From positions 1,096,664-1,160,663 of the forward strand of contig NC_015557.1 in the NCBI RefSeq assembly GCF_000213785.1: a stretch of 64,000 nt of DNA. The letters are read 5' to 3'. The notes beneath the pieces were generated by a model. That model was not told where the DNA came from, did not search any database, and saw only the letters and a program-made list of their open reading frames with translations. Of the stretch, positions 1-64,000 are shown in pieces. Numbering within the stretch: the stretch's first letter is position 1; each line of letters begins with the position of its first letter. Origin of the DNA: Hydrogenobaculum sp. 3684 (GTDB lineage Bacteria > Aquificota > Aquificia > Aquificales > Aquificaceae). The translations under genes were made by a program, and so were the position numbers.

Positions 1-1413
1 AATAACGGAAAAACCTACATAATATATCTTAGAAAAGGTTTAAAATGGTCCGATGGAAAACCCCTAACCGCTTACGATGTAGAGTTTACCTACAACGATA
101 TATATTATAACCCTCATATTCCAAATTCTATAAAAGATACCTTGTCAGTGGATGGTAAACCTTTTAAGGTAAAAGCGTTAAACAAATACACTGTAGAGTT
201 TGATTTGCCTCACCGATTTGCCCCCTTTTTACAAGCTATAAGCGCTCCCATACTACCAAAGCATATTTTAGAAAACGCTGTAAAACAAAATACCTTTAAC
301 ACATTTTGGAGTGTATCTCAAAAGCCTTCTTTAATAGTAGGCTCTGGCCCTTATAAGCTCGTCAAATATGTAAAAGGCCAATATGTAGAATACGAAGCAA
401 ATCCATATTATTATAAAAGCTCAAAAAACCTCCCCTATATAAAACGTATCAAAGCTTTTATTATACAAGATAAAAATATAGCCCTAATGCAATTTTTAGA
501 AGGAGATATATCTTACGTCGGACTATCCCCAGAAGATCTATCTTACTTTGCTTTAAACAAACCAAAAACCCCGGCCATAGTATATGACTTAGGGGAGACT
601 CCAACCACAACGTTTATCACATTCAATCAAAATCCTCATGCAGATATACCAAAATATAAACTAAAATGGTTTCAAGACAGACTTTTTAGAGTGGCTATAT
701 CTTACGCCATAGATAGAAAAGCTATAGCTTCTATGGTTTACAACAACATGGCAAGCCCCCTTTACGGACCAATAACCCCCGCCAACAAACCCTACTATAA
801 AAAAGGTTTATTTAAACGTTATCCTTTTAATCTATCAAAAGCCAAAAAACTTCTTATAAAAGCTGGTTTTTATTACAAAAAAGGTAAGCTCTACGATAAA
901 GATGGTCATAGAGTAGAGTTTAGCCTTATTACAAACTCAGATGCCCAAGACAGAAAATATATAGGAGCCATTGTAAAAGAAGACTTGGAAAAAATAGGTA
1001 TAAAAGTAATATTTCAACCAATAGACTTCAACTCTTTGGTATCTAAACTTACAACACCTCCTTATCAATGGGAAAGCGTTTTGATAGGTCTAACTGGTTC
1101 CATTGACCCAAACGATGGTAAAAACGTTTGGTATTCAAAGGGTTCTTTACATATATGGTATCCTATGGAGAAAAAACCAGCCACACTTTGGGAAAAAGAG
1201 CTCGATACGTTGTTTGACGAAGGAGCAAAAACCATAAACCAAAAAAAGCGTATAAATATATATAGGGCTGCTTTTTATTTGATTCAGTATTACGAGCCTA
1301 TGGTTTTCATAGTCACGCCTAAAAGCCTAATGACCTCAAAAGTCTATATGAAAAATTTTTATCCTACAGTCTGGGGCTTTTATAAAAAAGATTATATGTA
1401 TATTGAAAGGTGA
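1..1413 (+). CDS. ABC transporter peptide-binding protein (family 5), 3' part
   Basis: The reading frame is open from base 1, so the start and signal peptide lie outside the window; 470 codons are visible. The visible N-terminal part reads GLKWSDGKPLTAYDVEFTY, a hallmark of the SBP_bac_5 family (DppA/OppA-like periplasmic binding proteins). The later segment with FRVAISYAIDRKAI is the other conserved block of this family. Such proteins deliver peptides, or sometimes nickel or sugars, to an inner-membrane ABC transporter; the ligand cannot be told from sequence. Its permease genes are not seen here and may lie upstream. It ends 99 bases before leuA. Confidence 0.9.
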   Translation, partial: NNGKTYIIYLRKGLKWSDGKPLTAYDVEFTYNDIYYNPHIPNSIKDTLSVDGKPFKVKALNKYTVEFDLPHRFAPFLQAISAPILPKHILENAVKQNTFNTFWSVSQKPSLIVGSGPYKLVKYVKGQYVEYEANPYYYKSSKNLPYIKRIKAFIIQDKNIALMQFLEGDISYVGLSPEDLSYFALNKPKTPAIVYDLGETPTTTFITFNQNPHADIPKYKLKWFQDRLFRVAISYAIDRKAIASMVYNNMASPLYGPITPANKPYYKKGLFKRYPFNLSKAKKLLIKAGFYYKKGKLYDKDGHRVEFSLITNSDAQDRKYIGAIVKEDLEKIGIKVIFQPIDFNSLVSKLTTPPYQWESVLIGLTGSIDPNDGKNVWYSKGSLHIWYPMEKKPATLWEKELDTLFDEGAKTINQKKRINIYRAAFYLIQYYEPMVFIVTPKSLMTSKVYMKNFYPTVWGFYKKDYMYIER

Positions 1414-1435
1414 AAGGTTATTAGATAGAATTTTC

Positions 1436-1455
1436 TGTTATAACACGATATAACA
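1436..1455. promoter_or_regulatory. 7-bp inverted repeat upstream of leuA
   Basis: TGTTATA and TATAACA form a perfect inverted repeat with a 6-base spacer, 57 bases before leuA. No T-tract follows, so it looks more like a protein-binding site than a terminator. It could be an operator for leuA or a chance A+T-rich palindrome. Confidence 0.3.
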
Positions 1456-1512
1456 AAGACGCAAACTGATTAGTTTCATAGTTTTTAATGATAAGAATTA
1501 GATATTATTTTT

Positions 1513-3060
1513 ATGGATGATAAAAGAGTATATATATTTGATACGACGTTAAGAGACGGTGAGCAAGCCCCTGGTTTTTCAATGACCATAGACGAAAAGC
1601 TACAAATGGCTCATCAGCTGGCAAGACTTGGGGTTGATATCATAGAAGCTGGCTTTGCCATAGCTTCTAAAGGAGATTTTGAGGCTATAAAGTTAATTGC
1701 TGAAGAGGTAAAAGGACCTACCATATGCTCTTTGGCAAGGGCCAACGAAACAGATATAGAAAGAGCCGCTGAGGCTATAAAACCAGCCGAAAGAAAACGT
1801 ATACACACTTTTATAGCCACATCCGATATACACATGCAATACAAACTCAAAAAAACCAAAGAAGAAGTGTTAGAACTTGCTAAAAAAGCGGTAAGATTTG
1901 CAAGGAACTTCACAGACGATGTAGAGTTTTCCTGCGAAGATGCCACCAGAAGCTCAAAAGACTTTCTTTATAAAATCATAGAAGAGGCTATAAAAGAAGG
2001 CGCTACCACTATAAACATACCAGACACCGTTGGATACGCTACGCCTTTGGAGTTTTATGAGCTTATAAAAAGCATAAAAGAAAATGTTCCAAATATAGAC
2101 AAAGCCATTATAAGCGTGCATTGCCACAACGATCTTGGCATGGCTACAGCAAACTCACTTATGGCTTTAAAAGCTGGGGCAAGGCAGGTAGAATGCACTA
2201 TAAACGCTATAGGAGAAAGGGCTGGAAACGCAGGACTTGAAGAAGTGGCGATGGCTTTGGTAGTAAGAAAAGAATACTTTGATAATCTTTATACCAATAT
2301 CAATACAAAAGAGATATACAAAACCAGTAGGCTTTTATGTAGAATCACCAGCAGCTTTGTTCAGCCAAATAAAGCTGTGGTAGGAGACAACGCCTTTGCC
2401 CATGAGTCTGGTATTCATCAGCACGGTGTGTTGTCAAATCCTATGACCTACGAGATCATGAAACCAGAAGATGTAGGATTTCCATCAAACAGAGTTGTAC
2501 TTGGTAAGCACTCCGGAAGACACGCTTTAAAATCTCGCTTGCAAGAACTTGGTATAGAACTCCCAGAAGAAGAGTTTGAAAAGCTTTTTGAAGAGTTTAA
2601 AGCTCTTTCTGATAAGAAAAAATACATATACGACGAAGACATAGAAGCCCTCATTTACAAAGATGTATTAAAACAAGACAACAAGTCTTTAAAACTAATA
2701 AGCTTTCAAGTGCAAACTGGAGACAACTTACTTCCCACTGCCACAGTTAGTTTAGAGATAAACGGCGAAAAGAAGATTTTTACAGCCACCGGCGATGGTC
2801 CTGTAGATGCTGTTATAAAAGCTATAGAAAAAGCCTTACCTCAAGAACCTAAATTTTTGGATTACTCCATAAAAGCCCTTACACCAAACACCGATGCCCA
2901 GGCAGAAGCAAGGGTTTTGATAGAGTTAAACGATATAAAATCCTCTGGCAGTTCCACGGATACAGATATAGTAAAAGCCAGCGCAAATGCCTTCTTGGAT
3001 GCTGTAAACAAAGCGCTTTTCAAAAAACAAGTAAAAGAAAAAGCTATAGAAGGAGTTTAA
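1513..3060 (+). CDS. leuA: 2-isopropylmalate synthase
   Basis: This enzyme condenses acetyl-CoA with 2-oxoisovalerate, the first committed step of leucine synthesis. The 515-residue length fits the full bacterial LeuA. The N-terminal TIM barrel shows TTLRDGEQAPGFSM (metal and substrate site), HCHNDLGMATANSL (metal-binding histidines, about residue 205) and NAIGERAGNAGLEEV. The last 130 or so residues match the LeuA dimer/allosteric domain that normally binds leucine. A possible -10 box (TATTAT, 1503-1508) lies 4 bases from the ATG and no Shine-Dalgarno site is visible. The stop overlaps the 3' end of aroE on the other strand. The exact TAGGCTTTTA word occurs at 2328. Confidence 0.96.
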   Translation: MDDKRVYIFDTTLRDGEQAPGFSMTIDEKLQMAHQLARLGVDIIEAGFAIASKGDFEAIKLIAEEVKGPTICSLARANETDIERAAEAIKPAERKRIHTFIATSDIHMQYKLKKTKEEVLELAKKAVRFARNFTDDVEFSCEDATRSSKDFLYKIIEEAIKEGATTINIPDTVGYATPLEFYELIKSIKENVPNIDKAIISVHCHNDLGMATANSLMALKAGARQVECTINAIGERAGNAGLEEVAMALVVRKEYFDNLYTNINTKEIYKTSRLLCRITSSFVQPNKAVVGDNAFAHESGIHQHGVLSNPMTYEIMKPEDVGFPSNRVVLGKHSGRHALKSRLQELGIELPEEEFEKLFEEFKALSDKKKYIYDEDIEALIYKDVLKQDNKSLKLISFQVQTGDNLLPTATVSLEINGEKKIFTATGDGPVDAVIKAIEKALPQEPKFLDYSIKALTPNTDAQAEARVLIELNDIKSSGSSTDTDIVKASANAFLDAVNKALFKKQVKEKAIEGV

Positions 3061-3878
3061 GTTTTATATGCTTTTAAAAGCTCAAAAATCTGAGGCGCTA
3101 TATCAAAAGCATCAACACCTGTCCATATTTTGAAGCTTTCTAAGCCTTGATAAACGAGCATGGGAAGGCCGTTTACAGCAACGGCTCCTTTCTCTTTTGC
3201 TTTTTTTATAAGAGCTGTATCTTTGTATATTACATCAAAAACTATATGATGAGCTGATATCTTATCGTAATCAAAAAGAGCTTCATCATCATCTTTTAAG
3301 CCCACAGATGTGGTATTTACTATGATATCTACGTATTGAAGTATATCTTCTATGTGTCCTATCACTTCTACATCAAAAATCTCTTTTAGTTTTAGGGCTT
3401 TTTTTATAGTTCTATTGTGAAGGTAAACTTTTACACCAGAGCTTGTAAGAGCGTATATTATAGCTTTCGAAGTCCCACCAGCTCCAAGCACTAAAGCTTT
3501 TTTGCCATTTAAAGAAGTTTTTTCTTCCAAAGCCCTTTTAAAACCTATATAATCTGTGTTGTAGGCTTTTATGATATTCTCTTCAAAAAGAAGTGTATTG
3601 CAAGAACCTATTTTCTTTACATCATCAGAGATCACATCTACAAATTCCAACACGCTTTCTTTATGGGGTATTGTAATATTTAGGCCCTTAACAGACATTG
3701 CTTTTGCGCCTTTTATAGCGATTTCCAAGTCTTCTGGTTTTACTTCAAAAGGTATATATATAGCGTTTATATTTTTTTTACTAAAAGCAAAAGACTGAAA
3801 AACAGGGGATAGACTATGTTTAACCGGATATCCAAAGATACCATAGCAAAGGGTTTGACCGTTTGGTAAGTTCATCAT
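3057..3878 (-). CDS. aroE: shikimate dehydrogenase
   Basis: Reduces 3-dehydroshikimate to shikimate with NADPH in the chorismate pathway. At 273 residues it has the usual length. The N-terminal substrate domain shows GYPVKHSLSPVFQ and NITIPHKES (catalytic lysine), the middle has the nucleotide-binding GAGGTSKAI loop, and NTTSVGL precedes the C-terminal part. It is the last gene of the minus-strand operon that begins at 8204; its start overlaps the mraY stop by 4 bases. It converges with leuA with a 4-base overlap and no terminator hairpin between them. Confidence 0.95.
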   Translation of the reverse strand: MMNLPNGQTLCYGIFGYPVKHSLSPVFQSFAFSKKNINAIYIPFEVKPEDLEIAIKGAKAMSVKGLNITIPHKESVLEFVDVISDDVKKIGSCNTLLFEENIIKAYNTDYIGFKRALEEKTSLNGKKALVLGAGGTSKAIIYALTSSGVKVYLHNRTIKKALKLKEIFDVEVIGHIEDILQYVDIIVNTTSVGLKDDDEALFDYDKISAHHIVFDVIYKDTALIKKAKEKGAVAVNGLPMLVYQGLESFKIWTGVDAFDIAPQIFELLKAYKT

Positions 3879-4954
3879 CTTAATTTTAGCGTAGCTATGG
3901 TAAATATTGCAAGAAGTATAGAAACTATCCAGATTCTTACAACAATCTTTGGTTCTGGAGTGCCATTTAGTTCAAAATGATGATGAATGGGCGCCATTTT
4001 AAAGACCCGTTTTCCCTTTGTAATTTTAAAAACGCTTACTTGAATTATTACACTAAGGGCCTCCACCACAAACACTCCACCAGCTATTATAAGGGTTAGT
4101 TCTTGCTTTGACATGATAGCAAGCATACCAAGGGCCGCTCCAAGCCCAAGAGATCCCACATCCCCCATAAACATTTGAGCGGGAAAAGAGTTAAACCACA
4201 AAAACCCAAGACCAGCCCCCACTACAGCCATACCAAATATAGCAAGCTCACCGGCATTTTCAACATAATGAATCTCAAGATACTTTGCCAATACGGCATT
4301 ACCAGCCACGTAAGAAATGATACCAAGGGCAAAAGCGGTGGTCATAGCTGGTACTATAGCAAGTCCATCGAGTCCGTCTGTAAGGTTTACAGCATTTGAA
4401 GTAGCTATAAGTACAAGCATTACAAAAACTATATAAAAATATCCTAAATTTAATTTTAGGCTTTTAAAAAAAGGGAAATACAAATTGGTATCTATATGAA
4501 CCACGAAGTAAAGAAGAAGCGCACTTACAAAGCTCACTACAATTTGACCAAGCATCTTGGATCTTGCTGATATACCTTTTTTATTTTTTAGTTTTACAAA
4601 ATCATCTATAAAACCAACAATGGCAAACCCAAGCACGGTAAAAGCCATTATCCATGTTTGGGCTATATCAAGCCTCATAAGCAAAATTGAGGATAATTCA
4701 AGGCTAAGTATTATTATAAGCCCGCCCATCGAAGGCACAAACTTTTTCTTAGAATGAGTCTCTGGAGTATCTTCCCTCACGTAGCCCCCGTATAATCTAT
4801 TTAGGGCTGTTACTTTTCTCATAAAAATAGGAGATAAAACAAGTGTAATAAAAAAGCTTAAAATAACAGCCATCAACGCCCTAAAGGTGATATATCTTAA
4901 TACGTTGAATAAAAATATATGACTTTTAAGGACTAAACCAAGCCAATATAACAT
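3875..4954 (-). CDS. mraY: phospho-N-acetylmuramoyl-pentapeptide transferase
   Basis: Integral membrane enzyme that moves phospho-MurNAc-pentapeptide from UDP to undecaprenyl phosphate, making lipid I for peptidoglycan. The 359-residue polytopic protein carries the family motifs: GFIDDFVK (first aspartates), NLTDGLDGLA (catalytic aspartates) and the MAPIHHHFEL histidine loop near the C-terminus. It sits outside the usual mur/fts cluster, abutting an RNA methyltransferase upstream (no gap) and overlapping aroE downstream. UppS, which makes the lipid carrier, is also encoded in this window. Confidence 0.96.
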   Translation of the reverse strand: MLYWLGLVLKSHIFLFNVLRYITFRALMAVILSFFITLVLSPIFMRKVTALNRLYGGYVREDTPETHSKKKFVPSMGGLIIILSLELSSILLMRLDIAQTWIMAFTVLGFAIVGFIDDFVKLKNKKGISARSKMLGQIVVSFVSALLLYFVVHIDTNLYFPFFKSLKLNLGYFYIVFVMLVLIATSNAVNLTDGLDGLAIVPAMTTAFALGIISYVAGNAVLAKYLEIHYVENAGELAIFGMAVVGAGLGFLWFNSFPAQMFMGDVGSLGLGAALGMLAIMSKQELTLIIAGGVFVVEALSVIIQVSVFKITKGKRVFKMAPIHHHFELNGTPEPKIVVRIWIVSILLAIFTIATLKLR

Positions 4955-5518
4955 TTAACACCTATTTCTACTAAGAAGCCTATCTAAGATTATGGCGGCG
5001 GCGTTTCTAACCGACAGATGATTCCAATCGGAAGCCCCATAGATGGGTTCTAATATAAGATCAAAGGTTTCCATCAAAGATTTTGGTATACCATATCCTG
5101 TGCCAAATAGTATGAGATAGTCGTTTTCACCAGATTTTATAGCCTCTGAAAGCTCTTTGTAAGATATCGTATTTGGATAAGTCCTTGCATCGGTACCCAC
5201 CGTTATTGGTTTTTTGCCTTTTTTAGAGATAATATCTTCTATAATCTCCTCATAGTTATAAACAAGCTTTACCAAAGCCACACTTTCATACCTTGTAAAC
5301 TGCTTATCTTTGTTTTCTTGGCAAGTCCAATACTCTATCTGTCTTTGGATAACCTCCCTTTGAGCATCCACCGGATGGGCTATATAATAAGTCTCTACAC
5401 CGTAGGTTTTTGCAGGTCTTGCTATATCATGAAGATCAAGGGTAGTAAAAGATGTGATGATTCTATTTCCGTATCTATCAGTAGCAGGCCAGTGCAAAAC
5501 CCCTATAAAAACACTCAT
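4955..5518 (-). CDS. SPOUT-type RNA methyltransferase
   Basis: The 187-residue protein resembles the small SAM-dependent RNA methyltransferase family of the SPOUT fold (the TM1570-like group). Supporting features are the start VFIGVLHWPATDRYGNRIITS, a central YPNTISYKEL block, LFGTGYGIP (the glycine-rich cofactor loop typical of SPOUT enzymes) and LSVRNAAAIILDRLL at the end. The RNA target is not known from sequence. It overlaps plsY by 4 bases (ATGA) and directly abuts mraY, so it is translated within this operon. Confidence 0.8.
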   Translation of the reverse strand: MSVFIGVLHWPATDRYGNRIITSFTTLDLHDIARPAKTYGVETYYIAHPVDAQREVIQRQIEYWTCQENKDKQFTRYESVALVKLVYNYEEIIEDIISKKGKKPITVGTDARTYPNTISYKELSEAIKSGENDYLILFGTGYGIPKSLMETFDLILEPIYGASDWNHLSVRNAAAIILDRLLSRNRC

Positions 5519-6105
5519 TTAAACCTATATTCCTCTTTGTTTAAAAGCCTAAAAATGTTGTCTTTGTGCTTATAAAGTATAAGAAAAGCTATCAAACTAG
5601 CTCCAAGTTTTTGAGATGTAGTAAAATCTCCTTCCAAAAACAAAAAATACCCTACTAACACAGATGTTATAGAAGCTAAAGATACATATCTAAAAAGATA
5701 AAATACAACAGCCCAAACCAAGAACATCTTTAAAGCAAGTAAAGGCGATATCCCAAACACCACTCCAAAAGCGGTGGCTACCCCTTTTCCACCTTTAAAA
5801 TCAGCTCTATAAGAGTATATATGACCAATCACCGGTGATACCATCACAATCCCAAACCAAAGAGAGCTTGGATCTATATAAAATCTATCTAAAATAGCTA
5901 TCAAAAATCCTTTAAAAGCATCCAGTAAAAACACCAAAGCACCGTATTTTTTACCAAGGGTTCGGGTGACGTTTGTAGCCCCTGCACTTTTGCTACCAAC
6001 AGATGTGATATCTATACCCTTGTAAGAGGCTACTATCTTAGCAAACAAGATAGAACCAAGAAGATAACCAAAAACGCTTAAAAGAAAACCTATTATAAAC
6101 CCCAT
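5515..6105 (-). CDS. plsY: glycerol-3-phosphate acyltransferase PlsY
   Basis: Membrane enzyme that transfers an acyl group from acyl-phosphate to glycerol-3-phosphate, starting phospholipid synthesis. The 196-residue protein has five or so membrane segments and the PlsY motifs: GSILFAKIVA near the N-terminus, SKSAGATNVTRTLGK (conserved serine and asparagine), a GHIYS histidine and FKGGKGVATAFG (glycine-rich phosphate loop). One base separates it from the nuclease-like lipoprotein upstream, and it overlaps the RNA methyltransferase downstream. An exact copy of the overrepresented 10-mer lies at 5542-5551, encoding RLL. Confidence 0.95.
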   Translation of the reverse strand: MGFIIGFLLSVFGYLLGSILFAKIVASYKGIDITSVGSKSAGATNVTRTLGKKYGALVFLLDAFKGFLIAILDRFYIDPSSLWFGIVMVSPVIGHIYSYRADFKGGKGVATAFGVVFGISPLLALKMFLVWAVVFYLFRYVSLASITSVLVGYFLFLEGDFTTSQKLGASLIAFLILYKHKDNIFRLLNKEEYRFK

Positions 6106-6106
6106 A

Positions 6107-6697
6107 TCAATAACCGCTATCTTCCTTAGGCTTAAAATCGTTTCCTATAGAAAACATCCAATTAAAGTATTTTTCATAAATATCTGCTAGTTTTTGGCTT
6201 TTAATAATAAGAAGGTTTTCATAGTTTAGTTTTTCAGCAGATGCAGTCCAGTTGTAAGAACCAGTGATTACTTCTTTACCATCTATAACGGCGAATTTGT
6301 TGTGCATAAGACCTTTTACAAACCTTGTTTCTTCAACGGGTAAGGTCTTTATAGGAATGCCGGCTCTGTAAAAAAACCTTGATCTTGAATATCTTGTGTT
6401 TGCTTCTCTTACATCCATTACAAGTCTAACTTTTACGCCTCTTTTGTAAGCATCTATAACCGCCTGACCGATGGGTCTTGATGTAAAAGCATACATTGCT
6501 ATATCTATAAAAGAATGTGCATGATCGATCTCTCTTATGATAGCATCCGATGCCCCGCCGTTGGGTGAAAAATACACAGATACTTGTGCGTTGTTTATGT
6601 TTATAGTTTTGGCACCAGAGGGTTTAGAAGAGCAAGAAAATATAAATATACTAAAAATGACAATTAGTATAGGTGTAAGATAAAATTTTAATCTCAT
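6107..6697 (-). CDS. phospholipase D-like nuclease, lipoprotein
   Basis: A 196-residue protein with an N-terminal membrane segment ending in IFSCSS, a likely lipobox, so it is probably anchored in the envelope facing the periplasm. It carries one HKD motif, HNKFAVIDGKEVITGSYNWT (about residues 134-153), with YFSPNGGA and IDIAMYAFTS before it. This single-motif layout matches Nuc-type endonucleases, which act as dimers. The substrate could be DNA or a phosphodiester lipid; sequence alone favours a nuclease. It overlaps purD by 4 bases. Confidence 0.85.
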   Translation of the reverse strand: MRLKFYLTPILIVIFSIFIFSCSSKPSGAKTININNAQVSVYFSPNGGASDAIIREIDHAHSFIDIAMYAFTSRPIGQAVIDAYKRGVKVRLVMDVREANTRYSRSRFFYRAGIPIKTLPVEETRFVKGLMHNKFAVIDGKEVITGSYNWTASAEKLNYENLLIIKSQKLADIYEKYFNWMFSIGNDFKPKEDSGY

Positions 6698-7947
6698 AGG
6701 TATTTAAAGGCTTTTTGACCTATGTCTTTTCTATAAACAGCATCTTTAAAATCTATAAGAGTTATAGCATCGTATACTTTTTTTAGAGCTTCTTTCAAAT
6801 CTTTTGATGTAGCACAAACGGTTAGGGCTCTTCCACCCAAAGAGTAGATTTCATCGTTTATAAGTTTTGTATTGGCTTGAAATATAATAGTGCCTTTTTC
6901 TTGGGCTTTTTCCAAATTTCTTATAGGTGTTGGCTCACAGTTTGAATAAGGATAGTTTTTACAAGCCATCACAACACCCACTGCAAACTCATCGGTATTT
7001 GAGCCTTGCAAAACACTTGGATCAGATATTACATCAAGAAGCTCTTTTTTTAGATTTAGCATAAGTACTTGGGCTTCTGGATCTCCAAGCCTTACGTTAA
7101 ACTCCAAAACATAAGGTTCTCCTTCAGATATCATAAGCCCTATATACAAAAACCCCGTATAGTTTAAACCTTCTTGTCCTAAGCCATACATTACAGGCTT
7201 TACAATCTTCTCTATTATCTTTTTATCTAGTTCTTTATTAATAATAGGGGCCGGTGAATAAGCACCCATACCACCGGTGTTAGGACCTTCATCGTTGTCT
7301 TTTAACCTCTTATGATCTTGAGATGTGGGCATAACACCAAACTTACCATCTTTTATAGCTATTATATAAGAAGCTTCTTCTCCTCGTAGAAATTCCTCTA
7401 TCACTACTTTTTTTCCAGATTCACCAAGTTTATTTTTTACCATAAAATCTTCTAAAACTTGAGAAGCCTCTTGTCTTGAAGACACTATCACTACACCTTT
7501 ACCAGAGGCAAGACCATCGGCTTTTATAACAGCAGGATAACCTATATCTTCTATAAAGTTTAGCGCTTTTTTGGGATCTGTAAAACTACCGTAGTTAGCA
7601 GTAGGTATTTCATACTTTGACATAAAAGCTTTGGCAAAGTCTTTTGAGCTTTCAAGGTTTGATGCTTTTTTTGAAGGACCAAAAACAAACGACTTATCCC
7701 CTATCAAATCTTTTATACCCTTTACCAAGTAAATCTCTTGTCCAGGTATAACTATATCTATAGAGTTATCTACAATAAACTTAGCTATATCTTCTATATT
7801 GTTTGCATCAAGTTCAACATTTTTAGCTATCTTAGAAGTGCCGGCGTTTCCTGGAAAAACAAATATTTCTTTTATGCGTGGATCTTGTCTTAATTTCCAG
7901 ACTATAGCGTGCTCTCTAGCTCCAGAACCAAGTACTGCTGCTTTCAT
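6694..7947 (-). CDS. purD: phosphoribosylamine-glycine ligase
   Basis: Joins phosphoribosylamine to glycine with ATP, the second step of purine synthesis. The 417-residue ATP-grasp enzyme shows the start VLGSGAREHAIVWKL, the ATP-binding KADGLASGKGVVI, DHKRLKDNDEGPNTGGMGAY (glycine/phosphate region) and EFNVRLGDPEAQ (metal ligands). It lies in the operon that starts at 8204 and overlaps neighbours on both sides by 4 bases. purL, a later step of the pathway, begins at 63069, so the purine genes are dispersed. Confidence 0.97.
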   Translation of the reverse strand: MKAAVLGSGAREHAIVWKLRQDPRIKEIFVFPGNAGTSKIAKNVELDANNIEDIAKFIVDNSIDIVIPGQEIYLVKGIKDLIGDKSFVFGPSKKASNLESSKDFAKAFMSKYEIPTANYGSFTDPKKALNFIEDIGYPAVIKADGLASGKGVVIVSSRQEASQVLEDFMVKNKLGESGKKVVIEEFLRGEEASYIIAIKDGKFGVMPTSQDHKRLKDNDEGPNTGGMGAYSPAPIINKELDKKIIEKIVKPVMYGLGQEGLNYTGFLYIGLMISEGEPYVLEFNVRLGDPEAQVLMLNLKKELLDVISDPSVLQGSNTDEFAVGVVMACKNYPYSNCEPTPIRNLEKAQEKGTIIFQANTKLINDEIYSLGGRALTVCATSKDLKEALKKVYDAITLIDFKDAVYRKDIGQKAFKYL

Positions 7948-8204
7948 CTTTTTTTCTTGTAGTACAAAAGATTACCATCATCATCAAATTTTGCTATACC
8001 ATTACTCCCTTTCACAGTGTAAAGACATCCTTTTTTGGTGTGAGATACCTTTATATCTTTTATATCCCCCACATAAGAACTGGCATCTGCAGTTATAGAA
8101 TTAACGTCGCAGTTTGACATAGGCTCATATTTTCTATGCCATGCCAAAGATAAAGAAATAAGTCCTAAAATTAAAATAATTCCTTGTTTTAAAGCTTTTA
8201 ACAT
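7944..8204 (-). CDS. small exported protein, unknown function
   Basis: 86 residues with a hydrophobic N-terminal segment (about residues 8-21, ending SLSLAW) that looks like a signal peptide or anchor. The remaining 65 residues contain two cysteines (SNCD and KKGCLY) that could pair in the periplasm, then alternating short strands and a basic tail. I do not recognise the family. It is the first gene of the operon with purD, and its stop overlaps the purD start. A -10-like TAAAAT with an upstream TG lies 9 bases before the ATG. Confidence 0.7.
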   Translation of the reverse strand: MLKALKQGIILILGLISLSLAWHRKYEPMSNCDVNSITADASSYVGDIKDIKVSHTKKGCLYTVKGSNGIAKFDDDGNLLYYKKKR

Positions 8205-8213
8205 AACGATATT

Positions 8214-8222
8214 ATTTTATCA
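8214..8222 (-). promoter_or_regulatory. extended -10 promoter of the purD-aroE operon
   Basis: Read on the minus strand the bases are TGATAAAAT, an extended -10 element, 9 bases before the ATG at 8204. Transcription would begin almost at the start codon, with little room for a Shine-Dalgarno site. Confidence 0.5.
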
Positions 8223-8232
8223 TAAAAGCCTA
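8223..8232 (+). repeat. intergenic copy of the overrepresented 10-mer TAAAAGCCTA
   Basis: Exact copy of a word found 19 times in the window on either strand. Starts are: 1320, 2328, 3562, 4457, 5542, 8223, 16488, 16773, 27487, 28204, 28969, 30934, 35565, 37221, 39951, 46963, 47548, 58701 and 59163. This is the only copy outside a gene. The base after the word, in this orientation, is A in 15 of 19 copies. See the matching finding. Confidence 0.8.
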
Positions 8233-8265
8233 AAATAAGCTTAAAAATAAAAAGTCTAGCAAATA

Positions 8266-8883
8266 TTACGGAACATCGTGAATTACTATTGGTTTTCCAG
8301 CGTATTTGTTTAATATATTTATCCCCACTTGTACACCAGAACCAGCCGCGCAAGTAAACATAGAGCTAAAACCTGCTAAAAGTCCTGCTATATAAAGATT
8401 TTCTATAGCGTTGCCATCTTTATCAAGAGCCTCATAGTTTTTGTTTGTTTTTATCATAACCCTTCCTGGTTTTGGTGAAAGAGGATTTTCTACAACATCT
8501 AAGTCTAACCCTTCTATATCAAAAGCCTTAAAACCAGAGGCTAAAACTACAACATCAGCCTCGAAACTATTGCCAGAAGCAGTTTGCACTATAAAACCGC
8601 TATTTTTCAAAACTTTTTGAACCGTATCTTCCAATATTTCTACACAAGAATACTCTTTGGCTTGGTCTTTTATCTGCTCTAATAGTTCTTTTCCGATGGT
8701 ACCTCTTTTTATACCGGGTACGTTGTTTAGTTTTGCGCTTTTAAGATCAGAATTACCGTTATCTATGACAAGCACCTTTTTGCCTTTGGCAAACTCCATT
8801 TCGTGTTCTACCGCAGAACCAATAGTTATAGCGCAAGAAAGCCCAGCTGGTCCACCACCTACAATTATTACATCGTATCTCAT
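8266..8883 (-). CDS. small single-domain FAD-dependent oxidoreductase
   Basis: About 205 residues with a thioredoxin-reductase-like FAD fold: VIIVGGGPAGLSCAITIG at the N-terminus (dinucleotide loop) and NLYIAGLLAGFSSMFTCAAG near the end (second FAD motif). It has no CxxC redox centre and lacks the inserted NAD(P)H domain of full thioredoxin reductases, being about two-thirds of their length. Electron donor and substrate are unknown. I chose the ATG giving MRYDVIIVGGG, because the nine residues before it precede the usual start of the fold. It ends the long minus-strand run, 59 bases after the PilZ gene. Confidence 0.75.
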   Translation of the reverse strand: MRYDVIIVGGGPAGLSCAITIGSAVEHEMEFAKGKKVLVIDNGNSDLKSAKLNNVPGIKRGTIGKELLEQIKDQAKEYSCVEILEDTVQKVLKNSGFIVQTASGNSFEADVVVLASGFKAFDIEGLDLDVVENPLSPKPGRVMIKTNKNYEALDKDGNAIENLYIAGLLAGFSSMFTCAAGSGVQVGINILNKYAGKPIVIHDVP

Positions 8884-8942
8884 GAAAAAGATTTTAACCC
8901 ACCAGAGCAAGATCTTTCAATGGTTTTTATCACAAGCAGGTC

Positions 8943-9608
8943 TCACAAAAAACTGAGAAACTCAAGCATTTCTTGTTCTATGTTATACATATTGTCTATC
9001 ATAAATTTTTGGATTTTATTTTTCTGAAAACTATCCGCTAAAAACTCAACACCAACAAAAAACTGCTCAAAGTTTGGTTTACTTATCCAAGCAAAACGTA
9101 TTTTCATTCTAATTATATTATTTAAAAGAGTAAATTGTATATCTGCATATTTATTGGAAAATGCGTCTAAAGGTTTATTTGTGTTTATTATAATACCGGC
9201 TCCAGCCTCAGATATATCTATTATTCTTGCTTGGAAGAACAGATTGATAATTATCACGGTGGCATCTATTGGATCCTCGAGATTTATCCTTAAAAATCTT
9301 CTTTTTTCTCTATCTACAGCCACTATGTTGATATAATTAAGATTAGCTATAGATTTTTCTTTAGACACTACATTAAAAAGAAGAGGCCTCAAAAGTATGC
9401 CAGTTCTAACCAACACATTTTTGCCAGGAGATATAGAATAAAGCGTTTCTTGATGCTCAAAAGCTAAAGATATAGATTCGCTTGATACATTTACTATAGT
9501 TGCTATACTACCGTTTAATACCGATTCTTCTTGCCATGCTATAAACACATTCTTGTTCCTAGCTTTTAAAAACGCTAAAATCTTGAAAATATAATCTTTT
9601 TCAAGCAT
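8943..9608 (-). CDS. PilZ-domain protein, probable c-di-GMP receptor
   Basis: 221 residues. The C-terminal half holds the PilZ signature: KRRFLRINLEDPIDATV (arginine pair) followed by ARIIDISEAGAGIII (the D/NxSxxG motif), which in this family bind cyclic di-GMP. The N-terminal 100 residues form a YcgR-like beta-rich domain by appearance. The likely role is c-di-GMP-dependent control of motility or surface behaviour; the partner is unknown. It directly abuts uvrA (no gap), so it is probably co-transcribed with it. Confidence 0.8.
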   Translation of the reverse strand: MLEKDYIFKILAFLKARNKNVFIAWQEESVLNGSIATIVNVSSESISLAFEHQETLYSISPGKNVLVRTGILLRPLLFNVVSKEKSIANLNYINIVAVDREKRRFLRINLEDPIDATVIIINLFFQARIIDISEAGAGIIINTNKPLDAFSNKYADIQFTLLNNIIRMKIRFAWISKPNFEQFFVGVEFLADSFQKNKIQKFMIDNMYNIEQEMLEFLSFL

Positions 9609-12407
9609 TTAAACCTCCAAAATAGGTTTAAGCGCTTTTGCAGTGTAGGAATGCGGATGATGGATAAGCTCTTCTGGTGGACCTTCAAAAAGAAGATATC
9701 CTCCTTTATCACCGCTTTCTGGTCCTATATCTATTATCCAATCTGCACATTTTATAACATCTAAGTTATGCTCTATCACCACTACAGTATTTCCCTTATC
9801 AACCAACCTTTGAAGTATAGAGATGAGCTTTTTTATATCGTCAGTATGAAGACCTGTAGTAGGTTCATCAAGAAGATAAAGGGTGTTGCCGGTATCTTTT
9901 TTGGAAAGTTCTTTTGAAAGCTTTATCCTCTGAGCTTCCCCGCCAGACAAAGTAGTAGCGTTTTGACCAAGTGGTATATAACCAAGTCCCACCTCTTGAA
10001 GTAGCTTTAACTTTTTTGATATAGAAGGTATATTCTTAAAAAATTCGTAAGCTTCGTCTACTGTCATATTTAAAACGTCCGATATATTTTTACCGTTATA
10101 TCTTATATCAAGCGTTTCTTTGTTGTATCTTGTACCTTTACAAACATCACAAGTTACATAGACAGGGGGCAAAAAGTGCATCTCAACTTTTATAACACCT
10201 TCTCCTTGACAAGCCTCGCAACGCCCACCCTCTACGTTGAAAGAAAACCTACCCGGTGTATATCCTCTCGCTTTTGCCTCGGGGGTTTGGCTAAAAAGCT
10301 CTCTTATAGCATCAAAGACTTTTACATAGGTGGCTGGATTGCTTCTGGGAGTCCTTCCTATGGGAGATTGGTCTACATTTATGGCTTTGTCAAAAAGCTC
10401 AATACCCTCTATCTTATCAAACTTACCTATATACTCGTAAGAACTATAAAAATGTCTTTTAGCGTATTGCCAAAGTATATCGTAAACCAAGCTTGATTTT
10501 CCACTACCAGAAACCCCTGTTACACATATAAAAAGCCCAGCCGGAAATCTTACCGTTATATTTTTTAAGTTGTTTTCCTTGGCCCCTACTATAGTAAGAA
10601 AGCCTTTTTGGGGTTTTCTTCTTTGTTTTGGTATTTCTATAGAAAGCCTACCTGAAAGATAACCACCCGTTAGAGATTTCTTATCTTTTTTAATCTGCTC
10701 TACGCTACCTTTAGATACTATATAACCGCCGTTTTTACCAGCACCTGGCCCAAGCTCCAACACGTAGTCGGCCGATTCTATAGTTTCGTGATCATGTTCT
10801 ACCACTATAACGGTGTTTCCAAGATCCCTTAACTCCTTTAATGTGTTTATAAGCTTTCCAGTGTCTCTTGGATGAAGACCAATGGATGGCTCATCCAACA
10901 CGTATAAAACGCCGGTGAGTTTAGAACCTACTTGTGTAGCAAGTCTTATACGTTGCATCTCGCCACCGGATAGCGTATTTGCACTCCTTCCCAAAGATAT
11001 GTAATCAAGACCCACATCTAATAAAAACTTTATACGGTTTTTTATTTCTTTTAAAAGTGGTTTTGCTATCTCTTTTTCTTTGTCAGTTAGCTTCTCTTCT
11101 ATGCTATCAAAAAACTCATAGGTTTTATCCACCGATACTTTTACTACATCCCATATATTTTTATCAAGCACAAAAACAGACAAAGCTTCTTGCTTTAACC
11201 TAGAACCTTCACACACAGGACATGGGTTTTCTCTTATAAAACCCTCAAGCATATCTTTAACACGATCAGATTCTTCAGCGTTCATATATCTTTGTTCTAA
11301 GTGCGGTATGATACCTTCAAAATAAAAACTGTAGTTGCCTCTTGAGCCATAAAGTATAAGCTCTCTTATTTCTTTAGGTATATTTTTAAAAGCTGTATTT
11401 GGGTTTATTTTAAACTTTCTTAAAATCTCTAAAACTGGATACTTTAAATAATCAAAAAACTGATATTCGTTAAATATCCTAATGGCGTTTATAGTAGGTG
11501 CGTTGATATCTACAAGAGCGGATTCGTCTATCTCCCATTTTACACCAATACCTTTACAAACAGGACAAGCACCGTATGGAGAGTTGAAGCTAAAAAGTCT
11601 TGGGCTAAGCTCTTGTATAGAAAATCCATGCTCTGGACAAACCATATTTTCACTAAAAAGCTCAAAAGAAGAAGACTCAACGTCTTCCATCTTAACAAGC
11701 CCTTGGGCGTGTTCTAGGGCTTTTTCTATAGCAAGCAAAGCCCTTGGCCTATCTTCTTCAATCAAAGTAAGTCTATCTATTATAATGTCTATATCGTGTT
11801 TTTGATTTTTGTTAAGAGAAGGCACTTCTGATATTCTGTATATATTGCCGTCTACTTTTACCCTTGAAAATCCCCGTTTTTCTATGCTTTTAAAAACATC
11901 TTTAAACTCGCCTTTCTTCCCCCTTACTATGGGAGAAAGAATCTGAACCTTTTTGTTTTTATATTTGTTGTATATATGCTCCAATATTTCATGAGCCGAA
12001 AGCCCTTCCAAAACCCTTCCGCATATAGGACATTTTGGTTTTCCAAGGTTTGCCCAAAAAACCCTTATATAATCGTATATTTCTGTGATAGTACCCACCG
12101 TAGAGCGTGGGTTGTGAGAGGTGGTTTTCTGGTCTATGGCAATGGCAGGAGACAAACCTTCTATGCTATCTACTTCTGGTTTATCCATGACATTTAAAAA
12201 TTGCCTTGCGTAAGAAGATAAAGATTCCACATACCTTCTTTGCCCTTCCGCATATATCGTATCAAAAGCCAAAGAGGATTTACCACTACCAGAAGGGCCT
12301 GTTATTACTACAAGCTTATTTTTTGGAATATCTACATCTATATTCTTAAGATTGTGTTGTCTTGCACCTTTTACTATTATATAGTTATGTACTGTTTTGT
12401 TTTTCAT
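9609..12407 (-). CDS. uvrA: excinuclease ABC subunit A
   Basis: Damage-recognition ATPase of nucleotide excision repair. The 932-residue length is normal. Both ATP-binding cassettes are present: Walker A at [13 protein letters not shown] (about residue 38) and [13 protein letters not shown] (about 635), with [12 protein letters not shown] and [12 protein letters not shown] signatures. Zinc-finger cysteines are visible in [22 protein letters not shown] and CDVCKGT. The gene starts inside the 3' end of the NYN-domain gene (23-base overlap). uvrC is in the same window at 55192; uvrB is not seen. Confidence 0.98.
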
Positions 12408-12915
12408 GCTCTTCTAATTTTATAAAAGGTGCCAAATCTTTTAACTCCACAAAAAGGTCACATATATTTACAAGCTCTATAGAAGAGCTATCTTTTGTAG
12501 AGACTACTATTATCTGTTTGCCAAAGGTCCTAAGTATATTTATAAGCTTTTCAAAATCGCTATCTCCGGTTACAAGTATCGCTACATCGTAGTTATCTTT
12601 GGTAAGAAGGCAATCCATCGCAAGGTCTACATCAAGGTTTCCCTTCATGCTGCCGTCTTTTAATTGTTTTACAGCTTTTTTGATGACAGTAACACCGCCA
12701 AAGGTAAGCATTCTGTAAAACTTATTTTGCTTTTCCTCTTCTTCTTTATAAGCCAGATAAAAAAAAGTATTGTATATAACAAAGTAGTTCGCAAAATATC
12801 TAACTAACTTTAATATATCTACTTTAAAATCCAAAAACTGTTTTTGGACAAAGTAAAGGTTTGTCCCATCTATAAAGATACCAGCTATTTTCCTAGAGTT
12901 TGGCACCAGCATCAT
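12385..12915 (-). CDS. NYN-domain (LabA/DUF88-like) protein
   Basis: 176 residues matching the LabA-like NYN family, PIN-related RNase-fold proteins. Motifs carrying the conserved aspartates are GIFIDGTNLYF (residues about 12-22), KGNLDVDLAMDCLL and ILVTGDSDFEKLI. These would form a metal site for RNA cleavage, by family analogy. Its target is unknown. It overlaps grpE by 4 bases upstream and uvrA by 23 bases downstream, so all three are likely one transcript. Confidence 0.82.
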   Translation of the reverse strand: MMLVPNSRKIAGIFIDGTNLYFVQKQFLDFKVDILKLVRYFANYFVIYNTFFYLAYKEEEEKQNKFYRMLTFGGVTVIKKAVKQLKDGSMKGNLDVDLAMDCLLTKDNYDVAILVTGDSDFEKLINILRTFGKQIIVVSTKDSSSIELVNICDLFVELKDLAPFIKLEEHEKQNST

Positions 12916-13502
12916 GTGATTTCTTCTCTTGCTACGTTTACCACTACCCTTGCCGCTCTTATAACCTTATCGTGCAATTTATAGCCTTTTGTAATTACTT
13001 CAACTATTTCATCTGGTCCAAGGTTATCGTCTTGAATTGTATCTACAGCTTCCGCTATGGTAGGATCAAAGATTTGCCCTTTTAGCTCCAACTCCTCAAC
13101 TCCATGCTTTTTGAGTATGTTCTTTAAATCTTTATATATCATATCTATACCTAAAAGTATATTTTTTGTATTTTGGTCCAAAGATTCCATGTTGCTAAAC
13201 TGAGCCATCGCCCTTTCAAAATTATCAATTACATCAAGCATATCTTTTACTATGCCCTCGTGAGCGTATTTTTTAAGATGCTCTCGTTCTTTTCTATAAT
13301 GCTCTTTCAATTGCTCTAATTCTTTTTGCAAAGAAACCAATTTTTCATTTGACACTCTTAAAAGACTCTCTAACTTTGAACATCTTTCTTTTTGTGCTTC
13401 GTATTCTTTTTCTAAATTGGAATATTTTTCCAACAGCTCTTCTTTTGTGATTTCCTGTTCTTCTTGAATATTCTCATTTTCTTGCTTGATTTCTTCTTCC
13501 AT
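12912..13502 (-). CDS. grpE: nucleotide exchange factor GrpE
   Basis: Co-chaperone that releases ADP from DnaK. The 196-residue protein has a highly charged N-terminal coiled coil (to about residue 90) and the GrpE core with MLDVIDNFERAM, NILLGIDMIYKDLKNILKKHG and the beta domain ending VIRAARVVVNVA. A strong AAGGAGGTG ribosome-binding site precedes the ATG. dnaK and dnaJ are not in the window; the gene sits between sppA and the NYN gene. Confidence 0.95.
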   Translation of the reverse strand: MEEEIKQENENIQEEQEITKEELLEKYSNLEKEYEAQKERCSKLESLLRVSNEKLVSLQKELEQLKEHYRKEREHLKKYAHEGIVKDMLDVIDNFERAMAQFSNMESLDQNTKNILLGIDMIYKDLKNILKKHGVEELELKGQIFDPTIAEAVDTIQDDNLGPDEIVEVITKGYKLHDKVIRAARVVVNVAREEIT

Positions 13503-13536
13503 AGGCGTTTTTCACCTCCTTAAATTATATATTATA

Positions 13537-14385
13537 TCAAAAGCCTTGAAACATATACATGGTGTGGATCGGTGACATAAGCTCGAACTTGTCCAAAGCC
13601 CCGCCAAAGGAGCTTTCCATAAGCTCTTTCAAGAAAGGTTTTTTCTTTTTATAAAACACTACCACCGGATGTTTTATATGGGCAAGCTCTGCTGCTTTTT
13701 TTATAGCATCTTCTAAGTTTCCTATACCATCTACAAGACCCACTTCTTTTGCCTGAACACCCGTTAGAACTCTACCATCTGCTATGGATAAAAGCTCTTG
13801 TTTTGAGATTTTGTTGGACCTATAGGCCAATATTGCATCTATAAATTGCTGATAGGTGTTGTCTATAAGATACTGAAGGTACGCTTTATCGTCTTTGGAA
13901 AGCTTCTTCCATGGCACCAAGATGTCTTTGTATTTTCCAGTTTTAATATCACCTTGTTCTATACCTATTTTTTTAAGTAGGTCTTTGTAGTTTAGATAAT
14001 CTATTATAACACCTATGCTGGCTGTAAGCGTGCCTGGGTTTGCGTATATGTAGTTTGCAGGAGCAGATATGTAATACCCACCAGAGGCTGCCAAGCTACC
14101 CATTGAAACTACAATGGGCTTTTTATGAGCTCTAAATATCTGTAAAGCTCTATAGATTTCCTGAGCTGCTCCCACAGCTCCACCAGGGCTATCTACTCTT
14201 AGCACGAGGGCTTTTATATTGGGATCTTTCTGGGCTTTTTCTATCTCTTTTTCTATAGGAAGCGGGTTTAATATAACACCTTTTACTCTTATTATGGCTA
14301 TATTTGGGGATCTTCTATTTAAAAGCGCAAAAACAAGCGAAAAGACAAATATAACACCTAAAAATATAAGCACTCTTTTTACCAT
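13537..14385 (-). CDS. sppA: signal peptide peptidase SppA (S49 family)
   Basis: Membrane-anchored serine protease that degrades cleaved signal peptides. The 282-residue length matches the short (36K-type) form. It has one N-terminal membrane segment (about residues 4-22), LRVDSPGGAVGAAQEIYRAL, the nucleophile serine in MGSLAASGGYYISA and a candidate catalytic lysine in the GKYKDILVPWKK region. It overlaps trpC by 7 bases, so the two are translationally linked, although their functions are unrelated. Confidence 0.93.
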   Translation of the reverse strand: MVKRVLIFLGVIFVFSLVFALLNRRSPNIAIIRVKGVILNPLPIEKEIEKAQKDPNIKALVLRVDSPGGAVGAAQEIYRALQIFRAHKKPIVVSMGSLAASGGYYISAPANYIYANPGTLTASIGVIIDYLNYKDLLKKIGIEQGDIKTGKYKDILVPWKKLSKDDKAYLQYLIDNTYQQFIDAILAYRSNKISKQELLSIADGRVLTGVQAKEVGLVDGIGNLEDAIKKAAELAHIKHPVVVFYKKKKPFLKELMESSFGGALDKFELMSPIHTMYMFQGF

Positions 14386-15146
14386 ACAAGCTCCTTCAGT
14401 TTTTTGGCTGGATCATCTTCTTTCATAATGGATGTACCCACCAAAAATCCGTCATATCCTTTTAAAAACTCAATATCTTCTTTTGAAGATATCCCGCTTT
14501 CTGCTATCAAAACAGCTTTTGTATAATCTTTTAAAATAGGAAGCATCTCTTTGCTTTTGTTGATATCTATATCAAGAGTATCCAAATCTCTGTTGTTTAC
14601 GCCAATTATCTCAAACTCTTTTACCTTTTCTATCTCATGCTCTTCAAAAATTTCCATCAATATCTCTAAACCAAGCTTTTTTGCCTCATAAGATATATCT
14701 TCAATCTGATATTTGTCTAAAATCCTTGCTATAAGAAGTATAGCATCCGCTTTATAAGCTCTTGCCTCATATACTTGAAGAGGATCTATTATAAAATCTT
14801 TTCTCATAACAGGTATATTTACAACGCTTTTTACATCTTCAAGAAAACTAAGTTTTCCATTGAAAAATTTCTCTTCTGTAAGGACCGATATAGCGCAAGC
14901 CCCAGCTTCTTGATATATGTAAGCTTGATCTTTTATATCAACATTTTTTATATGACCCATAGAAGGGGATGCTTGTTTTATCTCGGCTATGATAGGGGTT
15001 TTCATGACTTTTGATGATAGTATACTCTCTTTTAAAGACAAGGCGGGCTTTGCCTCTTTTATCCTGCCCAAAAGCTCATCAAAATAACTATAGGACTTGT
15101 TTAAGCTTTTCTTTTTATACTCTACTATCTCTTCTAAAAAGCCCAT
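14379..15146 (-). CDS. trpC: indole-3-glycerol phosphate synthase
   Basis: Closes the indole ring in tryptophan synthesis. The 255-residue TIM barrel shows PIIAEIKQASPSMG (catalytic lysine and substrate loop), VLTEEKFFNG, VMRKDFIIDPLQVYEA, IGVNNRDLDTLDID and IAESGISSKEDI, all standard for TrpC. The start shares one base with the stop of the dienelactone hydrolase gene. trpA is separate, at 58635, so the pathway genes are scattered as in other Aquificales. Confidence 0.96.
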   Translation of the reverse strand: MGFLEEIVEYKKKSLNKSYSYFDELLGRIKEAKPALSLKESILSSKVMKTPIIAEIKQASPSMGHIKNVDIKDQAYIYQEAGACAISVLTEEKFFNGKLSFLEDVKSVVNIPVMRKDFIIDPLQVYEARAYKADAILLIARILDKYQIEDISYEAKKLGLEILMEIFEEHEIEKVKEFEIIGVNNRDLDTLDIDINKSKEMLPILKDYTKAVLIAESGISSKEDIEFLKGYDGFLVGTSIMKEDDPAKKLKELVW

Positions 15147-15790
15147 CAGCTAAGATGTTTTTTGAAAAAGTTCACAGCCTTTTCCCAGGCGTCTTTTGCA
15201 GCTTTTTCGTTGTAAACCTCTGGCCTTGTATCGTTTAGAAAAGCGTGATTTACACCTGGATATACGATAAACTCAGCGTTTATACCATGCTTCTTACACT
15301 CTTCTTTGGCTTTTTCTACATCAGAAAGTGGCACAAACTCATCTTTCTCAGCATGTATAGCTAAAACAGGTGCTTTTATAGAAGAAAAATCAATGGGAGC
15401 AAGTTGATAAAGAGCATAAAAAGGTACCAAGGCATCGGCGTATTTTCCAAAATACCATGTCAAAGTCCCACCACAACAAAAACCTGTTATACCTATCTTT
15501 TTAGCTCCTTGAGATTTTAAATAATCTATCGTTTCTTTTATTATCTCTTCTGCTTTTGATAAATCTGAAAATAGATGTTGCATGAGAGCTCCCGCATCGT
15601 TTGGGTTATCGGCGGTTTTACCATCGTAAAGGTCTGGGGCTACCACCATAAAACCTTCTTTGGCAAACCTATCTGTTATGTCTTTTATATGTGGCACAAG
15701 TCCCCACCATTCATGAAGGACTATAATAGCTTTATTACCTTCTCCAGACAAATAAGCTTTAGCCGTTTTTAGAGAGATTTCTTTTCCCAT
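15146..15790 (-). CDS. dienelactone hydrolase family protein
   Basis: 214-residue alpha/beta hydrolase. The triad is visible: nucleophilic cysteine in ITGFCCGGTLTW, aspartate in HAEKDEFVPL and histidine in PGVNHAFLND; LHEWWGLVPHIKDITDR is the usual N-terminal oxyanion block. Classical members open dienelactones in aromatic breakdown, but bacteria without such pathways also carry them, so the substrate here is open. The ATG lies 32 bases inside hemE, with a GGAGG site just upstream. Confidence 0.88.
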   Translation of the reverse strand: MGKEISLKTAKAYLSGEGNKAIIVLHEWWGLVPHIKDITDRFAKEGFMVVAPDLYDGKTADNPNDAGALMQHLFSDLSKAEEIIKETIDYLKSQGAKKIGITGFCCGGTLTWYFGKYADALVPFYALYQLAPIDFSSIKAPVLAIHAEKDEFVPLSDVEKAKEECKKHGINAEFIVYPGVNHAFLNDTRPEVYNEKAAKDAWEKAVNFFKKHLS

Positions 15791-16802
15791 AAGACACCTC
15801 CTTCACACATTCTACAAAATATTTTACATTATCTTTAGATACATCTGGGGTTATACCATGCCCTAGATTTACCACAAAAGCAGTATCCCTTGGTATGCAC
15901 ATCACAAATTCTTCCACATGTTTTCTTATATTGTCTTTGTCTAACAAAAGTATCTGAGGTTCTAAATTGCCTTGGAAAACCAAATCCGGATAGCGTTTAC
16001 AAACATCGTTTATGCAAACACTCCAATCCACGCTCAAAGCCTCAGCACCTAAATCAACAGCATCCTCTATATGAGAAGAAGAACCTCTAAAAAAGTATAT
16101 GATAGGGGTGTTTGGATGTTTTTGTTTTATAGATTTTATGATAAAAGCATTGTACTTATGAACGTATTCTTTGTAGGCAAATCTCGATAAACTCATACTC
16201 CAAGAATCAAAGATTTGGATTACATCAGCCCCAGATTTGATTTGATTATCTATATACTCTACAAGAGCTTCAGATAACTTTTCCATCAAGATATGAAAAT
16301 CTTTTTGGTTTTCATACATAAATACCTTTGTTTTGGTAAAATCCCTTGAGCTTTCTTTTTCTATCACATAAGAGGCCAACGTAAAAGGCGCTCCACAAAA
16401 ACCTATCACAGGCACTGGGGATTTTTCTTTTAATACTTTTAAAAGCTCAAAAACATAACCCAAATCCTTTGCTATATCCTTTGATTTTAGGCTTTTAAAA
16501 TCAAAATCGTGCTCTAACTTTGGACCTTCCCCAGCCTCAAAGGACACTTTTATACCCATTGGTTCTAACAATACAAGGATATCTGAGAACATGATTACAG
16601 CATCCACACTCAGTATATCCACCGGCTGAAGGGATACAACAGCGGCATCTTCTACATTTTTACAAAAATCCAAAAAACTTTTATACTTTTGCCTTATGGC
16701 TCTATACTCTGGTAAATATCTGCCCGCTTGACGCATCAGCCAAACCGGATATCTTTCTATAGGTTCTTTTTTTAGGCTTTTAAGGAAAATATCATTTTTC
16801 AT
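15759..16802 (-). CDS. hemE: uroporphyrinogen decarboxylase
   Basis: Removes four carboxyl groups from uroporphyrinogen III to give coproporphyrinogen in haem synthesis. The 347-residue protein has the PVWLMRQAGRYLPEYR signature near the N-terminus, IMFSDILVLLEPMG (catalytic aspartate), GFCGAPFTLASYVIE and NLGHGITPDV near the end. Its ATG shares a base with the stop of the HDOD gene. It carries two exact copies of the 10-mer (16488 and 16773), both encoding KSLK. hemC is elsewhere in the window. Confidence 0.97.
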   Translation of the reverse strand: MKNDIFLKSLKKEPIERYPVWLMRQAGRYLPEYRAIRQKYKSFLDFCKNVEDAAVVSLQPVDILSVDAVIMFSDILVLLEPMGIKVSFEAGEGPKLEHDFDFKSLKSKDIAKDLGYVFELLKVLKEKSPVPVIGFCGAPFTLASYVIEKESSRDFTKTKVFMYENQKDFHILMEKLSEALVEYIDNQIKSGADVIQIFDSWSMSLSRFAYKEYVHKYNAFIIKSIKQKHPNTPIIYFFRGSSSHIEDAVDLGAEALSVDWSVCINDVCKRYPDLVFQGNLEPQILLLDKDNIRKHVEEFVMCIPRDTAFVVNLGHGITPDVSKDNVKYFVECVKEVSYGKRNLSKNG

Positions 16803-18013
16803 TAGCGTATAGCTTCTATAAATCTATCGTACTCGTAAAGGGCTTCTAAGTAAATTCTTTCAACCCTATCTTTATTTAGATTGTATTTTGACACATAAAA
16901 ATCTATCTTCTCTTTGTCTTGAAACTCAAAAGCTCTTACCAAATCAAGAAGCTCTGCAAACATATTCTTCCCTTCTATAAGGGCTTCTGCCACATCCGGA
17001 GAAACCGGTATATCTTCAAATATCTCTTGAAAGCTTTTTCCCAAAAGCACATCCATGAAAGATAAGATACCCACCATGTAAGCTGTGAGTGCTTTTGTGC
17101 TATCTATAAGTTTACAAACTTTCTCCATAAAATAGGCCCTAGCTACGGCTTTTTCCACGTATATATTTTTAGCTGGATTTGGCACTGAAGAAGATAAAAA
17201 TATCAAGTTTACCCATTTCTTTAAATTGTTAAATCCAAGAAGGGTCACGGCTGCCTCCACAGATGAGACCTTTGAAGGTATTGCAAAAAAAGCGGAGTTT
17301 ATAAATTTCAATATGCTAAAAGTAAGCTCTGGTGATCTTTTTATTATATCTATAGCCTCCTTTATATCTTCTGGTGTTCTTAACTTTATAAAGAGCTCCG
17401 TTATCATAGAAGATGGTTTTTCAATCCTGTTTATATTTAATTTTTTAGGAGATTCTATATAATAACCCATATAGTAGGAAAACAGTTCATTCTTTAAAGC
17501 TATGTCCATTTCCTCCATAGAGTTGATATCTTTACATATGAGGCTAATACCCATGTTTACATAAGGAGCATAAACCTCTGGATTTAACGATACTGGCACC
17601 ATTATGAAAGATATTCTTTTCAAAATATTATCAGATATTTCTGATTCCCCAGGGTTAAAATTGAAAACACATATGCTTATATTCTCTACGCTTAATTTTT
17701 CAAAGACATCTTCTATATAGCTTAACGTATAAGAAAAAGAGAGTTTTTTATAGTCAAGAATGCAAACAAGCTTCATGTCTTTCTCAACGCGTGGAAGGAA
17801 ATCGTTGTATATAAAATCAACATCTATCCCTACATCTATGAAAGTGCTAAATCCGTGGGTTAACTTTCTAAAATCAAACTCTATAAGAGAACTAAGAATA
17901 ACAGCAGCATCGTTTTGAACAAACTCATCTTCACTTTCTAAAGAAAACTTATAGCCAAATGTTGAAAAATCCCTATTTACAATAGACTCTCTTTTTAATT
18001 TAGTAACTAACAT
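16802..18013 (-). CDS. EAL-like/HDOD signalling protein
   Basis: About 403 residues. The N-terminal half (to about 190) looks like a worn EAL domain: IVNRDFSTFGYKFSLE resembles the family start, but the EAL catalytic motif itself is absent. The second half is an HDOD domain, with LFIKLRTPEDIKEAIDIIKRSPELTFSILKFINSA and later helices. This YuxH-like layout is a regulatory rather than enzymatic protein, often tied to motility or stress. I start at the fourth methionine (MLVTK): TATAAT at 18021-18026 overlaps the upstream ATG and lies 7 bases from this one. Confidence 0.75.
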   Translation of the reverse strand: MLVTKLKRESIVNRDFSTFGYKFSLESEDEFVQNDAAVILSSLIEFDFRKLTHGFSTFIDVGIDVDFIYNDFLPRVEKDMKLVCILDYKKLSFSYTLSYIEDVFEKLSVENISICVFNFNPGESEISDNILKRISFIMVPVSLNPEVYAPYVNMGISLICKDINSMEEMDIALKNELFSYYMGYYIESPKKLNINRIEKPSSMITELFIKLRTPEDIKEAIDIIKRSPELTFSILKFINSAFFAIPSKVSSVEAAVTLLGFNNLKKWVNLIFLSSSVPNPAKNIYVEKAVARAYFMEKVCKLIDSTKALTAYMVGILSFMDVLLGKSFQEIFEDIPVSPDVAEALIEGKNMFAELLDLVRAFEFQDKEKIDFYVSKYNLNKDRVERIYLEALYEYDRFIEAIR

Positions 18014-18020
18014 GTATAAC

Positions 18021-18026
18021 ATTATA
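18021..18026 (-). promoter_or_regulatory. -10 box of the HDOD-hemE genes
   Basis: TATAAT on the minus strand, 7 bases upstream of the chosen start at 18013. It overlaps an alternative ATG, which argues against that upstream start and for a leaderless mRNA. Confidence 0.5.
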
Positions 18027-18038
18027 ATATATTCGGCT

Positions 18039-18590
18039 TTAGTCTTGCATTTCTTCTAAAACGGACTCCCTTTTTAACGTGATCTTTCCAGTGGTGGCCA
18101 TCTCCTTTATGCCAAAAGGTCTTACTAAGTTTAAAAAAGCTTTTATCTTTTCACTATCTCCTGTTAGCTCTATCATTATACTGTTTTGAGAAATATCCAC
18201 CACCTTACCTCTAAAAATCTGGGCTATTCTAAGTATCTCATCTCTTTCTTTATGAGAAGGAGCATGCAACTTTATAAGCATAAGCTCCCTCTCAACCCTC
18301 GGTACATCTGTCAAATCCCTTACCTTTACCGTATCTATCAACCTTCTTAACTGTTTTATCATCTGGTCTATAACTATATCATCACCTTTTACCTCTATCG
18401 TTATACGTGATAGGTTTGCTTCTGAGGTATCGCCTACGCTGAGACTTTCTATGTTGTAGCCTTTACCAGCAATCAAAGTTGCTATGCGGGCCAAAACCCC
18501 AAATTCGTTGTTTACTAATATGCTTATGATGTGCTTTCTGGTCTCGCCCTTTTTGATCTCTCTTTTAGGTCTTCCGTTTATTGCCTCCAT
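18039..18590 (-). CDS. ilvH: acetolactate synthase small (regulatory) subunit
   Basis: Regulatory partner of IlvB that confers valine feedback control. The 183-residue protein has the ACT domain near the N-terminus (HIISILVNNEFGVLARIATLIAGKGYNIESL) and the conserved C-terminal domain with ELMLIKLHA and ELTGDSEKIKAFLNLVRPFGI. It follows ilvB by 10 bases, the usual ilvBH order, and so makes the holoenzyme with it. Feeds valine and leucine synthesis and also the isoleucine branch. Confidence 0.96.
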   Translation of the reverse strand: MEAINGRPKREIKKGETRKHIISILVNNEFGVLARIATLIAGKGYNIESLSVGDTSEANLSRITIEVKGDDIVIDQMIKQLRRLIDTVKVRDLTDVPRVERELMLIKLHAPSHKERDEILRIAQIFRGKVVDISQNSIMIELTGDSEKIKAFLNLVRPFGIKEMATTGKITLKRESVLEEMQD

Positions 18591-18600
18591 TTCTTCTCCT

Positions 18601-20355
18601 CTATCCTACTAAATACATTGTTTCAGCTTCTACATTCTTGCCATCGGAAAGTAGCATATCCTTATAGCTTTTTCCAGCAGGTACCATAGGTAAGCAGTTT
18701 TCTTCTCTGTCTACTATCACTTCCACCAACACAGGTTTATCGTTTACGTTTTTGGCTTTTAAGAGTATATCTTTTAGCTCTTTCGGGTTGTCAGTTCTCA
18801 TGCCTATAGCACCGCAGGCTTCTGCGAGTTTTACAAAATCTGGCTGGAAAGACAAATCAACTTCAGAGTATCTTTTGTTGTAAAAAAGTTCTTGCCATTG
18901 GCGAACCATACCGTAATAAGCGTTATTCAATATTATTACCTTTATAGGTATGTTGTAGTGAGCTGCAGTTATAAGTTCTTGCATCGTCATCAAAAATGAA
19001 CCATCTCCATCTATTATAAAAACATCTTTATCTGGCCTTGCAATTTTTGCACCTATACCCGCTGGCAAACCAAAGCCCATTGTACCAAGTCCACCAGAGT
19101 TTATAAACTGCCTTGGGAAAGAATACTTATAAAACATAGCGCTCCACATTTGATGCTGTCCTACCCCTGTAGCAATTATAGCGTTTCCCTCGGTCACATC
19201 GTATATAGTTTCTATGAGAAACTGAGGTTTTATAACCTTATCAGAAGGCTTGTAAGACAATGGGTAAGCTTTTTTCCAAGCATCTATTTGTTCAAGCCAT
19301 GCTTTTCTTTCATCTTCGTGCACTATCTTAGAATTTTTGTTTTTGATCTCCTCTATAAGTCTTACCAATACGCTTCTTATATCACCTACTATAGGTACAT
19401 CCACAGTAATGTTCTTCGATATAGAGGCTGGGTCTATATCTATGTGTATTATCTTGGCAAAAGGAGCAAACTCATCCACTTTACCAGTGACCCTATCATC
19501 GAAGCGAGAGCCTACAGCAATAAGAAGGTCTGAGTGGTAAACTGCCATGTTAGCATAGTATGTACCGTGCATACCTAGCATCCTTAAAGAAAGTGGATGC
19601 CTTTCATCAAAAGCTCCTTTACCCATATTTGTAGTGGTCACTGGGATTTTCATAAGCTCCGCAAGTTCTGTAATTTCTGCATTCGCTTCTGCTGCTACCG
19701 CACCACCACCTACGTAAAGCACAGGTCTTTTGGCTTCTAATATGAGCTGAGCTGCTCTTTTTATTTGCTGAGGATTTCCTTCTATGTGAGGCTTATAACC
19801 CGGTAAAGAGTTTATAACTTCTTCATCAGAGGGTATCTCTACGTCTGTCATGGTTTGGGTAATATCTTTTGGAATATCCACCAAAACAGGCCCAGGCCTT
19901 CCGGTTCTTGCTATATAAAAAGCCTGTCTTATGATAAGGGGTAAATCTTCTACTCTTTTCACCAAAAAGTTATGCTTTGTCACAGGCCTTGTCATCCCTA
20001 CTATATCTACCTCTTGAAAAGCATCGTTTCCTATCAAAAACGTAGGTACTTGGCCCGTTAAAAATACCACTGGCACAGAATCCATATAAGCATCTGCTAT
20101 AGCAGTAATTAGGTTTGTAGCACCGGGGCCTGATGTAGCTAAAGCCACACCTACTTTTCCAGATGCTTTGGCATATCCTTCTGCCATATGTCCAGCACCT
20201 TGCTCATGTCTTGCCAATATGTGTTTTATTTTATTTATTCTATATAAAGCATCGTATATTTCCATATTTGCACCGCCAGGTATACCAAATATAACATCAA
20301 CGCCTTCTTTTAAAAGCGTCTCAATAACAACATCGGCTCCTTTACGCATTGCCAT
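18601..20355 (-). CDS. ilvB: acetolactate synthase large subunit
   Basis: Thiamine-diphosphate enzyme making acetolactate or acetohydroxybutyrate. The 584-residue protein shows FGIPGGANMEIYDAL and the catalytic glutamate in RHEQGAGHMAEGYA, the FAD/central domain, and the ThDP motif GDGSFLMTMQELITAAHYNIPIKVIILNN read in two parts (GDG to NN). I chose the ATG giving MAMRKG: a GGAGG site lies 8 bases before it, and the longer TTG start would place that site inside the gene. Its own upstream A+T-rich stretch with TATTAT suggests a separate promoter. Confidence 0.97.
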   Translation of the reverse strand: MAMRKGADVVIETLLKEGVDVIFGIPGGANMEIYDALYRINKIKHILARHEQGAGHMAEGYAKASGKVGVALATSGPGATNLITAIADAYMDSVPVVFLTGQVPTFLIGNDAFQEVDIVGMTRPVTKHNFLVKRVEDLPLIIRQAFYIARTGRPGPVLVDIPKDITQTMTDVEIPSDEEVINSLPGYKPHIEGNPQQIKRAAQLILEAKRPVLYVGGGAVAAEANAEITELAELMKIPVTTTNMGKGAFDERHPLSLRMLGMHGTYYANMAVYHSDLLIAVGSRFDDRVTGKVDEFAPFAKIIHIDIDPASISKNITVDVPIVGDIRSVLVRLIEEIKNKNSKIVHEDERKAWLEQIDAWKKAYPLSYKPSDKVIKPQFLIETIYDVTEGNAIIATGVGQHQMWSAMFYKYSFPRQFINSGGLGTMGFGLPAGIGAKIARPDKDVFIIDGDGSFLMTMQELITAAHYNIPIKVIILNNAYYGMVRQWQELFYNKRYSEVDLSFQPDFVKLAEACGAIGMRTDNPKELKDILLKAKNVNDKPVLVEVIVDREENCLPMVPAGKSYKDMLLSDGKNVEAETMYLVG

Positions 20356-20410
20356 AGCCAAAACCTCCAATTTTAATAAATCTTAAATATAATACGCTTT
20401 TGTTAAAAAA

Positions 20411-21985
20411 CTATAAATTTTCTTCTTCATCTTTTAAAAGCTTAAAACTAACACTGTCCACTAGGGCCTTCCAAGAGGCATCTATAACGTTGTAAGAGAC
20501 ACCCACAGTACCCCAAGTTCTGATTCCATCAGTGGACTCTATAAGCACCCTAACTTTTGCAGAGGTCCCTTCGGTTTCATTTACTATTCTAACCTTATAA
20601 TCTATAAGCTCTAAAGACTCAAGGTTCGGATAGATATCTATCAAAGCTTTTCTAAGGGCGTTGTCCAATGCGTTTACAGGGCCATTTCCTAAAGCTGCGG
20701 TATGTTGGTAAGTATCTCCTATTTTTATCCTAACTGTAGCTTCTGAGAGCTCCTCGTGATTTTTACTAAAAACTTCCACTTTATAAAAATCTAACTCAAA
20801 ATAATCTTTTGCAATACCAAAATGCTTTTTAAGAAGAAGTTCTAAAGATGCATCGGCCGCTTCAAACACATATCCTTCTTTTTCAAGGTTTTTAATATGC
20901 TCCACAAGCTTTATAACATCTGGAGAGTTTTCATCTACACTGAGACCAAACTCTTTTAGTTTATAAAGTATGTTACTTCTACCAGCCATATCGGAGATGG
21001 TTATTTTCCTTACGTTTCCCACAAGCTCTGGCCTTATATGTTCATACATATCAGTTTTTTTGCTCACCGCTGAAGCATGCACACCAGCTTTATGGGCAAA
21101 AGCGCTCGCTCCCACATAAGGCATATTTTTTGGAAGAGGCACATTTGATACCTCTGAAACAAACCTTGCAAGCTCTGTGAGATTTCTCAAAGATTCCTCT
21201 GGTACAGTTTGAAATCCCATCTTTAAAGAAAGCGCTGGTATTATAGAGCAAAGGTTTGCATTGCCTGTTCTTTCACCTATGCCGTTTATAGTCCCATGCA
21301 CTTGTCTACAGCCCATCTTTATAGCTATAAGAGAGTTAGCCACCGCACACTCTGCATCGTTGTGAGCATGTATGCCTATGTTTGCATTTTTAAACCTATC
21401 AAACACCTCTTTAAATATTTCTATCATTTCAAAAGGAAGCGTACCGCCGTTGGTATCGCAAAGCACCACCCAATCAGCCCCTGCATCAAAAGCTACCTCT
21501 ATCGTTTTTAAAGCATAATCCTTATTTGATTTAAAACCATCAAAAAAATGCTCCGCATCAAATATAACTTCTCTTCCTTCTTTTTTTAAAAAAGATATGG
21601 TATCGTATATCATATTTAGATTTTCTTCTAAGGTGGTGTTTATAGCATCTAGTACATGATAATCCCAAGATTTACCAAATATGGTAATAGCTGGTGTTTG
21701 AGCTTTTAAAAGCGATAACACTTGAGGATCTGAAGAGGCTGTTAGAGCTTTTTTTCTTGTAGAACCAAAAGCCACTATCTTGGCATGTTTTAAAGATACA
21801 TGTTTAATCTTTTCAAAGTAAAATGTATCTTTTGGATTTGAACCAGGCCAGCCAGCTTCTATATAATCTATACCAAAATCATCTAAATGTTTTGTAATAA
21901 GTAGTTTATCTTCTAAGCTAAAGTTCACCCCTTCCGACTGTGAGCCATCTCTTAGCGTCGTATCGTAAATGTAAACTTTCTCCAT
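20411..21985 (-). CDS. cimA: (R)-citramalate synthase
   Basis: Condenses acetyl-CoA with pyruvate to citramalate, giving isoleucine without threonine deaminase. The 524-residue protein is LeuA-like but of the longer CimA type: YIYDTTLRDGSQSEGVNFSL at the start, NIGIHAHNDAECAVANS, HGTINGIGERTGNANLCS and a C-terminal regulatory domain with AALGNGPVNALDNALRKAL. I chose the ATG giving MEKVYIYD; TATAAT lies 6 bases before it, and a longer start would run into the upstream peptidase gene. Distinct from leuA at 1513. Confidence 0.9.
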   Translation of the reverse strand: MEKVYIYDTTLRDGSQSEGVNFSLEDKLLITKHLDDFGIDYIEAGWPGSNPKDTFYFEKIKHVSLKHAKIVAFGSTRKKALTASSDPQVLSLLKAQTPAITIFGKSWDYHVLDAINTTLEENLNMIYDTISFLKKEGREVIFDAEHFFDGFKSNKDYALKTIEVAFDAGADWVVLCDTNGGTLPFEMIEIFKEVFDRFKNANIGIHAHNDAECAVANSLIAIKMGCRQVHGTINGIGERTGNANLCSIIPALSLKMGFQTVPEESLRNLTELARFVSEVSNVPLPKNMPYVGASAFAHKAGVHASAVSKKTDMYEHIRPELVGNVRKITISDMAGRSNILYKLKEFGLSVDENSPDVIKLVEHIKNLEKEGYVFEAADASLELLLKKHFGIAKDYFELDFYKVEVFSKNHEELSEATVRIKIGDTYQHTAALGNGPVNALDNALRKALIDIYPNLESLELIDYKVRIVNETEGTSAKVRVLIESTDGIRTWGTVGVSYNVIDASWKALVDSVSFKLLKDEEENL

Positions 21986-21991
21986 AAGTAT

Positions 21992-21997
21992 ATTATA
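21992..21997 (-). promoter_or_regulatory. -10 box of cimA
   Basis: TATAAT on the minus strand with 6 bases to the ATG at 21985, leaving no room for a leader or ribosome-binding site. Confidence 0.5.
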
Positions 21998-22028
21998 TAT
22001 ATTAGTTTTCAAGATTTTAAAATATAAA

Positions 22029-23084
22029 TCATAAAACCACCAAATCAAGGCTTATGGAAGACATAACATTTGGATATCCTTTTTCTATATAAACTATATT
22101 TTCAAGCCTTACACCAAAGTGGTTTGGCAAGTATATGCCTGGTTCTATAGTAAATACATATCCATCTTCTATGATATCCTCAGATGTCTTATAAACTCTT
22201 GGCTCTTCATGTATTTCAAGGCCAACTCCATGTCCAGTAGAATGTGTGAAATAATCTCCATATCCTTTTGATGCTATATAATCCCTTGCTGCTAAATCCA
22301 CATCTTTTAGAATATTACCAGATTTAGCTTTTTCTATGGCAAAAAGGTGAGCATCTTTTACGATGTTATAAACTTTTAAAAACTCATCTGAGGGCTTTCC
22401 TACGTGAAAGGTCCTTGTAAAATCAGTGGCATAATGGCCCCATATAAGCCCCATATCCACTAGAAGAGGTTTATCCTTTTCTATAACATCAAAAGAAGTC
22501 TCATGATGAGGCACAGCTGAATTTTTGCCAGTAGCCACTATTGTATCAAAACTCTCTTTTTGGGCTTTTTCTTTTAAAAACTCACATACAACAAAATCTT
22601 TTACATCTTTTTCATTCATACCAGGTTTTACAAAATCAAGAAGCCTTTTATAAACAGCATCTGATTTTGCTACACCTTCTTTCATTATGTTTATTTCTTC
22701 TTTTGATTTTACTTTTCTAAGGAAAAAAGTAGGGTCTTTTTCAAAAGATAAGTTTATATATTTTGAAAGCTCTTCGTAAAAAGAGTAAGAAACTGTTTTA
22801 TCTATGTGTATAGAATCTATGTTTTTGGTTTTTAAAAACTTTGAGATAAACTCTAAAAAATTTCCCTCTATATTTATCACTTCCATATGTTTTATCTTTT
22901 CTTTTGCCCCTTCTATATACCTTGAGTCTGTAAAAAAGAAAAATTCGCCTTCCAAACAAAGCACATAAGCGTTTGAGGATTTAAACTTAGATAGATATAA
23001 AACGTTTGGTTTGTAGGTTACTAAAAAGCTATTTATATGTTTTTCTTTTAAAAGCCCATAAAACTTTTCCAAAATATCTTTCAT
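22029..23084 (-). CDS. M24 family Xaa-Pro peptidase
   Basis: 351-residue metallopeptidase of the PepQ/PepP (creatinase-fold) group that cleaves peptides with proline in second position. The N-terminal creatinase-like domain reaches about residue 120. Dinuclear metal ligands are visible in LLVDMGLIWGHYATDFTRT (two aspartates), HSTGHGVGLEIHEEPR (histidine), TIEPGIYLP and VRLENIVYIE (glutamates). Cytoplasmic, no signal peptide. It overlaps rpoN by 4 bases. Whether it is an aminopeptidase or a dipeptidase is not settled by sequence. Confidence 0.9.
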   Translation of the reverse strand: MKDILEKFYGLLKEKHINSFLVTYKPNVLYLSKFKSSNAYVLCLEGEFFFFTDSRYIEGAKEKIKHMEVINIEGNFLEFISKFLKTKNIDSIHIDKTVSYSFYEELSKYINLSFEKDPTFFLRKVKSKEEINIMKEGVAKSDAVYKRLLDFVKPGMNEKDVKDFVVCEFLKEKAQKESFDTIVATGKNSAVPHHETSFDVIEKDKPLLVDMGLIWGHYATDFTRTFHVGKPSDEFLKVYNIVKDAHLFAIEKAKSGNILKDVDLAARDYIASKGYGDYFTHSTGHGVGLEIHEEPRVYKTSEDIIEDGYVFTIEPGIYLPNHFGVRLENIVYIEKGYPNVMSSISLDLVVL

Positions 23085-24268
23085 CTTTTCCTCGAACTTC
23101 CAATACCAAGTTTTGCCCTATACTTTGCCACAGTGCGCCTTGATATATTTATACCGTAATTTCTTAAGATCTCTTCTATATCTTTATCGGTATATACAGT
23201 TTCTTCGTTTTGAATGAGTTTTTTTATCATGTTTAATATCTCCTCTTGACTTTTTGAGGATACGCTCTCTCTCACAAAAAAAGATCTTAGCTTAAATACC
23301 CCTTTTGGCGTTTTTACATACTTTGAATTTACAAGCCTTGAAACAGTGGATATAGAAATACCAAACTCATTTGCCACATCTTTTAGCATCAAGCTTTTAA
23401 GAGGCTTATCTTTTAAAAAGAAGTCTTGTTGTCTTTCTACAACAATCTTTGTAAGCTCTTTTAGAAACTTCCTTCTTAAGTTTATGGCTTCTACAAACCT
23501 TCTAGCCCTTTGTTTTAAATATCTTTCAAGCTCTTTGTCCTCTAAGCTCTCTTCTATATTTTCTTGAGAAATATCTACATAGTTATCAAATATATCGTAT
23601 AAAATCTCCCCTTGATCTATCTCTATTACGATATCCACTTTAGAGGGTAAAAGGTTTGTTTTATCTATCTGAATGGGTGTTTTTTTGAGACTTGAGAAAA
23701 ACTCCATAGCCTCTTTAGGTATTTTTTTTCTTTCTTCTAAATCTTTTAAATATTTTATATACTCTTTCTTGTCTTTGTAATAAGTCCTTATCTGAAGTTC
23801 CATGTACTCAAAAGGATTTAAAGAACCGTGCCCTATGGGCTCTATCTCCATCACAAAAGCTCTGGCATCATCTACGACATCCCAATCTACGCCAAAATGA
23901 TTTTTTATATCCTCTAACGTCTCAAGAGATATAAAACCACTGCTATCTAGAGAATATACTATTTCTTTGGCTATCTCTTTTTCTATATCCTCTAGCTCTT
24001 CATTTATAGCCTTTATAAGATGCTCCTTGTAAGAGTAAGAGTAAGCTATATTTTGGGTGTAGTCTTCTTTGTTTATAAAAAACTTTTTCGGCGGTTTTAG
24101 TACTTTTAGTTTTAAAAAAGGATTTAGCTTCTCTTCTACTTTAAGCTCTTGCTCTAAATCTGTTGCAGTATCTTGTAGAAGCTCAACATTTTGACTTAGT
24201 ACAAAAAATAGGTTTAAACCTATTTTAATTTCAAGCTTTTGATTTAGGTTTATACCTTCTGGACACAT
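23081..24268 (-). CDS. rpoN: RNA polymerase sigma-54 factor
   Basis: Alternative sigma factor for -24/-12 promoters opened by enhancer-binding ATPases. The 395-residue protein is shorter than typical (about 450-500), mostly from a short region I-II. The core-binding domain, the helix-turn-helix (LKDVANEFGISISTVSRLVNSKYV, about residues 290-313) and the RpoN box ISRRTVAKYRAKLGI near the C-terminus are present. Its start lies inside the last 19 bases of gltB, so it is probably co-transcribed with glutamate synthase. The exact start codon is uncertain. Confidence 0.92.
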   Translation of the reverse strand: MCPEGINLNQKLEIKIGLNLFFVLSQNVELLQDTATDLEQELKVEEKLNPFLKLKVLKPPKKFFINKEDYTQNIAYSYSYKEHLIKAINEELEDIEKEIAKEIVYSLDSSGFISLETLEDIKNHFGVDWDVVDDARAFVMEIEPIGHGSLNPFEYMELQIRTYYKDKKEYIKYLKDLEERKKIPKEAMEFFSSLKKTPIQIDKTNLLPSKVDIVIEIDQGEILYDIFDNYVDISQENIEESLEDKELERYLKQRARRFVEAINLRRKFLKELTKIVVERQQDFFLKDKPLKSLMLKDVANEFGISISTVSRLVNSKYVKTPKGVFKLRSFFVRESVSSKSQEEILNMIKKLIQNEETVYTDKDIEEILRNYGINISRRTVAKYRAKLGIGSSRKR

Positions 24269-27200
24269 TCGTCTGAACTCTCAGATCTTACACAAAGCTC
24301 TATCGGCATAATCTTTTTAAAAGCCTCAAACCCATTTTCTAACATCTCTTTAGCTTTAGGGCTATCTGTATATTTTACATGGGATTCAAGCATAGACCTT
24401 ATAAGCTCTATATCTTCTTCGGTTATATCTTGCACCAGCACGTAAGATGTGTTTATATGCTTTTCCAAAACCCCTTCTTTGTCGTAGAAATAGGCTATAC
24501 CACCAGTCATACCAGCACCTACGTTGTAGCCAAAATTCCCTATATTTACAACAACACCGCCTGTCATATACTCAAGTGCATGATGACCCACTCCTTCTAC
24601 CACCGCTTTTGCACCACTGTTTCTAACGGCAAAACGTTCACCCACAGACCCAGCTATGTAAAGCTCACCACCGGTGGCACCATATAATATAGTGTTTCCA
24701 GCCAAGACAAAAGGCTTATCAGCATAATAAAAAGGTCTTATAGATATAATACCCCCGTGCATTCCCTTTCCTACATAATCGTTTGCCATACCTTTTAAAA
24801 ATAAGTTTATACCTTTGTGGTTAAAAGCTCCAAAACTTTGGCCTGCAACGCCTTCAAAATAAAGGTTCAACGTGTTTGATGGCAAGCCCTTATCTTTATG
24901 ATAAATAGCCGTATAATAACTTATGGTAGCCCCCACACTTCTATCTATGTTTGTGATTTTGTAATGCCTTTCAACAGGTGTTTGGCTTTTAATAAACTCT
25001 TCTAATTCTTCGGCTATAAAATCGTTTAAAGTTTTTTCAGGGTTGTCGTTTCTTTCAAAGGTCCTAAACCTTGGAGCATCTTTTGGATAGCCTTTTGTGA
25101 ATACATCAAGCTTTAGTCTGGACGGTCTTGGTTCTAAAAGCTCAAGACGACCTATTATATCGTTTAGACTTTTGTATCCCATAGATGAGAGTATCTCTCT
25201 TACTTCCCTAGCCAAAGCCTTAAAATAAGCAGCCACTCCTTCTTTGGTGCCACTAAACTTAGCTCTTAGCTTTGCATCTTGGGTAGCCACACCTGTAGGG
25301 CATGTGTTTAAGTGGCATTGACGGGCCATCACACAGCCTTCTGCTATCATGGCAGCGGTACCAAAACCAAACTCTTCTGCACCTAAAATAGCACCTATTA
25401 TCACATCCTTACCAGTTCTAAAACCACCATCTACCCTTACGCTAACCCTATCCCTTAAAGCGTTTTCCATAAGGGTTTTTACGGTATCGTAAAGACCTAT
25501 TTCCCAATAGTTACCAGCATTTTTTATAGAGCTAAGAGGAGATGCTCCAGTACCTCCTTCGGTACCACTCACTTGTACGATATCAGCATAAGCTTTTGCA
25601 ACACCAGAGGCAATGGTGCCAATGCCAGATTCACTAACAAGCTTCACAGATATACGAGCCTTTGGATTTGCTTTTTTAAGATCGTTTATAAGCTGTGCCA
25701 AATCCTCTATAGAGTATATATCGTGATGAGGTGGTGGTGATATGAGGGTTATCCCTTCTTGGGCATATCTTATCTTAGCTATGTAGGGACTTACCTTTTT
25801 ACCAGGAAGTTGACCACCTTCACCGGGTTTTGCCCCTTGTGCTATTTTTATCTCTATATCGGTGGCAGAAGCAAGATAAGTAGGGGTCACACCAAATCTA
25901 CCTGAAGCCACTTGTTTTATAGCGCTGTTTTTCTCGGTAAAATACCTTTCTGGGTCTTCTCCACCTTCACCGCTGTTTGATTTCATACCAAGCATATTGG
26001 TAGCCATTGCAAGTACTTCATGAGCTTCTGGAGAAAGCGCTCCCAAAGACATAGCACCTGTCACAAAACGCTTTAGTATCTCTTCTTCGGGTTCTACCTC
26101 TTCTATAGGTATTGGGCTTTTAGCTTTTTTATAATCCAAAAGATGATGTATAAACGTTGGATGCTCTTCGTTGGCAATCTTAGAAAACTCAAGATAATCT
26201 TTATAATCAAGGGTTTCCAAATACTTATGAAGAGCTCTTACCACATGAGGAGACCAAGCGTGGTAAACACCGCCTTTTCTAAACTTCAAATCACCCCCAT
26301 AATCAAGGGTTGGTTTTTCGCTGTTAAAAGCAAAATCATGTCTTTTTATAATAGATTCTTCTATTTGCTCTATACCATCCGCTTCTAACGTAACGGGAGT
26401 ACCAGTAAAATATTCATCCACAAAATCCTTGTTAAGACATACGGAGTCAAATATCTCAGCCCCTTGGTAAGAGTTGAGCGTTGCTATACCCATTTTAGCC
26501 ATTATCTTGAGAATACCATCTTCAAGGGCTTTTTTATAATTTTTCAACACACGCTCGTAGTTTTCAGGATAAGTGTGATATAAGGTTTCATAAAGAAGAT
26601 ATGGATAAACCGCAGATGCTCCGTATCCTATAAGACATGCAAGAGAATGTGTATCTCTTACTTCTCCAGTTTCTACGATAAAGCTTACCTTCTGCGATAA
26701 GCCAAGCTTAGCAAGATGTCTTACGGAGGCACTAACCCCCAAAAGGCTTGGTATAGCTACGTTCTTTTCATCAACACCTTTATCAGAAAGAATTATTATA
26801 TCTGCACCTTCTTTTACAGCTTGCTCTACTAAATGAGTAAGCACTTCTAAGCCTATCTTCAAATCTACAATAGGTATACCTTCATAAACAGCGTCCATCA
26901 ATATATCTGAAACCCTTTCAAAACCTTTTAAATCCTGAAGGGCCTGTATGTTATCGCTTCTATGCTTTGGATAGCATAAAGATATACGTTTTACTTTAAA
27001 ATTCTTCTGATTTTCTATAGCTTTTATGTGATATGGCAAAAGCACCGGAGAATCTATTTGAAATCTTTTAGCATGCTGAGGAGTTTCTACAAGAAAGTTT
27101 CTCTTATGCCCTAGGTTCATTTTCAAGCTCATAACAAAGCGTTCTCTTATAGAATCTATAGGAGGGTTTGTAACTTGAGCAAATCTTTGTTTAAAGTATC

Positions 27201-28659
27201 TAAATAGGAGTACTGGCTTTTCGTTTAAAGGAGGTAGTGGTGTATCATCTCCCATTGAAAATGTATATTCCTTACCTTCTTTTGCCATATAGTCTATTTG
27301 ATTTTTAAGCTCTTCTGTTGTATAGCCAAAATAAGCCTGTAAGCGTGTAAGCGTATCTTTGTCTACATGCTCATCTTCTAACGTTCTATCTTTTATAATA
27401 TCCTCAAGCCTTAGAAGATTTTCTTCTATCCATTTTTTATAAGGGTTTTTCTTTGATATATCTTCTAGTATTTCTTGGGTGGTTTTTAGGCTTTTAGTGG
27501 AAGTATCTATAAGGATAGTATCACCTGGAGAAAGTCTTGAGCTTTCTTTTATATCAGAAGGGTCTATATTTACCATGCCCACTTCAGAACCAAGTATTAC
27601 TATGTTGTCTTTTGTGATTATGTATCTTGAAGGTCTTAGCCCGTTTCTATCTAAGTGAGCACCCACTTTTACACCATCGGTAAATACGATGGCAGCTGGT
27701 CCATCCCAAGGTTTCATAAGTAAGGATTTGTATTCAAAAAATGCCCTTATATCGTCTTTTAGTGTATCGTCGTTTTCCCAAGCAGGTGGTATTAGCATAT
27801 TTATAGCATGTTCTACTGGGTACTCTGTTAACACTAAAAGCTCAAAAACTTTATCCAAAGAAGCAGAATCGCTTTCATCATACTCTACTATAGGTTTTAT
27901 AAGTTTTATGTTGTCTTCTAAAAGCTTATGGTAAAGCTCAGATTGAATAGCCATCATCCAGTTTCTATTGCCGTTTATTGTGTTTATCTCACCATTGTGG
28001 GCTAAATATCTAAAAGGTTGCGCCAGATTCCAGTTTGGAAACGTGTTTGTAGAATACCTTTGATGAAATAGGCATATGGAAGATTCTATATCTTCATCTT
28101 CTAAATCTTTGTAAAAATGATCTATCTGATAAGCCACAAACATGCCTTTATAAACTATCGTCTTAGAAGACAAAGAAGGTATGTATATTTTAAGCTCTTT
28201 TTTTAGGCTTTTACGAAGAAAATACAAAGCAAGCTCTTTGTGTTCTATGCCTTCCAAATCAAGAAGCATTTGTTTTATAACAGGCATCGTCTCAAGGGCA
28301 CTTTTACCAAGGGCAGATTTATCTATGGGTACATCTCTAAAACCTATAAGTTTAAAGCCCATTTTTTTGGCTATGTCTTCTACTTTTGATGTATCGTTGT
28401 TTTTCAAAAATAAAACACCTACTCCAAGGTTTTCTACAGAAGATATCTCAAAACCAAGCCTATCTATCTCTTTTTGAAAAAATTTATGAGGTATTTGTAT
28501 TAGTATGCCAGCACCGTCTCCGGTTTTACCATCAGCACCAACTGCTCCTCTATGAGTTAGATTCTTGACAGCTTCAATACCATATTTTACAATCTTATTG
28601 GATTTTTTACCGTTTACATCGCAAATAAAACCAACACCGCAAGAGTCTTTTTCTTGCAT
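24250..28659 (-). CDS. gltB: glutamate synthase large subunit
   Basis: Makes two glutamates from glutamine and 2-oxoglutarate. The 1469-residue protein has the usual order: N-terminal glutaminase with the nucleophile cysteine in KDSCGVGFICDV after a short propeptide, central domain, FMN synthase barrel (GEGGQLPGKKVSPYIAKIR, SGTEGGTGASPL), the 3Fe-4S cysteines around ARQCHLNTCPTGVATQD, and the C-terminal glxGxxG beta-helix domain. I chose the ATG giving MQEKDSC because GGAGGT lies 6 bases before it. gltD is not in the window. Two exact 10-mers lie at 27487 and 28204. Confidence 0.97.
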   Translation of the reverse strand: MQEKDSCGVGFICDVNGKKSNKIVKYGIEAVKNLTHRGAVGADGKTGDGAGILIQIPHKFFQKEIDRLGFEISSVENLGVGVLFLKNNDTSKVEDIAKKMGFKLIGFRDVPIDKSALGKSALETMPVIKQMLLDLEGIEHKELALYFLRKSLKKELKIYIPSLSSKTIVYKGMFVAYQIDHFYKDLEDEDIESSICLFHQRYSTNTFPNWNLAQPFRYLAHNGEINTINGNRNWMMAIQSELYHKLLEDNIKLIKPIVEYDESDSASLDKVFELLVLTEYPVEHAINMLIPPAWENDDTLKDDIRAFFEYKSLLMKPWDGPAAIVFTDGVKVGAHLDRNGLRPSRYIITKDNIVILGSEVGMVNIDPSDIKESSRLSPGDTILIDTSTKSLKTTQEILEDISKKNPYKKWIEENLLRLEDIIKDRTLEDEHVDKDTLTRLQAYFGYTTEELKNQIDYMAKEGKEYTFSMGDDTPLPPLNEKPVLLFRYFKQRFAQVTNPPIDSIRERFVMSLKMNLGHKRNFLVETPQHAKRFQIDSPVLLPYHIKAIENQKNFKVKRISLCYPKHRSDNIQALQDLKGFERVSDILMDAVYEGIPIVDLKIGLEVLTHLVEQAVKEGADIIILSDKGVDEKNVAIPSLLGVSASVRHLAKLGLSQKVSFIVETGEVRDTHSLACLIGYGASAVYPYLLYETLYHTYPENYERVLKNYKKALEDGILKIMAKMGIATLNSYQGAEIFDSVCLNKDFVDEYFTGTPVTLEADGIEQIEESIIKRHDFAFNSEKPTLDYGGDLKFRKGGVYHAWSPHVVRALHKYLETLDYKDYLEFSKIANEEHPTFIHHLLDYKKAKSPIPIEEVEPEEEILKRFVTGAMSLGALSPEAHEVLAMATNMLGMKSNSGEGGEDPERYFTEKNSAIKQVASGRFGVTPTYLASATDIEIKIAQGAKPGEGGQLPGKKVSPYIAKIRYAQEGITLISPPPHHDIYSIEDLAQLINDLKKANPKARISVKLVSESGIGTIASGVAKAYADIVQVSGTEGGTGASPLSSIKNAGNYWEIGLYDTVKTLMENALRDRVSVRVDGGFRTGKDVIIGAILGAEEFGFGTAAMIAEGCVMARQCHLNTCPTGVATQDAKLRAKFSGTKEGVAAYFKALAREVREILSSMGYKSLNDIIGRLELLEPRPSRLKLDVFTKGYPKDAPRFRTFERNDNPEKTLNDFIAEELEEFIKSQTPVERHYKITNIDRSVGATISYYTAIYHKDKGLPSNTLNLYFEGVAGQSFGAFNHKGINLFLKGMANDYVGKGMHGGIISIRPFYYADKPFVLAGNTILYGATGGELYIAGSVGERFAVRNSGAKAVVEGVGHHALEYMTGGVVVNIGNFGYNVGAGMTGGIAYFYDKEGVLEKHINTSYVLVQDITEEDIELIRSMLESHVKYTDSPKAKEMLENGFEAFKKIMPIELCVRSESSDECVQKV

Positions 28660-28774
28660 TAGCTTACCTCCAAACATTGTAGACAAATATTATAACTCTA
28701 TTGAAAAAAAATGTACTAAACAAAATCACAAAACTAAAACTATCTTTTATCATTGAAAAAGCTAAAAAACTTTT

Positions 28775-28780
28775 TAGTAT
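28775..28780 (+). promoter_or_regulatory. -10-like box of tsaC
   Basis: TAGTAT with 6 bases to the ATG at 28787; no Shine-Dalgarno site is visible. The 127-base gap between the divergent gltB and tsaC starts must carry both promoters. Confidence 0.35.
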
Positions 28781-28786
28781 CTCTTC

Positions 28787-29365
28787 ATGGCTTTTGATGT
28801 TAAAAAAATAAACGAAGAAGGCGTTATAGATAGCGCTATATATATACTAAACAAAAATATGCCCATATGCTCCCCCACAGATACTATCTATGGAGTACTA
28901 GCAATAGACAACGAAGAAGCTCAAGAGCTTCTTTACAAAATAAGAAGGCCCTCAAAAAAACCGTTTCTTAGGCTTTTACCAGATATAGATTTTTTAGAAA
29001 TGTATGGATTTAAACCAAACGATAAAGTTTTTGAGTTATCCAAGTTAGAAGGTGTTAGTATCATAATAAAAGCCCAAGACAAAAGCTTAGGTTTTAGAAT
29101 ACCACAAAAGGGTTTTATAAAAGAGCTTTTAGATAAACTTAAAAAACCCCTTTTAGCACCTTCTTGCAACAAAGAAGGAGAGCCTCCTGCAAAATCCATA
29201 GAAGAGGCTATAAGCTATTTCAAAGATGAAATACCTTTATACATAGATGGGGGTTTTATAGAAAGCCCACCTTCAACAATAGTAGAAATAGAACAAAATA
29301 CCATAAAAATAGTAAGAGAAGGCATGTCTATAGATAAAGTAAAAGAGCTTATAAATAAACTCTAA
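28787..29365 (+). CDS. tsaC: Sua5/YciO/YrdC family protein, probable threonylcarbamoyl-AMP synthase
   Basis: 192 residues with the YrdC fold: PICSPTDTIYGVLAID (nucleotide and threonine site), KIRRPSKKPFLRLL (the KRP-type basic motif), GFRIP and LLAPSCNKEGEPPAKSIEEA. The family makes threonylcarbamoyl-AMP for the t6A modification of tRNAs reading ANN codons. It lacks the extra C-terminal domain of Sua5. A YciO-like relative cannot be fully excluded. Its 3' end overlaps the convergent 124-residue gene by 4 bases. Confidence 0.85.
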   Translation: MAFDVKKINEEGVIDSAIYILNKNMPICSPTDTIYGVLAIDNEEAQELLYKIRRPSKKPFLRLLPDIDFLEMYGFKPNDKVFELSKLEGVSIIIKAQDKSLGFRIPQKGFIKELLDKLKKPLLAPSCNKEGEPPAKSIEEAISYFKDEIPLYIDGGFIESPPSTIVEIEQNTIKIVREGMSIDKVKELINKL

Positions 29366-29736
29366 TCCAAATATTTTTCTATTATAGCTGCTATTTCGTT
29401 TAATCTTTCATATATGGAAAGTTTTAGATAGTTTAGATGTATACTATCAAGTTTATCCATTTTTTCTATATCTTTCAATACATTTTCCACAATATTCATT
29501 ATAACCATCTCAGCGTTGGTAAAATATCCGTTAAATGTGCTATTTTTTGTCTTTTTCTCCAACTCCTCAAGTTTTGCTGTATACCTTGCTACCCTTTCTA
29601 TATGATCTATTGCCCTTATGGCATCCTCATCAAGATCCTTATATTTAAGCTCGTTTAATTTCTCTTGAATCATCTTCCTCATGCTATTTATAAAAACCTT
29701 GTCAAGCTCCAAAGACTTATCTTTCGCCTCTTGCAT
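29362..29736 (-). CDS. small coiled-coil protein, unknown function
   Basis: 124 residues, almost wholly helical and charged, with heptad-like stretches such as DHIERVARYTAKLEELEKKT and no signal peptide or cysteines. I do not recognise the family. It converges with tsaC and diverges from the globin gene. A TATATT box at 29745-29750 lies 8 bases before its ATG. Codon use resembles its neighbours. Confidence 0.6.
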   Translation of the reverse strand: MQEAKDKSLELDKVFINSMRKMIQEKLNELKYKDLDEDAIRAIDHIERVARYTAKLEELEKKTKNSTFNGYFTNAEMVIMNIVENVLKDIEKMDKLDSIHLNYLKLSIYERLNEIAAIIEKYLD

Positions 29737-29864
29737 CTTATATTAATATAATTAACATCTTACTATATTATATGGTAAACATCATATATATTATGTAATT
29801 TTATCACTGAATAACCAAAGCTTAACATTTATCTTAAAAGCATAAACCAATAGGAGGTAGTTGT

Positions 29865-30299
29865 ATGAAAAAACTTTTACTGGCAGCGGCCATTTTCACA
29901 AGCATAGGGTTAACATCGGCAAATGCCAAAACCCTTTATCAGGAGTTGGGTGGATATGATGCCATATCCGCCGTTACTAAGACCTTGGCTACTAAGCTTG
30001 TACAAGACCCAAAGCTTGGCGTCTATTTTAAAGGGTTAAACACCCACCACAAAGAAGTCGTTGTAAACAATCTCACTGACTTTTTATGCAGTGTCACCGG
30101 AGGACCTTGTATATACACTGGAGAAAACATGGAAGAAGCTCACGCTGGCCTTGGTATAACAGATTCGGACTGGAATAGGTTTGTTAAAATAACAGAAAGC
30201 GTATTAGACGAATATAGAGTGCCGCCAAAATTACAAAAAGAGCTATTGGAAAGATTGGTTCCTCTTAAGCCATACATAGTACAAAAGCAAAGCTACTAA
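29865..30299 (+). CDS. exported truncated haemoglobin
   Basis: 144 residues. A cleavable signal peptide is plain (MKKLLLAAAIFTSIGL, then TSANAKT, cut after ANA). The rest is a group I-like truncated globin: LYQELGGYDAISAV, DFLCSVTGGPCIYTG and AHAGLGITDSDWNRF, where the histidine should be the proximal haem ligand. Known relatives bind oxygen or detoxify nitric oxide, usually in the cytoplasm; here it would act in the periplasm. Two cysteines in DFLCSVTGGPC could form a disulfide after export. A good AGGAGG site precedes the ATG and a hairpin follows the stop. Confidence 0.88.
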   Translation: MKKLLLAAAIFTSIGLTSANAKTLYQELGGYDAISAVTKTLATKLVQDPKLGVYFKGLNTHHKEVVVNNLTDFLCSVTGGPCIYTGENMEEAHAGLGITDSDWNRFVKITESVLDEYRVPPKLQKELLERLVPLKPYIVQKQSY

Positions 30300-30306
30300 A
30301 AAAACA

Positions 30307-30330
30307 ATAGCCACGCCTAAGCGTGGCTAT
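30307..30330 (+). terminator. hairpin terminator after the globin gene
   Basis: A perfect 10-bp stem (ATAGCCACGC and its complement) with a CTAA loop begins 8 bases after the globin stop. The following T-run is weak (ATTCAAATTATTTAT), so it may act as a terminator or as a 3' stabiliser. Confidence 0.7.
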
Positions 30331-30382
30331 ATTCAAATTATTTATCATTGAAAATCTATAACAATCAACAATATTAATAAGT

Positions 30383-31012
30383 ATGGAAACTGTAAGCTTG
30401 ATAAATCTTTTCCCATTTGCAAATAAAGATTTTCAAGATGAGCTAAAAAAATTTTCCACTTTTGTGAATCTTCCAAAAGGAACTATGGTAGGGTATCCTG
30501 GTGCTAGATGCGACTTTACACCGATTGTGATAGAGGGTTATTTAAAAGTATATGCAATGTTAAACAATGGCAAAGAAATATTTTTATATAAAATAGGTCC
30601 TGGAGAGACATGTATGCTGACAAACCTTGCAATTTACAAAAACAGGCCTTATCCGGCATATGCAGTTTGCGAAACAGATGTAATAGGTTTTACAATACCA
30701 TCTCAAGTAGCCAACGCTTGGTTTGAAAAGTATTCTTATTGGAGAAACTTTGTCTTAGATACAGTAGTAAAAAACGCTTACGAGGTATTTTTTGTATTAA
30801 ACGAAATAATGTCAAAACCACTAGAACAAAGACTTAGAGAATATCTCGTTGAAAACGCCAACAACCAAATGGTAGTAAATTGCACTCATGAAGATATTGC
30901 AAAAGATATAGGTACGGCAAGAGAAGTAGTTTCTAGGCTTTTAAAAGAATTAGAAAAACAAGGGCTCTTAGAATTAAAAAGAGGAAAAATACATATAAGA
31001 GGCGATTTATAA
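30383..31012 (+). CDS. Crp/Fnr family transcription regulator
   Basis: 209 residues: an N-terminal cyclic-nucleotide-binding-type domain (GYLKVYAMLNNGKEIFLYKIGPGETCML) and a C-terminal winged helix with the recognition segment EDIAKDIGTAREVVSRLLKELEKQ. Cysteines occur in GARCDF, GETCML and AVCETD, but the N-terminal four-cysteine iron-sulfur pattern of Fnr is absent. The effector is therefore unclear; nitric oxide, redox and cAMP-free types all occur in this group. It lies 83 bases after the globin gene and might control it. A TATTAA box lies 5 bases before the ATG. Confidence 0.87.
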   Translation: METVSLINLFPFANKDFQDELKKFSTFVNLPKGTMVGYPGARCDFTPIVIEGYLKVYAMLNNGKEIFLYKIGPGETCMLTNLAIYKNRPYPAYAVCETDVIGFTIPSQVANAWFEKYSYWRNFVLDTVVKNAYEVFFVLNEIMSKPLEQRLREYLVENANNQMVVNCTHEDIAKDIGTAREVVSRLLKELEKQGLLELKRGKIHIRGDL

Positions 31013-31031
31013 AAATAAAAAAGACAGTTTT

Positions 31032-31040
31032 TGGTAAAAT
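31032..31040 (+). promoter_or_regulatory. extended -10 promoter of valS
   Basis: TGGTAAAAT, an extended -10 element, ends 8 bases before the valS ATG at 31049. No Shine-Dalgarno site is present, so the mRNA is probably leaderless. Confidence 0.55.
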
Positions 31041-31048
31041 AGTAGTTT

Positions 31049-34021
31049 ATGAAGGATTATATACCAAAAGATATTGAACAAGAAGTTTTGGAAAACTGGA
31101 TTAAGTCAAATATATATACTGTTAAAAGCCCAAAAAAGGCTTTTAGCATGGTGATACCCCCACCAAACGTCACTGGTTCTCTTCACATAGGACACGCTTT
31201 AAACATCACCATCCAAGACATAGTGGCGAGATTTAAAAGAATGCAAGGCTACGATGTGGTATGGGTGCCAGGATTTGATCATGCTGGTATAGCCACTCAG
31301 TTTGTGGTGGAAAGGGAGCTTTCAAAAGAAAATAAATCAAGACTTGAAATAGGAAGGGAAGAATTTTTAAAAAGAGTATGGCAATGGGTTTATAAATCAA
31401 GAGACAACATCAAAAACCAAGTAAAAAGATTAGGAGCTTCTGTAGATTGGTCAAGAGAACGCTTTACGATGGACGAAGGATTTTCAAGAGCCGTAAGACA
31501 TGCTTTTAAAAAACTCTACGAAGAGGGTCTTATAAAAAAAGACACATACATTATAAACTGGTGTCCAAAAGATCTGACGGCTCTTTCTGATTTGGAAGTA
31601 GAACACGAGGAAGAAAAAGGGAAACTTTATTACATAAAATACCCAGTGTTAGATAGCACCGAATATATAGTTGTAGCCACCACAAGACCAGAAACGATGC
31701 TTGGAGACGTGGCGGTGGCTGTAAATCCAAACGATGAAAGATACAAACACCTTATAGGTAAAAAACTAAAACTTCCTTTGGTAGATTGGCAAAGAGAAGA
31801 TATGTCTGGTAACCAAGTAAGCCCCGAAATACCAGTTATAGCAGATGAGTTTGTGGATATGGAGTTTGGTACAGGGGCCGTTAAGATCACACCGGCTCAC
31901 GATCCAAACGACTATGAAGCAGGCTTAAGACAAAACCTTCCCATAGTAAAAATAATGGATGAAAAGGCAAAACTTACAAAAAACGCAGGTAGATTTGAAG
32001 GTTTAGATAGATACGAAGCAAGACAAAAAATAGTAGAAGAGCTTAAGAGTTTAGGGCTTTTAGAAAAAGAAGAAGAGCATACCCATGCTGTCGGGAAATG
32101 CTATAGATGTAAAACCACTATAGAACCCATGGTATCCACCCAGTGGTTTTTAAAAGTCTCTAATAAAAAAGATGAGTTTTTAGAGGTTGTTAAAAGCCAA
32201 AAAACGAGGTTTATACCACCAAACTGGGAGAAAAACTACAACGAGTGGATGGAAAACATAAAAGATTGGTGCATATCACGTCAAATATGGTGGGGCCATA
32301 GAATACCAGTATGGGAATGTAAAGACTGCAAAAAAGAATCTATTTATACCGACGAAGATTTTAACTACGTCCAAGATAAACTTATTTTTAATCTTTTGGC
32401 AGATGGTAAGATAAAAAAGGTTTTTACACCAAAAGAGATAGATGATATCCTAAACGGTAAGAATTTTGTACACCCTGAGATGTCAACCCTTGATTTTTAC
32501 AAGCATTTTGCCTACAAAAAATACTATTCTACTGGTATAAACGAGTTTTCTATATGGCAATACATGGCCACCAGAAGAGACTTATACAAATACCATAAGG
32601 ATATAAAGAGTTTTGAGATTTTATTAAAATGTAAACACTGTGGTTCTACAAACATAAAACAGGTAGAGGATGTGCTTGATACATGGTTTTCATCCGCTTT
32701 ATGGCCCTTTGGAGTCTTTTCTTGGCCAGAGCCAAACCACGATTTAGATGTTTGCTATCCAAATAGCCTTTTGGTAACGGCTTTTGACATACTCTTTTTC
32801 TGGGTGGCTCGCATGATCATGATGAGCAAAATGCTAAACGACAAAGAACCCTTCAAAGATGTCTATATACATGCTCTTATAAGGGATGAAAAAGGTCAAA
32901 AAATGTCAAAAACCAAAGGAAACGTCATAGACCCCATAGATGTAATAGAAAAATACGGAGCGGATAGCCTAAGATTTACACTGGCTTCTTTGAGCTCTGC
33001 TGTAAGGGATATAAAACTTTCTGAACAAAAGTTTGAGGCAAGTAAGTTTTTTGCCAACAAGATATGGAACGCCGCCAAATTTGTAATATCAAACACCCCT
33101 GAGAATTTTCTCCAAGACATAATATACGGGGATATGTATGAAAAAGAAGATTATTGGATCATTACAGCCCTAAACCTCACCATAGGACAAGTGACAGAAT
33201 ACCTTGAACATTATCAGTTTTCCCATGCTGCTCAAAGTATCTACAACTTTTTCTGGAATGAATTTTGCGATTGGTATATAGAGTTTTCAAAAATCCGCAT
33301 ATACGAAAAGCCCATAGAAATAAAAGAAGACATGACAGACGAAGAAAAATCACAGATAGAACAAATAAACAACCAAATCCAAAAGAAAAAACTTACCGCT
33401 TTAGCAGTGCTAAACACCGTCCTATCAAAAGCCCTAAGACTTTTACACCCTTTTATGCCCTTTATTACAAGCTACATACACGACAAGACCATCTTCAACG
33501 ACAAAGATATATCTTTAAAAGAGTTTCCGGCTTTTGATAAAGAAGCTATAGATATTAAAAGCTATGAAACCATAGAAAGACTAAAAAGATTGATTTCTTT
33601 TATAAGAAAGATAAAATCTGATTTTAAGATAGAATCAAAGATAGATATGTATTTTGAAAGCCATAGCTCAAAAGAGTTTTTAGAAGAGTTTAAACCCCAC
33701 ATAGTAAGTCTTTGTAAATTAAGCTCCTTTGATATACCCACAGATAAAACCAACATGCTATCAATACCTTTTGAAGATATAACACTATATATACCAGAAA
33801 AAGACTTCGACAGAGATGCCCTTCTAAAAGACTACGAAAAAGCATTAAAAGACATAGAAAAACAACTTTCTATATACGCATCAAAGCTTGAAAACAAAAA
33901 CTTTATAGAAAAAGCACCTCCAGAGGAAGTAGAAAAAGCAAAAACCACAAAAGAAAAATTAGAAAAAGAAAAAGAAAACGTACAAAAGCTTATAGCTATA
34001 CTAAAATTTGGTAAAATATGA
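31049..34021 (+). CDS. valS: valyl-tRNA synthetase
   Basis: Charges tRNA-Val. The 990-residue class I synthetase has PNVTGSLHIGHAL (HIGH site), the editing domain with TTRPETMLGDVAV, DVLDTWFSSALWPFG, KMSKTKGNVIDP (KMSKS site) and a C-terminal coiled coil. Unusual: two CxxC pairs (ECKDCK at about residue 424 and KCKHCG at about 528) that are close together in other ValRS zinc ribbons are here separated by about 100 residues. The intervening stretch has no counterpart I know. Its stop overlaps the next start (ATGA). Confidence 0.97.
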   Translation: MKDYIPKDIEQEVLENWIKSNIYTVKSPKKAFSMVIPPPNVTGSLHIGHALNITIQDIVARFKRMQGYDVVWVPGFDHAGIATQFVVERELSKENKSRLEIGREEFLKRVWQWVYKSRDNIKNQVKRLGASVDWSRERFTMDEGFSRAVRHAFKKLYEEGLIKKDTYIINWCPKDLTALSDLEVEHEEEKGKLYYIKYPVLDSTEYIVVATTRPETMLGDVAVAVNPNDERYKHLIGKKLKLPLVDWQREDMSGNQVSPEIPVIADEFVDMEFGTGAVKITPAHDPNDYEAGLRQNLPIVKIMDEKAKLTKNAGRFEGLDRYEARQKIVEELKSLGLLEKEEEHTHAVGKCYRCKTTIEPMVSTQWFLKVSNKKDEFLEVVKSQKTRFIPPNWEKNYNEWMENIKDWCISRQIWWGHRIPVWECKDCKKESIYTDEDFNYVQDKLIFNLLADGKIKKVFTPKEIDDILNGKNFVHPEMSTLDFYKHFAYKKYYSTGINEFSIWQYMATRRDLYKYHKDIKSFEILLKCKHCGSTNIKQVEDVLDTWFSSALWPFGVFSWPEPNHDLDVCYPNSLLVTAFDILFFWVARMIMMSKMLNDKEPFKDVYIHALIRDEKGQKMSKTKGNVIDPIDVIEKYGADSLRFTLASLSSAVRDIKLSEQKFEASKFFANKIWNAAKFVISNTPENFLQDIIYGDMYEKEDYWIITALNLTIGQVTEYLEHYQFSHAAQSIYNFFWNEFCDWYIEFSKIRIYEKPIEIKEDMTDEEKSQIEQINNQIQKKKLTALAVLNTVLSKALRLLHPFMPFITSYIHDKTIFNDKDISLKEFPAFDKEAIDIKSYETIERLKRLISFIRKIKSDFKIESKIDMYFESHSSKEFLEEFKPHIVSLCKLSSFDIPTDKTNMLSIPFEDITLYIPEKDFDRDALLKDYEKALKDIEKQLSIYASKLENKNFIEKAPPEEVEKAKTTKEKLEKEKENVQKLIAILKFGKI

Positions 34022-34524
34022 ATATGGTAAAAAGACTTTTACTACTTTTTGGTTTTGGGCTTTTAATAAGCTCTTGCGCCCAAATAGAGGTGAAAAGCAC
34101 AGGCCCCAACAGACTAGCAGAGCTCACAAAACCTATTCAAAACATCATACCTAAGAAAAAACCTCAAAAACCGCCACAGCCAAAAGTAGAATCAATATAC
34201 CCAGTAAACGCCAAGCCCGTATACGTTGGAAAAAAAGTATACTTTTACACAGAATGCGGATCTATGGTACAAGCGGTAGAACCTGGTCAGGTTATATACT
34301 CAGGCAATACACTTAAAGCCTACAACTACATAGTCCTTATCAAAACCCCTCAAAACTTAGTGGACGTATATACATATCTTGGTAAAGTATTTGTAGCAAA
34401 GGGAGATTACGTTAAAAAAGGTGCCATCATCGGGGAAGTTGGTGTAGACCCTATAGACAACGTATGTAAGCTTTTGTATGAAACCAGAAATACAAACGGT
34501 GATATAATAAATCCAGTGTTTTAA
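34018..34524 (+). CDS. lipoprotein with degenerate LytM/M23 domain
   Basis: 168 residues. The first 20 form a lipoprotein signal ending LISSCAQ (cysteine at about residue 21). A proline- and lysine-rich linker follows (KKKPQKPPQPK), then a LytM-like fold: VQAVEPGQVIYSG, DVYTYLGKVFVAKGDYVKKGAIIGEVG and LLYETRNTNGDIINP. The zinc-binding histidines of active M23 endopeptidases are absent, as in NlpD or EnvC, which activate amidases rather than cut the wall. That role is inferred. It overlaps valS by 4 bases and is likely translated from the same mRNA. Confidence 0.72.
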   Translation: MNMVKRLLLLFGFGLLISSCAQIEVKSTGPNRLAELTKPIQNIIPKKKPQKPPQPKVESIYPVNAKPVYVGKKVYFYTECGSMVQAVEPGQVIYSGNTLKAYNYIVLIKTPQNLVDVYTYLGKVFVAKGDYVKKGAIIGEVGVDPIDNVCKLLYETRNTNGDIINPVF

Positions 34525-34550
34525 GCTTTTAAAAGCTAAAAAATAAGCGG

Positions 34551-34559
34551 TGTTATAAT
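34551..34559 (+). promoter_or_regulatory. extended -10 element between convergent genes
   Basis: TGTTATAAT is a perfect extended -10 element, but no plus-strand gene follows. It could drive a small RNA reading toward 34646, or be a relic. Confidence 0.4.
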
Positions 34560-34565
34560 TGCTTT

Positions 34566-34646
34566 ATTTTATCTTGTGAGGCGAAAACTAAGGAAGATTT
34601 TACAAAAGCTAGACATCACGACATTAGTGCAAACACAAATTTAAAC
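34566..34646 (+). ncRNA. possible small RNA in the valS/BI-1 intergenic gap
   Basis: The 155-base gap between the convergent lipoprotein and BI-1 genes contains no plausible ORF but does have a strong extended -10 element at its left and a C-rich hairpin at its right (34647-34667). The sequence is less A+T-biased than typical spacers. I compared it by eye with 6S, SRP, tmRNA and preQ1 patterns and found no convincing match. Confidence 0.2.
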
Positions 34647-34667
34647 AAGCCCCCTTGCCGGGAGCTC
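34647..34667 (-). terminator. terminator hairpin of the BI-1 gene
   Basis: On the minus strand GAGCTCCC pairs with GGGGGCTT (8 bp with two G-U pairs) around a GGCAA loop, 12 bases after the stop, followed by TGTTTAAATTTG. On the plus strand the stem has one A-C mismatch, so it suits the minus-strand transcript better. Confidence 0.55.
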
Positions 34668-34679
34668 AAGTTAAATATA

Positions 34680-35345
34680 TCAGCTTCTTCTATTACCTGA
34701 AAACTCCAAGAATAAGAATAGAATATTTACAAAAAGGTTAAGCACATCAAGATACAAAGCCAAAGCCAAAGATACTGCTGGAGCGTCTGGATCCATGCTT
34801 AAAATGCGGGCTGTATCGTAGCTCACATACAAACTAAATAGCACTGTGGCGACTATGGATATAACAAGAGCTACAACACCAGAATGGAAAAATAAGTTTA
34901 GTAAGCTTGCCACCACTATAGCTATAAGACCAGCAAACAAAAATCCGCCCATGCCAAGCACATTCACCCTAAAAACGATAGGCACTAAGCTCATACCTAC
35001 AAACGTAGCTGCGGTGGTAACCAAAGCATAGACTATTGCGGCAGGGTTTACTGCCAAAGCTAAAGAAAGTATAGGAGCTAACGTAAAGCCTGTAATGAAG
35101 GTAAATACGTTTAGAAGTATAAAACCTGGCAAAGCCATATCTTTGTTTTGACCCACTATGGATGTGGCAAATACAAGCACAAACTCAAGTATAGCAAACA
35201 ACCAAAAATGGCTTGCCACCATTATCACATGAGAAAGCCCTACCACACTTCCCACTACGGCCGAAGCTATAGAAAAAGCCAAAAGCCCATATACTTTACT
35301 AAGTAACCCGTAATCCCTCGTTGTAACACTATTAAACCTTTCCAT
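34680..35345 (-). CDS. Bax inhibitor-1 family membrane protein
   Basis: 221 residues with seven predicted membrane segments. The family pattern is clear: RDYGLLSKVYGLLAFSIA at the N-terminus and the C-terminal SYDTARIL, ALALYLDVLNLFVNILFLFLEF. The two aspartates (SYDTA, LYLDV) correspond to the pH-sensing pair of YetJ-type calcium leak channels. Function in bacteria is poorly known: ion leak or interaction with FtsH are suggested for relatives. A TATATT box lies 7 bases before its ATG. Monocistronic by context. Confidence 0.9.
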   Translation of the reverse strand: MERFNSVTTRDYGLLSKVYGLLAFSIASAVVGSVVGLSHVIMVASHFWLFAILEFVLVFATSIVGQNKDMALPGFILLNVFTFITGFTLAPILSLALAVNPAAIVYALVTTAATFVGMSLVPIVFRVNVLGMGGFLFAGLIAIVVASLLNLFFHSGVVALVISIVATVLFSLYVSYDTARILSMDPDAPAVSLALALYLDVLNLFVNILFLFLEFSGNRRS

Positions 35346-35352
35346 GTATTTA

Positions 35353-35358
35353 AATATA
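35353..35358 (-). promoter_or_regulatory. -10 box of the BI-1 gene
   Basis: TATATT on the minus strand, 7 bases before the ATG at 35345; consistent with a leaderless mRNA. Confidence 0.4.
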
Positions 35359-35428
35359 AAAAAATTAGCAAATATTATATGATATATATCAAACCTTATA
35401 AAAACGCCAAGAGCTTATAGTTTTTTCT

Positions 35429-35434
35429 TATAAT
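35429..35434 (+). promoter_or_regulatory. -10 box of trm1
   Basis: TATAAT with 6 bases to the ATG at 35441 and no ribosome-binding site, consistent with a leaderless mRNA. Confidence 0.5.
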
Positions 35435-35440
35435 TGTAGT

Positions 35441-36541
35441 ATGCTTGTAAAAGAAGGGGCAGTAGAGTTTTTTATACCAGAGCTTCCGGAGGTTTTATCA
35501 AAAGAAGTAGAGGTTTTCTACAACCCCTTTATGGCTGTTAACAGAGATTTCACGGTGCTTATCTTAAAAGCCTACTCTATACTAAAATCCAAAAAACTTT
35601 TTATAGCTGATCCAATGAGCGCTTCTGGGGTTAGGGTTTTAAGGCTTTTAAAAGAAACAAACGTAGTAGAAAAAGCTTTTTTAAACGATATAAAAAAAGA
35701 GGCCATAGAATTAGCTCAAAAAAATCTTGAAGCTTATCAAAACGTATATTTTTTTAACAAAGATGCAAATATGTTTTTGTTAGAAAACAAAGGCTTTGAT
35801 TATATAGATATAGACCCTTATGGAAGCCCTATAGGATTTTTAGAAAGCGCTATAAACGCTTTAAAAACCGGTGGTCTTATAGGTATAACTGCCACAGATA
35901 CGGCATCTTTATCTGGGTCATATCCATTTAAAGCTTTTAGAAGATACAGCGCCAAACCTCTTGATAGTGAGTTTTATCACGAAAGTGCATTGAGGATACT
36001 TGTAAAATCTGTAATAGAAGCCTCTTTTAGGCTTGATGTGGTCTTAAAACCTGTTTTTGGTTTTAGTTATAGGCACTTTTTAAGGGCTTTTTTTATAAAA
36101 TTAAAAGGTGTATCAAAAGCCATAGATATATCTAAAGATATAGCTTATATAGGGTATTGTCATAGTTGTAAATTTAGAAATACTTACACATGCGTTCTTG
36201 ATCTACCAAAATTTTGCCCTCTTTGTGATGATTTTTTTGATTACGCTGGTCCTATCTATATAGGAGATATTTACGACAAAGAGCTTTTGGATATTATGAA
36301 AGAACAAGACTTTACATATTTTACAAAGGATACCATAAAGATTTTTAAAACAATTTTAGAAGAATCTAAGATAAAAACCCCTTGGTTTTACAAAGCAAAT
36401 ATATTTGGAAAAGGTACGATGCCAAAGCTAAAACAAATATTAAAAGATTTAGATGCAAAACCCACACACTTTAGCCCAGAGGGTTTTAAAACAGATTTAG
36501 ATTTTATACATATAAAGGAGTATTTTGAAAAATGGGCGTAA
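35441..36541 (+). CDS. trm1: tRNA (guanine-26,N2-) dimethyltransferase, Trm1 type
   Basis: Methylates guanosine 26 (and possibly 27) of tRNA with SAM. The 366-residue protein has the Trm1 start EGAVEFFIPE, an early VFYNPFMAVNRDFTVL block, the SAM fold with ADPMSASGVRVLRLLKE, IDIDPYGSPIGFLESAI (catalytic aspartate and proline motif) and FGFSYRHFLRAFF. A zinc-type cluster follows: GYCHSCKFRNTYTC and KFCPLCDDFF. This enzyme is typical of archaea and eukaryotes; Aquifex is the known bacterial exception. Its end overlaps the deacetylase start region. Confidence 0.93.
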   Translation: MLVKEGAVEFFIPELPEVLSKEVEVFYNPFMAVNRDFTVLILKAYSILKSKKLFIADPMSASGVRVLRLLKETNVVEKAFLNDIKKEAIELAQKNLEAYQNVYFFNKDANMFLLENKGFDYIDIDPYGSPIGFLESAINALKTGGLIGITATDTASLSGSYPFKAFRRYSAKPLDSEFYHESALRILVKSVIEASFRLDVVLKPVFGFSYRHFLRAFFIKLKGVSKAIDISKDIAYIGYCHSCKFRNTYTCVLDLPKFCPLCDDFFDYAGPIYIGDIYDKELLDIMKEQDFTYFTKDTIKIFKTILEESKIKTPWFYKANIFGKGTMPKLKQILKDLDAKPTHFSPEGFKTDLDFIHIKEYFEKWA

Positions 36542-37545
36542 TGGTATTTTGCTATCACAAGATATTTCCAAAAAAATCTTACGATGTTAATTTATCTTTA
36601 TTTCAAAAGCATATAAACATTTTGGATAGATTTTACGAGGTCCTTAGTTTAGAAGAACTAAAAGCATATATAGACGGGCTTTATACACCTAAAAAACCAG
36701 CTGTGGTGCTCACCTTTGACGATGGTTATGTAGATAATTTTATATACGCTTATCCTATACTTAAAAAATACAAAAAAAGAGCTATCATATTTCCCATATA
36801 TTCAAGGCTTTTAAAAGAAGATATAAAAAGACCAACCCTTTTTGATTATTGGGAAGGAAAAGTCTCATTAAAAGACCTTTATAAACCCTTAGGGGCTGGT
36901 GAGGCCAACAAAGAGTTTTTTGAAAAAGGTATATCTTACGACTTTTTGAGCTTTGAAGAGTTAAGGTCTATGCTTGATGTGTTTGATGTAGGCTCTCACG
37001 GGATCACCCATACAAAAACCTTTATAGATCAAAAACCAATAGACATATACAATGCTAAAAACTATCACTATTCACTTTCTTCTATTTACAATCCACTAAA
37101 AGAAGGCCTTCCTATATACCCTTCAAAAAGCGATTTATCTCATCCTAAAGCTTTTATACCAAACTCAGTTTATGAGCTTTTAGAAAAAAATAAAGATAAA
37201 AACTTATTTAATATTTATACTAAAAGCCTAAAACTTTCTTTTGAAACAACAGATGAGTACAGAGAAAGGGTAAGGCATGAGCTAAAAACCTCAAAAGAGG
37301 GTTTAGAAAAAGCCCTTGGTATAAAAATAATATCTTTTGCCTATCCATTCGGGGATATGTCAGACATTTTAAAAGAAGAGGCTTCAAAGTATTTTTATAT
37401 GGCTTTTAGTACTAAGAAAAAACCAGTATATCCACATCAAGATAGATACGATATAGGTCGTATAACAGCGGTAAAAGATATATTTACATTTCTAAAAAAC
37501 ATCATATATTATCCTACAAATTTGTACAGATTTTTTAACAAATAA
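36532..37545 (+). CDS. polysaccharide deacetylase
   Basis: 337-residue NodB-homology enzyme that removes acetyl groups from N-acetylglucosamine-type polymers. The metal site is visible as VLTFDDGYVDNF (catalytic and metal aspartates) and GSHGITHTKTF (histidine pair), with ISFAYPFGD as the later arginine/proline-type motif. The start is at 36532 or at the ATG that overlaps the trm1 stop (36541); the latter fits the usual TAATG coupling. No signal peptide is apparent, so a cytoplasmic or membrane-associated role is likely. The substrate is unknown. Confidence 0.85.
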   Translation: MGVMVFCYHKIFPKKSYDVNLSLFQKHINILDRFYEVLSLEELKAYIDGLYTPKKPAVVLTFDDGYVDNFIYAYPILKKYKKRAIIFPIYSRLLKEDIKRPTLFDYWEGKVSLKDLYKPLGAGEANKEFFEKGISYDFLSFEELRSMLDVFDVGSHGITHTKTFIDQKPIDIYNAKNYHYSLSSIYNPLKEGLPIYPSKSDLSHPKAFIPNSVYELLEKNKDKNLFNIYTKSLKLSFETTDEYRERVRHELKTSKEGLEKALGIKIISFAYPFGDMSDILKEEASKYFYMAFSTKKKPVYPHQDRYDIGRITAVKDIFTFLKNIIYYPTNLYRFFNK

Positions 37546-37572
37546 AAGACGTTGCTTGGTCTCAAAAAATCA

Positions 37573-37600
37573 TTGACAAGCTTTTGTGATATACTATATT
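37573..37600 (+). promoter_or_regulatory. sigma-70 type promoter of nrdB
   Basis: TTGACA (37573-37578) and TATATT (37595-37600) are 16 bases apart, 30 bases before the nrdB ATG. This is one of the few classical -35/-10 pairs in the window, and it has a leader with a GGAGG site. Confidence 0.6.
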
Positions 37601-37630
37601 TATGGCATATGATTTTATTTGGAGGTATTC

Positions 37631-38569
37631 ATGGAAGTAATGAAGAAAGACGGTAAGGTTTGTCAATCTTATACATATAAGCTAGATTCCGTAGTGTATC
37701 CTGAGATTTTAAACCTTTATACAAAAGCCAAAAACAACTACTGGATACCGGAAGAATACGACCTTGCGAACGATAAACACGAATTTTATGAAAAGCTAAA
37801 TGATATAGAACGTCATTACATGCTCTACACAGTTGGATTTTTCTCTTCAGCAGAAGGCTGGGTTGGACAAAACATACTGGAGATTTCAAAACGCATAAGA
37901 AACACAGAAACAAGGATGTTTTTAGGATATCAGCTAATGGAAGAGATGAAACACATAGATACGTTTAGATACATAATGGATGGTCTTGATTTAAAACCTC
38001 ACGAAGTATACGCAATGCATGAAAACGTCAAAGAAATAAAAAGAAAGGCTGATTTTGAAGTTAAACGTGCGATGGCTCTTTGCGAAGAACCTACCGAGGA
38101 AAACCTTATAGAGGATATATTTGTATATTATGCAATTTTAGAAGGGTTGTTTTTCTTTAGCGGTTTTGTGACACCTCTTGCCTTTGGAAGAAGAGGCGTG
38201 CTTAAAAATGTAGCTGCTTTAGTAAGGTGGATATTAAAAGATGAGACAAGACATTTGGCTTTTGGTATTTATCTTCTCAATGAGCTTCTAAAAGACAAAA
38301 ATAAAAACGATTACAAGGACAAGTTTAGAGTTCTTATGGAAGAGGCTGTGGATATAGAAACTGAGTACGCAAGAGTAGCTATGCCAGAAAAGATAATAGG
38401 ACTTTCTTTTGAAACTTATACATCTTATGTCAGGTATCTGGCGGACAGACGGATGCGCTCTCTTGGTTTTGAAGCTATATACGGTCAAAAGAACCCCATG
38501 AAATGGCTAACCACTCAAACAGACTTACCAGACCTCACAAACTTCTTTGAAGCAAAAGTGGATTACTAA
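37631..38569 (+). CDS. nrdB: ribonucleotide reductase R2 subunit, class Ic-like
   Basis: Metal-cofactor subunit of class I ribonucleotide reductase. Counting from the ATG behind a GGAGG site, 312 residues. Metal ligands appear as SSAEGW (Glu75), MEEMKHIDTF (Glu105, His108), ILEGLFFFSGF (Glu171) and KDETRHLAFG (Glu205, His208). The residue four after His108 is Phe112, where the tyrosyl radical normally sits; the first ligand is Glu, not Asp. Both changes match the Mn/Fe class Ic enzyme of Chlamydia. The NFFEAKVDY tail is the R1-docking end. nrdA is not in the window. First gene of a six-gene operon. Confidence 0.9.
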   Translation: MEVMKKDGKVCQSYTYKLDSVVYPEILNLYTKAKNNYWIPEEYDLANDKHEFYEKLNDIERHYMLYTVGFFSSAEGWVGQNILEISKRIRNTETRMFLGYQLMEEMKHIDTFRYIMDGLDLKPHEVYAMHENVKEIKRKADFEVKRAMALCEEPTEENLIEDIFVYYAILEGLFFFSGFVTPLAFGRRGVLKNVAALVRWILKDETRHLAFGIYLLNELLKDKNKNDYKDKFRVLMEEAVDIETEYARVAMPEKIIGLSFETYTSYVRYLADRRMRSLGFEAIYGQKNPMKWLTTQTDLPDLTNFFEAKVDY

Positions 38570-38572
38570 TAG

Positions 38573-39445
38573 ATGATAAGAAACCTACTTACAAACATAT
38601 ATGTAACCTCTAGATTGCTTGTAAGTTTAGGTGCTGTAGCAGCGGCATTTTCTATACCTTCTTTTCACATAAGGGCAATTATAATAACGCTTACGTTCTT
38701 ATACTTTAGTTTAGCCATACTATCTTACTATAAACTAAAGTTAGGACATTGCATAAACAAATACCTTGATGTTTTCTACTTTGCAGGGTTTTTTACATTC
38801 TCAAGCATATACACATACCCTCTTTCCCTAATAAGCATAGGGCTTTTCTCTCCAAGACAGTCTAACGTTTCTTTTTTGATAACCGCTGAGTCTTTGGCTT
38901 TTGATATATACAAAGTTCATCAAAATATACCCTATATGCTGTTCCTTGCCAGTTTACAGCTTGGTATGTTGGTAGCTTCAATGTGCCCAGATATAATATC
39001 GGCTTTCAAGAAAGAGCACCACAAGATATTAAACTTAAGAACAGCCTACAAAGATATGCTAAAACACCTTGACGCTTGGGAAAAAGATCAGCTAAAGCAT
39101 CAAGAATCTAAGTTTATCTTAGAAAAAGCCCTAGAGTCAAAAAACATGGATGAATTTCTTGAGGCTTTGAAAAAACGATTTGATTTAGTAGATATAAGCA
39201 TCAAAAGAATTGAAAGCATATTGCCTTACGAAACAAAAAAAGATTATAAAAACGGTGTTTTGCAAGTAAATTTGCCAAAAGATGGTTATAGTATAGTTCT
39301 TAACGTTGAGTTTTCTAACCCTATAGATCTTTATAACGAAAACCTGATATCAAACCTTGAATATATAGCTGGAATATTTAGCTTTTCTTATATGGAAAGA
39401 GTTTCTCACGAGACTTTATTATGGGCAAATCACGAAGTAGCTTAG
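38573..39445 (+). CDS. membrane protein, unknown function
   Basis: 290 residues. The N-terminal half (to about residue 145) contains four or so hydrophobic segments; a helical linker with coiled-coil character follows (FKKEHHKILNLRTAYKDM), then a soluble C-terminal domain of about 120 residues that resembles a sensory fold by its strand-helix pattern but has no motif I can name. This layout suits a membrane sensor or anchor. It starts 3 bases after nrdB and ends 9 bases before ispG, so it is co-transcribed with both. Confidence 0.7.
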   Translation: MIRNLLTNIYVTSRLLVSLGAVAAAFSIPSFHIRAIIITLTFLYFSLAILSYYKLKLGHCINKYLDVFYFAGFFTFSSIYTYPLSLISIGLFSPRQSNVSFLITAESLAFDIYKVHQNIPYMLFLASLQLGMLVASMCPDIISAFKKEHHKILNLRTAYKDMLKHLDAWEKDQLKHQESKFILEKALESKNMDEFLEALKKRFDLVDISIKRIESILPYETKKDYKNGVLQVNLPKDGYSIVLNVEFSNPIDLYNENLISNLEYIAGIFSFSYMERVSHETLLWANHEVA

Positions 39446-39454
39446 AAAAATTGT

Positions 39455-40519
39455 ATGATAAAAAGACGTAAAACTAGAGAAATTACGTTAGGTACTCTAA
39501 AAATAGGGGGAAATAATCCCATCGTAGTCCAGTCCATGACATCTACGAAAACCCACGATATAGAAGCTACCATCTCTCAAATAGATAGGCTTATAACAGC
39601 AGGGTGTGAAGCCATAAGAGTAGCGGTGCCAGCTAAAGAAGATGCCGAGGCTCTCAAAGAGATAATAAAATACTCTAAAGTGCCTATAATAGCAGATATT
39701 CATTTTGTGCCTAACATGGCATTTTTATCTATGGAAGCTGGAGCTCACGGCATCAGAATAAACCCAGGCAATATAAACAAAAAAGAGATAGTAAGAGATA
39801 TAGTCCTAGAGGCAAAAAGAAGAAATATTTGCGTAAGACTTGGAGTTAACTCTGGTTCTTTAGAAAAACATCTTTTGGAAAAATATGGGTATCCAAGCGC
39901 TGAAGCTCTTGCAGAAAGCGCTCTTAACTGGTCAGAATTTTTTGAGTCTTTAGGCTTTTACAACTTTAAAGTGTCTATAAAAGGTTCAGATGTAATTCAA
40001 AATGCTGTTGCCAACGAAATATTTGCAGAAAAAACCGATATACCTCTACATATAGGTATAACAGAGGCAGGAATGGGTACCCAAGGGATGGTAAAATCTT
40101 CCGTAGGGCTTGGTATATTGCTTTACAAAGGTATAGGAGATACCATCAGAGTATCCCTAACGGATGAACCAGAAAAAGAAGTAGAAGTAGCTTACGAAAT
40201 TTTAAAAAGTTTAGGGCTAAAGAAAAAGGGTATAGATATAGTCTCTTGTCCTACGTGCGGTAGAATAGAAGTAAACTTACCCGATGTTGTAAAACAGGTC
40301 CAAGAAGCTTTAAAAGACAAAGATTTATCTATAAAGGTTGCAATAATGGGCTGTGCGGTAAACGCCATAGGTGAGGCTTCCCACGCAGATGTGGGGTTAG
40401 CTTGTATGAAAGGGGGCGCTTTGTTGTTTAAAGATGGTAAAATCTTAAAAAAAGTTACCGAAGAAAATATGGTATCAGAGCTTTTAGAAACAATAGAAAA
40501 ATACTATCAGGAGGTATAA
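39455..40519 (+). CDS. ispG: 4-hydroxy-3-methylbut-2-enyl diphosphate synthase
   Basis: Iron-sulfur enzyme of the methylerythritol phosphate pathway to isoprenoids. The 354-residue protein shows QSMTSTKTHDIEATISQI, ADIHFVPNMAF, HGIRINPGNI, and the 4Fe-4S cysteines in SCPTCGRIE and MGCAVNAIGEASHADVG. It supplies the precursors used by the prenyl synthase at 52251 and UppS. It sits in the nrdB-hflX operon and carries an exact 10-mer at 39951 read as LGFY, a frame different from most copies. Confidence 0.96.
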   Translation: MIKRRKTREITLGTLKIGGNNPIVVQSMTSTKTHDIEATISQIDRLITAGCEAIRVAVPAKEDAEALKEIIKYSKVPIIADIHFVPNMAFLSMEAGAHGIRINPGNINKKEIVRDIVLEAKRRNICVRLGVNSGSLEKHLLEKYGYPSAEALAESALNWSEFFESLGFYNFKVSIKGSDVIQNAVANEIFAEKTDIPLHIGITEAGMGTQGMVKSSVGLGILLYKGIGDTIRVSLTDEPEKEVEVAYEILKSLGLKKKGIDIVSCPTCGRIEVNLPDVVKQVQEALKDKDLSIKVAIMGCAVNAIGEASHADVGLACMKGGALLFKDGKILKKVTEENMVSELLETIEKYYQEV

Positions 40520-40521
40520 AT

Positions 40522-40731
40522 ATGACAGAGAATTTACAGGACAAAATCTTGGAGGATGCCAAAGAAAAAGGCATCGAGGTAGTGATATACCTCACAAGGG
40601 GGAACAGAATAGTAGGTAAAGTGCTTGACCAGGACAAATACACTGTACTTTTGAAATCCGAAAGCGGTACAAACTTGATTTACAAGCATGCAATAAGCAC
40701 AGTAGTCATAGAAGAGGCGTCTGAAAATTGA
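40522..40731 (+). CDS. hfq: RNA chaperone Hfq (first copy)
   Basis: 69 residues, the normal length for a compact Hfq. The Sm1 part is VVIYLTRGNRIVGKVLDQDKY and Sm2 is YKHAISTVVI, with the YKH residues of the proximal RNA site. It forms hexameric rings that pair small RNAs with mRNAs. A good AGGAGG site precedes the ATG. The order ispG-hfq-hflX keeps the common hfq-hflX pairing, so this is likely the ancestral copy. A second copy lies at 60051. Confidence 0.96.
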   Translation: MTENLQDKILEDAKEKGIEVVIYLTRGNRIVGKVLDQDKYTVLLKSESGTNLIYKHAISTVVIEEASEN

Positions 40732-41840
40732 TAAAAGCTATATCTGTAGCCTTACAGTTAAGACATCAAACAAGAAATCAAGTTTTAGAATCATTAGAAG
40801 AGTTAGAAGGCTTAGTTGAGGCTATAGGTGGCAAAAGCGTAGGATACCTTGTAAAGAAAAGAGATTTTCCAGATGCTTCAACGCTTGTGGGAAGCTCATA
40901 CTTAAATCTCATAAAAGAGCTTGTGGAGGGCACTGGCTCAAATGCAGTGGTGTTCGATGAGTTTTTAAGCCCATCTCAGGTTAGAAATATAGAATCTTTT
41001 TTAGGAGTAAGCGTCCTTGACAGAGCAAACGTAGTTTTTGAGATTTTCATGGCAAGAGCTAAAACCCAACAAGCAAAACTTCAGATAGAACTAGCCAAAC
41101 TCACCTATGAACTACCAAGACTTTACGGCGTTGGTACAAAACTATCAAGGCAAAGCGGTAAGATGGGCACCAGAGGACCCGGTGAGCAACTCATAGAAAT
41201 AAAAAGAAGAGCTATACAAAAACGCATACACAAAATAAAAGAAGAAATAGAACAAATAAAAAAACATCACAAAGAGCAAAGAAAGAACAGGCTTAAAACA
41301 AATTACTTAAAAGTAGCTTTGGTAGGCTACACAAACGCCGGGAAATCATCGTTGATGAAAGCCCTTACCAAAAAAAACGTTTTTATAAGCGATATGCTTT
41401 TTGCCACTCTTGATACAAAGGTAGGTACAAGCTTTGTAGACGGAGAAAAAATATTTATAACAGATACCGTAGGCTTTATAGATAGATTACCACCAGAGTT
41501 GGTAGAGTCTTTCAAAACCACTTTAGAAGAGGTAACGCTTGCAGATTTGCTTGTTTTTGTAGTAGATATATCAGACCATAGATGGTTAAAGAAAATAGAT
41601 GTAGTAAACAAAATTTTGGAAGATATAGGCGTTAAAGATAAACCTATTTTGTACGTATTTAATAAAATCGATAAGTTGGTAAGCTCCAAAGAAGATATCC
41701 TTGGTTTTGAAAAAGAGTTTTTCTTTGAAAAACCTTACGTTTTGGTATCCAGCGAAAAAGATTGGAACATAGACGTCTTATTGGAGCGTATCAAATCATA
41801 CTACAAAGCTCATTTTGACTTAGGTTATATATATGCATAA
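40728..41840 (+). CDS. hflX: GTPase HflX
   Basis: Ribosome-associated GTPase that rescues stalled ribosomes, for instance after heat. The 370-residue protein has the N-terminal HflX domain (LVGSSYLNLIKELV, VVFDEFLSPSQVRNIE, PRLYGVGTKLSRQSGKMGTRGPGE) and the G domain: GYTNAGKSSLMKAL (P-loop), DTVGFIDRLP (G3) and NKID (G4). It starts at TTG overlapping the hfq stop (TTGA), which gives translational coupling. Its end overlaps the next gene by 8 bases. Confidence 0.95.
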   Translation: MIKAISVALQLRHQTRNQVLESLEELEGLVEAIGGKSVGYLVKKRDFPDASTLVGSSYLNLIKELVEGTGSNAVVFDEFLSPSQVRNIESFLGVSVLDRANVVFEIFMARAKTQQAKLQIELAKLTYELPRLYGVGTKLSRQSGKMGTRGPGEQLIEIKRRAIQKRIHKIKEEIEQIKKHHKEQRKNRLKTNYLKVALVGYTNAGKSSLMKALTKKNVFISDMLFATLDTKVGTSFVDGEKIFITDTVGFIDRLPPELVESFKTTLEEVTLADLLVFVVDISDHRWLKKIDVVNKILEDIGVKDKPILYVFNKIDKLVSSKEDILGFEKEFFFEKPYVLVSSEKDWNIDVLLERIKSYYKAHFDLGYIYA

Positions 41841-42639
41841 CTTAGAGTTTCAACAGCGTTCTTTAGATAGCATATTCTTAGAGGTGCTTGATGATCTATC
41901 GAAAAAAGAAGTGCTCCTTATGGTGCTTTGCTATATCCAGCTTGTAAGAAGAGAAAACAGCTTTGAAGTTCCTCTTTTAGACCTTATAAGATGTTCTGAA
42001 AAGCCCCATAAACATATAAAAGGTGATTGGCGCGATATAATGATGGAGCTTGACATCTTCTACGTAAACGAGGATGATAAAATTTACGAGGGAAAAGATA
42101 TATTTAAAATCCAAGATACGACACAAGCCCAAGTTAGCATAGCGCATATCTACAAACCAGATTTTAACAACATCTCAAACCTTATAGCAAAATATTGGAA
42201 CATAGTAAGCAAGCTATCCTCTTTTGGTGACGGATCTTTATCCGAAAAGAAAGTATCCACCGTTGTACTTCTTTACAACGAACAACTTTTTAAAGAATGT
42301 ATACTCTATGCAAACATGTTAAGAGAAAGGAGCTTTTCCACCACCGAGAAAAAGTTTTTCGACGCTCTCATAGACGCTTGTTTTGCAATGGAGTTTTATC
42401 AAAAGGACATTTTAAATAGAGCAAAAGACTACGCCAAAAGCGCTTCTGATAAACTATCCAGTATAGAAAATTTCTACGATTTAAATTTAAGAGACTTTAT
42501 AAAACAGCTTGATTTATTCTTTAAAAAGCCGCAAAAACAAAAATCAAAAGAGATTCCAAGGATACATACAAACAGATATAAGAAGAAAGACAGTATGTTT
42601 TCAAGGCTTTTAAACAAAATAAAAAGATTTTTTCAATAA
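41833..42639 (+). CDS. helical protein, unknown function
   Basis: 268 residues, soluble and mostly helical with a very basic C-terminal tail (from about residue 228: KKPQKQKSKEIPRIH and RLLNKIKRFFQ). I do not recognise the family. The middle contains repeated helix pairs reminiscent of helical-repeat adaptors, though no repeat consensus can be drawn. It is the last gene of the nrdB operon, overlapping hflX by 8 bases. The basic tail suggests RNA or membrane contact; this is a guess. Confidence 0.65.
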   Translation: MHNLEFQQRSLDSIFLEVLDDLSKKEVLLMVLCYIQLVRRENSFEVPLLDLIRCSEKPHKHIKGDWRDIMMELDIFYVNEDDKIYEGKDIFKIQDTTQAQVSIAHIYKPDFNNISNLIAKYWNIVSKLSSFGDGSLSEKKVSTVVLLYNEQLFKECILYANMLRERSFSTTEKKFFDALIDACFAMEFYQKDILNRAKDYAKSASDKLSSIENFYDLNLRDFIKQLDLFFKKPQKQKSKEIPRIHTNRYKKKDSMFSRLLNKIKRFFQ

Positions 42640-42641
42640 AA

Positions 42642-42650
42642 TGGTATAAT
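42642..42650 (+). promoter_or_regulatory. extended -10 promoter of the aldo/keto reductase gene
   Basis: TGGTATAAT, an extended -10 consensus, ends 6 bases before the ATG at 42657, with no ribosome-binding site. It lies right after the preceding stop. Confidence 0.55.
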
Positions 42651-42656
42651 AACAAA

Positions 42657-43682
42657 ATGGTATACAAAGAATTTTTAGAGTTTAAACTATCAGAAATAGG
42701 CATAGGCACTTATTTGGGAGAGCTTGATCAAGAAACCGACAAAGCTTACGAAGAAACCATCAGATATGGCTATGAGCTAGGTATAAACGTGGTAGATAGC
42801 GCTATAAACTACAGATACATGAAAAGCGAAAGAGCTATAGGAAGGGTGCTAAAAGATATAAAAAGAGAAAACCTTATAATATCTACAAAAGGAGGATACG
42901 TACCTTACGATATAGAAAGTGGCATAGACCCAAAGGACTACTTTTACGATATATTTGTTTATCCTGGTATCATAGACGAAAGAAAACTAACTCAAAACTG
43001 GCACTATCTTGATAGAAAATTTATAGATTGGTGTTTTAACAAAAGCCTACAAAACCTAAATACAAACTATATAGATATATACTTTTTACACAACGTAGAA
43101 GAACAGCTTCTTTACAAAAACAAAGATGAGTTTTACAACACACTAAAATCTTGTTTTGAGCTTTTAGAAGAAAAAGTATCTCAAGGACAGCTAAAATACT
43201 ACGGAGTGGCTACATGGAGCGGTTTTAGAATATCAAGAGCCTCCAAACAGCACCTTGAACTAAAAGAAATTTTAGATATAGCTTCTTATATTTCAAAAGA
43301 TCATCATTTTAGATTTATGCAGCTTCCTTACAATATAGGTATGTCTGAAGCTTTTACCGTCAAAAACCAAATAGTAGGAAATGAATACAAAACCATATTA
43401 GAAGCTGCAAAAGAGCTTGGAGTTTACGTATACACAAGCGCTTCTATCTATCAAGGGCAAGTGATAGGAAGAATACCCAAAGAGCTTAAAGATTATTTTG
43501 GTTTGGAAAAAGATATCCACGTAGCCTTACAGTTTGTAAGAAGTGCTCCCGGAGTAGGCACGATGCTTGTAGGCACTAAAAACAAAGAGCATCTTAAGGA
43601 AAATTTAGAAATAGAAAACGTACCTCCTATGGAGTTTGAAAAGTATATAAACTTGTTTAGCATGTATAAAAAAAATGCCTGA
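42657..43682 (+). CDS. aldo/keto reductase
   Basis: 341-residue NAD(P)H-dependent reductase of the aldo/keto reductase barrel. Family features are IGIGTYLGE, GINVVDSAINYRYMKSERAIGRVL (catalytic aspartate and tyrosine), ISTKGGYVP (catalytic lysine) and YIDIYFLHNVEEQLL (histidine). The C-terminal cofactor loop reads RSAPGVGTMLVGTKNKEHL. The substrate is unknown. It overlaps the secretion F gene by 8 bases, an odd pairing. Confidence 0.88.
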   Translation: MVYKEFLEFKLSEIGIGTYLGELDQETDKAYEETIRYGYELGINVVDSAINYRYMKSERAIGRVLKDIKRENLIISTKGGYVPYDIESGIDPKDYFYDIFVYPGIIDERKLTQNWHYLDRKFIDWCFNKSLQNLNTNYIDIYFLHNVEEQLLYKNKDEFYNTLKSCFELLEEKVSQGQLKYYGVATWSGFRISRASKQHLELKEILDIASYISKDHHFRFMQLPYNIGMSEAFTVKNQIVGNEYKTILEAAKELGVYVYTSASIYQGQVIGRIPKELKDYFGLEKDIHVALQFVRSAPGVGTMLVGTKNKEHLKENLEIENVPPMEFEKYINLFSMYKKNA

Positions 43683-44754
43683 GGCACATTTAAGCCTAAA
43701 ACTTGATATCGGGGCTTTTAAGAAAAATGTACAAACAAAGCTTATTTCAAAAAAAGATATAGCTTTTTCCCTTAAGCAAATTTACGAGCTTATAAACGCT
43801 GGGACAAACCTATACACAGCCATTGACATAGCCATAGACCTTCAAGATAAACCCATCTTGAAAGAGCTTTATCAAAATATAAAAAAAGATATAGAAATGG
43901 GGAAACCTCTTCATATAGCCTTTGCAAAAAAACCACTACCCTCCATACTATCAAACATGCTATACGCTGCTGAGACCTCTGAAAACCTCGAAAACGTGTT
44001 TAAAACCGTTGGAGATTTTTTAGAAAATATGGATAGTTACAAATCAAAAGTTATATCAAAAGCCGTATACCCAAGTATAGTAACTCTTTTTAGCATATTG
44101 GCGGTTTTTATATCGGTAAACTACGTCATTCCCCGTATAGAAGATGTATTGAAGAGCTTTAACGCCAAACTTCCCCTTATTACTATATTTCTTATGTATT
44201 TTGCAAAAGTAGTGGTATTTTTTATATATGTTAGTCCCCTTTTGTTTTTAATGTTTATTTTTAAAGAAAAGCTTTTTTCAAAAGAAAAAATAGATAGTTT
44301 TTATCTTAAAATCCCAATACTTGGAAGCCTTATAACATACCTTGAGCTTTCAAAGTTTTTATACGCTATGAGCCTAATGCTTGGTTCAAACTCTTCAATA
44401 GGTATTTCTATAAGAGTCTCTGTTCAAACCGTGGAAAACAATTTTATAAAACAAAAGCTTTCTCTCATAGAACAAGATATAGGAAGTGGTATAAGCTTTC
44501 ATCAAGCCCTTTTAAAAACTGGTTTATTTAAAAAAAGCGTATTATCTGTTATAAAAAACGGCGAATACACAGGAGATTTAAAACAAGCTTTAAAAACCTC
44601 TTATAAGATATACGAACAGCTTTTAGATAAAACCATAAACATTTTTGTATCTAGCTTAGAGCCGATGGCAACCTTAATTGTAGGGATTTTGGTTAGCCTT
44701 GTGGTACTTTCTATTATGCTTCCTATAGTAGATATAGCCTCTTCTGTACATTAA
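43675..44754 (+). CDS. type II secretion / type IV pilus F (GspF/PilC) family protein
   Basis: 359-residue inner-membrane platform protein with two T2SF domains: the first near IYELINAGTNLYTAIDIAID and NMLYAAETSENLENVFKTVGDFLE, the second with SKFLYAMSLMLGSNSSIGISI and SVIKNGEYTGDLKQAL. Three membrane segments are visible, at about 140-160, 185-205 and the C-terminus. It could serve a secretion system or type IV pili, including those for DNA uptake; no ATPase or pilin gene is nearby to decide. Confidence 0.88.
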   Translation: MPEAHLSLKLDIGAFKKNVQTKLISKKDIAFSLKQIYELINAGTNLYTAIDIAIDLQDKPILKELYQNIKKDIEMGKPLHIAFAKKPLPSILSNMLYAAETSENLENVFKTVGDFLENMDSYKSKVISKAVYPSIVTLFSILAVFISVNYVIPRIEDVLKSFNAKLPLITIFLMYFAKVVVFFIYVSPLLFLMFIFKEKLFSKEKIDSFYLKIPILGSLITYLELSKFLYAMSLMLGSNSSIGISIRVSVQTVENNFIKQKLSLIEQDIGSGISFHQALLKTGLFKKSVLSVIKNGEYTGDLKQALKTSYKIYEQLLDKTINIFVSSLEPMATLIVGILVSLVVLSIMLPIVDIASSVH

Positions 44755-44787
44755 ATTTTCTTTCATACAAAACTCATTTGTTAGGTT

Positions 44788-44793
44788 TATAAT
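44788..44793 (+). promoter_or_regulatory. -10 box of lgt
   Basis: TATAAT with 6 bases to the ATG at 44800; no ribosome-binding site is seen, so the lgt-hemC operon mRNA is probably leaderless. Confidence 0.5.
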
Positions 44794-44799
44794 ATTTGT

Positions 44800-45609
44800 A
44801 TGCATCCTATACTATTTGATTTGTTTGGGTTAAAGGTTTATACCTACGGTGTCACGGCGTCACTTGCCATGATAGTGGGATACCTCTTGGCAATATTTTT
44901 TGCAAAAAAAGAAGGTATAGAATCCCATAAAATAGAAAATATATTTTTATTTGGCATAATAGGAGCTATACTTGGGGCAAGACTTGCTTATGTGATAGAG
45001 CATCACAACGAGATGAGAAGTTTTTTTAGTCCCTTTGAAATATGGCAAGGGGGTCTTGATTGGTTTGGAGGTCTTATAGGTGGGCTTATCACGATACTTG
45101 CTGTTGTAAAATATTACAATTTAGAACCTTTTAAAGTGGCTGATATTGGTGCTATAGCACTTCCCATAGGTCAAGCTATAGGAAGAATAGGTTGTACATC
45201 GGCAGGTTGTTGTTATGGTAAAGAAGTATCTGGGGTTAGTGATTTAAGTGTAGGCGTTCATTTTATGTCAAAGTTTCCCTATTTTTACATGGTGTTTCCA
45301 GAAGGGGCCATTGCACCTCCTCATGTACCACTTTATCCCACAGAGCTTATGGATCTCATATTTAACCTTTTCATATTCATAGGCGCTATAGTGCTTTTTT
45401 ATAAGAAAAAATTTGACGGTGAGGTGTTTATATTTTATCTTTTCTTTGCTGGGCTTTTTAGATTTATAGAAGAGTTTTATAGAGGAGTCACACCACCAAT
45501 CCCAGGTATTGGACTTACTTGGAATCAAATCGTTTGCATAGGTATGATGATAGGCTCTGTTGTTCTTTGGTTTATACTACACAAAAAGCCCCAAGAAAAA
45601 CATGCTTAA
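44800..45609 (+). CDS. lgt: prolipoprotein diacylglyceryl transferase
   Basis: Transfers diacylglycerol to the lipobox cysteine of prolipoproteins, several of which occur in this window. The 269-residue membrane protein has the Lgt patterns HPILFDLFGLKVYTYG, GAILGARLAYVIEH, WQGGLDWFGGLIGG, the signature GQAIGRIGCTSAGCCYG and the C-terminal GLFRFIEEFYRG and GLTWNQIVC. First gene of lgt-JAMM-hemC-PHP; it overlaps the next gene by 8 bases. Confidence 0.95.
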   Translation: MHPILFDLFGLKVYTYGVTASLAMIVGYLLAIFFAKKEGIESHKIENIFLFGIIGAILGARLAYVIEHHNEMRSFFSPFEIWQGGLDWFGGLIGGLITILAVVKYYNLEPFKVADIGAIALPIGQAIGRIGCTSAGCCYGKEVSGVSDLSVGVHFMSKFPYFYMVFPEGAIAPPHVPLYPTELMDLIFNLFIFIGAIVLFYKKKFDGEVFIFYLFFAGLFRFIEEFYRGVTPPIPGIGLTWNQIVCIGMMIGSVVLWFILHKKPQEKHA

Positions 45610-46018
45610 GATAAAAAAAGAGCTTTTAGAAAAGATAAAATCCCAAGCTGAAAAAGATTACCCTTACGAGACTTGCGGTATTATGATAGGAAAAGAAGAA
45701 GATGGTATAAGGGTAGTTTATGAGCTTTTAGCAGTAGAAAATGCCAACAAAGAAAGAAAAAACGACAGATACGAGATAAACCCAAAAGACTATATGAAAG
45801 CCGAACGCTATGCCGATGAAAAAGGATTGCAGATAGTGGGCATATACCACTCTCATCCAGACCATCCAGACATGGCTTCAAAAACCGATGAAGAAAGGGC
45901 TTTTGAATACCTATCTTACATAATAGTATCTGTGCAAAAAGGAAAAGCCGTTTCTTTTAGGTCTTTTGAGCTTTTAGATAAAAAAATGGTGGAGGAGAAA
46001 GTAATCGTTGAAACTTAG
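45602..46018 (+). CDS. JAMM/MPN+ metalloprotease-like protein
   Basis: 138 residues with a complete JAMM zinc motif: an early glutamate (YPYETCGIMIG) and HSHPDHPDMASKTD, i.e. HxH, seven residues, SxxD. Bacterial members cleave after a C-terminal glycine of ubiquitin-like sulfur carriers, or act in cysteine or siderophore pathways; no such carrier gene is adjacent. I chose the ATG at 45602 because the longer frame only extends into lgt. It overlaps hemC by 11 bases. Confidence 0.88.
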   Translation: MLKIKKELLEKIKSQAEKDYPYETCGIMIGKEEDGIRVVYELLAVENANKERKNDRYEINPKDYMKAERYADEKGLQIVGIYHSHPDHPDMASKTDEERAFEYLSYIIVSVQKGKAVSFRSFELLDKKMVEEKVIVET

Positions 46019-46868
46019 GCTTGGCACAAGAAAAAGCAAACTGGCCCTTTGGCAGGCAAACTTTGTAAAATCAAAGCTTGAGGCTTTAGGCTTAGAAATA
46101 GAGCTTGTGCTTATCACCACCACCGGAGATAAAATATTAGACACACCTCTATCAAAGATAGGGGGCAAAGGGCTTTTTGTAAAAGAGATAGAAAACGCCC
46201 TTATGAAAGATGAGATAGATTTTGCCGTTCATTCTTTAAAAGATGTACCAGCTTTTATACCACAAGGGCTTGTGGTGGATATCTTTTTAGAGCGAGAAGA
46301 TCCAAAAGATGCTTTTGTTAGTAAAAGCTATAAAACACTAAATGAGCTTCCACCAAGCGCAAAAATAGGCACATCTTCCATAAGAAGAAAAGTCCAGCTT
46401 TTACAAAAAAGACAAGATCTAACCATAGAAGATCTAAGAGGAAATGTAGACACAAGGCTAAAAAAGTTAGAAGATGGGCTTTACGATGCTATTATCTTAG
46501 CAAGTGCTGGTCTTAAAAGGCTTGGCTTTGAAGGTGTTATAAGCTCATACCTTGATTTTATACCAGCGGTAGGTCAAGGGATAGTGGCTATTGAGTACAA
46601 AGCTTCAAACAAAGAACTATCAAACATTTTGAGACAAATAAACCACGAGCCTACATACATATGCGCTTTGGCAGAAAGATCGTTTTTAGAAACAGTGGAA
46701 GGAAACTGTCAAATCCCAATGGGAGCGCATGCAACTCTTACACAAGATCTTATAAAAATAAGAGGTTTTATAGCAAACGAAGATGGCACAAACTATAGAG
46801 AACTAACATTAGAAGGCAAAGACCCCATAGGCTTAGGAAAAGACTTAGCAAAAAATCTTTTGTTATAA
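46008..46868 (+). CDS. hemC: porphobilinogen deaminase (hydroxymethylbilane synthase)
   Basis: Joins four porphobilinogen units in haem synthesis. The 286-residue protein has LRLGTRKSKLALWQANFV, IGGKGLFVKEIENAL, DFAVHSLKDVP, GTSSIRRKVQLL (substrate arginines), DLRGNVDTRLKKL and the cofactor cysteine in EGNCQIPMGAHA. It begins at TTG (46008) inside the JAMM gene with a GGAGGAG site about 10 bases upstream. hemE is far away at 15759. Confidence 0.96.
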   Translation: MKLRLGTRKSKLALWQANFVKSKLEALGLEIELVLITTTGDKILDTPLSKIGGKGLFVKEIENALMKDEIDFAVHSLKDVPAFIPQGLVVDIFLEREDPKDAFVSKSYKTLNELPPSAKIGTSSIRRKVQLLQKRQDLTIEDLRGNVDTRLKKLEDGLYDAIILASAGLKRLGFEGVISSYLDFIPAVGQGIVAIEYKASNKELSNILRQINHEPTYICALAERSFLETVEGNCQIPMGAHATLTQDLIKIRGFIANEDGTNYRELTLEGKDPIGLGKDLAKNLLL

Positions 46869-46876
46869 TTTTATAA

Positions 46877-47920
46877 GTGTGGATTCTCTTTGTAATAATA
46901 TGTATATACGCTTTTATAATAGCCTTTGGCATATTGGAACTTTTATTTTTTATACTTCCTGTTAAAAGCCTAAAAAACCCTTCCAAAGGACAGCCCATAG
47001 ACCCACCAGAGTTTTATGTAAAATCTTTTGTGTTTCATATACATACAGAGTTTTCCTACGATTCTTTGGGAAAACCAGAAGACATAGAAACCGCAAGAAA
47101 AGAAGAAGCCATAGATTATGCAATCATCACAGATCATGAAAACACACATTACAAGTGCTTTGAAAACGATCACACCATAGTGGGTACAGAACAAAAGATC
47201 ACCACCGAAAAAGGCATAGTGGGTAGCCTTATAAGTGTAGAAGATCTAAGGGTAGTAGCACATCCTTTTAAGAAAAAATACATATGGAGGCTTCCAAAAG
47301 AAGAAGATCTTGTGGTAGAGCTTATAGATCTAAGAGATGCCATCATAGCATCAAAATACAAAATCCTTTGGAGATATATTGCATCTTTGATACCAAAGAT
47401 ATTTTTAAAAAAGCGTATATACAGGTTTTTTGCGCCTGCTTTAACACCAGAGGTTTATATAAAAAAATATTTTGAGCAAGGTTGGAAAAACCCTATAATA
47501 GGTGGGCTTGATCATCATGTAAAAATATACGTAAGAGAAGTGGGTATTAGGCTTTTAATACCCTCTTACAAATGGTCTTTTGGCATGCTTAGAAACTTTG
47601 TTTTTTCTAAAAGCAAGTTAGAAACGAAAAAAGACATAATAGAAAACATAAAAAAAGGAAATACCGTTATATCTTTTGTGGATAGACCCTCTTTTTTCTT
47701 TGAAAAAGAAAACCACATATTGGCTTATCTTCCCTATGAAAACAGTTTCTCTATACTCTATGAAGAAGGTATACCAAAAAGCACATTTTTAGGGGGTTAC
47801 GCTTCTTTTGAAAAGCCCCAAAAACCATCTTTTATAGTAGCTTACTCTTATATGTTTAACATAAAAAACCTATACTTTGGGGTAAAACCAATAGCAATAT
47901 CAAATATTATCTTACCCTAA
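46877..47920 (+). CDS. membrane-anchored PHP-domain protein
   Basis: 347 residues from a GTG start. The first 25 are a hydrophobic anchor. A PHP metal-dependent phosphoesterase signature follows: FHIHTEFSYDS (HxH), YAIITDHENT (D-H) and later VVAHPF and GLDHHVKIY. PHP enzymes hydrolyse phosphate esters; the substrate is unknown. Metal residues seem intact. It ends the lgt operon, 8 bases after hemC, and overlaps the convergent TatD gene by 9 bases. It contains two exact 10-mers (46963 and 47548). Confidence 0.8.
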   Translation: MWILFVIICIYAFIIAFGILELLFFILPVKSLKNPSKGQPIDPPEFYVKSFVFHIHTEFSYDSLGKPEDIETARKEEAIDYAIITDHENTHYKCFENDHTIVGTEQKITTEKGIVGSLISVEDLRVVAHPFKKKYIWRLPKEEDLVVELIDLRDAIIASKYKILWRYIASLIPKIFLKKRIYRFFAPALTPEVYIKKYFEQGWKNPIIGGLDHHVKIYVREVGIRLLIPSYKWSFGMLRNFVFSKSKLETKKDIIENIKKGNTVISFVDRPSFFFEKENHILAYLPYENSFSILYEEGIPKSTFLGGYASFEKPQKPSFIVAYSYMFNIKNLYFGVKPIAISNIILP

Positions 47921-49276
47921 GACTTCCCACTCTCTTTTTCTAAACTTAGTACCAAGCTCTAAAGCAAGTTTTTCTGTGGCATCTATATCAACACCAGGAT
48001 ATGTAACGGCGGTGGTTATCACTTCAAAACCAAGCTCTTTAACAGTTTTTATGAACTCTATAAGCAAAGAAAATGCATTTTTATAAGGGGGTCTACAGAC
48101 GTCGTTATAGGTGTTTTCGTCGGGGGCGTTTAGGCTTATAGAAAAAGTATCCACTAAACCTCTTAAATTCTCTAAATCTTCTTTTTTACCAAAAGCCAAA
48201 TACAAACCATTTGTATCTACTCTAACCTTTGTGTTTGGGGATTTTGATTTTATATAAGAAGATACTTTCTTTATAACATCCATCCTAAGGGTTGGTTCTC
48301 CATATCCACAAAAGACGATCTCATCATAAATTTCTGGGTTTGGGATCTCTCTTATTATATCATCAGCCAACGGGTCTCTTTTTGTCCAGACCCAATAGCC
48401 TTTTACCATAAAGTTTCTATCTCTTTCTCTTTCACAAAATCTACAGTGAAGGTTACACTTGTTTGTGGGGTTTATATAAAGCTTGTTGTTGATAACATAG
48501 GTTATAGTATCTTCGTTTTTATCAAAACCTAAGTTAAAGCAAAGTTTAGCGTTGGCACTGGTGGTTCTATCTATATCTTCAAGGCTAGAGTTTGGTATAA
48601 GTTCACTCATCACTTTGGCAGTATGCCATATAAAAGAAGGTTTATTTTTCTCACCTCTATGAGGCACCGGCGCTAACCACGGACTATCTGTTTCTATAAG
48701 AAGCCTATAAGTAGGGGTTTTGGATACCACTTCCCTTAAGCTTTGAGCATTTTTAAAGGTTATGTTGCCTGAATAAGATATATAAAACCCAAGCTCTACG
48801 CCTTTTCTCATAAACTCCAAAGAACCGCTAAAACAATGAAGCACCCCACCTACATTTTGATGAGATTCTAACACTTTTATAGTATCTTCCTCTGCATCCC
48901 TTGAATGTATCACCACCGGAAGACCAAGTTTTTTTGCAAGCTCAAGCTGGATGTTAAAATACTCTATCTGCTTATCCTTTAGATCTTTTGACCTGTAGTA
49001 ATCTAAACCTATCTCCCCTATAGCTTTTACTTTTGCACTTGATTTGGCAAGATCTTCAAGCCAAAGTATATCTTTTTCCGTGATATCAGCTACATCGTTT
49101 GGATGAAAACCAACAGCACAATACACCTTATCGTATTTTGAAGCTATCTCTACGGCGTTTTCACAGGTTTTTTTATCAAAACCTATAGTTATAAGATACT
49201 CTAAAGACTCATCGTTTATAGCCTCTTCGAAATGCTCTTTCTCCAATAAATCCAAATGACAATGCGTATCTATCAT
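47912..49276 (-). CDS. TatD-type hydrolase fused to a radical SAM domain
   Basis: 454 residues. The first 255 or so are a complete TatD metal-dependent deoxyribonuclease domain: MIDTHCHLDLL, AVGFHPND, IGEIGLDYYR, VIHSRDAE, LHCFSGS and LIETDSPWLAP. From about residue 265 a radical SAM domain begins, YINPTNKCNLHCRFCERE, whose three cysteines bind the 4Fe-4S cluster; EIVFCGYGEPTLR follows. TatD-linked radical SAM proteins are a known but uncharacterised family; here both halves are one chain. It converges with the PHP gene. Confidence 0.9.
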   Translation of the reverse strand: MIDTHCHLDLLEKEHFEEAINDESLEYLITIGFDKKTCENAVEIASKYDKVYCAVGFHPNDVADITEKDILWLEDLAKSSAKVKAIGEIGLDYYRSKDLKDKQIEYFNIQLELAKKLGLPVVIHSRDAEEDTIKVLESHQNVGGVLHCFSGSLEFMRKGVELGFYISYSGNITFKNAQSLREVVSKTPTYRLLIETDSPWLAPVPHRGEKNKPSFIWHTAKVMSELIPNSSLEDIDRTTSANAKLCFNLGFDKNEDTITYVINNKLYINPTNKCNLHCRFCERERDRNFMVKGYWVWTKRDPLADDIIREIPNPEIYDEIVFCGYGEPTLRMDVIKKVSSYIKSKSPNTKVRVDTNGLYLAFGKKEDLENLRGLVDTFSISLNAPDENTYNDVCRPPYKNAFSLLIEFIKTVKELGFEVITTAVTYPGVDIDATEKLALELGTKFRKREWEVLG

Positions 49277-49328
49277 ATACTAAAAGCTATATACAAAATA
49301 AAATTGGAGTATGAAGTTTGTAATATCT

Positions 49329-50690
49329 TCAAAATAGTTTTCTTGCAGCTTTTGATATACACTCTTGGGTCATAGGGTGCTGATCTTGATGCTCTGCCAA
49401 ATCTCTGGCACTGGCCCCAAGCTTTATAGCAAGCCCAAGATGAGATACCAACTGTTCTGCATCTGTGCCTACTATGTATGCACCTACAAGTTTTAAGCTT
49501 TTAGCATCGAAAAATAGCTTTAATTCACCTTCTTCAGAATATATTTCGGCTCTTGAGTCCTCTTTCAAATCGAAAGACGCTTCTACTATATCCATATTTA
49601 GACTTTCAGCCTTTTCTTTGGTAATACCTACAAAAGCCATAGCTGGTATTGTAAAAACGGTAAAGGGAACGTTATCAAAATCAGCGTAATCAATGGGTGT
49701 ATTGTTTGCCATAATATTGTAAGCACAAACCAAGGACTGTCTTATGGCTGTGTGGAAAAGAGGAACTTTGCCGTTCACATCACCAGAGGCGTATATATGA
49801 GGTATGTTTGTCTGACAAGCCCTATTTACTTCTATAGCTTTTGATATTTTAAGAAATTTATCCGCTCCTTCTGGTATAACTGGCTTTCTACCCACCGCCA
49901 TAAGCACTTCATCCACTTCTATAGATTTTACAGTATCATCTTGTTTGTAATAAACAACCTTTTTTTTATTATCCTTTAGACCTATCTCTTGGACCTCCAC
50001 AGATGTGAATATCTTAATGTTTTTAGGAAGGTATTTTAAAAGGGTATTAGTAGCGTATTTATCTATGCCAGCTAAAACTCTATCAAGCTTTTCAAATATA
50101 TAAACGTTAGAACCCAGATTGGCAAAATAGAAGGTCGTTTCTAACCCTATATATCCACCACCAATTATGGCAAATTCTTTAGGTACATAAGTGAGGTTTG
50201 GATTTAGTTTATATATATCTGTGCTTGTTATAGCATGTTCTTTTCCTTTTATAGGTGGTACAAACACATCAGCCCCAGAGGCTATTATGATGTATTTTGC
50301 TTTTATAGTTTCCTCTCCTTTGTCAGACTCTACCACAACGGTGTGTTCATCTTTAAAACGAGCTACACCTTTCATAAGTTTTAAGTTTTTAAAAGCCTTT
50401 AATTCTTCTTCGTGGAGTTTGTACCTTATATTTTGAACCTCGTCTTTTTTAGCTATTATATCTTTATAATCTATATCGATATCTTTTTTACTAAAAGCCT
50501 TAAACCTAAGGTAAGTATGTATTTGTTCCCTTATAGCCTTTGAAGGTACACAACCTTCGGCCAGACAATTGCCACTCATCACCCCTTTTTTATCTACCAT
50601 CAATACGCTAAAACCTGCTTTAGCAAGCCTAAAAGCTCCAGGATAAGCCCCTCCGCCAGCACCAATTGTTAGCACATCCACTTCTATCAT
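49329..50690 (-). CDS. dihydrolipoamide dehydrogenase-like flavoprotein
   Basis: 453-residue pyridine-nucleotide disulfide oxidoreductase. FAD loop near the start (TIGAGGGAYPGAFRLAKAG), redox disulfide in GNCLAEGCVPSKAIRE, NAD loop IIGGGYIGLE, second FAD motif IYASGDVNGKVPL and the C-terminal dimer domain with the HPMTQE His-Glu pair. It could be the E3 subunit of a 2-oxoacid dehydrogenase or glycine cleavage complex, or act with lipoate-binding sulfur-oxidation proteins; no partner gene is adjacent. Confidence 0.88.
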   Translation of the reverse strand: MIEVDVLTIGAGGGAYPGAFRLAKAGFSVLMVDKKGVMSGNCLAEGCVPSKAIREQIHTYLRFKAFSKKDIDIDYKDIIAKKDEVQNIRYKLHEEELKAFKNLKLMKGVARFKDEHTVVVESDKGEETIKAKYIIIASGADVFVPPIKGKEHAITSTDIYKLNPNLTYVPKEFAIIGGGYIGLETTFYFANLGSNVYIFEKLDRVLAGIDKYATNTLLKYLPKNIKIFTSVEVQEIGLKDNKKKVVYYKQDDTVKSIEVDEVLMAVGRKPVIPEGADKFLKISKAIEVNRACQTNIPHIYASGDVNGKVPLFHTAIRQSLVCAYNIMANNTPIDYADFDNVPFTVFTIPAMAFVGITKEKAESLNMDIVEASFDLKEDSRAEIYSEEGELKLFFDAKSLKLVGAYIVGTDAEQLVSHLGLAIKLGASARDLAEHQDQHPMTQECISKAARKLF

Positions 50691-50696
50691 GATATT

Positions 50697-50702
50697 ATTA
50701 TA
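50697..50702 (-). promoter_or_regulatory. -10 box of the dihydrolipoamide dehydrogenase-like gene
   Basis: TATAAT on the minus strand with 6 bases to the ATG at 50690; consistent with a leaderless mRNA. Confidence 0.5.
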
Positions 50703-50729
50703 TATTTAAAATATAAATTTTTTGTTAAT

Positions 50730-51074
50730 TTATCTAATCATCTTTGCTTTTGTTATAAGATTTCCTATCACGCCAAAAGTAGTGTATTCAAATTTCCCCT
50801 GGGGGCAATCGTACTCCCATTTTGCCATTCTAAGGGGTACTCTAAGAAGAAGCTTTTTAGTACATGCATTTACATTTTGAATAAAATAAGATGCTGGGGC
50901 TAAGTTTCTTTGGGATTTTGCTATTACCTCTTGAACGTTGCCATTGGGATTTGTTTTTACATAATATGTAAATGTTTTACCTTGGATTTTCATGTATGGA
51001 GTAGATATATTGGCTTTATTAACTATTTTAGTATTTGCTTCAATTGGTAAAGGCTGACCTATAAATATATACAT
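50730..51074 (-). CDS. small protein of unknown function
   Basis: 114 residues, with two cysteines (VNACTKK and YDCPQGK) and a strand-rich pattern (GKTFTYYVKTNPNG, GKFEYTTFG). There is no clear signal peptide, although the first residues are hydrophobic. A GGAGG site precedes the ATG. It lies 16 bases after the pepsin-like lipoprotein gene and is probably co-transcribed with it. I do not recognise the family. Confidence 0.6.
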   Translation of the reverse strand: MYIFIGQPLPIEANTKIVNKANISTPYMKIQGKTFTYYVKTNPNGNVQEVIAKSQRNLAPASYFIQNVNACTKKLLLRVPLRMAKWEYDCPQGKFEYTTFGVIGNLITKAKMIR

Positions 51075-51090
51075 AAACCACCTCCTTTAA

Positions 51091-52230
51091 TTATGGATTG
51101 ATAGATATATCCTGTACAAAACCTTGATTGTTTAGTATCCAAACGTATGTATGCCTTAGCATCTCAGATAGTCCAAAATCTTCATAACCTACGGTTTGAT
51201 AAGATCCACTATCTATTGTCATGCCTGTCATCAGATTCCAAGGAGGGTTAAAATTACAAAGATTTGAAGAAGAAGGCTCTGTCGTAAAAGCTGTATTGTA
51301 AAAGTTTGTAGTATTTTGGTAAGGTATTTGGTAGCTTATATTGTAGCCACCATTTAAAAGAGAAGATATAGAACAGTTGTTTTCATCAGATGATGAAAAA
51401 TGAGGTATCTCTGTGGTAAAGACCTCTGTGGTCAAAAAGTTTAAGTTAGAACCTGTATCAAAGAATGAAACGCCCGCTGTAAAGGAAGGGTTTGATGAGG
51501 TATAAGAAGGAAATATAGCTGTTGTGGATGGAAAGCCTCCAGAATAAGATATAATAGAACTACTATTTCCGTTGTAAGTACCAAAGCTTATCTGCCCTAT
51601 CGGTGTATTTGGAGAAACGTTTGCATAAAATGTGTTTGATAGTGGATAAAAACTTATAGTATAAGAGTTTATGTCGTACTGTCTTTCAAGATAAGTAGGG
51701 TAAGAAAGTCCCGCAAGATAAGAACCAGAAGAGTTTGAACCAAGAGCCATAATATTAAGCGAGGAGTCTAACCCAAAATCTCCTTGGGCTTCCCCAAAGC
51801 TAGGAAAGGCATTACCAGATGTAATAACACCTATTGGCATCACTACACAAGTGTTGGTTATATTTGGATTTAGACACACAGTAGCGCTTGCCATAGTCCC
51901 TGAGTAAGTAGAACCATCAGCAAACGTCCCAGAAAACGAATAAGATGTAAGATCAGAACTTGGGATATTGATAGCAGAGCTGTTGACTATCAGACCGGAA
52001 GCTCCAGTATCAGCTAGTAGTTGAACAGGAGACCCATCTATATAAACTGTGATAATAGGCTCGTTGTAATAATCTGTACCAGCGTAAATATATGTTGCCA
52101 TTGAAGAGGGTAGAGGTGTTGATGAGCTACTACCTCCACCTCCGCCGCCACAAGAGGCTAAGCCAATAGAAAGTGCTCCAATGAGTATGCCGTTTAATAA
52201 AAGCTCTTTTGATAAATTAAACTTTTTCAC
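51091..52230 (-). CDS. lipoprotein with two DTG aspartic-protease motifs
   Basis: 379 residues. The signal peptide ends in a lipobox (GLASC, lipid cysteine 27), followed by a glycine and serine linker. Two aspartic-protease-type motifs are visible: LLADTGASGLIV (Asp74) and FFDTGSNLNFL (Asp258), about 184 residues apart, as in the two lobes of pepsin-type enzymes. The rest is serine- and tyrosine-rich with four or so cysteines. Related bacterial lipoproteins with DTGS motifs are known without function. Protease activity is an inference. It is followed by a small gene of unknown role. Confidence 0.72.
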   Translation of the reverse strand: MKKFNLSKELLLNGILIGALSIGLASCGGGGGGSSSSTPLPSSMATYIYAGTDYYNEPIITVYIDGSPVQLLADTGASGLIVNSSAINIPSSDLTSYSFSGTFADGSTYSGTMASATVCLNPNITNTCVVMPIGVITSGNAFPSFGEAQGDFGLDSSLNIMALGSNSSGSYLAGLSYPTYLERQYDINSYTISFYPLSNTFYANVSPNTPIGQISFGTYNGNSSSIISYSGGFPSTTAIFPSYTSSNPSFTAGVSFFDTGSNLNFLTTEVFTTEIPHFSSSDENNCSISSLLNGGYNISYQIPYQNTTNFYNTAFTTEPSSSNLCNFNPPWNLMTGMTIDSGSYQTVGYEDFGLSEMLRHTYVWILNNQGFVQDISINP

Positions 52231-52250
52231 GTTGCTAACCTCTCATTTTT

Positions 52251-53027
52251 CTATATACCAAAGCTTATAAAATCTACATACTCTTTAAGATAAGAAGATA
52301 CGTTTGTTTGGTTTATGAGAGTGAAAATGGTATTTTTATAATCTTGTATAAGTTTTAAAAGAGGTTTTTCACCTAAAACAACGTATGCCCCGTCTTTATC
52401 GTAATAATCATCGGTTAGTTGAAATAATACGCCTATATTGTGTCCAAGCTTTTCGTATAAAGAAAAATCTACACCTTTTAATATCGATGGTATAACCAAA
52501 GAGGTTTTTATAAGAGCGGCGGTTTTTAAAGAGGCCACTTTAAGAAAATCTTTTTCACCTTTTATATCGTACACTTGACCTGCTACCATGCCTTCTATAC
52601 CTGCGTTTTTAGAAACGTAATTTACCACTTTAGCGAGGTTTTTGGGATTTTTATATAAGCTTTCGTTTGATAATATATCAAAAGCTAAGCTAAGAAGACC
52701 ATCTCCTGCCAAAAGGGCGATATCTTGACCAAATATCTTATGACATGTGGGTTTTCCTCTTCTTTCATCGTCGTTGTCAAGCTCTGGCATATCATCGTGA
52801 ATAAGGGAGTAGTTGTGGATAAACTCTATAGCGCACCCAAGGGTTATAGCATCTTCTTCATCTAAATCACAAGCATAACCCCCTATTACACACAAGACGG
52901 GTCTTATGCGTTTACCCTCTTGAAATACATAATAAGCCATTGCATCATATAAAACCTTTGGCTCAAAAGGCGTTAAAAGCTCTCTTAGTCTTTTTTCTAT
53001 CTTTGGTCTTAAATCATCAAAAATCAT
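52251..53027 (-). CDS. polyprenyl diphosphate synthase (FPP/GGPP type)
   Basis: 258-residue trans-prenyltransferase. The aspartate-rich motif is [21 protein letters not shown], the second is [12 protein letters not shown], and [11 protein letters not shown] is the lysine/arginine-type substrate block. It probably extends isopentenyl diphosphate to farnesyl or geranylgeranyl diphosphate; chain length is not readable with certainty. It is slightly short for this family (usually 290-300). It overlaps pyrD by 4 bases. Confidence 0.87.
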
Positions 53028-53956
53028 TGCTTTATATCAAGCCTATGGGCTCTTCCAATTAGTTCTTTGAAATGTTTTAGGTTTTTAGCATCCAAATGAT
53101 TTTTTATACCTTCTATCACATCCAAAGGGCTCAAAGGTTTATAAAAGTTTGCAGTACCCACTTGCACAGCACTAGCCCCTGCCAATACATGCTCTAAAGC
53201 GTCTACATATGTAGTAATCCCACCAACGCCAATTATAGGTATAGCCTTGCCGTATTTTTCATAGGTTTGCCATATCATCCTAACGGCTATTGGAAGTATA
53301 GCAGGACCAGAAAGCCCACCGGTTTTTGTGGCAAGGAAAGGCCTTTCGTTGTATATATCTATTTTCATGCCTATAAGCGTATTTATAAGCACAATCCCGT
53401 CGGCTTTTGCCTCTATGCATATTTTTGCAAATTCTGTGATATCTGTCACGTTTGGAGAGAGCTTTACAAGAAGTGGTTTTTTGGCAAAAGATTTTATCTT
53501 TTCTATCAAAGATCTTAAAACTACTGGGTCTTGACCAAAGACCACACCACCTTTTTTTACGTTTGGACAGGACACGTTTAACTCGTAGGCAGAGATCTTT
53601 GGCACATCTTCCAAAATCTTTATTACTTCTATATACTCTTCTTCGGTTTCTCCAAATACATTTGCTATAAAATGCGTATCTATATCTTTTATAACTGGAT
53701 ATATTTTTTTAATAAAAGCCTCAACACCAGGATTTTGAAGTCCTATTGAGTTTAGCATACCACAAGGGGTTTCTGCAATCCTTGGCATTGGGTTTCCTTC
53801 TCTTGGTCTTAAAGAAAGTCCTTTTGTTACCACCGCCCCAAGCTTTGATATATCGTATATATTGGCTCCTTCAACACCGTATCCAAAAGTCCCAGAAGCC
53901 ACCCATACAGGGTTTTTAAACTTTATACCAAAAAGCTCTATTTCCAATTTGTCCAT
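53024..53956 (-). CDS. pyrD: dihydroorotate dehydrogenase, class 1B
   Basis: FMN enzyme oxidising dihydroorotate in pyrimidine synthesis. The 310-residue protein has [40 protein letters not shown] with the catalytic cysteine (class 1), [12 protein letters not shown] and [11 protein letters not shown]. Class 1B partners with PyrK for NAD; pyrK is not nearby. Upstream, TAAAAT with a TG lies 8 bases from the ATG. The 205-bp repeat R1 ends the intergenic region behind it. Confidence 0.93.
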
Positions 53957-53964
53957 TTATGTTT

Positions 53965-53973
53965 ATTTTAGCA
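53965..53973 (-). promoter_or_regulatory. extended -10 promoter of pyrD
   Basis: Minus strand TGCTAAAAT, ending 8 bases before the ATG at 53956. The same nine bases sit before mntA, so the two operons may share promoter type. Confidence 0.5.
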
Positions 53974-53998
53974 TAAACTTTAAGGGTCTTGATGGAAC

Positions 53999-54203
53999 AG
54001 AGCGATATCAGCGCATTTCAGATGCCTGTTTTCTTAACAGACACTTATTATACGATGTGAAAAATGCTAAAGCACACTAGAGCGATGGAATCGCATTTCA
54101 GATGCTTGTTTTCTTAACAGACACTTATTATACGATGTGAGAAATGCCGTTGGCACACTAGAGCGATAAAATCGCATTTCAGGATTTGGTGGAGTTGTTA
54201 AAA
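53999..54203. repeat. 205-bp hairpin-rich repeat R1 (left of HepT-MntA)
   Basis: Two tandem units of 80 and 81 bases, each starting AGAGCGAT, followed by a terminal half unit of 44 bases. Each unit carries small hairpins: GCGATggaATCGC, CTGTTttcttAACAG and TGCCgttGGCA, plus GCATTTC with a GAAATGC partner. The last 31 bases (54173-54203) are identical to the end of R2. G+C is higher than in the neighbouring genes. Confidence 0.9.
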
Positions 54204-54249
54204 CCCGAACAGTTCAGATGAAACAGCTTGATGACTATATAATATAGCA

Positions 54250-54594
54250 TTACAGTTCATCAACTAATTTAAGTATCACTTGATAAAGCTCTGGTATCCT
54301 TAGGTCTATAGTTTTCCATACTACCAGATAATCAACTCCAAAATACTCATGAATTAATTTATTTCTCATACCTACAATACTTGTCCATTTAATCTCTGGG
54401 TGCTTTTGTTTTAGTTCTTTTGGGATATTTTTTGCAGCTTCTCCAATGATTTCTAAGCTTCTAACAAAAGCTCTTTTTAGCTCCTCATTTTGGAGGAATT
54501 CTTCAAAAGTTAAACGATTAGATTTGTTAATTAAATATTCGCACTCGGTTTTTATGTCTAAAATGTAATCTCTTATCTCACGTTTTATTTTCAC
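54250..54594 (-). CDS. HepT-like toxin (HEPN, DUF86)
   Basis: 114 residues. The HEPN RNase motif is seen as [13 protein letters not shown] (RX4HXY, about residues 81-89). In known HepT-MntA pairs the HEPN protein is an RNase toxin. It overlaps mntA by 4 bases and follows it, so the pair is one operon. The position between two copies of a 205-bp repeat suggests a transferable or rearranged unit. Confidence 0.9.
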
Positions 54595-54920
54595 AGATAA
54601 ATGGCTTCCTGAAGGATGATTTTGCCAATGTATGGTTTAAGCGCCGATTTCATAACAAGATCCACTCTTATTTTAAGCGCTTTTGATAACAGGTTGTTGA
54701 GCTCAACAAACGTAAAAAGATCAGGAACTTCGTAAAAATCCACAAGTATATCAAGATCACTATTTTTTGTTTGCTCACCTCTCACATAAGAGCCAAATAT
54801 GCCTATCTCTTTCACTTTATACTTCTCTTCAAGAATAGGTTTTAGTTCAGAAAGTTTTTGCTTTAGTTGATCTATAGTTATTTTTTGTTTTGATTTTCTA
54901 TCCCTTCCAATATTTGCCAT
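54591..54920 (-). CDS. MntA-like nucleotidyltransferase antitoxin
   Basis: 109 residues with the minimal nucleotidyltransferase signature [20 protein letters not shown] (GSX10DXD, about residues 44-59). MntA enzymes AMPylate a tyrosine of the cognate HepT RNase, blocking it; the HepT motif contains the matching HEY. The start is a leaderless-type ATG with TAAAAT 7 bases before it. First gene of the pair. Confidence 0.9.
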
Positions 54921-54927
54921 AAGTGTT

Positions 54928-54936
54928 ATTTTAGCA
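54928..54936 (-). promoter_or_regulatory. extended -10 promoter of mntA-hepT
   Basis: Minus strand TGCTAAAAT ends 7 bases before the ATG at 54920; no ribosome-binding site is seen. Confidence 0.5.
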
Positions 54937-54982
54937 CATCATAACAAAAATTTTATGAGCTCGGTACTTATTAATAAACCAC

Positions 54983-55187
54983 AGAGCGATGGAAGCGCAT
55001 TTTACTTCGGGGGTTGACGAGAGAACAGGCACTGGTAGTGTAAGAAATGCCGTTGGCACACTAGAGCGATAAAATCGCATTTCAGACGCCTGTTTTCTTA
55101 ACAGACGCTTATTATACGATGTGAGAAATGCCGTTGGCATACTAGAGCGCTATCAGCGCATTTCAGGATTTGGTGGAGTTGTTAAAA
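54983..55187. repeat. 205-bp hairpin-rich repeat R2 (right of HepT-MntA)
   Basis: Same length and order as R1: units of 80 and 81 bases and a 44-base terminal part. The second unit is nearly identical to its R1 counterpart; the first has diverged in its middle (CTTCGGGGGTTGACGAG) but kept its length. In the terminal part the first hairpin reads GCGCTatcAGCGC, a compensated change from GCGAT/ATCGC. It ends 4 bases before the uvrC stop codon. Confidence 0.9.
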
Positions 55188-55191
55188 ATCC

Positions 55192-56889
55192 CTAATTCTC
55201 ACCGAGCATCTTTCTTACTTGATCTTTTATGGATTTTGATATACCAAGTTTTTTAAGCTTTTCATCGTCAGATCTTATAAAATCATACAAACTATCAAAA
55301 TGTCTATATATAATTTCTTTTTTTACCTTGCCAACGCCTTTTATCTTTGAAAGAGTATCTTTTATAAACTCTTTTGAACGGAGGTTTCTATTGTAGGTGA
55401 TGGCAAACCGGTGTGCTTCATCTCTTAAAAGCCCAAATACCCTATAAAGAGCTTGGTGGTTTTTAATTGGGATTTCAAGCCCGTCTTCTGTATAAATGAT
55501 TTCTTCTTTTTTGGCTAAAGAACAAATGTATATGTTTAATAAAAACTTTTCCTTTACCTCAATACCCATTGAAAGCTGACCCTTACCACCGTCTATAAGC
55601 CACATGTCAGGAGTTTGGTCCTCTTTTGATACTATCCTTTTTGCCCTTCTTGATAGGACTTCTTTTAACGATGCAAAATCATCTATGTAATCTACGGTTT
55701 TTATCCTATACCTTCTATATTTTGATTTGTTTAGACTGCCATCTTCCCACACCACCATAGAGCCTACGGTATATTGACCTTGAAAGTGGCTTATATCAAA
55801 GCATTCTATCAATTTTGGGGCCTTTCTTCCAAAAAGCTTGTAAAACTCACTCTCAAACTCTTTGGTGTCTGGTTTTAAAACTACGTTTTTCTCTATTATC
55901 TTTAAAAGCGGTTTTGGAATGTTGTTTGAAAACGCTACGTCTTTTCGTTTTGATTTTATAAAAAGCCTAAAATTTTCAGTTAGCTCAAAGTTTGCCACAA
56001 TTTTTTTGGGTACTATATTTGACATATAGTATGTACCAAGCATCTCTTCATAATTTATAATAAGTTCTTTGTTTAAACGAAACTCCTTATGAGCTACAAG
56101 GCGTTTGTTTCTTATTATAAAAAGCCATAAACTATAACCCTCCAAATAAAACACATCAGCCTCTTCTATATCGTATAGAAAAACCCCTTGCCCATCCACT
56201 ATATTTTGAAGCACAAGCACCTGATCTCTTAAAAATGCCGCCTTTTCAAAAGCAAGATTTGAAGCATATTGCTCTATCTTTTCATAAAGAGTGGGAAGCA
56301 CGTCTTTTACGTTGCCAGACAAAAACGCTTTTGCAGATTTTACGCTTATAGCGTAGTCTTCTTTGGATATTAGGTTTGCACAAGGACCAGAACAAAGCCC
56401 AAGATGATAATCCATACAAGGGGTTGGTCTTTTTGGCATTTCCTCACAAGTTCTTAATCTAAAAGTAGCATGTATAAGTTTTTTAATTTTTATGGCTTTG
56501 TTTATATTTAAAAATGGTCCAAAAGCTTCTCCTTTTTGAGATGTGTCTCTGGTGATTTTAACAGTGGGATATTCATCATCGGTAAGAAGTATAACAGGGT
56601 AGCCACTGCCATGTTTTAAAAGCACATTGTATTTTGGCTTGTGAGTCCTTATAAGATCCATCTCCAAAAGAAGAGCTTCGTATTCGTTTCTTGTTACTAT
56701 CCATTCAAGCTCCTTAGAATGATTAAATATATTAGCTTCTTTTTTAGATTGCTCTCTTTCTTTTAGATGCTGAAGCAATCTCTTTTTTATATTTATAGCT
56801 TTACCTATATAAATATAATGTTTTTGGTTTTTAAAGATATAAACACCTGGTTCTTCCGGGGCTTTTTCTATAAGCGCTACGATATCCAT
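55192..56889 (-). CDS. uvrC: excinuclease ABC subunit C
   Basis: Makes the two incisions of nucleotide excision repair. The 565-residue protein shows the GIY-YIG domain (EPGVYIFKNQKHYIYIGKAINIKKRLLQH), the UvrB-binding segment (around residues 195-230), the RNase-H-like endonuclease region with ECFDISHFQGQYTVGSMVVWEDG and LIDGGKGQLSMG, and a C-terminal helix-hairpin-helix pair (IKGVGKVKKEIIYRHF). Its start has TATTAT 6 bases upstream. uvrA is at 9609. Confidence 0.97.
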   Translation of the reverse strand: MDIVALIEKAPEEPGVYIFKNQKHYIYIGKAINIKKRLLQHLKEREQSKKEANIFNHSKELEWIVTRNEYEALLLEMDLIRTHKPKYNVLLKHGSGYPVILLTDDEYPTVKITRDTSQKGEAFGPFLNINKAIKIKKLIHATFRLRTCEEMPKRPTPCMDYHLGLCSGPCANLISKEDYAISVKSAKAFLSGNVKDVLPTLYEKIEQYASNLAFEKAAFLRDQVLVLQNIVDGQGVFLYDIEEADVFYLEGYSLWLFIIRNKRLVAHKEFRLNKELIINYEEMLGTYYMSNIVPKKIVANFELTENFRLFIKSKRKDVAFSNNIPKPLLKIIEKNVVLKPDTKEFESEFYKLFGRKAPKLIECFDISHFQGQYTVGSMVVWEDGSLNKSKYRRYRIKTVDYIDDFASLKEVLSRRAKRIVSKEDQTPDMWLIDGGKGQLSMGIEVKEKFLLNIYICSLAKKEEIIYTEDGLEIPIKNHQALYRVFGLLRDEAHRFAITYNRNLRSKEFIKDTLSKIKGVGKVKKEIIYRHFDSLYDFIRSDDEKLKKLGISKSIKDQVRKMLGEN

Positions 56890-56895
56890 AATCTT

Positions 56896-56901
56896 ATAAT
56901 A
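56896..56901 (-). promoter_or_regulatory. -10 box of uvrC
   Basis: TATTAT on the minus strand with 6 bases to the ATG at 56889, in the gap behind the histidine kinase stop. Confidence 0.4.
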
Positions 56902-56915
56902 TAGTTATATAAACT

Positions 56916-57989
56916 TTACCATTCAAGCACTATCCTAAAAATGCCGTTTTCGTATTTGGCTTTTACAGATATACCATTTCTCTCACACAACGTTTTTACT
57001 ATGTAAAGCCCAAGACCCAAACCTTCTTTTGACTCATCTTCTCTGTAAAAAAGCTCAAAGAGCCTTGAAGTATCTTTTATAGGCTCACTTGGATTTTCCA
57101 CCACAAGCTTAGAAGAGGATATTTTTACGTTTATAAAACCATTTTCTTTGTTGTATTTTATAGCGTTGTCAAAGATGTTTTCTATTATCATGGAAATATC
57201 CACAGGGTCTCCATATACTTTAAGTGTTGTATTCTCTTCAAGATTTACAGCGATGTTTTTTGATTCCAAAGAATCTTCAAGGGCATCCAACGCATCTTCT
57301 ACAAAGGCGTTTATATTTAAAAGAGTTTCTTGGCTTGGTTTTGATATAAAAATAGACTTCACACGCCCTATGGCATCTTCAATGCGAGATATGGCCTCTT
57401 TAGCCCTTTTATCTTTTATATCAGAAAGCTTTAAAATACTAAGCGGTGTGTTTATGGCGTGCATGCTTCCTTTTAGGACTATATCGAGCTTCTGGGTGTA
57501 ATCTTCTATAGGTTTTAAGAAAATCCCAGAAAACCAGTAAGAAATCCCAAAAACCACCATCGTAAGCCCAAAAAACACCAAACTTGCGTAAAACATAATA
57601 CGTTTTTCAGATTCAACGATGTCTTCCACCGATGCTTTTAAGAAAACGGTGTATATTTTGCCGTTGTATTCAAATCTATCTTTTAGCTTTATAGCCCTTT
57701 TATCGTCTTTATCCATGTTGTTGGCACTATAATAAATTTTGTGGTTACGCTCTATGGTTATGCTAAAACCGGGAGGCAATGTAAAGAGTTTTTTTTCTAC
57801 AGCTTTTAACAAAGCCACTTTTGCTATATCTTCTGAGCGGTTTTTTATGATCTCTTCTGCATAACTCACGTAAAGGTTGTAAAGAAGATAATAAAAAAGC
57901 CCCATTATGATGATAAATATAAAAGAGTTTAAAACGGCAAACTTTAATCTGGCGTTTATAAAAATATTTCTAAACAAGCCTGTAGCCAA
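56916..57989 (-). CDS. sensor histidine kinase
   Basis: 357 residues. Two membrane segments (about 19-40 and 132-155) bracket a short periplasmic sensor of about 90 residues. The H-box is GSMHAINTPLSIL with His177, the N-box ENIFDNAIKYNKENG and the G-box GLGLGLYIVKTL. No HAMP domain is obvious; the membrane segment leads straight to the dimerisation helices. It overlaps the response regulator by 20 bases, so they form a two-component pair. The signal is unknown. Confidence 0.92.
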   Translation of the reverse strand: MATGLFRNIFINARLKFAVLNSFIFIIIMGLFYYLLYNLYVSYAEEIIKNRSEDIAKVALLKAVEKKLFTLPPGFSITIERNHKIYYSANNMDKDDKRAIKLKDRFEYNGKIYTVFLKASVEDIVESEKRIMFYASLVFFGLTMVVFGISYWFSGIFLKPIEDYTQKLDIVLKGSMHAINTPLSILKLSDIKDKRAKEAISRIEDAIGRVKSIFISKPSQETLLNINAFVEDALDALEDSLESKNIAVNLEENTTLKVYGDPVDISMIIENIFDNAIKYNKENGFINVKISSSKLVVENPSEPIKDTSRLFELFYREDESKEGLGLGLYIVKTLCERNGISVKAKYENGIFRIVLEW

Positions 57990-58638
57990 GCCCTGGCACG
58001 TTTCTTATAAGGTCCTTATTTTCTTCTTTCAAAAGTTTTCTTAAAAGCTTAAGATGGGTCCTAATAGAATCTTGACTTGGAGCTTCTGCCATATCCCAGC
58101 AATTTTGCATAAGCATTTCATAAGATACCAGTTTTCCAGCTTTTAATATTAGAGTTTCCAATATGCAGGCAAGTTTTCTAGTAAGCTCTTTCTCTTCCCC
58201 GTCCACTATAAGAACTTTTCTATCCATATCGTAAAGGACGTTTTCTCTTAGCTTTACAACGCTTCCTTTTATGTTGTGCTTTCTTCTTACAACGGCTTTT
58301 ATACGAAGGATAAGCTCTTCTACGCTAAAGGGCTTTGTGATATAATCATCTGCTAAGCATTCTTCAAAACCTTTTGTTTTGGTGGATAAATCTGCTATAG
58401 CACTTATAAATATAATAGAAGATTCTTTGTTTAGTTCTCTTATATCCTTACATAGATTTATACCACTGTCTTTCCCAAGCATGATATCAAGGCATATCAC
58501 ATCAAACGCTTCCGCTTTTAAATATAGAATAGCATCTTGAGCGTTTTCGGCACCTTCACACAAAAAGCCGTTTTCTTTTAACTTTTTGCACAAAAGCTCT
58601 AAAAGTATCTTATCATCTTCTACCACAAGGACTTTCAT
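57970..58638 (-). CDS. OmpR-family response regulator
   Basis: 222 residues: a receiver domain with VVEDDKILLELLCKKL, the phosphoacceptor Asp in DVICLDIMLGKDSG (about residue 51) and FISA and DDYITKPF motifs, then a winged-helix DNA-binding domain (about 125-222) with QDSIRTHLKLLRKLLKEE and VPGLGYRL. It pairs with the adjacent kinase. Its start overlaps the trpA stop by 4 bases, which is unusual for a regulatory gene. Confidence 0.94.
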   Translation of the reverse strand: MKVLVVEDDKILLELLCKKLKENGFLCEGAENAQDAILYLKAEAFDVICLDIMLGKDSGINLCKDIRELNKESSIIFISAIADLSTKTKGFEECLADDYITKPFSVEELILRIKAVVRRKHNIKGSVVKLRENVLYDMDRKVLIVDGEEKELTRKLACILETLILKAGKLVSYEMLMQNCWDMAEAPSQDSIRTHLKLLRKLLKEENKDLIRNVPGLGYRLV

Positions 58639-59423
58639 AGATAGGTGGCTTCAGAAAGCTTTTTAGCTTCTTCTTTTAACCCTTCCAAGCCTCTTTGTTT
58701 TAGGCTTTTAACAAAATGACTACCCACTACCACACCATCCACATAAGACTTTAAACTATCTATATGCTCCTTGCTTGATATACCAAAACCAAGAACTATG
58801 GGTTTATGACAATGTTTTCTATAGTTAGTGGTATATTCTTTTATACTTTCTATGGGTAGTTTGTCTCTTGCACCGGTAATACCAGTAATAGATACCATAT
58901 AAACAAAATCTGATGACATCTCACAAACACTTTGGACCCTGTTGTTTTTAAAAGAAGTTGGAGCCAAAAGCATCACAAGGCTAAGAGATCTTTGCTCTAA
59001 GGCATCTTTTACACCTTGAGCTTCTTCTGCTGGTAAATCTGGTATTATAAAACCATCTATTCCAGACTCTTTCGCTTCTTCAAAAAACCTATCAAGCCCT
59101 ATCTTAAAAATAGGGTTAAAATACGTCATAAGCAAAAAGGGTTTGTCTTTGTGCTTTGTTTTTAGGCTTTTAGAAAGATCAAATATATCTTTATGGGTGA
59201 TGCCGTTTTGAAGGGCTACCGTGTGAGCCTCTTGAATAGTGGGTCCATCTGCTACAGGATCTGAAAAAGGAAAACCTATCTCTATCATATCAGAGCCTTG
59301 CTCTAAGAGTATATCAAAAGCTTTGTAAGAAGTTTCCAAATCTGGGTATCCAGCCACCATGTAAGAAAGCAATGCTATTTTATTTTTTTGTTTTAAAAGC
59401 CCAAAAACCTCTGATATGTTCAT
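58635..59423 (-). CDS. trpA: tryptophan synthase alpha subunit
   Basis: Cleaves indole-3-glycerol phosphate to indole for the beta subunit. The 262-residue barrel shows MIEIGFPFSDPVADGPTIQEA (catalytic Glu and Asp), GFIIPDLPAEEA, YMVSITGITGARD and GVVVGSHFVK. It overlaps frr by 4 bases. trpB is not in the window; trpC is at 14379. Two exact 10-mers lie inside it (58701 and 59163), both read as KSLK. Confidence 0.96.
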   Translation of the reverse strand: MNISEVFGLLKQKNKIALLSYMVAGYPDLETSYKAFDILLEQGSDMIEIGFPFSDPVADGPTIQEAHTVALQNGITHKDIFDLSKSLKTKHKDKPFLLMTYFNPIFKIGLDRFFEEAKESGIDGFIIPDLPAEEAQGVKDALEQRSLSLVMLLAPTSFKNNRVQSVCEMSSDFVYMVSITGITGARDKLPIESIKEYTTNYRKHCHKPIVLGFGISSKEHIDSLKSYVDGVVVGSHFVKSLKQRGLEGLKEEAKKLSEATYL

Positions 59424-59968
59424 TTTAACTCCGTAATCTCTTTCTCCTTTGAAGAAGATAGGTTTGATATCTCATCTATATAATGGTCTGTGATTTTCTG
59501 AAGCTTATCGAGGGCCCTTTTTATCTCATCTTCAGATATACCTTCTAAAGACTCTATCATCTCTTTTGCATCTCTTCTTATGTTTCTTATAGCCACTTTT
59601 GCTTCTTCAGTGGTTTTGTGTAAAAGCTTCACAAGTTCTTTACGTCTTTCTTGAGTAAGGGGTGGAAGTGTAATGCGTAGGGTATTTCCTTGTCTTGCCG
59701 GGTTTAAAGAAAGCTGTTCCATTATAGCCTTTTCGATAGGTGATATGGCGTTTTGGTCCCACACTTGAATGAGTATCTGGTTTGGCTCTGGTACGCTTAC
59801 ATTACCCACTTGTTTAATAGGCACTCTAGAGCCGTAATACTCTATCTTGATGTCCTCCACCAGCGATGTAGAAGCTCTACCTGTCCTAAAGCCTGCCAAC
59901 TCGCTCTTAAAATGGTTTATACTCTTTTTCATGCTCTCTTCAGCTTCTTTCAAGATATCCTCTATCAT
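59420..59968 (-). CDS. frr: ribosome recycling factor
   Basis: With EF-G splits the post-termination ribosome. The 182-residue protein, normal for RRF, has LAGFRTGRASTSLVEDIKIEYYG, VPEPNQILIQVWDQ, GNTLRITLPPLTQERRKELVKLL and IRRDAKEMIESLEG. Its start is 7 bases after a TATAAT box. It leads a run through trpA and the two-component pair. Confidence 0.97.
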   Translation of the reverse strand: MIEDILKEAEESMKKSINHFKSELAGFRTGRASTSLVEDIKIEYYGSRVPIKQVGNVSVPEPNQILIQVWDQNAISPIEKAIMEQLSLNPARQGNTLRITLPPLTQERRKELVKLLHKTTEEAKVAIRNIRRDAKEMIESLEGISEDEIKRALDKLQKITDHYIDEISNLSSSKEKEITELK

Positions 59969-59975
59969 ATTATCT

Positions 59976-59981
59976 ATTATA
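59976..59981 (-). promoter_or_regulatory. -10 box of the frr operon
   Basis: TATAAT on the minus strand with 7 bases to the ATG at 59968, consistent with a leaderless mRNA. Confidence 0.45.
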
Positions 59982-60011
59982 AATCAAAAGCCTGTAATTT
60001 TTATGAAATTT

Positions 60012-60020
60012 TGATATAAT
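60012..60020 (+). promoter_or_regulatory. extended -10 promoter of the second hfq
   Basis: TGATATAAT, with about 30 bases to the start codon. This gene has a real leader and a ribosome-binding site, unlike many neighbours. Confidence 0.5.
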
Positions 60021-60050
60021 AATAAATTATTAACTTTGAGAGGTAAAGCT

Positions 60051-60320
60051 ATGGGTAGCAAAAACGCAGCAAGATTACAAGATTTGATGCTAAACCAAAT
60101 AAGAAAGTCTAAGGTAAAAGTATCTATATATCTTCTTAACGGCGTAAGGTTGCAAGGAAAAGTTAGATCTTTTGATCTTTATACAATCCTCATAGAAGAT
60201 GGTAAACAACAAACGTTGGTTTACAAACACTCTATAACTACAATAATACCTGCTGAGAGAATAGACTTAAACTTCAACGAGATAGAGGAAGAGGAGGAAG
60301 AAGAAAACTACAACATATAA
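60051..60320 (+). CDS. second Hfq-family RNA chaperone
   Basis: 89 residues. It keeps the Sm fold: VSIYLLNGVRLQGKVRSFDLYTI (Sm1) and YKHSITTIIP (Sm2), with the same YKH residues as the hfq at 40522. It differs by a basic N-terminal extension (SKNAARLQDLMLNQIRKSK) and an acidic tail (EIEEEEEEEN). I chose the ATG giving MGSKNAA, 7 bases after an AGAGGT site; the longer TTG start is inside that site. It is probably a divergent paralogue with its own RNA partners, or forms mixed rings. Confidence 0.9.
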   Translation: MGSKNAARLQDLMLNQIRKSKVKVSIYLLNGVRLQGKVRSFDLYTILIEDGKQQTLVYKHSITTIIPAERIDLNFNEIEEEEEEENYNI

Positions 60321-60347
60321 TTTCATCTTGATTTCACTTTTTTAGTT

Positions 60348-60353
60348 TATACT
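60348..60353 (+). promoter_or_regulatory. -10 box of uppS
   Basis: TATACT with 6 bases to the ATG at 60360, in the short gap behind the second hfq. Confidence 0.4.
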
Positions 60354-60359
60354 AATTTA

Positions 60360-62765
<2,406 letters not shown>

Positions 62766-62782
<17 letters not shown>

Positions 62783-63047
62783 CTTACTCAATCAACTGTT
62801 GGGGTCTTTGCCTTTTCATATAAATCTATCAAGTCTTATGTATGCAATTGTCGTAGATACAATAATCTACTTTGCCACCATATGGGCTATCGTATATATA
62901 TCTCACAAATACGACGCTATACACCTAAGAAAACCAGCTATTTTGAGTTATACAATACTTAGTTTGTTCTTTATAAGTATTTTAAAGTTTGCGCTTTTGT
63001 CTTTGGCTTTTATAGGTATAATATATTTATTATCAAACCTACTTTAA
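62766..63047 (+). CDS. small membrane protein, unknown function
   Basis: 93 residues with two hydrophobic segments (about 18-42 and 58-90) and little else. I do not recognise the family. It overlaps the preceding gene by 17 bases, so it is probably co-translated with it. It ends just before the purL promoter. Confidence 0.55.
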
Positions 63048-63052
63048 ACCTA

Positions 63053-63061
63053 TGCTAAAAT
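63053..63061 (+). promoter_or_regulatory. extended -10 promoter of purL
   Basis: TGCTAAAAT ends 7 bases before the ATG at 63069, and the same nine bases precede mntA and pyrD. No Shine-Dalgarno site is seen. Confidence 0.55.
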
Positions 63062-63068
63062 ATTTAAA

Positions 63069-64000
63069 ATGGATAATTTACATGGGCTTACACAGCAAGA
63101 GTATGAAACTATAAAATCTCTCATAGGTAGAGAGCCAAACGATATAGAGCTCGGTATATTTGGTGTTTTATGGTCTGAACATTGTTCTTATAAAAGCTCA
63201 AAACCCCTTCTTAAGAAATTTCCAACAGAAGCTCCTTACGTGGTTCAAGGACCCGGTGAAAATGCTGGTGTTATAGAATTAGAAGATGTTTGGCTTGCTT
63301 TTAAGATAGAAAGTCACAATCATCCATCTTTTATAGATCCCTTTAACGGTGCTGCTACAGGAGTAGGGGGGATAATAAGAGATATAATGTCTATGGGAGC
63401 AAGGCCTATAGCGATACTGGATTCCCTTAGATTTGGAGAGAACTCCAAAAGGATCACCAAAGGGGTAGTAAAGGGGATAAGTCACTATGGCAACTGTATA
63501 GGTATACCCACCGTTGGTGGTGAGACATTTTTTGATAGCTGCTACGAAAAAAACCCTCTTGTAAATGCTTTTTGCATAGGCGTAATGCCAAAAAATAGAA
63601 TATACAAAGCAAGAGCCACTAAAGTAGGTCAGATACTATTTCTCTTAGGCTCATCCACCGGAAGAGACGGCATACACGGAGCTACGATGGCTAGTTCTCA
63701 GTTTGATGAAAAAGCTTTGAAAAAGCGTTCCAACGTCCAAATAGGCGATCCTTTTTACGGCAAAAAACTTTTAGAAGCTATAATGTATGTGGTAGAAAAC
63801 CAATTGGTGGTGGGTATACAAGATTTAGGAGCTGGAGGAATAGCTGGCGCTTGCTTTGAAGTAGCTTACAAATCAAATATGGGTGTTGATATAAACTTAG
63901 ACGAAGTCCCACTTAGGGAAAAAGACATGAACGCTTACGAAATACTCCTTTCAGAAAGCCAAGAAAGAATGCTTCTTATAGCCGAAAAAGAAAACTTACA
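63069..64000 (+). CDS. purL: phosphoribosylformylglycinamidine synthase subunit PurL, 5' part
   Basis: The reading frame is open to the end of the window; 310 codons are visible. The protein begins [20 protein letters not shown] and has the PurL block [17 protein letters not shown], then [47 protein letters not shown] and [15 protein letters not shown] (ATP site). It makes formylglycinamidine ribonucleotide in purine synthesis. This is the small PurL type that needs PurS and PurQ, judged from the early position of the SEHCSYK block. Confidence 0.95.

Follow-up and report, generated by a model that had tools for sequence, protein, structure and literature searches.

Two Hfq Genes in Hydrogenobaculum: an Ordinary Hfq and a Divergent Rim-less Hfq That May Divide Their Tasks

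The stretch of the genome of the heat-loving bacterium Hydrogenobaculum sp. 3684 analyzed here (the window; 64,000 nucleotides) contains two genes for Hfq-like proteins. A sequence-only reading of the window had taken the 69-residue protein encoded beside hflX as the canonical Hfq and the 89-residue protein as an unusual second copy, which raises the question of which copy represents the usual Hfq in this group and what the other might contribute. The two open reading frames, here called hfqA (89 residues) and hfqB (69 residues), are listed with their surroundings in Table 1. As claimed, both are Hfq genes and both proteins keep the YKH site. HfqA and HfqB score 96.9 and 73.2 bits against PF17209 (cut-off 27) and 95 and 72.1 bits against TIGR02383 (cut-off 61.7), while both miss the 95-bit equivalog cut-off of NF001602/PRK00395.1, HfqA by only 1.1 bits (93.9) and HfqB with a score of 59.1. 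No further PF17209 match at E<=10 is present in the 1,552,775-bp genome, which is a single contig. The two proteins, with 24/61 residues identical (39%), are encoded by separate genes 19 kb apart. The best PDB match of HfqA is the Aquifex aeolicus Hfq 5szd (2.6e-30; 48/70 identical, 69%), while that of HfqB is Staphylococcus aureus Hfq (5.3e-12), which also tops its Foldseek fold search. The AF2 model of HfqB (pLDDT 90.2) retrieves Hfq chains at the top of the Foldseek list, and thus an Sm fold, an N-terminal helix followed by five strands, is predicted for HfqB from the model and for HfqA from its orthology to 5szd. Judged by sequence, the ordinary copy is HfqA and the odd one is HfqB, so the two labels have to be exchanged. 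The mix-up is understandable, because hfqB does occupy the miaA-hfq-hflX type of site.

Table 1. Features discussed in the text, in window positions; the fusion gene pairs are given in the positions of their own loci.
Feature	Position	Strand	Evidence or remark
ispG (gcpE), upstream operon neighbor of hfqB	39455..40519	+	PF04551 1.1e-137; stop codon 2 bp ahead of hfqB
hfqB, 69 aa, divergent, rim-less, nearly tail-less Hfq	40522..40731	+	PF17209, residue table, clade, AF2 Sm fold
HfqB degenerate rim EDAKEKG (E. coli positions 13-19)	40552..40572	+	charge -1
hflX-type GTPase, TTG start, 4 bp overlap with hfqB stop	40728..41840	+	PF13167, PF16360, PF01926
frr, divergent neighbor upstream of hfqA	59420..59968	-	PF01765 4.5e-60
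hfqA leader: extended -10 TGATATAAT (60012-60020), RBS GAGAGGT (60038-60044)	60012..60044	+	kept in 5/5 genus genomes
hfqA, 89 aa, ordinary Hfq, A. aeolicus Hfq orthologue	60051..60320	+	PF17209, TIGR02383, PDB match 5szd
HfqA lateral rim NQIRKSK (E. coli positions 13-19)	60093..60113	+	alignment, charge +3
HfqA acidic C-terminal tail, 22 aa, net charge -9	60252..60317	+	charge count
uppS, 39 bp downstream of hfqA, same strand	60360..61079	+	PF01255 1.8e-78
Fusion pair, family f5, L118	4054-5130	-	
Fusion pair, family f5, L119-L124			
Fusion pair, family f4, L326	1232-2169	-	
Fusion pair, family f4, L327	706-1662	+	

The difference between the two proteins is most evident in a residue comparison, in E. 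coli numbering, of 28 HfqA from three Aquificota families (f1 to f3, the window belonging to f1) and 35 HfqB. The proximal pocket is common to both, with Q8, K56, and H57 in 28/28 HfqA and 35/35 HfqB and with Y or F at position 42 in 27/28 and 35/35, respectively. HfqA carries a basic lateral rim (N13, R16, and K17 each in 28/28; K/R19 and F39 each in 26/28), whereas HfqB does not: N13 and F39 are each found in 4/35 and R16 in 5/35 (27 have K16), position 17 is E in 17 and K/R in 10, and position 19 is G in 25 and K/R in none of the 35. On the distal face, HfqA has N28 (27/28) together with Q33 (17/28) or E33 (11/28), the latter being the form found in family f2, while HfqB has R28, N/T30, and R31 in all 35 sequences and T/V33 in 33, with Q33 in none. 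Median rim charge is +3 in HfqA (2 to 4) and 0 in HfqB (-3 to 2), the groups touching at +2, and median core charge is +6 and -1. The median HfqA tail has 17 residues and a charge of -5, versus 2 residues and a charge of 0 in HfqB, where tails of 1-6 residues (charge -3 to +1) do not amount to an acidic C-terminal tail; the most acidic one sampled is the window's own (EEASEN, -3).

These comparisons also bear on the two additions that had been attributed to the 89-residue protein. A basic N-terminal helix is indeed present, but it corresponds to helix 1 as seen in ordinary Hfqs, rim patch included, R16 and K17 being invariant among the sampled orthologues. Likewise, the C-terminal run of seven glutamate codons exists (60285-60305), but an acidic tail is usual among HfqA and only the longer run is a trait of the genus. 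The run is a GAA/GAG repeat of differing length in the five genus genomes, and its length is probably free of tight constraint.

N13, R16, K/R17, and F39 are kept by 127/127 distinct comparison Hfqs, a count that excludes L256, L257, and six Aquificota loci. The figure overstates universality, since these Hfqs were picked for their resemblance to HfqB or for a high Pfam score. K/R at position 28 occurs in 0/150 aligned rows of a sample weighted to conserved Hfqs. S. aureus Hfq has no such rim. Nor does one of two Hfqs in the Spirochaetia genome G139 (L256): its rim is degenerate, with no arginine patch and with H39, and it accompanies an ordinary Hfq, perhaps as a parallel case outside Aquificota.

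To what extent both genes are shared by relatives was examined with a PF17209 profile search (E<=0.01) of 136 Aquificota genomes, 131 of which have a match. Of the 88 genomes with completeness of 90% or more and contamination of 5% or less, 85 give at least two matches, while a tally by eye from the match table leaves two with one (G110 and G111) and one with none (G113). In families f1-f3, HfqB (a strong match, 94 bits or more) is found in 104/112 genomes, HfqA in 102/112, and both in 97/112. HfqB is absent from G017, G019, G047, G049, G066, G069, G074, and G111, and HfqA from G011, G015, G017, G019, G034, G044, G049, G059, G091, and G110; 12 of these 15 genomes fail the 90/5 quality cut, and G074, G110, and G111 pass it. 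No strong HfqB match was obtained in the 24 genomes of families f4 and f5. The conservation across Aquificales that the sequence-only reading had proposed to check is thus seen, and absence of the second copy from close relatives, which would have spoken against that reading, is not, as both genes are present in 5/5 genomes of the genus. It was also right that two Hfq genes are uncommon: in evenly drawn samples, two matches are found in 10/199 Pseudomonadota genomes (143 with a match) and 3/199 Bacillota genomes (158 with a match), and in at least 6 of the 10 Pseudomonadota cases both domains share one reading frame. Over the residues that were compared, the HfqA of genome G001 is identical to the crystallized A. 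aeolicus protein, and this genome also has hfqB (G001:C1:1344078-1344278). One f1 genome (G042) contains a third Hfq-like open reading frame of 85 aa (L330 1235-1492, minus strand), at 27.1 bits barely above the Pfam cut-off.

In the two families with no strong HfqB match, tandem genes encode a pair of ~145-180-aa proteins in which a winged-helix-like region at the N-terminus is joined to an Sm/Hfq-like domain at the C-terminus. The pair occurs in f5 (presumably Desulfurobacteriaceae; first gene in 21/22 and second in 20/22 genomes) and in f4 (2/2). The f5 pair has accC just upstream in 7/7 sampled genomes, the order efp-accB-accC being confirmed in L118, and the f4 pair has rpe upstream. The winged-helix matches lie below Pfam cut-offs, and in f4 the Sm match is very weak (E 0.009-0.025). 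In f5, the second protein has a strongly basic Sm domain, with a core of about +9. The PF17209 search found no canonical Hfq in f4, and among the matches listed in an open-access literature search there was no such winged-helix/Sm fusion.

Both hfqA and hfqB are under strong purifying selection within the genus, with dN/dS values of 0.010-0.032 (7/10 pairs of the five genus genomes) and 0.020-0.119 (6/10 pairs), respectively; in the remaining pairs dS is saturated. In a tree of 134 rows, all 35 HfqB sequences fall into a single clade (support 93/99, not starred), and HfqA of f1-f3 make up another (98/95, starred) that takes in 5szd. Profiles built per group separate HfqA from HfqB without overlap, a gap that is somewhat flattered as the profiles scored their own source sequences. 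On these sequence grounds, HfqB is one orthologous group. The deep tree rests on 66 columns and does not settle how HfqA and HfqB branch relative to the f5 Hfq and the fusions. The difference lnL(free) minus lnL(held) is +5.46 with HfqA and HfqB held together, +2.62 for HfqA with the f5 Hfq, +11.27 for HfqA with the fusions, +5.35 for all Aquificota, -11.20 for HfqB with the fusions, -6.70 for HfqB with the f5 Hfq, and +5.34 for HfqB with both. Since two of the held trees have the higher likelihood, the free search must have missed better trees. No test is significant (p-AU 0.357 to 0.682), no conclusion here depends on a deep branch, and a simple duplication giving rise to HfqA and HfqB is not rejected. 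Transfer of HfqB from Bacillota or Acidobacteriota, which supply most of its best outside relatives among the matches listed in one contig scan, was considered and set aside, as those relatives are ordinary Hfqs with intact rims.

The two genes also differ in their settings. The order is ispG-hfqB-hflX in the window and miaA-hfqB-hflX in a sister family, miaA being ahead of hfqB in 10/13 sampled f2 genomes. hflX is next after hfqB in 31/35 sampled genomes, the window included, although unevenly by family (f1 19/19, window included; f2 12/13; f3 0/3). Among sampled f5 genomes, miaA precedes the ordinary Hfq in 7/7 (631 bp apart in G127), and hflX comes next after this Hfq in only one (G125). 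There is no conserved leader of the hfqA type ahead of hfqB, which probably rides on the ispG operon. HflX is a ribosome-associated GTPase. Gene order, the sole basis for a probable tie between HfqB and HflX, is evidence for co-expression of the two genes at most.

For hfqA, the sequence-only reading had proposed a promoter of its own with a proper leader, and this agrees with the extended -10 (TATAAT at 60015-60020) and ribosome-binding site kept throughout the genus. The stretch from TTTGnTATAAT to the ATG is kept in 5/5 genomes, although G031 and G033 differ further upstream, which supports a separate promoter for hfqA; from the -10 to the ribosome-binding site, the most divergent sequence is that of G030. 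A sigma-70 -35/-10 scan, which also requires a -35, was silent at this site. An ADP-ribosylglycohydrolase gene precedes hfqA on the same strand within 127 bp in 19/28 sampled f1-f3 genomes, but in 0/3 Hydrogenobaculum genomes, where uppS lies ~40 bp downstream. Beyond uppS, a tRNA gene (61090-61162) overlaps the program-called TTG start (61105) of the enolase open reading frame, and therefore the true enolase start should be further in.

What might the two proteins do? Our main reading, to which we assign a probability of roughly 0.55, is that they form two Hfq rings with split tasks, HfqA acting as a matchmaker and HfqB, coupled to hflX, as an RNA binder that does not anneal. In line with the earlier suggestion that a pair of Hfqs may divide RNA partners, a split of tasks seems likely from the sequences. 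HfqA, as a presumed hexamer, would take U-rich RNA ends at the proximal pore and A-rich mRNA at the distal face, and the strands would pair on the basic rim as in sRNA-mRNA matchmaking, while its acidic tail would compete for the rim, helping release of the product as a brake. In extracts from the review PMC10628458, annealing speed is tied to the number of rim arginines, and proximal and distal contacts are described. According to the portions of PMC5606850 available to us, acidic C-terminal residues are found in most of the Hfq clusters that have a basic rim patch, and the C-terminal tip of E. coli Hfq displaces RNA from the rim. HfqB, with its proximal pore kept, should bind U-rich RNA but, having neither rim nor tail, should not speed annealing; its remodeled distal face (R28 and R31 invariant, Q33 lost) should choose other RNAs, and its coupling to hflX points to a probable part in ribosome rescue or in protecting RNA. 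Because HfqA has both a basic rim and an acidic tail and HfqB has neither, a self-braked matchmaker and a non-annealing binder are the roles to be expected, and a split of tasks is further favored because two separable groups are kept together in most f1-f3 genomes under strong purifying selection. Several observations weaken this reading. HfqB is away from hflX in all sampled f3 genomes, which counts against a role with HflX; it mostly keeps a basic residue at position 16, so that a weak rim may remain; the contrast of tail and rim is blurred by the tail of the window's own HfqB and by the overlap of rim charges; and HfqA of f2 has E33 in place of Q33.

Other explanations of the pair have to be weighed against the same evidence. 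HfqA and HfqB could enter hetero-hexamers in which HfqB dilutes the rim and tail and thereby tunes or damps HfqA. The shared Sm core and YKH site and the agreement of the predicted HfqB fold with that of the crystallized HfqA orthologue are compatible with this, and extracts from PMC5348863 describe a divergent Bacillus anthracis Hfq that is a monomer and has a dominant-negative effect on E. coli Hfq activity. However, the proteins are only 39% identical and are encoded in separate operons with different expression signals, which would leave their ratio unfixed, and we regard mixed rings as unlikely. Still less likely is redundancy, in which HfqB would be a spare or a copy in decay and have no task of its own; it has lost residues that are universal among the comparison Hfqs sampled, but its persistence as one group in 104/112 genomes, the invariance of R28, R31, K56, and H57, and its low dN/dS are not what decay would leave. 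As for the 69-residue protein being canonical and the 89-residue protein a specialized copy with a novel tail and helix, the 69-residue gene does sit at the miaA-hfq-hflX type of site, but Pfam, NCBIfam, the PDB search, and the tree all place the 89-residue protein among ordinary Hfqs, and its helix, rim, and acidic tail are common to its orthologues, making this very improbable.

Returning to the split of tasks, a plausible history is that the resident Hfq at the miaA-hfq-hflX site lost its rim and tail in f1-f3, while HfqA, gained by duplication or transfer, kept the ordinary role. This is favored because HfqB and the f5 Hfq share K/R28 (35/35 and 7/7) and a miaA-side position and because likelihood rises when the two are held together, although it is weakened by the lack of a significant tree test. 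A wider and more doubtful version, which we offer tentatively, is a two-ring Aquificota system in which HfqA is the matchmaker and a non-annealing HfqB took over the miaA-hfq-hflX site, reads other RNAs via its arginine-bearing distal face, and is tied to HflX ribosome rescue at high temperature, the second role in f4 and f5 having perhaps passed to the tandem winged-helix/Sm fusions.

In the open-access literature, we found no paper on Hfq in Hydrogenobaculum, on Hfq in Aquificae with two copies, or on Hfq, Aquificales, and noncoding RNA together; the main text of PMC4227106 does not contain the term Hfq. Among the papers searched, we likewise found no report of an hfqB beside the crystallized A. 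aeolicus Hfq, and it seems undescribed. For Hfq function, the A. aeolicus protein has been used as a deep-branching reference. If its partner is naturally rim-less and tail-less, these cells would offer a ready-made experiment, with two Hfqs per cell differing in the parts presumed to separate annealing from binding. The case also illustrates that an hflX neighborhood can mark the wrong Hfq copy as canonical. What is unusual, judging from the sequences, is a rim-less Hfq paralogue that is close to fixation across three families of one phylum.

Among known systems, the closest to HfqA is A. aeolicus Hfq (5szd, 5sze; PMC5379935), its orthologue, with the same rim, distal, and proximal residues and in one clade with it, although the tail is longer and more acidic here. 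Extracts of that paper describe hexamers that bind U- and A-rich RNA and a single Hfq open reading frame, with no second one mentioned there, yet the genome G001 has hfqB. More than one Hfq is also found in Burkholderia cenocepacia (Hfq and Hfq2), according to partial sources, and in B. anthracis (Hfq1-3), where Hfq3 has no arginine patch (IEEQ) according to extracts from PMC5348863; one member of the B. anthracis set is carried on a plasmid, whereas the Aquificota pair is nearly fixed in three families. The double-Hfq fusions of some Pseudomonadota (NCBIfam PRK14091 type) similarly provide two Hfq domains per genome, but these share one frame, while the genes here are far apart and of different types. 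S. aureus Hfq (1kq1, 1kq2, 3qsu) resembles HfqB most in sequence and fold and likewise has no rim arginines (rim ENFKANQ, charge 0). HfqB is unlike it, however, in having R28, N/T30, and R31 on its distal face and in coexisting with a rim-bearing Hfq.
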